Positions 1-28,618 of a DNA stretch of 28,618 nucleotides are shown here, piece by piece. Each line of letters opens with the position of its first letter. Within the stretch, counting starts at the first letter, position 1. Source of the DNA: a virus. Below the pieces are notes generated by a model, which did no database searches, was not told where the DNA came from, and saw only the letters and a program-made list of their open reading frames with translations. Where the stretch lies: positions 1 to 28,618 of IMG/VR virus record IMGVR_UViG_3300010885_029750. The stretch is one strand, 5' to 3'. The position numbers and the translations under genes were made by a program.

Positions 1-73
1 CGCTTGCCCAAACCCACTTTTTTTTTATTAATTTCAGCCAAGTACTCCTTGCGGATTCTCAGTTCACAATTGA
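1..73. repeat. Left copy of 73-bp terminal direct repeat (circular contig overlap)
   Basis: Bases 1-73 are identical to 28546-28618, including a run of nine T. A coding frame on the minus strand continues through the join without interruption, so the repeat is best read as an assembly overlap of a circular or circularly permuted molecule, not as a biological terminal repeat. Genuine short direct terminal repeats are possible but would not be expected to lie inside a gene that becomes complete only when the ends are joined. Confidence 0.9.
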
Positions 74-317
74 GTCTATCCCAAGCCTTTTCTGGATCTA
101 TTCTTGTTAAAATCAAATCATCTCCAGCACGGCCTCTGTCATGCCAGTAGCCATTCCAAAACTCATAGAAGTCTTCAAACTGCAAGTCATATTCTTCGCC
201 GCGAAACTTGGCCTGGGCTCGGTGTGCTTGCCAAGGATGGTACATGTCGTGTTTATAGGTATCTGTGCCCACAATCCAAATATGTGGACGCAGTCGACCT
301 GGGCCGCCTCTACTCAC
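1..317 (-). CDS. Hypothetical protein, 5' part of a gene spanning the contig join
   Basis: Reading from a GTG at 317 gives an open frame that leaves the left edge and, after the two 73-bp ends are merged, continues to a TGA at 28500. The joined protein is 120 residues. It is rich in aromatic and charged residues (a WIVGTDTYKHDMYHPW stretch near the N-terminus, then a Trp/Tyr-rich centre, a DPEKAWD stretch and a very basic Lys/Arg tail). From memory it resembles small, basic, probably nucleic-acid-binding proteins common in aquatic phages; no catalytic motif is visible and I assign no function. The GTG overlaps the stop of the upstream 96-residue gene by a few bases (GTGAGTAG), which supports translational coupling and this start; an internal ATG 24 codons later is the alternative. 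Confidence 0.75.
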   Translation of the reverse strand, partial: MSRGGPGRLRPHIWIVGTDTYKHDMYHPWQAHRAQAKFRGEEYDLQFEDFYEFWNGYWHDRGRAGDDLILTRIDPEKAWDRLNCELRIRKEYLAEINKKKVGLGK

Positions 318-600
318 TGGCCTGTGCCTTTAAAAAAGCATCTAATTTGGTATACAACTGTCCAATACCCTGTAGTTCTTCCGCACGGAATGCGCCGCGT
401 GTTGACGCAATCTCAATGATTAATTTGAAACTTTGTATGTCTTGCATGGTCATTTCAGCGGCTGGTGCTGGCTGTGCAGGTATTTTTTGGCCCATAACTT
501 GTGCTCCGGGCGGCAGTTCAGACACCACAGTCATTTGGGGTTGTGGTGCAGTTGTTTTCTTAGCGGGTGCCTTTTTAGCGGCAGGTTTTGTTGTCTTCAT
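310..600 (-). CDS. Conserved small phage protein with Lys/Ala/Pro-rich N-terminal tail
   Basis: A 96-residue protein. Residues 1-25 are a basic, Lys/Ala/Pro/Thr-rich tail of histone-H1-like composition, followed by a Pro/Gln-rich linker and a compact C-terminal helical segment (about residues 50-96) with the pattern IIEIASTRGAF followed by a Gly-x-x-Tyr-x-Lys-Leu motif. From memory the C-terminal pattern recurs in small uncharacterised proteins of T4-like cyanophages. The basic tail suggests nucleic-acid contact, but that is inference. A good ribosome binding site (TAGGAGAAAG) precedes the ATG, and a TATAAATA box lies 18 bases further upstream, so this gene probably begins its own transcript. 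The next gene overlaps its stop codon. Confidence 0.8.
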   Translation of the reverse strand: MKTTKPAAKKAPAKKTTAPQPQMTVVSELPPGAQVMGQKIPAQPAPAAEMTMQDIQSFKLIIEIASTRGAFRAEELQGIGQLYTKLDAFLKAQASE

Positions 601-618
601 ATCTTTCTCCTAGTAATG

Positions 619-649
619 TATTTATAAATGATTAAAAAAAAGCAGTTAA
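619..649 (-). promoter_or_regulatory. Putative promoter for the 96-residue gene (TATAAATA box)
   Basis: On the minus strand TATAAATA occupies 626-619. A weak -35 match (TTAACT at 649-644) sits 17 bases upstream of TATAAA. The octamer alone equals the late promoter consensus of T4-like phages. Either a sigma70 or a phage-type late promoter reading is possible; the short distance to the ribosome binding site fits both. Confidence 0.55.
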
Positions 650-655
650 AATAGA

Positions 656-856
656 TTAGATCTTAATGCGTTGTGCATAAAAATACGCTGATACCAAATC
701 ACTGGCGTAGTCTTCGTCATAGCAAAAATAATAACGAGCTGTTTTCAAACCTTGTTCTTGTTTCATGATTTCAAATGCTTGATCCAAGACTTGTTGTTCA
801 GTTAGGCCAGCGGGTAATTGTTCTAAAATAGTCATTTTGTGCTTTGTTGTGTTCAT
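656..856 (-). CDS. Hypothetical small protein (66 aa)
   Basis: A 66-residue acidic/aromatic protein with no recognised family. The N-terminal half is helical (TILEQLPAGLTEQQVLDQAF), the C-terminal half Tyr/Asp-rich (YYFCYDEDYASDLVSAYFY). It stands alone between two promoters. The ATG at 856 lies only six bases after a perfect -10 element, so the transcript would begin at or within one base of the start codon and be leaderless; the alternative is the in-frame ATG at codon 8 (835), though neither start has a clear Shine-Dalgarno sequence. Its position next to the junction-spanning block suggests an accessory, possibly early, role. Function unknown. Confidence 0.65.
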   Translation of the reverse strand: MNTTKHKMTILEQLPAGLTEQQVLDQAFEIMKQEQGLKTARYYFCYDEDYASDLVSAYFYAQRIKI

Positions 857-862
857 GTATGT

Positions 863-891
863 ATTATATATTTATAAGCAGTTGAAGTCAA
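863..891 (-). promoter_or_regulatory. Strong sigma70-type promoter for the 66-residue gene
   Basis: On the minus strand TTGACT (891-886) and TATAAT (868-863) are separated by exactly 17 bases, 5/6 and 6/6 matches to the sigma70 consensus. A TATAAATA octamer (876-869) lies inside the spacer. Predicted transcription start is within a base or two of the gene's ATG at 856, implying a leaderless mRNA or use of the later ATG. Confidence 0.75.
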
Positions 892-905
892 AGCAATTGG
901 TAAGA

Positions 906-1277
906 TTACTTCTTGGCACGCCTGGCCTTTGCTCGTTTTCGGGCTCGGGCGGCTCTTTCTTCTGTCGTCTTATGTGTTGGATGTGTAATTGGTTTCAGTG
1001 TGGTCACATAGGACTCAAAGCCAGCCAAAATATTAGTGAGTCTAGTGGGTGTGATTCTGTTGCGTTTTTGGTTGTTCTCCAAGGCACCAATATACATGTT
1101 GCACCCTCTGTGTAGCACTGCACGGATTTGGCCAGTGGTGTGGCAATGATCCAGAACTGCTTCTTGTGGATCCAACGGCTGTTGGCATATGGCACACAGG
1201 TTATTTTGTTCTGCCAGTAGTTGTAATCTAACAGTGCGTATTTCACTGGCTCGTAATTTAATCAAACACATCTCCAT
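906..1277 (-). CDS. Endonuclease VII-like recombination endonuclease (HNH/beta-beta-alpha-metal nuclease)
   Basis: 123 residues with the core signature of the phage T4 endonuclease VII family: CAIC (Cys28, Cys31), LDHCHTTGQIRAVLH (residues 42-56) and CN (Cys59-Asn60). Asp43, His44 and Asn60 correspond to the metal-binding/catalytic residues of the family; Cys28, Cys31 and Cys59 would bind the structural zinc, with His56 where many relatives have the other cysteine. Members resolve branched DNA such as Holliday junctions before packaging, or act as HNH nicking enzymes. The C-terminal 20 residues are a Lys/Arg/Ala tail likely to bind DNA. The gene overlaps the end of the upstream 59-residue gene, and Met1 and Met3 are both possible starts. 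It is the only recognisable DNA-metabolism enzyme outside the terminase. Confidence 0.85.
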   Translation of the reverse strand: MEMCLIKLRASEIRTVRLQLLAEQNNLCAICQQPLDPQEAVLDHCHTTGQIRAVLHRGCNMYIGALENNQKRNRITPTRLTNILAGFESYVTTLKPITHPTHKTTEERAARARKRAKARRAKK

Positions 1278-1437
1278 ATTTCAATGCCGCTAGGGTATGT
1301 GTTGGGCTACCTTTTAGGATAAAGAAACATTGATAGTCGTCACGCCATTCACAATCAGGAGCAGTGTGTAGCCATTTAATTTCTTCGCCATGCTGAAGTA
1401 AGGAAAACAAATCAATTCGCAAATATTGGTATTTCAC
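1258..1437 (-). CDS. Hypothetical small protein (59 aa, GTG start)
   Basis: Read directly in the gap between two larger genes: GTG at 1437, TAA at 1258, 59 residues beginning VKYQYLRIDLFSLLQHGEE. It has a hydrophobic/aromatic core and a Cys-Glu-Trp-Arg-Asp-Asp segment in the middle; no family recognised. The frame upstream of the GTG closes with a TGA 11 codons earlier and holds no ATG. AAAGAG about 11 bases upstream may serve as ribosome binding site. It overlaps the preceding gene's end by 26 bases and the endonuclease gene start by 20 bases (ATG at 1277), typical of this tightly packed block. The frame fills the gap precisely, which is the main argument that it is real. Confidence 0.6.
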   Translation of the reverse strand: MKYQYLRIDLFSLLQHGEEIKWLHTAPDCEWRDDYQCFFILKGSPTHTLAALKYGDVFD

Positions 1438-1591
1438 TGGATTGTATCTCTTTAACCTGTTTGCAACTCAACCATTGAATATGCTTGTTGCATTGCACAC
1501 ATCTCAAAGCCGCATAATGCGGGCCAAACCCGCGAGTCAAATGTATTTGAACTGGATGCTTATCGTGTTTAGTAATTCTAGTTATTGGCAT
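1412..1591 (-). CDS. Small Cys-containing phage protein (59 aa)
   Basis: ATG at 1591 to TGA at 1412, 59 residues, overlapping the end of the upstream 258-residue gene by 14 bases. The centre carries LRCVQCNKHIQWLS, i.e. Cys31-x2-Cys34 followed by an aromatic segment and a third cysteine at 43, with several histidines (9, 12, 17, 25, 37) that could complete a metal site. From memory, miniproteins with a CxxC followed by a Trp-Leu-Ser motif are common in cyanophage-like genomes. Likely a small zinc-binding protein; partner and role unknown. The overlap and conserved-looking motif make it a convincing gene despite its size. Confidence 0.7.
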   Translation of the reverse strand: MPITRITKHDKHPVQIHLTRGFGPHYAALRCVQCNKHIQWLSCKQVKEIQSSEIPIFAN

Positions 1592-2354
1592 TTTGCTGAG
1601 CCCTTTGTTCCGCCCATGTCAAAGGCCGAGACCTTTTATCATACCGGGGGTTTTGCCAATTGTCCTGTGCTCTTACACCTTGTGCTTTTTGTTTGGGTGT
1701 TACATACTGTTCAAACAAATCAAACTCATGCACCCAGTTTTGTAATTTAACAGCACCGCTCCATCCCCGATCATCTGCATCCCACCAAATCACAACCAAT
1801 GTGTCTGGTTCAACTTGAACTGTTTTTTTGTGGGCACCATAGCCTGGATTAAGATGCAGTTTACCAATGTAAGGCCAGTTGCCTGTCATTGCCTTGATGC
1901 GTTTGCGTTCTGCCATGGCCACATCTATGATGGCTTGTCTGTTTGGCCCAGGCACATGCTTCTTAAAATTACGCAGATCTTTAGTGAGGCTTGCAATAAA
2001 TTCAGGATTAGTGCCATCAGTCAAGTTCAAACGCAATTTGTATTTGTAGCGTTGGGTGCTGGCTTCACCATTGTCAAACAGTTGAAAAATGCAACTCTTG
2101 ATTTGATCTTGATCCAAAGGTGTAGGTGCTCCTGCTGCCAAAGTTGTACAGGGCAAAGCCCCTTCGCCGTTGGCGGAGTCCAGAGGACTTGCGAGTGGTG
2201 CTGCCACGAGAGAGGCGTCTGCCTCGATGCCAGATGAAATAGGAAGAAAGCGATTCTCTATGTTTTCTTTCTTATTTTTATTCTCTTTATTATCTATGTT
2301 ATAATAGCCTACACCTTTTTCTAAGTTTAGACTACTGGATTGTTTATTTGCCAT
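1578..2354 (-). CDS. Hypothetical protein (258 aa), first gene of accessory block
   Basis: A 258-residue protein of unrecognised family. Residues 1-100 are low complexity and probably disordered (Asn/Lys/Glu-rich stretch NIDNKENKNKKENIENRF, then Ala/Pro/Ser-rich). Residues 100-258 look folded: a Lys/Arg-rich helical part (KDLRNFKKHVPGPNRQAII, AMAERKRIKAMTGNWPYIGK), then a beta-type segment with VVIWWDADDRGWSGAV, and a basic Arg/Gln-rich C-terminus. The WWDADD acidic cluster could bind metal, but no known nuclease or polymerase signature is complete. It has a strong promoter and ribosome binding site (CGGAG) and heads the only block with a DNA-metabolism gene, so an early DNA-related role is a reasonable guess and no more. 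Confidence 0.75.
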   Translation of the reverse strand: MANKQSSSLNLEKGVGYYNIDNKENKNKKENIENRFLPISSGIEADASLVAAPLASPLDSANGEGALPCTTLAAGAPTPLDQDQIKSCIFQLFDNGEASTQRYKYKLRLNLTDGTNPEFIASLTKDLRNFKKHVPGPNRQAIIDVAMAERKRIKAMTGNWPYIGKLHLNPGYGAHKKTVQVEPDTLVVIWWDADDRGWSGAVKLQNWVHEFDLFEQYVTPKQKAQGVRAQDNWQNPRYDKRSRPLTWAEQRAQQNANN

Positions 2355-2374
2355 TGTTAATCTCCGTTACAATG

Positions 2375-2408
2375 TATTTATTATACATTATAGAAAAGCC
2401 CTTGTAAA
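2375..2408 (-). promoter_or_regulatory. Sigma70-type promoter at the head of the accessory block
   Basis: On the minus strand TTTACA (2408-2403) and TATAAT (2385-2380) are spaced by exactly 17 bases. AATAAATA overlaps the -10 box (2382-2375). The -35 box lies within the loop of the preceding terminator hairpin, so the end of the fibre block and the start of the accessory block share the same 40 bases. Confidence 0.75.
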
Positions 2409-2416
2409 GAGGCTTT
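2390..2416 (-). terminator. Modest rho-independent terminator at the end of the fibre block
   Basis: Eight bases after the stop of the 108-residue gene, AAAGCC (2416-2411) pairs with GGCTTT (2400-2395) across a 10-base loop, followed by TCTAT. The 6-bp stem and short T run make it weak; some read-through into the accessory block is likely. Confidence 0.6.
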
Positions 2417-2424
2417 GGCCCCAA

Positions 2425-2751
2425 TTACGCCGAACGATTAACTACTCGGACTCTAAAGTTTCTGCGATCAGTCAAGCCACCAGCTGTGGTCACTGTGCAG
2501 GTAACCACATAGATTTTGTCCACTTGTCCAGCACTCAGCTTGACATAAGTGTATCTGGCTGAAGTTATGCCGCTGGTGACTTGAACCAAAGGCGCTGGGT
2601 CATTGGCACGAACTTGCAGTGCATAACTGGCAGTGGTTATGGTGTCGCCTGATACTAACCAATCTGCCCAATCGAATGTGTAAGTCAGTATGGCGCTGGG
2701 ATCCTTTTCGGTCCACAGTTGTTGATTTATGATTTGAAATCCTGTTGTCAT
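2425..2751 (-). CDS. Tail fibre adaptor-like / beta-sandwich protein (108 aa)
   Basis: A 108-residue all-beta protein. The N-terminal WTEKDPSAILTYTFDWADWL segment (residues 13-32) and the following SGDTITTASYAL match the pattern of small phage fibre-tail adaptor proteins (Lys-Asp-Pro, Asp-Trp-x-x-Trp-Leu, then strands). The C-terminal half resembles an immunoglobulin-like sandwich ending in NFRVRVVNRSA. It is the last gene of the fibre cassette, so a role in decorating or attaching fibres is likely. AAGGAACA gives a good ribosome binding site before the ATG at 2751. Assignment rests on motif memory and position. Confidence 0.7.
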   Translation of the reverse strand: MTTGFQIINQQLWTEKDPSAILTYTFDWADWLVSGDTITTASYALQVRANDPAPLVQVTSGITSARYTYVKLSAGQVDKIYVVTCTVTTAGGLTDRRNFRVRVVNRSA

Positions 2752-2780
2752 TTGTTGTTCCTTGATATGAAATCGGTTGC

Positions 2781-4181
2781 TTAATACTGTTGTTCAATTA
2801 TGTATGTGCGTTCATCCAGTTCAATGCGCCAAACGGCCAAGCTGGCTGGTATCACATAGATTCTTTCATCAGCTGGTATGACCCAAATGTCACCTTCCAA
2901 TGTGAGCGGTTGTGTCTTGTCATAGATATAACTCCACAACACACGAGTACTCAAGTTGGCTTGTGCTGTGCCTCTGACCACGCCAGCAGTTGCAGTTATG
3001 GTGCTACGAGCAATAATAGCCGCGGCGCCTTGCTGTGTGACTGAACGAACTGCACTGCAAGTCAAACTACTTCTGGAAGTCAGTACTGCTTGTGCCTGTA
3101 CTGCTTTTTTGCCAATAGTCAACTGAGTATTGAATGCCTGCAATGCTATGCTGGCACCGCGAATTCTGTTTGCAGCCGTGCTGACAGTTATCTGAGCATC
3201 TAATGCTGAGTTAACAATACGAGTCGCTAGTACGGTAGCGACCTGAGTAAAATTACTTGAGATTGTTATTAGTGTTGATTTACTTACATTAACTCCAGCT
3301 AAAATCTGTGTAGTTGTTGTTAAAACAGCGTTAAATTGTTTAACTTTGGTTGCCGAAACAGTAGAATTACTAGATGAGGTTATAGAGGCAATAGCTGATA
3401 CTGTTTTCTTTGCAGTTTGTTGGCTGGCAAATGATGATGCCAACTGTGCAGAATAATTTTTTAATCCAGTTGTGGTATCTTCTAAAGAATTATCAAAATG
3501 CAATAAGAAAATTGTTGTGGGCTCTGTGCCATCAGCAATGGTTGAATCTTGGTTGTAATTTATTACCTGGCTTGTGCCTTTGGCAAAAAACAATTCATCT
3601 ATGTACGCACCATTGTCTTGATTAACCACAAACGGTTGCTGACTGCCAACAAAGATAGCATTGGTATAATAGTCAGCGGCCAATTGTCCAATATTGAGAC
3701 TATAGTTAGCAGTGGTTATATTGGCAATATTGGAACTGTTGGTAAATTTAAAAGTAATTACATTATTGCTTCTATAAACTTCATAGTGGTCAAATGCAGT
3801 TGAGCTTGGGCTAATTTGATTACCATTAGTGCCATCAAAGGTTGTGTTGATTATTTGATTGTTGTAGGCAAAATAAGGTACTGCGGTGTTTCCGCCAATG
3901 TTGATTGTGCGTATGCCAATTTCCCAACCAAAAGGCGCACCAAAGTCAGTACTGGCACCACCATAACGAATTATAGGATACTTGGCTCCCAGCGTGGCAA
4001 CATTCACAGTGCCGTATCGGATCCAAGCACTCAAATAAAAGTCTTGACCAGCTGACATCCAAAAAGTAGTGGCACCTTGTGGATCAATACGCAGGGCTTT
4101 GGCTTGGCTGGTGTCAAACGGAGTTCTTAAACTGCCTATACCATACTTTTTGATATCAGTGACTAATCCATAATTAGGCAT
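2781..4181 (-). CDS. Tail fibre / adhesin with LamG-like N-terminal domain (466 aa)
   Basis: 466 residues. Residues about 1-235 look like a concanavalin/laminin-G-type beta sandwich (FYLSAWIRY, GWEIGIRT, HYEVYRSNN, YIDELFFAKG, TIFLLHFDNS), a carbohydrate-binding fold frequent in phage fibres. Residues 240-415 are Ala/Ser/Thr-rich tandem segments built on a pattern of Arg-x-Arg followed by alternating small and aliphatic residues, related to segments in the neighbouring 165- and 928-residue proteins. The last 50 residues hold three imperfect Arg-Thr/Ile-Tyr-x-Ile strands (ERIYVIPA, ERTYIIEQQY). The start overlaps the upstream gene by 8 bases. Receptor-binding or fibre-shaft role inferred. Confidence 0.7.
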   Translation of the reverse strand: MPNYGLVTDIKKYGIGSLRTPFDTSQAKALRIDPQGATTFWMSAGQDFYLSAWIRYGTVNVATLGAKYPIIRYGGASTDFGAPFGWEIGIRTINIGGNTAVPYFAYNNQIINTTFDGTNGNQISPSSTAFDHYEVYRSNNVITFKFTNSSNIANITTANYSLNIGQLAADYYTNAIFVGSQQPFVVNQDNGAYIDELFFAKGTSQVINYNQDSTIADGTEPTTIFLLHFDNSLEDTTTGLKNYSAQLASSFASQQTAKKTVSAIASITSSSNSTVSATKVKQFNAVLTTTTQILAGVNVSKSTLITISSNFTQVATVLATRIVNSALDAQITVSTAANRIRGASIALQAFNTQLTIGKKAVQAQAVLTSRSSLTCSAVRSVTQQGAAAIIARSTITATAGVVRGTAQANLSTRVLWSYIYDKTQPLTLEGDIWVIPADERIYVIPASLAVWRIELDERTYIIEQQY

Positions 4182-4671
4182 CTAAGTCTCCCACTATGGT
4201 AACGCGAACTCTGGAGCTGGTTCGACTTATTGTTGCCAGGGCTGTGTTTACCGCACTGGGTCCAGTCAATGAAAAAGCCGCTGATGTGGCGGCTTGAGAG
4301 GTGCGTAGTCTGCTGGCAGCAACAGCCAAGGCAAATGCTGAATCTTCTTGACTCAACACATACACTGTCTTGGCACCACTTGCTGCCACAGTGAACACAC
4401 CTGTAACTGCAATATTTGCATTTCTAATTCTGCCAGCGGCTGCTGTGAGTTGTGCATTGGTAAACGCAAACAACTCCAACAGGCTTCTTTCAACAGCTGA
4501 CGCAGTTTGTGTGAATGACACAGCCATCACCACTGCCGCACCACGAATCACACTGGCTGAACAAGTGCTGGTGATTTGAGTATTTAAGGGTACTTCAGTG
4601 TCAGTTACACGAGTGAAATAAGTTTCATCAATGTAGCCCGCTTCAAAGTAACTAATGTCTATGGCACTCAT
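4174..4671 (-). CDS. Ala/Ser/Thr-rich fibre repeat protein (165 aa)
   Basis: 165 residues, beginning SAIDISYFEAGYIDETYF and then almost entirely repeat segments such as AAGRIRNANIAV and AASRLRTSQAAT, the same Arg-x-Arg repeat seen in the 466- and 928-residue proteins. No N-terminal attachment module or receptor domain is visible, so it may be a shaft subunit or a fragment split from a longer fibre gene. It overlaps the next gene by 8 bases and follows the previous stop by 6 bases, so all are cotranslated. No Shine-Dalgarno sequence is obvious before the ATG. Confidence 0.65.
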   Translation of the reverse strand: MSAIDISYFEAGYIDETYFTRVTDTEVPLNTQITSTCSASVIRGAAVVMAVSFTQTASAVERSLLELFAFTNAQLTAAAGRIRNANIAVTGVFTVAASGAKTVYVLSQEDSAFALAVAASRLRTSQAATSAAFSLTGPSAVNTALATISRTSSRVRVTIVGDLDA

Positions 4672-4677
4672 ATTTTA

Positions 4678-5541
4678 TTAACTTAGTTTTGTAATGTTCA
4701 ACCATGTGTTAGCGGGTTGGCCATCTGGTCTCCAAGTGCCTACTGCATTTCCAAGGCTATATGCCCGGCATTGTATTTTAGCAGTTTGAGTAAATGTCAC
4801 AATACCACTTAATGGAGTTGCTACCTGTAATGCATTTGCAACAGCAATACTACTTCTTCCGCTGCCGGTTTGGCCGATACCGGACAAGTTAAACGGGTTA
4901 CGAACCGTATTGGCCAGTGGCCCCACACAATATTTCTTACTAACTGAATCATACAGCATGTATTTTATGTAATTGGAATTGCTACTAACTATACCAAATC
5001 CATTTATTCGCCAGTCAAAGAAATAAGTACCTGCGGCCACATTTATTACCGTTGAACTGTAAGGACCATCAGCACTGCCTCCAAGCCAACTTGGAGTATA
5101 ATACGGAGCCTCATCTATTATGTTCCTTGCTGAAAACTCTGGATTGTATGCTATATCTGCTTCCGTGGTGTCAAGGTTATTGAAAAAATCCATACCTATT
5201 ACAACCATGTCCACGCCACCACCGCCACCACCACCGCCTGAGCCATTAGCGGCTGCGGTGATGCGACCTTGTGCATCCACTGTGATGTCGGCTGAAGTGT
5301 ATGAGCCTGCTGTTACCGCAGTGTTGTCTAAGTCTATAATCAAGGCATTGCTGACCACTTTACTGGTAGTGGCAGTGCCTCCTGAAATCTGGAACGAATC
5401 ATTAAGGCTATTCGTAATTGTGCCTGTGTCACCTGTGACGCTGATAGTAGCGTCATCTATATTTGAAAAGTTTGCATCTAATTCTGCGCGAGTTAAAGGC
5501 GATCCTTTATTTGCTCGGGTTACTATTACTGGCTTGGTCAT
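4678..5541 (-). CDS. Tail fibre with Gly8 linker and jelly-roll-like C-terminus (287 aa)
   Basis: 287 residues. Residues 1-25 (MTKPVIVTRANKGSPLTRAE) are nearly the same as the start of the 634-residue fibre encoded just upstream, pointing to a shared attachment module. Residues 50-100 carry a short beta repeat, followed by GSGGGGGGGG, a flexible linker. The C-terminal ~175 residues look like an independent beta-rich head (TYFFDWRINGFG, KYMLYDSVSKKYCVGP, ending LNITKLS), perhaps a C1q/TNF-like jelly roll; that fold is a guess. The ribosome binding site AAGGAAAA precedes the ATG. Probably a receptor-binding fibre partnered with, or an alternative to, the 634-residue one. Confidence 0.75.
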   Translation of the reverse strand: MTKPVIVTRANKGSPLTRAELDANFSNIDDATISVTGDTGTITNSLNDSFQISGGTATTSKVVSNALIIDLDNTAVTAGSYTSADITVDAQGRITAAANGSGGGGGGGGVDMVVIGMDFFNNLDTTEADIAYNPEFSARNIIDEAPYYTPSWLGGSADGPYSSTVINVAAGTYFFDWRINGFGIVSSNSNYIKYMLYDSVSKKYCVGPLANTVRNPFNLSGIGQTGSGRSSIAVANALQVATPLSGIVTFTQTAKIQCRAYSLGNAVGTWRPDGQPANTWLNITKLS

Positions 5542-5570
5542 CGTTTTTCCTTATGTTATAAACGGGATAG

Positions 5571-5590
5571 AAGGGCAGTTGCCTGCCCTT
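5571..5590 (-). promoter_or_regulatory. Perfect 8-bp hairpin with 4-base loop between two fibre genes
   Basis: AAGGGCAG and CTGCCCTT form a perfect 8-bp stem; on the minus strand the loop is GCAA, a stable GNRA tetraloop. It lies between the 634-residue gene's stop (5618) and the 287-residue gene's start (5541). No T run follows on the minus strand, so an mRNA-processing or 3'-end-stabilising role, or partial termination, is more likely than a classic terminator. Confidence 0.6.
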
Positions 5591-5617
5591 CCCTTGTTTG
5601 CCTAAATTACTTCTATT

Positions 5618-7522
5618 TTATTGGAACATTGGCAAGTAGTAATTGCTACCACCTACATCAATCTTTAACCAACTTGCTGGTGTATCTAGTGTACCTTCGA
5701 AATAACTTGTGTTATAAGTTGAAGGAGTACCACTTGTAGTAGATGTTTTTAACGGACCTGCTAAATTAATCTTACCTGTGCCTGCTGGTGTAAGTGTAAT
5801 ATGTCCACCAGAACTAATGTTGTCAGCAACAACAATAGTACCGCCTGTGGCTGACTTAACAGTCATGCTACTTGTACCATTTGTAGTCAATGTAACATTG
5901 CTGTCCAAATAACCAAAGGTGTTGGTGTTGGACTTGAACTTCATGCCATAACTGCCGCTGGCTGTTTCAAATTCAAGATCTTGGTTAGAAGTGCTCTTGA
6001 TTTTGAAAGTGGCCATGTTCAAATCAGCAGTAGCAGTTGCAACAAATGAACCTGTTGGAGTTGCAAAACTCAAGTTACCTGAACCATCTGTCTTCAAGAA
6101 TTGATCTGCTGAACCATCTGCACTTGGGAAACTATAAACACCATAGAAACGAACCTTACCAGTACCATTTGGCGTCATTGTAATGTTGCCATTAACACCT
6201 TGGTTGATAATGATTTGTCCGCTGTCAGTACCGCTGTTGGTGTTTAAGATTAAATTGTAAGCACCATTGGAAGTAATTTTACCACCTAATGAGCCTGAAC
6301 CAACTCTAACAAAGCCAGTACCATTTGGAGTCAATATGATGTCGCCATCAGTTGTGCTTGTGGTAATTGAATTTGTACCCATGTTCAAGTTGCTGGTGGC
6401 AGTTCCAACGAAACTGCTGGTTACTGTGGCAAAACTCAATTGTCCTGAACCATTGGTTTTTAGGAATTGGTCTGCTGAACCGTCTGCTGTTGGGAAAGCA
6501 TATGAATTATTGAACTGAACTTTACCAGTACCGTTTGGAGCCAATGTGATGTTGCCGTTGATGCCTTGCACCATTGTGATAGTACCAGTGTTGACGCCTT
6601 GTGCAGTGGTCAATACCAAGTTGTAAGCACCGTTGGTTGTGATTTTACCACTGTTTGCACCGTCGCCCAGCACAATCCTTCCTGTACCATTTGGTTGTAA
6701 TAGGATGTCGCCATTTGATGTGCTTACAATTGGGTTGCCGTTTACATTCAAACTGCCGCCTAGGCTTGGATTTGCGTCTGCTGAAACAGTAGCAATACCA
6801 CCTGCTGATTGGGCAACCCATGTCAACACGCCAGCACCATTAGTACGCAACACATAACCACTTGAACCGCCAGTAATTGTGACATTACCCACTGTGCCCA
6901 AGTTAACAGTGTCACCTGAGAAATCACTAGCACCAGTACTGAAGAATGCTGATGCAATAGTTTTATTAGAAACCATGCGGTCAGTTGCGCTGGCGTAGTT
7001 GAATGTAGCATTAGCACCATCAATAGTTAAACCAGCACCATTGGCAGCAGCCGCATTGGCAGCACCTTTGGCCACTGTAATGTTCAAGTCAGCAATGTCC
7101 ACAGTTGTGCTGTTCACAGTTGTGGTTGTGCCGCTGACTGTCAAGTTACCGCTGATGGTCATTGGACCAGTCACAGCCACTACACCAGTTCCGTGTGGAT
7201 CCAGTTCAATGTTGCGGTTGTTGCTTGTGGTAACAATTTTGAAAGTGTCTACTGCTAAATCACCGCCCAGTGCAGGTGCAGTTTCACTTGACAGCGTTCT
7301 ACTGTTGGCAACTGTTACTTTTTTTGTTGTGTTGTTACCTGTGATGGTGACGCCTGTGCCGGCCTCAATTTCAAAGGTGTCGTTAAGGTCATTGATTACG
7401 CTGGTACCACCTGCCAATACAGTGATGGTTGCGTTCTTTAAATTATTAAAATTACTATCGCCTTCAGTGCTTGTTAGTGGTGCACCTTTACCGGCTCTAG
7501 TTACGATTACTGGTTTTGTCAT
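5618..7522 (-). CDS. Long repetitive tail fibre (634 aa)
   Basis: 634 residues, beta-rich throughout. Residues 1-90 are the MTKPVIVTRAGKGAPLT module shared with the 287-residue fibre, then an APALGGDL-type linker. The centre (about residues 225-490) holds two well-conserved repeats of about 121 residues plus a diverged third, each with a LKTNGSGQLSF-type strand, a LTPNGTG turn, KITSNGAYNL and SADQFL. NGTG-turn repeats of this sort form trimeric beta-helical shafts in phage fibres. The C-terminus (TSYFEGTLDTPASWLKI...YYLPMFQ) is probably the tip. The 120-base upstream region contains two hairpins and a TCTAAATA box, and the start is set by CAGGAG. Host-recognition role inferred from architecture and context. 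Confidence 0.8.
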   Translation of the reverse strand: MTKPVIVTRAGKGAPLTSTEGDSNFNNLKNATITVLAGGTSVINDLNDTFEIEAGTGVTITGNNTTKKVTVANSRTLSSETAPALGGDLAVDTFKIVTTSNNRNIELDPHGTGVVAVTGPMTISGNLTVSGTTTTVNSTTVDIADLNITVAKGAANAAAANGAGLTIDGANATFNYASATDRMVSNKTIASAFFSTGASDFSGDTVNLGTVGNVTITGGSSGYVLRTNGAGVLTWVAQSAGGIATVSADANPSLGGSLNVNGNPIVSTSNGDILLQPNGTGRIVLGDGANSGKITTNGAYNLVLTTAQGVNTGTITMVQGINGNITLAPNGTGKVQFNNSYAFPTADGSADQFLKTNGSGQLSFATVTSSFVGTATSNLNMGTNSITTSTTDGDIILTPNGTGFVRVGSGSLGGKITSNGAYNLILNTNSGTDSGQIIINQGVNGNITMTPNGTGKVRFYGVYSFPSADGSADQFLKTDGSGNLSFATPTGSFVATATADLNMATFKIKSTSNQDLEFETASGSYGMKFKSNTNTFGYLDSNVTLTTNGTSSMTVKSATGGTIVVADNISSGGHITLTPAGTGKINLAGPLKTSTTSGTPSTYNTSYFEGTLDTPASWLKIDVGGSNYYLPMFQ

Positions 7523-7541
7523 GTTTGTCGCTCCTGAGGAT

Positions 7542-7605
7542 GTGTCATGACTGACACTATGATATCATTGTGTGTACCCCGCCATGAGGTACACACTTAT
7601 TTAGA
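7542..7605 (-). promoter_or_regulatory. Leader of the 634-residue fibre: TCTAAATA box and two perfect hairpins
   Basis: On the minus strand TCTAAATA (7605-7598) is followed by GTGTGTACC/GGTACACAC, a perfect 9-bp stem with a 9-base loop (7596-7570), and then GTGTCA/TGACAC, a 6-bp stem with a 4-base loop (7557-7542), before the CAGGAG ribosome binding site. If TCTAAATA is the promoter, both hairpins lie in a 5' leader of about 70 bases and could control translation or stability. Neither is followed by a T run. Confidence 0.55.
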
Positions 7606-7642
7606 TAATATTGCGTTAAAGTAATATTACCACAGTTGACTA

Positions 7643-8071
7643 TTAGGCCAAGCTGATGGTCAAGTTACCACTTGTTACCTGGAAAGTATCTCCAGTGTCT
7701 ATTGTCTTTGAAGTTGTAACAGCGCCGTAGAACAGCACATTGCCAGCGCCACGAGTTGCTGAGTCAGTGATGGCCACATGAGTAATTGTGCCCCATGATG
7801 CTGTGGCAGTGTCAAATGTCACAGTGGCATTGGTAGCACTGGATCCACTTGAAGCCGCGGCAAATGTCACTGCCTTGCGAGCATAAGCTGTTGAACCAGT
7901 TGTTACTGTTTCGTCAGTCAATGTGCCAGCTTCTAAGTTGGTAGCGGCATTGCCTGATGTGTTGTTGAATAACGCCAAGTACAGGGTAGTTGGTGCGGTG
8001 TATGGTGCTGTGGAATAGCGTAGGACATGGTCCAATACTTTATTCTCTAAGAAGTCTGAGGCTGCTGTCAT
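7643..8071 (-). CDS. Tail fibre / minor tail beta protein (142 aa)
   Basis: 142 residues matching a common phage tail-fibre-associated family: an N-terminal helix (AASDFLENKVLDHVLRYS), the strand TTLYLALFNNTSG, a YARKAVTF strand, ATASWGTITHVAITDSA in the centre, LFYGAVTTSKTIDTGDTF and the terminal strand LTISLA. This family usually stands with tail fibre genes and is thought to be structural. Upstream lie a GGTAAATA box and a 14-bp palindrome. The ribosome binding site AAAGGAAA sets the ATG at 8071. It is divergent from the plus-strand gene at 8203. Confidence 0.8.
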   Translation of the reverse strand: MTAASDFLENKVLDHVLRYSTAPYTAPTTLYLALFNNTSGNAATNLEAGTLTDETVTTGSTAYARKAVTFAAASSGSSATNATVTFDTATASWGTITHVAITDSATRGAGNVLFYGAVTTSKTIDTGDTFQVTSGNLTISLA

Positions 8072-8097
8072 TTTATGTTTCCTTTAAGGTTGTATGT

Positions 8098-8111
8098 CCA
8101 ATTGCAATTGG
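8098..8111. promoter_or_regulatory. 14-bp perfect palindrome, possible operator
   Basis: CCAATTGCAATTGG is its own reverse complement. It lies in the 131-base divergent region between the 142-residue fibre gene (minus) and the Cys-rich protein gene (plus), a few bases downstream of the GGTAAATA box (8125-8118) on the minus strand, where a repressor could block transcription. No repressor gene was recognised, so the operator reading is speculative. Confidence 0.4.
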
Positions 8112-8117
8112 TATTGT

Positions 8118-8125
8118 TATTTACC
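8118..8125 (-). promoter_or_regulatory. GGTAAATA promoter-like box upstream of the 142-residue fibre gene
   Basis: GGTAAATA on the minus strand, followed by AACAATACC, the palindrome and the AAAGGAAA ribosome binding site. It shares the TAAATA core with the other intergenic boxes. No good -35 sequence is apparent. Confidence 0.4.
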
Positions 8126-8190
8126 CCAAACAAAAGAAAACCCTAAGAAAACCCAAAAAACCAGTTTAAAAGTTTTATTGATTATTGAAA

Positions 8191-8198
8191 TCTAAATA
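8191..8198 (+). promoter_or_regulatory. TCTAAATA promoter-like box directly before the plus-strand gene
   Basis: TCTAAATA is followed by CAGC and the ATG at 8203. If transcription begins about six bases after the box, as for T4-type late promoters, the mRNA would start at the ATG and be leaderless; no Shine-Dalgarno sequence is present. The same arrangement is seen before the gene starting at 27559. Confidence 0.45.
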
Positions 8199-8202
8199 CA
8201 GC

Positions 8203-8667
8203 ATGGACAACAAACTATTAAAAGAATTCATTGCAAGTGTGGCAGACATCAAAGAACTCAAACCCGTCACAGACGGCAGCAGACCGCCTGAGGATGGTAC
8301 ACAAGTTGTGTATCAAGGCCAATGGATTGAAATTGATCGCAAAAACAACCCCAGCTTGGGTTTTAAATTTATCCGGTTAAAGCCAGTGCAACGCTTGTGC
8401 CAATTGGGCTGTGGCGATATTGTGCCGGATCAGGTGATTGAACGCAGACATGTACAGTATCCACATCCACATTGGAAGACTCGTTGTGCTACTTGTCACA
8501 AATACTTGATGCCCACGGGTGAATTGGCTTTGAACAGCGGGTCAGCACAGCGGGCCTATCATGCATGGGCTAATAGCCAAGGTGCTGTGTCGGAACCACA
8601 CATTACTGAGCATGAAGATCACACTGAAATAATCACAAACAACAGCATTATAAAGAAGTATAGATAA
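8203..8667 (+). CDS. Cys-rich (zinc-ribbon-like) protein, only plus-strand gene (154 aa)
   Basis: 154 residues from the ATG at 8203; an in-frame TTG at 8185 would add six residues but overlaps the promoter-like box. Residues 35-60 are beta-like (VVYQGQWIEI, GFKFIRL). Cys66-x3-Cys70 (CQLGCGDIV) and Cys95-x2-Cys98 (TRCATCHKYL) lie about 25 residues apart and can form a zinc ribbon. The rest holds Trp/His-rich HPHWKTR and an acidic C-terminus (EHEDHTEIITN). From memory, similar CxxxCG...HWKTRC proteins of unknown role occur in cyanophages and related aquatic phages. It is antisense to the tail/fibre transcription direction and stands directly before a structured RNA, so an RNA- or transcription-related function is an attractive but untested guess. 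Confidence 0.8.
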   Translation: MDNKLLKEFIASVADIKELKPVTDGSRPPEDGTQVVYQGQWIEIDRKNNPSLGFKFIRLKPVQRLCQLGCGDIVPDQVIERRHVQYPHPHWKTRCATCHKYLMPTGELALNSGSAQRAYHAWANSQGAVSEPHITEHEDHTEIITNNSIIKKYR

Positions 8668-8670
8668 ATA
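8663..8670 (+). promoter_or_regulatory. GATAAATA promoter-like box before the structured RNA
   Basis: GATAAATA overlaps the TAA stop of the Cys-rich protein gene (8665-8667). A start site four to six bases downstream would coincide with the first base of the RNA's closing helix (8674). No -35 match. The RNA could instead be processed from the upstream mRNA. Confidence 0.4.
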
Positions 8671-8817
8671 AAAGTGTTAGGGAGGTGTGTGCTACAAGGC
8701 GCACAGAAGTGATGCAATATCATTTCTCCTCTACCGATCGGGCTACAGCCATTGCCCTATCTCCAATTATAATCCTCCCTAACACCTTTAATACCTGCTA
8801 TAAGCGGGTATTTTTTT
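8671..8817 (+). ncRNA. Candidate structured small RNA: four-way junction plus terminator
   Basis: Pairing read by eye. P1: GTGTTAGGGAGG (8674-8685) with CCTCCCTAACAC (8774-8785), 12 perfect pairs, extendable by three A-U pairs past a bulged C. P2: 8686-8692 with 8699-8705, seven pairs, loop 8693-8698. P3: 8706-8713 with 8719-8726, eight pairs, loop GCAAT. P4: 8736-8743 with 8754-8761, eight positions with one C-U mismatch, 10-base loop. P1, P2 and P3 follow each other with no unpaired base; 9 and 12 single-stranded bases flank P4. A terminator hairpin with seven T follows. P2 and P3 each contain a G-U pair that would become A-C on the other strand, so the RNA is plus-sense. It is unlike a tRNA and I do not recognise the family. 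It may be a free sRNA or a structured 3' end of the Cys-rich protein mRNA. Confidence 0.7.
8790..8817 (+). terminator. Strong rho-independent terminator
   Basis: AATACCTGC (8790-8798) pairs with GCGGGTATT (8804-8812) around the loop TATAA, nine pairs with one U-G, running into seven T (8811-8817). It ends the plus-strand unit at the stop codon of the convergent 59-residue gene (8816). It has no T run on the minus strand, so minus transcription is not stopped here. Confidence 0.9.
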
Positions 8818-8995
8818 ACCAGTAATTATCTGGGCAAGACACAATGGGTATTAACACCTTGGCTGGCATATAGCAACCACATACATTACAAAAACTGGTG
8901 TCAGGGTTAAATTTAGCACAATTTTGACACTGTGCTAATCTATCCTTTGCATATCCAATAGACAATATATATTCTAGTTGTTTTCTACTGATCAT
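8816..8995 (-). CDS. Cys-rich miniprotein (59 aa), likely zinc-binding
   Basis: ATG at 8995 overlaps the stop of the 928-residue fibre gene (ATGA); TAA at 8816. The 59 residues hold Cys23-x2-Cys26 (CQNC), Cys36-x2-Cys39-x-Cys41 (CNVCGC) and a late Cys54 in a CPDNYW C-terminus. This CxxC...CxxCGCxM...CPxxxW layout is, from memory, a recurrent small phage protein family of unknown function, often in cyanophage-like genomes. Residues 1-20 form a basic helix. It is cotranslated with the fibre gene, so it may be made late. It converges on the structured-RNA terminator. Confidence 0.8.
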   Translation of the reverse strand: MISRKQLEYILSIGYAKDRLAQCQNCAKFNPDTSFCNVCGCYMPAKVLIPIVSCPDNYW

Positions 8996-11778
8996 GTAAT
9001 TCTAAACAAACTCCATTCAGCTGAAGCAGGACCTTTTGTAACAAACCAAGAATTATTTGTCACAGAACTTGTTGCAAAACCAGCTGTTGTGTTAGTATAT
9101 TCTGTGAAATAAGCCAAACTCCAATTGCTCTTATTATAAACATACCATCGTGTTTTTATATTATTTGTATTTGAAGTATCTCCAGAATAATAATTACTTC
9201 TTACAATCAAGTAAGTATCTGTTAACTTCATAACTTGTCCAAATTCTGTGTAATAAGATCCGCCTGAGGGGTATGTACCAGTACGGGTTTCAGGGTCTGA
9301 AATTGTAGTTACTAAACTGCCATTACTTCGATTATGGATATAAATTTTGCCTCGGCCATAACCACCACTGCCGCCTCCGCCGCCTGCAAATACTTGCCCA
9401 TGTATGTAAACATAGTTGGCGTCTATTCTAACTTCAGTTCCATATCCAGTACCAAGGCTGTCATCGTAATCACCAGCAACCGCTGAAGATGAACTAACAG
9501 GAGGTAGTGGATTTGATATGGTATATGATTTGCTGGCAAAACTATTGCTAAAGTCGAAAATATGTACTTGTCCAAAATGGTTTACGCCGCCAGTCACATT
9601 GTTTGCATACCTTGCTCCAGCCACTGCAACATAATTTTCATATTGGTCAAAGCCTTTATCAAACCTTGCGGCATTTCCGGTAAACAAAGTTTCGCCAAGT
9701 TCAGTATCAGTAATATTTTGAATCACAGCGCCTGTGGTCATATTAAAACATTTGATACCACGGCTTCGTGTGCTGGACAAATATTTGTTAACAACCGTTA
9801 ATTTATTAGGCGATCCTTCCTGAATATATAATCTTTGGCCGCCGCCTTCAAGTACTCGCACTGAGGCCTTGCTTGTTTTATCGTATATCCAAGTTCTTGG
9901 TAAACTATCTGTACTGGTTTCAGATAATGAAATAGCAATATAAGAAGGAGAAACTGTAGTTCCTTCTCCAAAACCAACGCCATTAAATGCATCCGAAGCT
10001 GATGCTTGTGTAAATGTATGATGTAATGAACCATCAGATATGTTATACACATAAACTGGCGAACTGCTGATATCGCCTGTGTTGGTCCAAGTATTGGCAG
10101 CAAACGGATTATGACTGTGCGGTGCAATTGTTGGGCCAACAATGTAATTTGCATCTATGGAAGATGGATAAGCTGAAGTATCAATTGTAAATTCACGACC
10201 GCTGGCAAAACTAACCAACACACGAACTCGTATTGAACTGGCAGCTGTGATTGTTGCAAATCCGCCTGCTGTACGCACAGGATTAATTGTGATACTGGAA
10301 GAGCTGGATAAGAATGCTCTTTGTGTCTTGACAGCATCACAACTAACTGTGATTGTAGAAACAAAATTAGCTTGGCCAAATTTCATTTTGCTGCCTATAA
10401 CGCTAGTTGACACAGCAGTTGACATGGCGCTGGCCAATGGTTGTATTCTAAGTCCAGTTGTTGTTAGACTAAATGTGCTTTGGCGTCCAGCGGCAAAGAA
10501 CTGGGCTCTGGTGACCTGTGCTGTTAATGTGGCTCTGGCTGTGATATTAGCAACCGCAGTGCTATGAATTTTACCAACAATTGGATATAGGAAGAAACTG
10601 TTGGGAAATGTTGGCCAATCATTACCCCAATATATATTGCTGGCAAAATCAACATACGGACCCACACGGGTAAACACAGTCATTGCAACTTGGCCAGTTC
10701 TGCGTCTTCCGGCTGTGGTGGATAAACTACTTGTGGATTCCAACGCCTTACCAAAGTTTCTTGTGCGGGCATTGTTAATAACAATAGTACCTGAGGATTG
10801 TTGTAATGATATCAAGTCTTTGAACAATGGCTGTGCTGCCGTACTAAAAGCAAATGCAGAGGTATTTAAGAATCCGTTAAAAATAAAATTATCTGCATCT
10901 TTAAAAAGTTCGCTGTCAGATATCAAATAATAATTTGTATCTGCTTGCATTATTCCACGAACATCCAGTGTGATTGTTTTTTGATCTACCACACCATTAC
11001 TGGTTATATCAAATGTTTTTAGTAAAGTTCCGTCAGCTTTGTACAAACGAATATAGTATCCAATGTATCTTGTTATTTTTCGATTAAACACCAAACGAAT
11101 ATAATCATTGACTAAGGTGCCACTTTGTCCTGCTGTGGGTGAACTGCTGGCAATGCCCAGTGGAGCATTTGTTGTGTAACTGATGGTATTGGCTGCACTT
11201 TGAACTATTTCATTTTCATTAGAAATACCATCAGCGGTTGCTTTTGTTTTGGTAATAAAAAAGCCTTCTGAAAATTCAAAAGTATAATTGCTACTTTCCA
11301 CAAGAGGCAATCCCAGCGCCTCAATGTCCACAACTATTTTAAAAATTGTTCCAACATTAAGACTAAATTGTGGAAAATTCTGATTAGACTGGAAACTTTC
11401 TATATAAAGCGGAGTAAAAACAGATACTGTGGTAGCCGAAGCTATGCCGCTGCCAGTCACAGTGTATCCTACAATAGATTGATTACCTATGTTTTCTAAA
11501 GTGATTGTTGTGGCATTAATAGGATAGGTACAGCCAGTGGCAGTCAAAGTTGTTAGGCCATTTGCACTGGTTAAAGTTATTGTTTGATTATATCCAGCGG
11601 CAGTGGTTGCAGTACTCAAAGTAATTTGTGTACCTCTTACATATTGACCTAAACAATTTATTGAAGAAGTAGCAACAAGGTTTGCAAGACCTTTCTTCAA
11701 AGTTAAAAGTATGGCTTTACCGTAAATAACTGTGGTACTAGTGGTTGTTAAATTAGCTGATGCAGTTTTTATAGTCAT
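8992..11778 (-). CDS. Large tail fibre / tip protein with repeat stalk and beta-propeller-like C-terminus (928 aa)
   Basis: 928 residues. The N-terminal ~320 residues contain Ig-like beta domains (VNDYIRLVFNRKITRYIGYY resembles bacterial Ig-like modules that also occur at the end of the J-like protein). Residues ~325-540 are the Arg-x-Arg/Ala-Ser-Thr repeat type shared with the 466- and 165-residue proteins. Residues ~545-925 hold repeating blocks with FGQ, Tyr-Val-Ala/Ile-Val and VHIFDFSNSF, IYIHNRSNGSL or WYVYNKSNWSL strands, a pattern of FG-GAP/Kelch-like propellers seen in phage adhesins. It lies 3 bases after the J-like gene. Most likely the receptor-binding protein; fold calls are by eye. 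Confidence 0.75.
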   Translation of the reverse strand: MTIKTASANLTTTSTTVIYGKAILLTLKKGLANLVATSSINCLGQYVRGTQITLSTATTAAGYNQTITLTSANGLTTLTATGCTYPINATTITLENIGNQSIVGYTVTGSGIASATTVSVFTPLYIESFQSNQNFPQFSLNVGTIFKIVVDIEALGLPLVESSNYTFEFSEGFFITKTKATADGISNENEIVQSAANTISYTTNAPLGIASSSPTAGQSGTLVNDYIRLVFNRKITRYIGYYIRLYKADGTLLKTFDITSNGVVDQKTITLDVRGIMQADTNYYLISDSELFKDADNFIFNGFLNTSAFAFSTAAQPLFKDLISLQQSSGTIVINNARTRNFGKALESTSSLSTTAGRRRTGQVAMTVFTRVGPYVDFASNIYWGNDWPTFPNSFFLYPIVGKIHSTAVANITARATLTAQVTRAQFFAAGRQSTFSLTTTGLRIQPLASAMSTAVSTSVIGSKMKFGQANFVSTITVSCDAVKTQRAFLSSSSSITINPVRTAGGFATITAASSIRVRVLVSFASGREFTIDTSAYPSSIDANYIVGPTIAPHSHNPFAANTWTNTGDISSSPVYVYNISDGSLHHTFTQASASDAFNGVGFGEGTTVSPSYIAISLSETSTDSLPRTWIYDKTSKASVRVLEGGGQRLYIQEGSPNKLTVVNKYLSSTRSRGIKCFNMTTGAVIQNITDTELGETLFTGNAARFDKGFDQYENYVAVAGARYANNVTGGVNHFGQVHIFDFSNSFASKSYTISNPLPPVSSSSAVAGDYDDSLGTGYGTEVRIDANYVYIHGQVFAGGGGGSGGYGRGKIYIHNRSNGSLVTTISDPETRTGTYPSGGSYYTEFGQVMKLTDTYLIVRSNYYSGDTSNTNNIKTRWYVYNKSNWSLAYFTEYTNTTAGFATSSVTNNSWFVTKGPASAEWSLFRIT

Positions 11779-11781
11779 ACA

Positions 11782-14700
11782 TTAAGTCCCAATAGTGAAA
11801 GATATTTCAGGTGCATCGGCGCTGACAGTTTTAATAACATTCCCGCTTGCATCTTTAATTTGCATATATCCACTTCCTCTTTCAATTGGCACTGATGATT
11901 TAACAACTAATCCAGTTTCAGCCAACGGGGTTGGCGTATTTGTTGATGGCAATGCTGATTCAGGCACAGCACCACCATCCACTACCCAAGTCACTGTGGT
12001 GCTGTCAGAGATAGCAGTATTGCCGCTGTCAGCACAGGCATTTTTCACACAGTTGGCTGACATATTAATATAATAAGTCGCACCTTTGTCAAAATCCACA
12101 GTTGCATTCACATACAGACTGCTGCCTGCAACCCAAACTAATTCACTAACTTTGTTAGCGGCAAAAGTCTGAGCCAAGTTTATAACTTGGTGAGTTGTGT
12201 CTATTAGTCCACCCTTCTTAATAGTTATCGTTCCGCTTGATTGTAGCACTATAGGCTGGTTATACATTAACCTAATATTAGATTGTTTCCATACCGCAGT
12301 GTGTTTTGGTTTGGCAGGATACTTTGTTTCAGTTTCATATTTTACCAATGCCATTGGTTGTGTGTTGGCACATGGATTTTTGCTGTGGCCACGAGGCGCT
12401 GGCACCACTGTTATCTCTGGCACACCTGTGTGAAAATTCCATATAGTTGGAGTTGTGATTGCAGGACTTTTATAAGTGGTCTCAGGAGCCGACAACGGAT
12501 TTGCAGTGACTATTCCTTCATCCATTAAGATATAGTAGTCAGTGCCTATAACACGAGTATTGAATGAAATCTTAACAATATTTTTATCTATTGTTACTGC
12601 ACTTGCACTAACTGTTTGTACTAAGGTTCCGTTTGATTTATATAATTTAATTGAGCCTGAACCTTTACTTGGATCGGCAAATAAACTATTGGTGATTGTG
12701 AACCAATAGTCTCCTGTGATAGGTGCCAAATCGCTGGCAACTGTTGCCAATGCATCTTTGTTTGTTGACCTATCAGTAGGAAAATATGCCAAAGACAAAT
12801 AGTTAGTGGCTGTGCCACCACCACCACCGCTTGCACTTGGAACCCAGTTGGAACCATTCCACACAAGGTAATCGCCTTCGGAAGGTGCAACACTGGATGT
12901 ATCCACATCGCTGAGTGCGTCAATAGTTCCGCCTGTAGTTGTACCAAGTTGTCCAGCGGCTGCTTGTGCTTTGATATCAACACCCGTTTCATCTGCAAAC
13001 ACACTGAATATCTTATCAAACAGTGTGCCACTGCCAGTTGTGCCTGAGAACAATTTATCCACATTGTTCAGCAATGTCAGCAGGCCCAGTCCCATGGCCA
13101 AGCCATTGATGCTGGCTGGTGTATCACTCACTGTGTCCGCAACTACCTTGGGCACATAAGCAACTAATCCGCTTGGATCACTGAATGGGCCGCTGGTGAT
13201 GTTGTTGGAGCCACGCACCTTGATAAAAAAATCACTCTGGCTCAGTGGACTATAAACATAAGTCAACACATCATCTTCAGTCAGCAAACTGCCATTAGGG
13301 TTACTCAGCGTGGCAATTTGTGTATAGTTCCTACTGGCATCATTGTTGATGCCAGTATCAGTTGTGATCCAATATTCAATAGTGTCCACAATGCCACTGG
13401 GGACCTCTGCCGCAATGTTTATACGAGGAAGGTTACTTTCTTCTGTTTTGGTTATAATTGGAGTATTGGCCTTGCCAATAGATCCAATGCCCAAGATGCC
13501 GCCGTCAGTGACCACGGTGTATTGAGTAATATTATATGTGTAAACATCAGCTTCATATTCCAAGCAGGTGAACTCAAGCTCAATGGTATTTCTGTCGCTG
13601 TCTATCTCTGCCACAGTGATAATACGGAATATTTTATTAGTGAAACCATAGATTGCACTGGTTACATCTATCAGTTCGCCTGACTTCAAGTTGATGTAAC
13701 TAAAGTCCGCACGGAACTGTATAATTTTATCCACACGGGCTTGCTTCAAAGCCTGCAGGCCAATTTTGGTGGCCACTACCTGTTTGTTGGTAAATGGCAA
13801 TGTTATTTCACTGCTGGTGGCAACTTCATTGCCGTACCAGTCGCCACTTGGAATACTGACCTTGACAAAGTCCGATTTGTCTAAGATATCTGTATTTTGA
13901 TATGTGACTTTGTAACTGTTGCTGAGTTGTTTGAGACTGGTGCCGCTGATTGAAATATCGTCCAGTATGTTGCTGTCGGTGAAACTGGCCACACTGCTGC
14001 CAGCACGGTTGATAGTGATGCTCCACTTGCCAGTGCTGATGTCATAGCCTAACCAACTGCTGGCACAGTCAGCCATGGATTTGATATTGCTGATGACATT
14101 TTGAGTTGTGTCCACAATGCCATTTAAATTTATAGGACTGTTCACACTGGCGTTGGCAGTGCTGGTGTAGGTAAAGCCTGTGGTGGCAAAAGTATTCAGA
14201 GTAACAAAACTGCTGTCTAATTCAGCAGAAGGTATGGCCGCGCCATATCGGGTGTTGGTCATGTAATCGTATATCACATCACCCGGCAATTTCATACTGG
14301 ATGAAATATTAAATGTACACTCTGGAATACCAGTAATATTTTTATCTTTGCTGTAAGTAACTTCTACCACAGCATACAGTAATCCAGTCATTGGATGTGT
14401 GGCCTGAGTCCAACCCGGCATTACAGTGTAACTTGCTGGAGTTGTTCCGCTTTTGCCACTGGGTTGTAATGGCGTGGTGCCAGCATAGAAATAAACTTTG
14501 ATCAAGTCTCTAGCACTGATATCTTGGTTACCACCGGCATCCACTGTGTAGTCAACAGTAAAGCCGTCTGCTTTGAATATTACTCGATTGTTATCCAAGT
14601 AAACATTTTTAAATGTGTAAGCAGTAGCGGCACTGGTGCTGAGTAAATTACCTGTGACTTCTGCCAGCGCCAAACAGTATGTCATTTTTTTGTAATCTGC

Positions 14701-14943
14701 GGCCAGCACAGCGTCAGTGATGTTGCCGCCAAAGTATGCTTCGCCGTACAACACAGGTATTTGATTGTCTGGGCTTGGATTTAATTGTAACCTTGCACCT
14801 TTATCCTCTTCTTCTTTTTTCTTCTTTGGATCAACACTGGGCCCAATTAATTCGCTGGCTCGTATCAGTAATGCTGTTTTTACCAATGAACCAACAACGC
14901 CGCTGCCTGCTACAAAATCAAAAGCATCACTAAAAAATCCCAT
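11782..14943 (-). CDS. Tail tip attachment protein, J-like (1053 aa)
   Basis: 1053 residues, the size and place (after two small tip proteins, before the fibres) of lambda gpJ homologues. The N-terminus is amphipathic (MGFFSDAFDFVAGSGVVGSL), then a KKKKEEEDKGAR stretch and the NQIPVLYGEAYFGGNITDA segment typical of J/tail-tip proteins. The middle (about 200-480) is the baseplate-hub-like part (GDVIYDYMTNTRYG, FRADFSYINLKSGELIDV). Fibronectin/Ig-like segments follow (500-600), then a GTIDALSDVD-type module and a Gly-rich linker near 705, and Ig-like domains to the end. The start forms TAATG with the upstream stop. It probably closes the tube and carries the fibres, triggering DNA release on receptor contact. 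Confidence 0.8.
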   Translation of the reverse strand: MGFFSDAFDFVAGSGVVGSLVKTALLIRASELIGPSVDPKKKKEEEDKGARLQLNPSPDNQIPVLYGEAYFGGNITDAVLAADYKKMTYCLALAEVTGNLLSTSAATAYTFKNVYLDNNRVIFKADGFTVDYTVDAGGNQDISARDLIKVYFYAGTTPLQPSGKSGTTPASYTVMPGWTQATHPMTGLLYAVVEVTYSKDKNITGIPECTFNISSSMKLPGDVIYDYMTNTRYGAAIPSAELDSSFVTLNTFATTGFTYTSTANASVNSPINLNGIVDTTQNVISNIKSMADCASSWLGYDISTGKWSITINRAGSSVASFTDSNILDDISISGTSLKQLSNSYKVTYQNTDILDKSDFVKVSIPSGDWYGNEVATSSEITLPFTNKQVVATKIGLQALKQARVDKIIQFRADFSYINLKSGELIDVTSAIYGFTNKIFRIITVAEIDSDRNTIELEFTCLEYEADVYTYNITQYTVVTDGGILGIGSIGKANTPIITKTEESNLPRINIAAEVPSGIVDTIEYWITTDTGINNDASRNYTQIATLSNPNGSLLTEDDVLTYVYSPLSQSDFFIKVRGSNNITSGPFSDPSGLVAYVPKVVADTVSDTPASINGLAMGLGLLTLLNNVDKLFSGTTGSGTLFDKIFSVFADETGVDIKAQAAAGQLGTTTGGTIDALSDVDTSSVAPSEGDYLVWNGSNWVPSASGGGGGTATNYLSLAYFPTDRSTNKDALATVASDLAPITGDYWFTITNSLFADPSKGSGSIKLYKSNGTLVQTVSASAVTIDKNIVKISFNTRVIGTDYYILMDEGIVTANPLSAPETTYKSPAITTPTIWNFHTGVPEITVVPAPRGHSKNPCANTQPMALVKYETETKYPAKPKHTAVWKQSNIRLMYNQPIVLQSSGTITIKKGGLIDTTHQVINLAQTFAANKVSELVWVAGSSLYVNATVDFDKGATYYINMSANCVKNACADSGNTAISDSTTVTWVVDGGAVPESALPSTNTPTPLAETGLVVKSSVPIERGSGYMQIKDASGNVIKTVSADAPEISFTIGT

Positions 14944-15509
14944 TATGGTGCTCCGAAATTAAAGTTGCTGTTGGCCAATGCCTGCACACGACTCATACTG
15001 CTTTCACCAGGAAAGTCATTGGCATTGGTCTTTCGGCCGTTTATTTTTCTAGTCAGCATTTCAAATGTGCTGGCACAGGTCAAAGTAATTGTGCTTTTTG
15101 CAACACCCGAGCCAGTATCAACACTGTCTGTGATAGCATAATTGGTCACAATGCCTTTGAATCTATCATACACAGACACGCTGGTTTCTAAATAAATTGG
15201 TTGGTGGGTTGTGGCATCAAAGAACGCACGACTGATTGTGATAGTACTGCCTTTGATGTCTTGTGCCAATATGTCAGTGATACTGCTGGTTGGTACACCG
15301 CTGAGATTCACAGTGAGTTCGCCTGCGGTGGTTGTGAGTTCACTCAGTGTGTTACTGATGCTGAGCAGTTTGCCAATGTTAACATAACTGTTGCCGGCAT
15401 GAGTTATGGATTGGTTAAAGTCAGTGAGGTAAGCAGTATCAAAATTAGGAACTGCCCATTTGATCAGCACTGCACTTTCAATACTTTTATAACTGGATAA
15501 ATCTATCAT
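14943..15509 (-). CDS. Minor tail / baseplate hub protein (188 aa)
   Basis: 188 residues, beta-rich. It starts MIDLSSYKSIESAVLIKW, continues with YLTDFNQSITHAGNSYVNIG and LTVNLSGVPTSSITDILAQ, and ends with a MLTRKINGRKTNANDF segment followed by MSRVQALANSNFNFGAP. This pattern fits the hub-type minor tail proteins (DUF2163/DUF1833-like) that lie between distal tail proteins and J. It is joined to both neighbours by ATGA and TAATG overlaps, so the three tip genes are translationally coupled. Likely part of the tail-tip complex. Confidence 0.65.
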   Translation of the reverse strand: MIDLSSYKSIESAVLIKWAVPNFDTAYLTDFNQSITHAGNSYVNIGKLLSISNTLSELTTTAGELTVNLSGVPTSSITDILAQDIKGSTITISRAFFDATTHQPIYLETSVSVYDRFKGIVTNYAITDSVDTGSGVAKSTITLTCASTFEMLTRKINGRKTNANDFPGESSMSRVQALANSNFNFGAP

Positions 15510-16123
15510 ACTCTATTCTCGTAGAACACAAATGGTCCACTCCAGGAAACCAAGCCGCCTTCCACAATGGTAAATGTTGGATATTGCACACATATGACAG
15601 TCCACGAAACATTGGAGCCAACTATCAGGGCCTTGCTGGAGCCTGAAGTTTCGTCTACAGGTCTATTCAGTGTTACTGCATTGCTGTTGAAAGCCACATC
15701 AGCGGCCACAGTGTAAACATTGCCAGTGCTGGTAATTTGTATTAGGTCACCTGCCTTAAATTTAAAGCCTGAGCTGGTGGTTGGGCTTGTGGTCAATGTG
15801 ATAGCAGTTGAACCTTTTGTAATTGTGGCCACAAAGCCTGTGGAGTTCACACTGTTGCCTTGATAGGCCGCAAGGTATGATTGTCCGCCAGAACTTAGAC
15901 TAATTGATCCAGTGGCCACACGACCCAGGGCTTCTGCCTTGCTGACATCAGTGCGAATATCAATCCAACGCAGGCCATTTGGCAAGTTAACTGTGAACTT
16001 CCAAATTGCACTGCCTCTGCTACTGGCCCGCACAGTTTGATTGCGTGTAATAGTTTGTCCAACTACTTGTTGTCTATCTAATGATAAACTTTCTGCTTTG
16101 TCTATGATCCATTGAAAACTCAT
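15506..16123 (-). CDS. Minor tail / distal tail protein (205 aa)
   Basis: 205 residues, all beta. It begins MSFQWIIDKAESLSLDRQQV and contains FTVNLPNGLRWIDIRTDVSK, a GDLIQITSTGNVYTV strand pair resembling the beta-barrel of distal tail proteins, and the C-terminal SWSGPFVFYENRV. It is encoded directly after the tape measure, where distal tail proteins normally sit, with ATGA overlaps on both sides. Likely forms the platform at the tail end on which the hub assembles. The specific family is uncertain. Confidence 0.65.
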   Translation of the reverse strand: MSFQWIIDKAESLSLDRQQVVGQTITRNQTVRASSRGSAIWKFTVNLPNGLRWIDIRTDVSKAEALGRVATGSISLSSGGQSYLAAYQGNSVNSTGFVATITKGSTAITLTTSPTTSSGFKFKAGDLIQITSTGNVYTVAADVAFNSNAVTLNRPVDETSGSSKALIVGSNVSWTVICVQYPTFTIVEGGLVSWSGPFVFYENRV

Positions 16124-19100
16124 GCTCTTGCTCCGGGTAATCTTCTACGGCCTTGCTCAGCAACAGCGTGTAGGAAGGTTGGGTCTTGTGCCAACATTTG
16201 TTTGAAACTCATAGCATCCACAGCATTGATATTGTAAATCACTTGTTGGCCGCCTACAGCACTGCCACTACTCATCGCATTGTTGGGTATAATAGTGCCA
16301 GCAGTGTTGGGTATGAAAACTTCGGGGCCCTCTTCCCCGATAATGTACGGAGTATTTGCACTTACTGGGCCGCCTCCTGCTCTGCCCAACAAGCCACCAA
16401 AGAATCCACCAACACCTGTGATTAACTTGGTAGCTTCCGATTTGAGTTGTATGCGAATCAAGTCGCGGATAATACTGTCTCGGAAGTCTGCAAATTTAAA
16501 TTTACCTTTGTCAATAAAGTCATCAATGGCTTTGTCAATGTTTTGTGTAAAGGATGAAAAGGATTTCTGTATTTGCAATGAAGCATTTTCTGCATCGCTT
16601 CTCCACTGGCTCCAAGCCAACTGCCAGCCTGTTGTGAATTCTCTGCTTTGATCTATCAACCTCTGTGTGCCATCAATTAATGGTTGATTGGTTTGAGAAA
16701 TTTCATCGCGTATCTGTTTTTGTCTTTGCAAATCCAAAAGAATTTGTTTGCCGTTTTCATCCACGCCCAGTAGGCCCTGCTCTTTAATTATTTGCTGTTG
16801 TGCTAGTAATTCGTTTTGTGTTTTGATATCAGCAATAGTTTTTTGGTCCGAAGTCATGGTTAGCTTGGCCATTTCAGCTTTTAAATTGATACTGGCTATC
16901 TCAGCATTGTTGATTAATTCTTGACTGAACTGTAGTTGTTCCAATGCGCTTCTTCTTTTTTGGAAGCCTGCTATGTTCTGATCCAAGAATGCTTTGTCTA
17001 GGTCAGCTTGTACTTGAATGTTTTTTATTGCATCATTGTTGAACTCGATCTTTTTATCTCTATTTGGATCTTGGGCATCAGTTAATAATTTTAATTTTTC
17101 AGTTGCTTGTGTTAGTTCGCGAATTTTTTCAGTTGTGCGTTGTTCCAAGTCATAACGAGCCTGTGCGGCCTGTGATTGGTCACGGCCAAGACCCAACAGC
17201 TTTGTTTCTAATGCTAATCTATCTGTAACATTGGTATTGCTTTGTGTAAATGCTTGTACTTGTTGTGAAAGATTCATTGAAACATCGCTCATGATGTTTC
17301 GATTCTTTTCGTTGTTATTTTTCATATCAAGGAAAAGTTTATCAAGTACAACTGCATCTTCTGTTTGTTTTGCCAACTCATCTCGTTGTTGTTTCATGAT
17401 GGCTAACCTGCCACCTTCTTTCTTGGCAGCTTCATCGCCGCCTTGAGCAATGGTTGTTTCAAGCACAGCAATTTCTTGATTTATTTTTAGTAAGTCTGAT
17501 TTGTGTTTGGCTTCTGCATCAAACAAACCAAGTTTTCTTGTTTTTTCTTGTTCACTGGCGCCCACCAAAGCCATTTCTAATTGTAGTCTTGCTTGAGCCT
17601 GTTGATTAATTTGTTTTTGGAATTCGTAACTATTTCTCAAAGCTAATTCTTGTGCCAGCCAAGGCTTCAAGTCTTGCGGAACATTAGTAACTGGCGCTTC
17701 GGGGTTATCCAGTCTACGGGGATCGTTTGGCATTGTGGGTCTGCCGCGCTCAATGTCTGGCAGCTTGGGACTCATGCCAAACACACTACGCATCTTGTTG
17801 GCAATCTTGTCCAGTGTGCTGTTAATGGAATCATAAATGCCACCAGCCCATTCTTTTGCCCATGCATAACCTTTGGAGATGCTGCCAGTTATTTCATCTC
17901 CAAATGCTTTCCATATCAGTGTGGCAGCTGTCAAGGCCGCTGTGACTGCGGCAACACCTATAGCAATTACACCCCATACTGGAGCGGACAAAGCCGCGGC
18001 CACTGGCAAAAATATAGCACCTATACGGAATAAAATTATGCCCAAGCTGGTAAATGCACCAGTGATTGTGGCCATTACACCAGCAAGTAAGCCGCCAGTG
18101 GCGGCTGTTGCTGCCATTGTTGTGCCAGCGGCACCAGTGGCCACTGTTAAGCCGGCAGTGCTTGCAGCCAAACTGGCTTGTGCAACTGCAAGTTGTCCGC
18201 TGGCTATTAATAACGCTCGTCTGGCAGCGGCCAGTTCAGCTGTTGCCACAGCGTTTGCTTGCAAGCTGACTGTGTCAGCCAGTCGTGCTCTTGCTTCAGC
18301 TATGGTTGCTTCTAAACTTATAACACGGGCGGCAGCTTCTGCTTGTTTAACACGAATAAAATTTACTTCGGCCGCAGTCAGTCCAACAAGTGCACCAGTG
18401 GCAATTCCAGTTGCCGCGGCTTGTGCTGACATTGCTCCAGCGCCTGCTGTGAATAACCCCACTAAGGCTTTAAAAGCATTGATAGTGCTTGTGGCAACCA
18501 TTGCGGCCAGGCTGGCCGCAGTTGCGGCCATTGCACCTGCTAATCCCAAGGCCGCAATATAAGCAACATTGGCTCCTCCAGCAATACTGTTGAATGCTTC
18601 CAGTATGGGTGCTATGAGATTCAAGAAAGCATTTTTAATATTCTTTGCAGTTTCTTCCAGCTTTTTGTTGGCTTCACTGGCCTGTACGGTACTGGCCGCA
18701 AGGTTGCCCATTTTGCCATTGGCTTGGTCAAGACCATCCACAAAGTCGCCCACGCTCATGGTCTTTAAACTGCGTCCAGCAAGACTCACACCTGCTACTT
18801 TGAAACTGGCATCGCCTGCGTTGGCGGCCAACACACGCATCATCTGGTTGAAGTTTTCCAAGTCTGTATGAGCGGCTCTGAATTCTTCAGTCAATCCAAA
18901 CTTTTCTAATTCAGCTTGTGCTTTGGCACTGCCATTACGGGCTTCTTCCAAACTGCCTTGGAATGTTGCTAGAGCCAAGCCCATTTGTTCAGTACTGCGG
19001 CCTGCTTTCTTGAATCCAGCTTCTACTTCTAATATCTTTTCTACACTGACACCAAAGCTCTCACTCAAGTCTTTGATAGCATCAGCACTGGTCAATAAGT

Positions 19101-19353
19101 TACTGATAAAAGCACCAATGGCAATGCCAGTTATGGCAGTGGCAACACCATTCATTTTGTTGGCAAGGTTGCTGGCACCATCTGCTAGTTTTGAAACAGC
19201 ACCTTGCATGTTGCCAAAGCCCATGACACCGGCAGCACTGGCTGAGGTTGTGGTTTGTCCAAACTTTTTAACTTGGTCGTCAGCGTTCTTGATACCACGC
19301 TGGAACTGTGCGTCATCCAGTTCAAGTGTTACGGTGCTTATGCTTTTTGCCAT
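16120..19353 (-). CDS. Tape measure protein (1077 aa)
   Basis: 1077 residues, the longest gene, in the standard position after the chaperones. The start MAKSISTVTLELDDAQFQRG is typical of tape measure proteins. Two long hydrophobic Ala/Gly-rich segments (about 255-325 and 420-490) are likely membrane-active parts released into the host. Residues ~560-900 form long Gln/Lys/Glu-rich coiled coils. The C-terminus has the FRDSIIRDLIRIQLKSEA segment, then GFFGGLLGRAGGGPV, EEGPEVFIP and a QGRRRLPGARA tail, a common tape-measure ending. By the usual 1.5 angstrom per residue relation the tail would be about 160 nm. No lysozyme or peptidase domain is evident. Confidence 0.92.
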   Translation of the reverse strand: MAKSISTVTLELDDAQFQRGIKNADDQVKKFGQTTTSASAAGVMGFGNMQGAVSKLADGASNLANKMNGVATAITGIAIGAFISNLLTSADAIKDLSESFGVSVEKILEVEAGFKKAGRSTEQMGLALATFQGSLEEARNGSAKAQAELEKFGLTEEFRAAHTDLENFNQMMRVLAANAGDASFKVAGVSLAGRSLKTMSVGDFVDGLDQANGKMGNLAASTVQASEANKKLEETAKNIKNAFLNLIAPILEAFNSIAGGANVAYIAALGLAGAMAATAASLAAMVATSTINAFKALVGLFTAGAGAMSAQAAATGIATGALVGLTAAEVNFIRVKQAEAAARVISLEATIAEARARLADTVSLQANAVATAELAAARRALLIASGQLAVAQASLAASTAGLTVATGAAGTTMAATAATGGLLAGVMATITGAFTSLGIILFRIGAIFLPVAAALSAPVWGVIAIGVAAVTAALTAATLIWKAFGDEITGSISKGYAWAKEWAGGIYDSINSTLDKIANKMRSVFGMSPKLPDIERGRPTMPNDPRRLDNPEAPVTNVPQDLKPWLAQELALRNSYEFQKQINQQAQARLQLEMALVGASEQEKTRKLGLFDAEAKHKSDLLKINQEIAVLETTIAQGGDEAAKKEGGRLAIMKQQRDELAKQTEDAVVLDKLFLDMKNNNEKNRNIMSDVSMNLSQQVQAFTQSNTNVTDRLALETKLLGLGRDQSQAAQARYDLEQRTTEKIRELTQATEKLKLLTDAQDPNRDKKIEFNNDAIKNIQVQADLDKAFLDQNIAGFQKRRSALEQLQFSQELINNAEIASINLKAEMAKLTMTSDQKTIADIKTQNELLAQQQIIKEQGLLGVDENGKQILLDLQRQKQIRDEISQTNQPLIDGTQRLIDQSREFTTGWQLAWSQWRSDAENASLQIQKSFSSFTQNIDKAIDDFIDKGKFKFADFRDSIIRDLIRIQLKSEATKLITGVGGFFGGLLGRAGGGPVSANTPYIIGEEGPEVFIPNTAGTIIPNNAMSSGSAVGGQQVIYNINAVDAMSFKQMLAQDPTFLHAVAEQGRRRLPGARA

Positions 19354-19365
19354 GACTAATTCCTG

Positions 19366-19653
19366 TTATCTAAAATTGCTGACCTGCCGTGCAATGCTGT
19401 TGTTGTATTCTTCTATTGCGGGTTTGCTCATACCATCGGGTGCCTGTTTTGACCAACCATCATCCAGATAAGATGCATACTGATAGTTAGCAATAATAGA
19501 CTTGGCAGTTTTTGTGGTGTGTGCTTTGGCGTACCCAGTGTCTTTTGGAGTTATTGTTTTGAACACACGAAAAGCATCATTCCATGCCTGTTTGGGTATG
19601 GCTTGCAGAGCCCTGGACCTTTCAGTTAATCCATTTTTAAATTTCGCTTTCAT
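19366..19653 (-). CDS. HK97 gp10-like neck/tail-completion protein (95 aa)
   Basis: 95 residues with the pattern of gp10-like proteins: an amphipathic N-terminal helix (RSRALQAIPKQAWNDAFRVF), TPKDTGYAKA, then YQYASYLDDGWSKQAPDG and a C-terminal helix. Such proteins form the neck or terminate the tail and are usually encoded next to the connectors, before the tail tube gene; here it lies between the chaperones and the tape measure, an unusual place. It overlaps the chaperone frame by 17 bases. Family call by motif; moderate certainty. Confidence 0.7.
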   Translation of the reverse strand: MKAKFKNGLTERSRALQAIPKQAWNDAFRVFKTITPKDTGYAKAHTTKTAKSIIANYQYASYLDDGWSKQAPDGMSKPAIEEYNNSIARQVSNFR

Positions 19654-19852
19654 ATTTTTTTACTCCTTCCACCATTTTTAACAATTGCTCTTGAGTCAAC
19701 TTTGGAGCAGGACGACTTGCACTAGAACTTTCTTCGTTTTTGGCTGCCCTATAACTCATAGCAGTATTACAAATGAAAAGATCAAAAGTACTAGCAGTCT
19801 TGATAACTTCGGACGGTAATTTACCATACCTTTCGCTCATTGTGTCCAGCAT
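19637..19852 (-). CDS. Tail assembly chaperone, downstream (T-like) frame
   Basis: 71 codons from the ATG at 19852 (LDTMSERYGKLPSEVI...), with a second in-frame ATG four codons in. The frame is open upstream as far as the GGGAAAG slippery site at 19909-19903, where a -1 slip from the preceding chaperone gene would fuse the two, as with lambda gpG-gpT. The fused product would be about 186 residues. The sequence contains a helical STFDLFICNTAMSYRAAK segment and a C-terminal LTQEQLLKMVEGVKKYESE helix expected to contact the tape measure. Free initiation at 19852 cannot be excluded, but no clear ribosome binding site is seen. Confidence 0.75.
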   Translation of the reverse strand: MLDTMSERYGKLPSEVIKTASTFDLFICNTAMSYRAAKNEESSSASRPAPKLTQEQLLKMVEGVKKYESEI

Positions 19853-19899
19853 CAGGATAAAGCGTAAATCAGTACTTTCGTCCTTGATCTCTCCATTGG

Positions 19900-20196
19900 T
19901 TACTTTCCCAAATGTTCAACAACCTTTTGTATTACTTTGGTCATCAAGTCATTTGGCAGTACTAGACCTTTTCCGGTAATTTGTTTACCTTCTTCGTCCA
20001 GTATTAAATCATCCAACATCACCACAGCTGATTCATAATCTGTGTTAATGGTTGTGGCAATCTTGATAAATTTTGCCAAGGGTTGACGATCGTAGATAAA
20101 AAAGTCAAGTTCGTCTCCGTATTTGACTTTTGTTTCTTCGTCGTCAATTGTGATTTTAATTAGGCTAGGTTTAGCCGCAAGTTCTGATAGTTTCAT
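19900..20196 (-). CDS. Tail assembly chaperone, G-like (98 aa)
   Basis: 98 residues directly upstream of the tape measure region; beta-rich N-terminal part (LIKITIDDEETKVKYGDELD) and helical C-terminus ending HLGK. The last codons read TTG GGA AAG TAA, placing GGGAAAG in the exact register (G GGA AAG) used for -1 frameshifting in lambda gpG. The main product stops at 19900, a minority would continue into the T-like frame. The ribosome binding site AAGGA before ATG 20196 is good. It overlaps nothing but follows the 57-residue gene by three bases. Role: binds the tape measure and recruits tube subunits during tail assembly. Confidence 0.85.
   Translation of the reverse strand: MKLSELAAKPSLIKITIDDEETKVKYGDELDFFIYDRQPLAKFIKIATTINTDYESAVVMLDDLILDEEGKQITGKGLVLPNDLMTKVIQKVVEHLGK
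19903..19909 (-). promoter_or_regulatory. GGGAAAG programmed -1 ribosomal frameshift site
   Basis: On the minus strand the zero frame reads TTG GGA AAG TAA. The heptamer G GGA AAG is the lambda G/GT slippery sequence in the correct phase, with the stop codon immediately after it. After a -1 slip translation continues as KVTNGEIKDE into the downstream chaperone frame without a stop. No downstream stimulatory hairpin was obvious by eye. Confidence 0.88.
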
Positions 20197-20199
20197 CTG

Positions 20200-20373
20200 T
20201 TAATCCTTTTGTCTGTTGATCAGCGTGTTTACCACTGCAAGTGAGAAGCTGAGTCTACTTGCTATCTTTTCTATATCACCTTTTGCACATTTTAATTCGT
20301 TGCTGGTTTTGGCCAGCTCGGATAACAAGCTAAGATGTAATTCGTGGGCGGTCTTTGAATCTAGTATGTCCAT
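20200..20373 (-). CDS. Small helical protein (57 aa)
   Basis: ATG at 20373 with an AAGGAAG ribosome binding site seven bases away; TAA at 20200, three bases before the chaperone start. The 57 residues (MDILDSKTAHELHLSLLSEL, then a Cys-Ala-Lys-Gly-Asp-Ile segment and an LSFSLAVVNTLINR end) form two amphipathic helices. From memory this layout (helix, Lys-Cys-Ala turn, second hydrophobic helix) is frequent in small genes beside tail genes in aquatic phages; function unknown. The position just before the chaperone suggests a tail-assembly role. No transmembrane segment is clear. Confidence 0.75.
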   Translation of the reverse strand: MDILDSKTAHELHLSLLSELAKTSNELKCAKGDIEKIASRLSFSLAVVNTLINRQKD

Positions 20374-20410
20374 ATATCTTCCTTATACATTACTTATCCC
20401 ATGAGGCGGA

Positions 20411-20434
20411 AATAGGGGCAATAATGCCCCTATT
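20411..20434 (-). promoter_or_regulatory. Perfect 10-bp hairpin after the major tail protein gene
   Basis: AATAGGGGCA and TGCCCCTATT form ten uninterrupted pairs around a 4-base loop, 19 bases after the tail tube gene's stop (20453). On the minus strand only TTTCC follows, so termination would be partial at best. Such a hairpin could lower read-through from the very abundant tube mRNA into the tail-assembly genes, or protect its 3' end. Confidence 0.7.
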
Positions 20435-20452
20435 CTTGCGACCTAATTTAGA

Positions 20453-21016
20453 TTAGGTTGCTGTAGTTGTAGCTACTAGGTATTCGCCAGTCACTGTGAT
20501 AGTGATTGGAGTAACCCATACTGGTGCGTCAGCAGATACAGTTGGTGCTAGACCAGTGATGTATCCTTGACCCTTGACCCAACGGTCGCCAGTTACGCTG
20601 GTATCTCCGTCTGGAACACCGTCCAAGAAACGCAAAGCAAATGCGATCTTGGTTTTGTTACGGCTGCAACCCAATATTCCTTGGACTGCAATAGCGGTGC
20701 CTGCGGCTGCGTTTACAGTGGTTCCAAAGAATGTGGTTGGATCAACAACTATGTTCATTGATAATGAGTTAGTTGAAGTTGTTGCTACTTGTAGTTTAGC
20801 TGAGGAATCAAGTTGACTCCATGTAAACACATCGTTTGCCGCGTTGATAGTTACATCTTGTAATGCAGGAACTGTTAAAGTAGTTCCCATTGCGATGCCT
20901 GTGACTACTCCGCTAGTCTCTGTAATAACAGCACTTGGGCTTGCGGCTCCAACTGTGTTGATATACAGAACTACTTGCGAATTAGTATTGCCAGGACTTG
21001 GTGATGAATATGCCAT
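20453..21016 (-). CDS. Major tail (tube) protein (187 aa)
   Basis: 187 residues, Thr/Val/Ala-rich and all-beta, in the standard tube-protein position between the connectors/tail terminator and the chaperones. Features are SQVVLYINTVG at the N-terminus, a central strand set (SLSMNIVVDPTTFFGTTV) with AVQGILGCSRNKTKIAFALRFLDG, and a long C-terminal strand WVTPITITVTGEYLVATT. The very strong ribosome binding site AAAGGAGCC and the hairpin behind it suit a protein needed in many copies. No direct family motif was recognised, so the call is from position, size, composition and expression signals. Confidence 0.75.
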   Translation of the reverse strand: MAYSSPSPGNTNSQVVLYINTVGAASPSAVITETSGVVTGIAMGTTLTVPALQDVTINAANDVFTWSQLDSSAKLQVATTSTNSLSMNIVVDPTTFFGTTVNAAAGTAIAVQGILGCSRNKTKIAFALRFLDGVPDGDTSVTGDRWVKGQGYITGLAPTVSADAPVWVTPITITVTGEYLVATTTAT

Positions 21017-21028
21017 GATGTGGCTCCT

Positions 21029-21427
21029 TTAATTGGTTATAAATTTTCTAAAACTGAATTCTAATTGCGTTACCATGGCATCTTCCTCATAAGTCACAGA
21101 GACCTGGCATAGTTTTTGACTGTATGTTTCAGTCCCTACAGCAGTTCTTGCGCCTTTGAGTTGTGTCACAGTTTGATCGTAATCAGTTAATACTTTCTTT
21201 GCGTCGTTTACGAAGTACACACTGACTGTTGTTATCTCGTCCACAGCACCTGAACCATCTAAGGTATCAATTACCGGACTTTGAGAAGTTTGTGCCGCAT
21301 CCACATAGATAGTCTTTTTGTTTTTTAGATAAAGATCCGTGCTGTTGGTTTGGTATGGTAATTCATTGCTGATTAACACACTTTTCAAACCCAGTGCGCG
21401 GATGTAATTATAAATTACAGTTCTCAT
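21029..21427 (-). CDS. Tail terminator-like / head-tail joining protein (132 aa)
   Basis: 132 residues of mixed alpha/beta type: N-terminal helix (RTVIYNYIRALGL), strands KTIYVDAAQTSQSP and EITTVSVYFVN, an acidic/basic helix and the final strands QVSVTYEEDAMVTQLEFSFRKF. That order (helix, strands, helix, strands) resembles tail terminator proteins of lambda gpU type, and it stands between the connector and the tube protein, their usual place. It is joined to the upstream gene by ATGA. Family assignment is by context. Confidence 0.6.
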   Translation of the reverse strand: MRTVIYNYIRALGLKSVLISNELPYQTNSTDLYLKNKKTIYVDAAQTSQSPVIDTLDGSGAVDEITTVSVYFVNDAKKVLTDYDQTVTQLKGARTAVGTETYSQKLCQVSVTYEEDAMVTQLEFSFRKFITN

Positions 21428-21933
21428 CTTACTCTCTTGAGACTATATTTGCCAACGGTTTTTTCACTTGCGGAAATAGAACCACTGCCATCAAAGTCAT
21501 ACCAGTCACCTGCGGTAATGATCTCAGCCAACAATGCTTCGAACTTGGCTTGGTAAAAACCAATCTTTGCTCGTTCTGCATTGTCTTCTGTGCTGAAATC
21601 AGCTACCTTGGGTAAAATATAATAATACAGGCTGTGCATCACACACAGGTCTGTAAAGTCATCTTGTCTGGCTTTGACCTTACTGGCATTCAACGCAGGA
21701 ATATCACTGGCATCACTGTAGCTAAAGCCTGGTGTGAGGTCAACATACATTGATTTCCACCAGTCAGTATTTCTAATGATCGTTAATATCCTTTGTGTGC
21801 TCTTCTCCAACAAATTCTCAATAACATTGTCAGTAAGCCCTTCGTTCGAGTCAAACACTCTTGCGTCTGTATCAAGTACATCCTGATACTCAGCAAAACT
21901 TGTTGTGACTGAATTGTTTATAATGAAGGGCAT
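21424..21933 (-). CDS. Head-tail connector/adaptor with EF-hand-like loop (169 aa)
   Basis: 169 residues, mostly helical, directly after the capsid gene, the position of gp6/gp15-type connectors. Helices include NVIENLLEKSTQRILTIIRN and FTDLCVMHSLYYYILPKVAD; the size and fold pattern fit an adaptor that docks on the portal. Near the C-terminus the 12-residue loop DFDGSGSISASE has every ligand position of an EF-hand calcium site (Asp1, Asp3, Ser5, Ser7 by backbone, Ser9, Glu12, with Gly6 and Ile8). It overlaps the next gene by ATGA. Connector role is inferred from context; the calcium loop is seen in the sequence. Confidence 0.7.
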   Translation of the reverse strand: MPFIINNSVTTSFAEYQDVLDTDARVFDSNEGLTDNVIENLLEKSTQRILTIIRNTDWWKSMYVDLTPGFSYSDASDIPALNASKVKARQDDFTDLCVMHSLYYYILPKVADFSTEDNAERAKIGFYQAKFEALLAEIITAGDWYDFDGSGSISASEKTVGKYSLKRVR

Positions 21934-21945
21934 TGTGTGCTCCGA

Positions 21946-22806
21946 TTAAGTCAATGAGCTGTCAAACTTCAATGCACGACCTAGTGCATCTTGTAGTTCG
22001 CCAACACCGTAATGGCAACTTGCTACAATTTCTGTACTCAAGTAGTCAATACGACGAGCAGTTTCGATTTGGACATCACCAATCAAAGCCAAGCCTAATG
22101 CGTCACGGTGGAACACAGCACCTGGGAAGTCACCAGCGTTAGTTACATAATCAATGTTAGCTGTTTCATAGATTGGAATACCAGCTAATTGCATTACATA
22201 ACCTTGACGCATTGCTTCATTACCAACTTCACTGTAAGCACCCATTGAGAACGCGGCAGTGCTTCCACCCAGTGTCAATGCGGCTTTCAAGTCATAAGCA
22301 ATTTCAGGATGCAATACACAAACCATACCGTCCATAGCAACACCAGCACCACGCAGTTTTGCAACTGAGTTGAAAATGCTTGCGGCAGTTACTTGACCTG
22401 TATAGTCGCCTACACCAGCTGAGAAGCCAGCGAACAGTGCTGTTAAGTCTTTGTCAATCTTACGGGCCATACCTTCACCGAACAAACGGCCTAGGTCAGC
22501 TACTACATTGCTAGCACTTGAGGCAACTGACAAGTCAGAAACCATAGTACGGATAGCGTTAGTACTAACAGTCAATGTAACACCACCAGTGGATACTGCT
22601 GTGTTAGAGATCAAGTCACCTTCGGTCAATGCGGCTGCATCAACTTGTGGGTAAATTGGAACTGTTACTGTTTTACCTTGGCCTGCACCAAGTGTATAAT
22701 TTTTTACGAGACCACGCATGATGCTTCTCTCGTTTGCTACGAACATTGCTTCAGCAACAATTGCTGGTAACAGGTCGTTTAATGTTGTGGTTGTTGAACC
22801 GGCCAT
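21946..22806 (-). CDS. Major capsid protein, HK97 fold (286 aa)
   Basis: 286 residues following the scaffold gene. It starts AGSTTTTLNDLLPAIVAEAM, then GKTVTVPIYPQVDAAALTEG, a long spine helix with ARKIDKDLTALFAG, MVCVLHPEIAYDLKAAL and IPIYETANIDY, and ends with RRIDYLSTEIVASCHYGVGE, the order expected of a short HK97-fold capsid protein without delta domain or protease. There is no cleavage-type N-terminal extension; the separate scaffold gene suits that. Strong ribosome binding site (AAGGAAAAT). The encoded capsid should be of modest size for a ~28.5 kb genome. Confidence 0.88.
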   Translation of the reverse strand: MAGSTTTTLNDLLPAIVAEAMFVANERSIMRGLVKNYTLGAGQGKTVTVPIYPQVDAAALTEGDLISNTAVSTGGVTLTVSTNAIRTMVSDLSVASSASNVVADLGRLFGEGMARKIDKDLTALFAGFSAGVGDYTGQVTAASIFNSVAKLRGAGVAMDGMVCVLHPEIAYDLKAALTLGGSTAAFSMGAYSEVGNEAMRQGYVMQLAGIPIYETANIDYVTNAGDFPGAVFHRDALGLALIGDVQIETARRIDYLSTEIVASCHYGVGELQDALGRALKFDSSLT

Positions 22807-22826
22807 GATATATTTTCCTTATAATG

Positions 22827-23504
22827 TTAGGCGATACCGTTCTTCTTGCGGTGTTCCGCATAGAGTTTACGGTGCTCTGGATTTTTCATATCCAATTTTG
22901 TAATATCAATCCCTTGTGTGTTATTTTGACTCACATTGGATCGGGTGTGTGTTGTGGCAGGAGCGGCAGCTCTAAAATGCGGATTCGAATCCAAGAATTC
23001 ACGCACTAAATCATCTACCCCAATTGGAACGCCAGTATCAGTATAACGCACTGATCCTTTCTGATCCACTACTTCAACATCACCATCAGCATTCAATCGA
23101 ACACTCTGAGCCACCAATGCCCGGACTTGATCAGCGTTCACAGCACTGTATTTGGCTGCGGCACTGATAATAGGCGTATGGATCTTGTATTCTTTTATAA
23201 TGCTGTCTCTCTTTTGTATTTCAGCTTCCCACTTGGCAGCTTTTTCTTGAAGTGTCTTTTCAAATTCACCACGCTTGAGTTGTCCTTCTACCTGACGCTT
23301 TTCAGCTTCAGCTCTGAGACTGCGTAGTTCCTCTGGGTCACCTAAACCCTCATAGGGTTTGAGCAACTTCTTTTCCAATGAACCCTTCATACGGGCCATC
23401 ATGTTGTCTACTTCTTGCTGACTATATGTTTTGCTTGCCTGATTTTCAGTATCGCCTGTAGCATCAGTTGCTGTGTCGTTTGCCAATGTTTGTTGTTCGG
23501 TCAT
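22827..23504 (-). CDS. Capsid scaffolding protein (225 aa)
   Basis: 225 residues immediately before the capsid gene. Residues 1-30 are polar; residues ~30-110 are predicted coiled coil (QQEVDNMMARMKGSLEKKLL, LRSLRAEAEKRQVEGQLKRG, FEKTLQEKAAKWEAEIQKRD); the C-terminal part ends with a basic helix (KLDMKNPEHRKLYAEHRKKN) of the kind that binds capsid subunits. Charge-rich, no protease motif. The promoter-like CATAAATA and an AAGGAGG ribosome binding site precede it, so it may begin its own transcript for head proteins. Confidence 0.82.
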   Translation of the reverse strand: MTEQQTLANDTATDATGDTENQASKTYSQQEVDNMMARMKGSLEKKLLKPYEGLGDPEELRSLRAEAEKRQVEGQLKRGEFEKTLQEKAAKWEAEIQKRDSIIKEYKIHTPIISAAAKYSAVNADQVRALVAQSVRLNADGDVEVVDQKGSVRYTDTGVPIGVDDLVREFLDSNPHFRAAAPATTHTRSNVSQNNTQGIDITKLDMKNPEHRKLYAEHRKKNGIA

Positions 23505-23535
23505 TGTAACCTCGCCTCCTTAAGAGTTTGTGTAA

Positions 23536-23543
23536 TATTTATG
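23536..23543 (-). promoter_or_regulatory. CATAAATA promoter-like box before scaffold and capsid genes
   Basis: CATAAATA on the minus strand lies 32 bases before the scaffold ATG in a 76-base gap, one of the few real gaps in the head block. TTACACAAACTCTTAAGGAGG follows, giving a leader with a very strong ribosome binding site. No clear -35 match. Confidence 0.5.
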
Positions 23544-23580
23544 TCATAAGCACCGGAATGGGCCTATAATGGTATATTAC

Positions 23581-23970
23581 TTACCAGATCCGCTCCCGGC
23601 ATGTTATTTTTTGTTCATGTGGACAAGTTAACTTATCACGCAAGTGTGCCAATGTGTTACGGTCTTGCTGTATCAGTACTGACACTGGAGTAGCATAGTC
23701 ACCATAACCCGGATGTGAAAACAACCACTCACAGTGGATATCTTGGGAGTCCAGTTCTTCTGCCATGGCTTGCACTATGCTGTTGGGGTAATCCACAATG
23801 TACATTCTGGCCTGTAGGTTGCCTAGTGGCAACACAGTGTCCGTGTCAGTCCAGTTCACAATGCCAATAGCACCTTGCCGATAGGCTCGCAAACTCCAAG
23901 GGCATTCCGTTTGGATACTCTCGAAGTATGCTAACCAATCAACGCTTTGGTGGCTTTTTACCTGTGCCAC
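23581..23970 (-). CDS. Hypothetical protein (129 aa) with uncertain start
   Basis: 129 residues from a GTG at 23970: SHQSVDWLAYFESIQTECPW, then YRQGAIGIVNWTDTDTVLPL and a CEWLFSHPGYGDYATPVSV segment. From memory a SxDWLxYFxSIxxxCPWS family of unknown function exists in cyanophage-like genomes. The start is doubtful: the best ribosome binding site (AAGGAG, 24001-23996) serves an ATG at 23989 in another frame, which reads MGRGRGRGTGKKPPKR and stops at 23939. Loss of one A in the AAAAAG run would join the two frames into one 135-residue protein with a Gly/Arg tail. Either a sequencing error, a +1 frameshift or a true GTG start after a leader peptide. It lies between portal and scaffold. Confidence 0.65.
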   Translation of the reverse strand: MAQVKSHQSVDWLAYFESIQTECPWSLRAYRQGAIGIVNWTDTDTVLPLGNLQARMYIVDYPNSIVQAMAEELDSQDIHCEWLFSHPGYGDYATPVSVLIQQDRNTLAHLRDKLTCPHEQKITCRERIW

Positions 23971-23989
23971 GGCCTCTTCCTCTTCCCAT
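23939..23989 (-). CDS. 16-codon Gly/Arg-rich leader frame overlapping the 129-aa gene
   Basis: ATG at 23989 is six bases after a perfect AAGGAG and encodes MGRGRGRGTGKKPPKR followed by TGA. It is either the true N-terminus of the 129-residue protein separated from it by a frameshift in the A5 run, or a leader peptide coupling translation to the GTG at 23970. Too short to judge by composition. Confidence 0.4.
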   Translation of the reverse strand: MGRGRGRGTGKKPPKR

Positions 23990-23999
23990 ATGATTCTCC

Positions 24000-25490
24000 T
24001 TATTTGTCGTCATCGTGATAATAACCCAATGCCGCGTACTGCAAATGTTCAGTTTCAGTACGAGCAATGTATTCTGTTCCTGTTGCTGGATCTGTCATGA
24101 TATGCGGTTCGTACACAGTTTGGGCTGGTAAACCCACAGCCGCATTCACCATCTCTTGGGCAAACAATATGTCTTCTTCTTCGCCCAGCAGTTCCACAAT
24201 GCGTCCATCAATAATATTGAACACCTTGGGATTAGTGGCAGCACTCTTGGCTTTGACCAATTGGTCTATTTCTTTTTGTGTATCACGCATGTTGAAACTG
24301 CCGGGATAATCTATTTCGCCCGCCCAAGCATAGCCCATGTACTCTGCAAATAACTTCCATAACTGTTCTTCGGCAAGTTCAATGTTGTCTGCTTTTTCGC
24401 TCAGTCGTGCATTGAGTAATTGGAATTCAGTTTCCATAGCAACACCTGACATTGTTCTGCTTTCAGTGGCACGCACAGCACCAGTGTTGGCCATCTTGTC
24501 TATTGACGCAATGGTGTTCTTGATGGATTCATAAATGCTACTCACACTCGCACCTGTGTGCTCCAACAAGAAAGGACGCAGCCCCGGATCCAAGTTCTCT
24601 GGCATATGGATAATACTGCCTGAGCCAGTGCCTGCTTGTGTCTCGGGTGTTTTAACCAAGCTAGGGTGGCTGTCCATGCGTATTGTTTGACAAACTTCTG
24701 AAGTAAAATTATATATGGCACGCTGGGCGTCTGCAATATCACAGATGTCACTGACACCAATGCCACGCACACTGGAGCGGCCGTTGTATGCAATGATAGC
24801 AGGAATCCGTCCCAAGCCATTGGGCTCTATCACTTCTGAATTCATAGTGTTGTCTTTGAGGTTCACTATAACTGTCTTGATCATCTCAGGATACCATTCT
24901 TTCACCACATGCACATCACCGTTGACTTCTTCAATGTACTTGAAGTAACTTAATTCAAATCTGCCACTGGGCATACGATCCCACTTCCAGTCCAATACTA
25001 CCAAGGGTGTTAACAAACTCACATAAGGGCGTATGCCCATGGCCTGTTCATCAGCACGAGTCACAGCACCCATGTAAGGCTTAACGCACATGATCCAGCA
25101 GTGTCCAAACACTGAGCTCCAAGTTGTTACATCTTTCATGAATGCGTTGAGGCTACGGCCATCCATGTCAGCATCCTTCAAGAAGTCTTCTACCTCTGGC
25201 ATACCTTCTAATGATCCAAGTTCTCTATCCGGCTCTTCACGGAACAAGAAGCTGTTGTAAACGCTGATAACGCTGGCACAATGGTTATCCAGTGGAGTTT
25301 CACGCAGCCGGGCTTTGTATTCGTTTTCTGTTTCCAATTGATATTTCACCAAGTGCCCAGCTTGCCTATAGTCTTCTCCGCCCAAGTATGACTCCAGCCA
25401 GAACTGCCACTGTGCCTTCATGTCGTTGTACCAAGTGTTGCCTTGCACACTTTGGCTAATCTGATTTTGTAGTAGGGTTACTGAACTCAT
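24000..25490 (-). CDS. Portal protein (496 aa)
   Basis: 496 residues between terminase and scaffold. N-terminal part: MKAQWQFWLESYLGGEDYRQ, DNHCASVISVYNSFLF; middle: TPLVVLDWKWDRMPSGRFEL and IPAIIAYNGRSSVRGIGVSD; the IADAQRAIYNFTSEVCQTIR helix; then SIYESIKNTIASIDKMANTG, the long stem/crown helix ATESRTMSGVAMETEFQLLN and a C-terminal helical crown. This order of beta clip, stem and helical crown, and the ISDIADAQRAIYN helix, fit a DUF4055/SPP1-like portal. It forms the 12-subunit DNA gate where terminase and connectors dock. Thirteen bases separate it from TerL; the ribosome binding site is AGGA. Confidence 0.85.
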   Translation of the reverse strand: MSSVTLLQNQISQSVQGNTWYNDMKAQWQFWLESYLGGEDYRQAGHLVKYQLETENEYKARLRETPLDNHCASVISVYNSFLFREEPDRELGSLEGMPEVEDFLKDADMDGRSLNAFMKDVTTWSSVFGHCWIMCVKPYMGAVTRADEQAMGIRPYVSLLTPLVVLDWKWDRMPSGRFELSYFKYIEEVNGDVHVVKEWYPEMIKTVIVNLKDNTMNSEVIEPNGLGRIPAIIAYNGRSSVRGIGVSDICDIADAQRAIYNFTSEVCQTIRMDSHPSLVKTPETQAGTGSGSIIHMPENLDPGLRPFLLEHTGASVSSIYESIKNTIASIDKMANTGAVRATESRTMSGVAMETEFQLLNARLSEKADNIELAEEQLWKLFAEYMGYAWAGEIDYPGSFNMRDTQKEIDQLVKAKSAATNPKVFNIIDGRIVELLGEEEDILFAQEMVNAAVGLPAQTVYEPHIMTDPATGTEYIARTETEHLQYAALGYYHDDDK

Positions 25491-25502
25491 TGTGTTTTCC
25501 TG

Positions 25503-26732
25503 TTATGTGATACCATGGCCCCAGCGTTTGACAGCTTCGGGCTTGGTGTCTCGTTTGATTGGGAACATGTAGTCTATGCAGTACGACGCCGCATCAAACA
25601 TATGGTCCCATTGTCCTTTGTCAGGAACCTGTGTTCCTTCTTTGTAGCAATATTTTTCTAAACTCTCAATAGTGTATTTACACTTTGGATCAATAAACAT
25701 GTGCCTAACACCATCCGTTGAGCACAGTCTGGCGTTGTAACTGTTGATACGATCCCTGACTAAGTTGTGTCTTGCTGGTGCCTTGATAGTAAATCCAGCG
25801 TTGCGTAAGATTGTAAAATCCGTGGCACCTGACGCTGAAGTCCGACGCTGATTACCACTTGGGTCCGGGAAGCAGATGATCTGGCTTTTCGGATATCGTC
25901 TAAGTATTTCTTCCGCAACTTCTTGGGTATTAGAATTAAGCATATGGATTTCGTCAATTTGATACATCTCCTTTCCTAACTGTACAAAAATTGCGGCTGT
26001 GCAAGGACTGGTGTTGAAGTCCATGCCAATGTGCAAGATTCGTGTGTCTGGATTAGGGATTGTTTTTAAGTTCAAGTCCCTTGAAAAATTGTATGCTATA
26101 ACACCTGAGAATGTTTCCCAAGTTGCTTCGAACTCTTGGCGGTAAGTTCGTTCGTCCATTTCTACCTTGGCAGCATCCAGTTCAGTTTGCTTGACGAAGC
26201 CACCTTGTGCAGTGGTGTACTGAAAACTCTGCCATGACTCTGGATGTTCTTCAGCCATCAAAAACAATTCATAAGCATGGCTGTTCTTGCCTTTGGGGGT
26301 TCCTATCAGCAGTGCTCCACCTTCGGAGTCTGCCAATGCTGGACGGATTACTTCTGGAAACAAATAAGGATCACAGTCAGCTATCTCATCTATGGCACAG
26401 AAGGCCAACTTGGCTCCACGCAAACTATCAGGAGCATCCGATCCTTTCAGTGCAATGCTGGATCCATTCTTCAAGGTAATCTCTAGGCTAGACTCATTGA
26501 TCTTGTCTACCCAGCGTAGGTCCAGTAACTTGTGTTTCAGTTGCTTCCAGGCCACCATCTTGATTGATCTGTATGTGGGACCTATCATCCACACATTCAC
26601 ATTGGGTTCTCTAGCATGGTAACACAGTTCACGAATAGCCAGGGTAGTTTTTCCCATACGCCTTCCAGCTATTACCACCTTAAAGCGTTTTTTTGAGTTC
26701 ACTATCTCTTGTTGTGGCTTACTCAGTGGCAT
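25503..26732 (-). CDS. terL: Terminase large subunit (packaging ATPase and nuclease)
   Basis: 409 residues from the ATG at 26732, which forms TGATG with the upstream stop; a GTG at 26771 would add 13 residues (MAGPGVLQDRVQL) but has a poorer context. N-terminal ATPase: adenine-binding SKPQQEIV, Walker A GRRMGKTT (residues 23-30), Walker B LAFCAIDEIAD, coupling motif ALLIGTPKGKN. C-terminal RNase H-type nuclease: first Asp in HIGMDFNTSPC, second in IICFPDPSGNQ, third in DHMFDAASYCIDY. All catalytic residues are present. It drives DNA into the capsid and cuts the concatemer. The contig gives no cos- or pac-type end, but a circularly closing assembly suits headful packaging or cohesive ends. Confidence 0.95.
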   Translation of the reverse strand: MPLSKPQQEIVNSKKRFKVVIAGRRMGKTTLAIRELCYHAREPNVNVWMIGPTYRSIKMVAWKQLKHKLLDLRWVDKINESSLEITLKNGSSIALKGSDAPDSLRGAKLAFCAIDEIADCDPYLFPEVIRPALADSEGGALLIGTPKGKNSHAYELFLMAEEHPESWQSFQYTTAQGGFVKQTELDAAKVEMDERTYRQEFEATWETFSGVIAYNFSRDLNLKTIPNPDTRILHIGMDFNTSPCTAAIFVQLGKEMYQIDEIHMLNSNTQEVAEEILRRYPKSQIICFPDPSGNQRRTSASGATDFTILRNAGFTIKAPARHNLVRDRINSYNARLCSTDGVRHMFIDPKCKYTIESLEKYCYKEGTQVPDKGQWDHMFDAASYCIDYMFPIKRDTKPEAVKRWGHGIT

Positions 26733-26845
26733 CAGTTGAACACGATCCTGCAAAACTCCTGGGCCAGCCACATGCCAATACCAATCACAAAGCCGCCTAT
26801 GATCAAGGCTACAATCTGTGTGAATAGTTTACCAGCTTCAGCCAT
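26732..26845 (-). CDS. 37-residue single-span membrane peptide (holin-like candidate)
   Basis: ATG at 26845 (TAATG with the upstream stop) to TGA at 26732 (TGATG with TerL). The peptide starts MAEAGKLFTQ, then IVALIIGGFVIGIGMWLA, one obvious transmembrane helix, and ends QEFCRIVFN. It follows another coiled-coil membrane protein; small paired membrane proteins of this type are often holin or holin-accessory proteins. Lysis function is inference; no endolysin is recognised nearby. The perfect nesting between its neighbours by overlapping stop/start codons is strong evidence that it is translated. Confidence 0.75.
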   Translation of the reverse strand: MAEAGKLFTQIVALIIGGFVIGIGMWLAQEFCRIVFN

Positions 26846-27081
26846 TATTTGAACACACCCTGCCAGTCTATTTGTGTTGATATCCAACCCAACAGCACAG
26901 CGGCTATTGCGGCAGCACCCATGATGTAATTCTTGAGATCTCTGAGATTGTCCAGCTTGGCCATTACCTTACCATGATCTTCACGGTTCTCTTCCCGCAT
27001 TGTGATCACAGTTTCTTTTAGATCATCTACTTTTGTTTCCAGGATTGCTACTCTTTCTGTCACATTGGGTTTAGTCGCCAT
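26845..27081 (-). CDS. XhlA-like coiled-coil membrane protein (78 aa)
   Basis: 78 residues from the ATG at 27081; a TTG at 27147 would extend it by 22 residues through the end of TerS. Residues ~8-48 are a charged coiled coil (VTERVAILETKVDDLKETVI, MREENREDHGKVMAKLDNLR), residues ~52-70 a transmembrane helix (YIMGAAAIAAVLLGWI), then a short tail TQIDWQGVFK. This is the layout of hemolysin XhlA-type holin accessory proteins. With the next 37-residue membrane peptide it could make up the lysis pair, placed between terminase subunits. The start overlaps the TerS stop by 11 bases. Confidence 0.75.
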   Translation of the reverse strand: MATKPNVTERVAILETKVDDLKETVITMREENREDHGKVMAKLDNLRDLKNYIMGAAAIAAVLLGWISTQIDWQGVFK

Positions 27082-27559
27082 GTTCATCATCCGTCCAAGG
27101 TAGGGGTTTGTTGTCTTCTGTGTTGGTGGGCGTTTCTTGTTGGCCAAGAATATTTTTCCCCAGCCATATCAGCATGGCAGCATTGCCATCGTTGGCCACA
27201 CGCAGTTGGCTTTGTCTTAATTTCTGTTTTAGTTGGCTACGAGCTTTTTGTAGATAGACACTAAAATTATATTTCAGCGTACTTTCACTGACTTCAAACC
27301 ATTCAGCTATTTCTCTATCTGGACAGCCCATCATGGCCAATTTGTACACATCATCTGGAGGCACTACCTTACGGCTTTTGCCACGGCCCACAATCAAGCC
27401 TTGCTTGGTTACTTCGCCCCATTTGGGATCCAAGCGTTCAGGATACAGCCATGTGGGGCATTCACCTGATTGTTCAGGTGCTTGCTCGGGTTCTGTTTGT
27501 GTAGTGGATTGGGGTGCATGTAAGGTCATGGCACCGCCGTCTATGATGTTTTGTGTCAT
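27071..27559 (-). CDS. terS: Terminase small subunit (162 aa)
   Basis: 162 residues in front of the terminase-large block. Residues 1-35 are Thr/Gln/Glu-rich and likely disordered. Residues ~68-100 form a helix-turn-helix (DDVYKLAMMGCPDREIAEWF, then EVSESTLKYNF), followed by a long helix with ARSQLKQKLRQSQLRVANDG and AAMLIWLGKNILGQ, the hallmark of small terminases and related phage regulators. The ring of this protein recognises viral DNA and hands it to TerL. The ATG at 27559 lies four bases after a GCTAAATA box and has no ribosome binding site; the ATG at codon 11 is an alternative. An acidic C-terminus (WTDDEHGD) ends the protein. Confidence 0.85.
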   Translation of the reverse strand: MTQNIIDGGAMTLHAPQSTTQTEPEQAPEQSGECPTWLYPERLDPKWGEVTKQGLIVGRGKSRKVVPPDDVYKLAMMGCPDREIAEWFEVSESTLKYNFSVYLQKARSQLKQKLRQSQLRVANDGNAAMLIWLGKNILGQQETPTNTEDNKPLPWTDDEHGD

Positions 27560-27563
27560 ATGA

Positions 27564-27571
27564 TATTTAGC
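27564..27571 (-). promoter_or_regulatory. GCTAAATA promoter-like box for the packaging/head transcript
   Basis: GCTAAATA on the minus strand, ten bases after the T run of the preceding terminator and four bases before the TerS ATG. A start six bases downstream would lie at the ATG, again implying a leaderless message. No -35 match. A promoter is needed here, because the terminator isolates TerS from the upstream block. Confidence 0.5.
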
Positions 27572-27581
27572 GACACCAATG

Positions 27582-27612
27582 AAAAAGCCCTGAATATTTG
27601 ACTACTCAGGGC
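27582..27612 (-). terminator. Strong rho-independent terminator of the accessory block
   Basis: On the minus strand GCCCTGA (27612-27606) pairs perfectly with TCAGGGC (27593-27587) across a 12-base loop, followed by TTTTT (27586-27582). It divides the accessory block from the packaging block. Confidence 0.9.
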
Positions 27613-27669
27613 GATTCCATTTTAAGTTAAGGATATTTACAATGTCCGGAACTACTCGGACGCATTTAT
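27613..27669 (-). other. Short 3' untranslated region with a second hairpin
   Basis: Between the 66-residue gene's stop and the terminator: GTCCG/CGGAC hairpin with an 8-base loop (about 27661-27644) and a TGTAAATA box (27641-27634); a GATAAATA box at 27674-27667 overlaps the gene's stop codon. The two hairpin loops of this region share GAGTAGT. The spacing could allow an 80-90-base transcript ending at the terminator, but no extended fold like that at 8671-8817 is evident. Confidence 0.4.
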
Positions 27670-27870
27670 TTATCTAGGTTTGAATTGTTCTGAGATGTCT
27701 TTGAATCGGCTTTGGTGTTGCAGTTGTTGAATCAGCAGAGTCTGTTCTCGCATGAGGTTACCCAAGACCAATTGGTTGTGTTGCAGTTCACGCACATACT
27801 GTTCCAAGTTGTGGGTTCTGTCATTCAATTGTATCAATAGGTCATATGGATCTATATTTTGTTGGAACAT
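27670..27870 (-). CDS. Small coiled-coil protein (66 aa)
   Basis: 66 residues, nearly all one amphipathic helix rich in Leu and Gln (IDPYDLLIQLNDRTHNLEQY, VRELQHNQLVLGNLMREQTL), typical of a coiled-coil oligomer, with a basic tail. No family is recognised. It starts three bases after the 129-residue gene's stop and is the last gene before the terminator. A role as scaffold, spanin-like or regulatory oligomer cannot be told apart; there is no signal sequence or membrane segment. Confidence 0.7.
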   Translation of the reverse strand: MFQQNIDPYDLLIQLNDRTHNLEQYVRELQHNQLVLGNLMREQTLLIQQLQHQSRFKDISEQFKPR

Positions 27871-27873
27871 GCG

Positions 27874-28263
27874 TTATTTACGCAAAGTCACAGCATACTC
27901 AGTGCCCGCAAACAGCTTGTTCCAGCGTTCTATGGGTGCCAGTGCAAAGTCTTTCAGTTCGCCGTTGCGTTGTGTGCCACTGGCTTCGCGAGTCATGTCA
28001 GTTATGATGTCCACTATGCTACGGTTTTGTCCCGTGGTGGTCTTGAAACCTTTAAGTGGCGTTTGTACAAAATCAATCCATTCTGGATCCAGTTCCATTG
28101 CATCAGCTATTTCAGTCACTACCCAGCGTATATGATTACACAATGCAGTTCTTTGATCTGGTGTTTGTTTCACATAGGTAGTGGCATATTTCACACCCGG
28201 GCGTGGTTCCATATGACTCAAATATCTGTAGTTTATTTCACGGGGTTCTTCTAAATATAACAT
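27874..28263 (-). CDS. Hypothetical protein (129 aa)
   Basis: 129 residues of unrecognised family. The N-terminal part is polar with Tyr/Arg (LEEPREINYRYLSHMEPRPG), then a helix (RTALCNHIRWVVTEIADAME), PEWIDFVQTPLKGFKTTTGQ and a helical C-terminal half with IVDIITDMTREASG and FALAPIERWNKLFAGTEY. Mixed alpha/beta, soluble, no signal peptide. It sits between the lipoprotein and the coiled-coil protein in one operon (gaps of three bases), so it may work with them. From memory, proteins containing a DMTREASGTQRN-type motif occur in other aquatic phages, but I can name no function. Confidence 0.7.
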   Translation of the reverse strand: MLYLEEPREINYRYLSHMEPRPGVKYATTYVKQTPDQRTALCNHIRWVVTEIADAMELDPEWIDFVQTPLKGFKTTTGQNRSIVDIITDMTREASGTQRNGELKDFALAPIERWNKLFAGTEYAVTLRK

Positions 28264-28266
28264 GGT

Positions 28267-28503
28267 TTACCTCGAAGTTATCACAGCTTGTTTACGGCCT
28301 TGCATGTCACGGATCACACCTATCTGCTTGGGATTACCCACTTGGCAGTATGCTGGCACTTGGTAACCCTCTGGTCTATTCAGTTCTGGTCTATTCAGTC
28401 CACTCTGGCAACTGTCTTGACGGTCAAAGTGGTTGGCCAACCATTGCGGAGGAGTTGCACAACCAGTTAGAATCACTGTCACTGCCAATATAATCAGTTT
28501 CAT
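28267..28503 (-). CDS. Small lipoprotein (78 aa), possible Rz1/o-spanin-like
   Basis: 78 residues with a clear lipoprotein signal: Lys2, hydrophobic LIILAVTVI, lipobox LTGC with the lipidated Cys15. The mature part is Pro/Arg/Gln-rich and carries a perfect five-residue duplication (LNRPELNRPE), encoded by a 15-bp tandem repeat at 28370-28399, then GYQVPAYCQVG. Small outer-membrane lipoproteins in phages are usually o-spanins (Rz1) or superinfection-exclusion proteins; the length and Pro content allow the former, which would imply a Gram-negative host. No Rz-type partner with a signal anchor was recognised. The ATG overlaps the junction gene's stop (ATGA). Confidence 0.75.
   Translation of the reverse strand: MKLIILAVTVILTGCATPPQWLANHFDRQDSCQSGLNRPELNRPEGYQVPAYCQVGNPKQIGVIRDMQGRKQAVITSR
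28370..28399. repeat. 15-bp perfect tandem duplication in the lipoprotein gene
   Basis: TCTGGTCTATTCAGT occurs twice in a row. In the coding frame it duplicates five residues (LNRPE) without changing the frame, so copy number could vary by slippage and lengthen or shorten the linker. Confidence 0.85.
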
Positions 28504-28618
28504 TTTTTAGTCTTTCTTTTGTGTATGTCCATGCCACGAGTTCGACGCTTGCCCAAACCCACTTTTTTTTTATTAATTTCAGCCAAGTACTCCTTGCGGA
28601 TTCTCAGTTCACAATTGA
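28500..28618 (-). CDS. Hypothetical protein, 3' part of the gene spanning the contig join
   Basis: Continuation of the frame that starts at GTG 317. Bases 28546-28618 repeat the first 73 bases; the new sequence adds KRRTRGMDIHKRKTKK and the TGA at 28502-28500, which overlaps the lipoprotein ATG (ATGA). The very basic C-terminus suggests nucleic-acid binding. The full protein is 120 residues after joining. Confidence 0.75.
   Translation of the reverse strand, partial: NCELRIRKEYLAEINKKKVGLGKRRTRGMDIHKRKTKK
28546..28618. repeat. Right copy of 73-bp terminal direct repeat
   Basis: Identical to bases 1-73; see the left copy. Collapsing the two gives a circular genome of about 28,545 bp. Confidence 0.9.

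Follow-up and report, generated by a model that had tools for sequence, protein, structure and literature searches.

A conserved structured RNA forms the 3′ tail of a putative zinc-ribbon protein gene in uncultivated phages

Results

The gene for ZNR, a putative zinc-ribbon protein, has a 3′ tail that folds into a structured RNA of about 112 nt. This is the main finding beyond the coordinates given by the initial annotation. The gene and the folded RNA form a conserved unit without earlier description, and they probably work as a pair. The window analyzed here is the whole of IMG/VR record IMGVR_UViG_3300010885_029750, 28,618 nt of virus DNA, whose terminase is closest to those of phage DSL-LC06 (29.8 kb, Dishui Lake) and the 32-kb pelagiphages. 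The relatives are uncultivated phages, mostly from freshwater. Related DNA was found by blastn in loci brought in via phage proteins, and all of these showed the same design on folding. All counts below derive from related sequences with shared ancestry and are therefore not independent. The unit in the window comprises the following features.

8193-8198, plus strand: TAAATA box, 4 nt before the ZNR start codon
8203-8667, plus strand: ZNR, 154-aa putative zinc-ribbon protein (four invariant Cys, HWKT motif)
8664-8670, plus strand: AUAAAUA box, over the ZNR stop codon, separated from P1 by 3 nt
8674-8785, plus strand: structured RNA, a four-way junction closed by P1 (RNAfold, covariance model)
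8674-8685/8774-8785, plus strand: P1, perfect 12-bp closing helix (97% of cells paired)
8687-8693/8698-8704, plus strand: P2 hairpin, loop ACAA (two-sided changes at every pair)
8705-8714/8718-8727, plus strand: P3 hairpin, loop GCAAU in the window (93% of cells paired)
8736-8761, plus strand: P4 hairpin, pairs 8740-8743/8754-8757 and 8736-8738/8759-8761 (all stem pairs covary)
8744-8753, plus strand: P4 loop, conserved 10 nt, UACAGCCAUU (loop counts in relatives)
8790-8812, plus strand: intrinsic terminator, 10-bp hairpin with a T run to 8817 (fold; relatives similar)

The RNA fold and its strand

The initial annotation had described a 12-bp closing helix, three hairpins, and a terminator, and RNAfold reproduced all of these structural claims. 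At the P1/P2/P3 junctions, at most one unpaired base lies between helices. Minimum-energy folding of both strands, proposed there as a check, gave −61.2 kcal/mol for the plus strand with the terminator included, compared with −31.3 ± 3.5 kcal/mol for shuffled sequences (z = −8.64); the opposite strand folded less strongly (z = −4.44). G-U pairs had also been cited in favor of a plus-strand RNA. Across relatives, paired columns contain 41 G-U combinations versus 16 A-C/C-A combinations, and a second subclass has a fixed G·U pair in P1. The G-U excess and the fixed pair show that the RNA is the plus strand, as had been supposed.

Covariation in relatives

A covariance model was built from four close copies, and with it 22 distinct members, window included, were recognized in phage contigs (E < 1e-7). 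In the 22-member alignment, 92.1% of pair cells are kept, compared with 70.7% after shuffling and 40 to 48% after sliding. Two-sided changes occur in 26 of 31 pairs, which no shuffle reached, and there are 132 compensatory cells versus 37.6 expected. Both sides change in 7 of the 12 pairs of P1 and in all 7 pairs of P3. RNAalifold independently retained P1, P3, and P4, on the same alignment, which had been fitted to the model. The alignment (A8) was model based; MAFFT alone misaligned P2 and P3. Compensatory changes preserve the fold in relatives, which puts it far beyond chance and confirms the structured RNA as real and conserved. The covariance search with compensatory changes in P1 to P4 that the initial annotation had called for thus located the RNA in relatives. 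Smaller elements are shared as well: the P2 motif UACAAGGC is common to the window and several relatives, the P3 loop reads GGCAU or GUCAU in many relatives, and hairpins like the window terminator also lie 3′ of the RNA.

Searches against Rfam (4,227 families) gave no match in the window and none at the RNA element in 34 relative loci, where the sole match was RF01718, beside the element in L022. With no Rfam match, a plus-strand RNA, and covarying relatives, the description of the element as a previously unrecognized structured phage RNA stands. Two loci (L015 and L270) carry a permuted RNA in which the GCCAU hairpin lies before the closing helix and not inside it. A P1-pattern search of genome contigs returned many matches across unrelated bacteria, which were read as repeats and discarded.

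The ZNR protein

Cys residues 66, 70, 95, and 98 of ZNR are invariant, and no other residue is invariant across 35 aligned members. From the sequence, they are putative zinc ligands. The second Cys pair is preceded by HWKT in the window and mostly by HWRT in the family. ZNR had no match in Pfam, PHROG, NCBIfam, or PDB, and none of the 35 members had a significant match in Pfam. The AlphaFold model has a mean pLDDT of 83.7. Foldseek and VIA searches with this model found no PDB match above noise, although Foldseek may miss a fold, and in BFVD three uncharacterized proteins of uncultured phages matched it (E ≤ 0.001). In tblastn, four ZNR members queried against 50,697 phage records gave no convincing match, and 369 genomes from a single bacterial class lacked ZNR. 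Of the 35 members, 6 weakly matched a PADLOC candidate model, PDC-M26B (best E, 0.0016).

Nearly all ZNR homologues have a TAAATA- or TTAAATA-like box 3 to 4 nt before the start codon and lack a Shine-Dalgarno (SD) sequence. The box is probably a phage promoter element or marks a leaderless start. TAAATAC boxes also precede early genes that have SD sequences, and in the window TAAATA(C/T) boxes stand before genes at 618, 868, 2374, and 23535 (minus strand); we take these to resemble the T4 late promoter TATAAATA. The TAAATA(C/T) boxes are a candidate class of phage promoter.

Linkage of gene, RNA, and AUAAAUA box

The ZNR open reading frame ends six bases before P1 in the window, and in nearly every relative a ZNR-type protein ends 2 to 6 bases before P1. 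Almost all covariance-model matches lie within a few nucleotides of a ZNR stop codon. The proposal that the RNA might be the 3′ end of the mRNA for the Cys-rich protein was therefore right in its anatomy, the RNA lying directly 3′ of ZNR. A profile search over all open reading frames found more distant ZNR members, nearly all of them followed by a long closing helix, hairpins, and a terminator, with an RNA of unrelated sequence; such RNAs stand behind homologues down to an E value of about 1e-9. Of 38 distinct ZNR homologues, 32 are followed within 140 nt by a closing helix of 9 bp or longer, compared with 9 of 150 control genes. Likewise, the 3′ flank folds with z < −3 behind 31 of 38 homologues and 21 of 150 control genes.

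Directly before P1 the initial annotation had seen a TAAATA box. Its conservation is borne out: an AUAAAUA box is present in 34 of 38 ZNR homologues and in 7 of 319 other genes. As an element separate from the gene the box needs qualification, since it contains the ZNR stop TAA (8665-8667), though it is also kept out of frame. Its register relative to the stop is −5 in 23 cases, −1 in 10, and +10 in 1, and this spread of registers indicates that it is kept as nucleic acid and not merely as a stop codon. We infer that it may be a cleavage site or a start signal. Elsewhere in the window, behind the gene at 27670-27870, the minus strand at 27633-27680 contains AGATAAATAAATGCGTCCGAGTAGTTCCGGAC, which repeats the box before P1, together with one more hairpin and a stem resembling a terminator; this may be a second RNA at a gene end.

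Genome context and mobility

The unit was found at no fewer than three genome positions and in both orientations. In one arrangement, that of the window, it runs opposite the late genes between gpJ/fiber and Gp80; in another, it follows gpJ and shares the strand of the late genes; in a third, it lies between the last fiber genes and the HNH, lysis, and terminase genes. Gene and RNA stay joined while the neighbors change, with at most one copy on the coding strand per phage searched. The RNA thus goes with ZNR rather than with the neighboring genes, and functions tied to the fiber genes are unlikely. Constant gene-RNA pairs usually reflect a direct functional link. In the window, the 59-aa Cys-rich protein at 8816-8995 (minus strand; phrog_13558, weak DUF6171) is a neighbor often seen beside the unit in relatives.

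The P4 loop and other loop motifs

The most constant part of the RNA is the P4 loop, UANNGCCAUU. This loop is present in 28 of 37 RNAs (0.0 in shuffled sequences), and GCCAU occupies a hairpin loop in 34 of 37, even where the stems are unrelated (0.5 in shuffled sequences). Retention of the loop while stems are replaced is as expected of a recognition site, and the loop can be read as a base-pairing seed too. More generally, CAU occurs in 60 hairpin loops versus 15 in shuffles, and CUCC occurs in 14 versus 3.5. Behind the RNA in L071, L126, L247, and L251 there are repeated small CUCC-loop hairpins of the AAAATTCTCCAATTTT type.

A kissing contact between GCAAU of the P3 loop and AUUGC at the edge of P4, suggested by the initial annotation, did not hold up. 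Such complementarity was no better than that of shuffled loops (p of about 0.1 to 0.3); across 32 RNAs it ranged from 0 to 5 bp, reached 4 to 5 bp in some members, and was absent in about half, and the P3 loop differs in relatives. In addition, part of the 3′ arm of P4 lies within ATTGC (8751-8755), and kissing would therefore break two P4 pairs. Small minus-strand open reading frames starting from the complement of the P4 loop (AUGGCUGUA) were also considered; they run from 4 to more than 30 codons, and because these lengths are not conserved they were rejected as coding sequence.

Discussion

Our tentative preference is that the putative zinc protein ZNR recognizes the RNA of its own message in a Com-like manner, and we place this ahead of a trans-acting small RNA (sRNA). 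Com of phage Mu is a Cys4 zinc finger that reads a hairpin loop on the message of its own operon (PMC6483171). The Com/mom system and the ZNR unit share a small four-Cys phage protein with an RNA hairpin just downstream on the same message. They differ in that ZNR has no Pfam profile match to the Com family and its binding is putative, in the motif itself (CC(N)2-3GAG in Mu, UANNGCCAUU in the ZNR RNA), and in that a terminator, not an overlapping regulated gene, follows the ZNR RNA. The unit would be a compact phage transcription unit of about 600 nt, running from a start box through a nearly leaderless ZNR gene and an AU-rich box to the RNA of about 112 nt and its terminator. ZNR would bind the UANNGCCAUU loop of P4 and then either control its own mRNA by feedback or form a stable ZNR-RNA complex once the message is cut at the AUAAAUA box. 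The outcome would be autoregulation or an action on host or phage gene expression. Covariation, the one-to-one link, the mobility of the pair, the kept P4 loop, and the Com precedent count for this reading; the lack of a match between ZNR and any known RNA-binding family and of a PDB match for its predicted fold counts against it.

Possible, though less probable, is a trans-acting sRNA that is cut or transcribed apart from the ZNR message and whose loops mask ribosome binding sites (RBSs) of host or early phage genes. GCCAU, GUCAU, and GGCAU are complements of the starts AUGGC, AUGAC, and AUGCC, and UUCUCC/UCUCU are complements of SD sequences; CAU and CUCC loops exceed shuffles, as given above. 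In the window's class, an anti-SD core lies 4 to 12 nt downstream in 34 of 45 GNCAU sites (10.0 ± 2.5 with shuffled flanks), and the distance peaks at 7 to 9 nt, the spacing of an SD from its start. RNAs that combine an unpaired anti-SD with an unpaired anti-AUG element number 18 of 22 and 10 of 15, more than in any shuffle. In phages with the unit, genes most often begin with AUGGC or AUGAC, and AUGGC starts at least 10 of the genes directly downstream of the RNA. However, the RNA fits starts from other phages as well as it fits starts of its own genome (p = 0.64), and classes other than the window's lack the spacing (4 of 26 sites versus 3.9 expected). In L030 the GCCAUU loop is kept, yet the downstream gene starts with AUGAAA, and relatedness of the sequences inflates the anti-RBS enrichment. 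When all starts were ranked by duplex, no promoter-box gene came consistently on top. In the window, the RNA (GCCAUUG...AUCUCC) complements the RBS of the gene at 1578-2354 in two parts, but this pairing was rejected because it fails across relatives. Anti-SD sRNAs such as rhizobial AbcR are host encoded and not tied to a protein gene (PMC8844928); the ZNR RNA resembles them in its exposed CU-rich anti-SD elements, strongest in the window's class; no target of the ZNR RNA was found among the phage starts, with no preference for those of its own genome.

The gene-RNA link could have another reason, for example mRNA stability. In this improbable reading, the helix would guard the ZNR message from 3′ exonucleases and aid termination, with the sequence incidental. 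In nearly all relatives the RNA comes right behind the stop codon and a terminator follows it, which fits this, but the terminator hairpin alone would suffice, and protection needs no three extra hairpins, no 10-nt loop (28 of 37), and no AU box in several registers. We consider it very unlikely that the RNA is a regulated terminator or put-like antitermination element at which ZNR or another factor sets read-through: several phages have an early-gene block downstream on the same strand, but convergent genes lie downstream in the window and in eight other contexts, and downstream genes carry TAAATAC boxes of their own. Least credible is a role in antisense or fiber-directed control or as a packaging RNA like phi29 pRNA; the initial annotation had raised antisense control and packaging, and had named pRNA without claiming a link. 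The window unit does lie between opposite-strand fiber genes, but most relatives have it elsewhere, on the same strand as its neighbors, so antisense control of an opposing fiber transcript is not supported. The long helix joining both ends and the several hairpins recall pRNA; against this, position is not kept, there is no Rfam match to pRNA or any other family, loop-loop complementarity is inconsistent, the phages belong to another group, and the ZNR RNA is joined to a zinc-ribbon gene.

Morons are usually protein only. The ZNR unit is like a phage moron in its own terminator and its variable position between late genes in both orientations, and probably also in a start of its own at the candidate promoter box TAAATA; it is unlike the usual moron in including a conserved structured RNA. 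A further, rather doubtful possibility joins two of the readings above: a mobile protein-plus-RNA module of virulent phages whose ZNR-RNA complex would use exposed anti-start and anti-SD loops to keep many genes of the host, or early genes of the phage, from being translated. If the anti-RBS reading were true, the RNA would be a general phage tool for translation takeover.

Returning to ZNR as reader of its own RNA, the pair offers a ready test of RNA use by small phage zinc proteins. The RNA is a new structured phage family with strong covariation, tied almost always to an uncharacterized protein family. Neither ZNR nor its RNA belongs to a known family, and searches of cultured-phage records did not find ZNR, while the design resembles known kinds, namely, phage RNA families, morons, and Com/mom. 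Polynucleobacter-1 (RF01718) is another structured RNA, of freshwater bacteria or phages; its fold and sequence differ from those of the ZNR RNA, and neither model matches the other. A Polynucleobacter-1 RNA (73 bits) lies at L022:4197-4329, on a phage contig directly behind the unit and about 100 nt behind its RNA, which suggests that this family occurs in phages of the kind that carry the ZNR unit.
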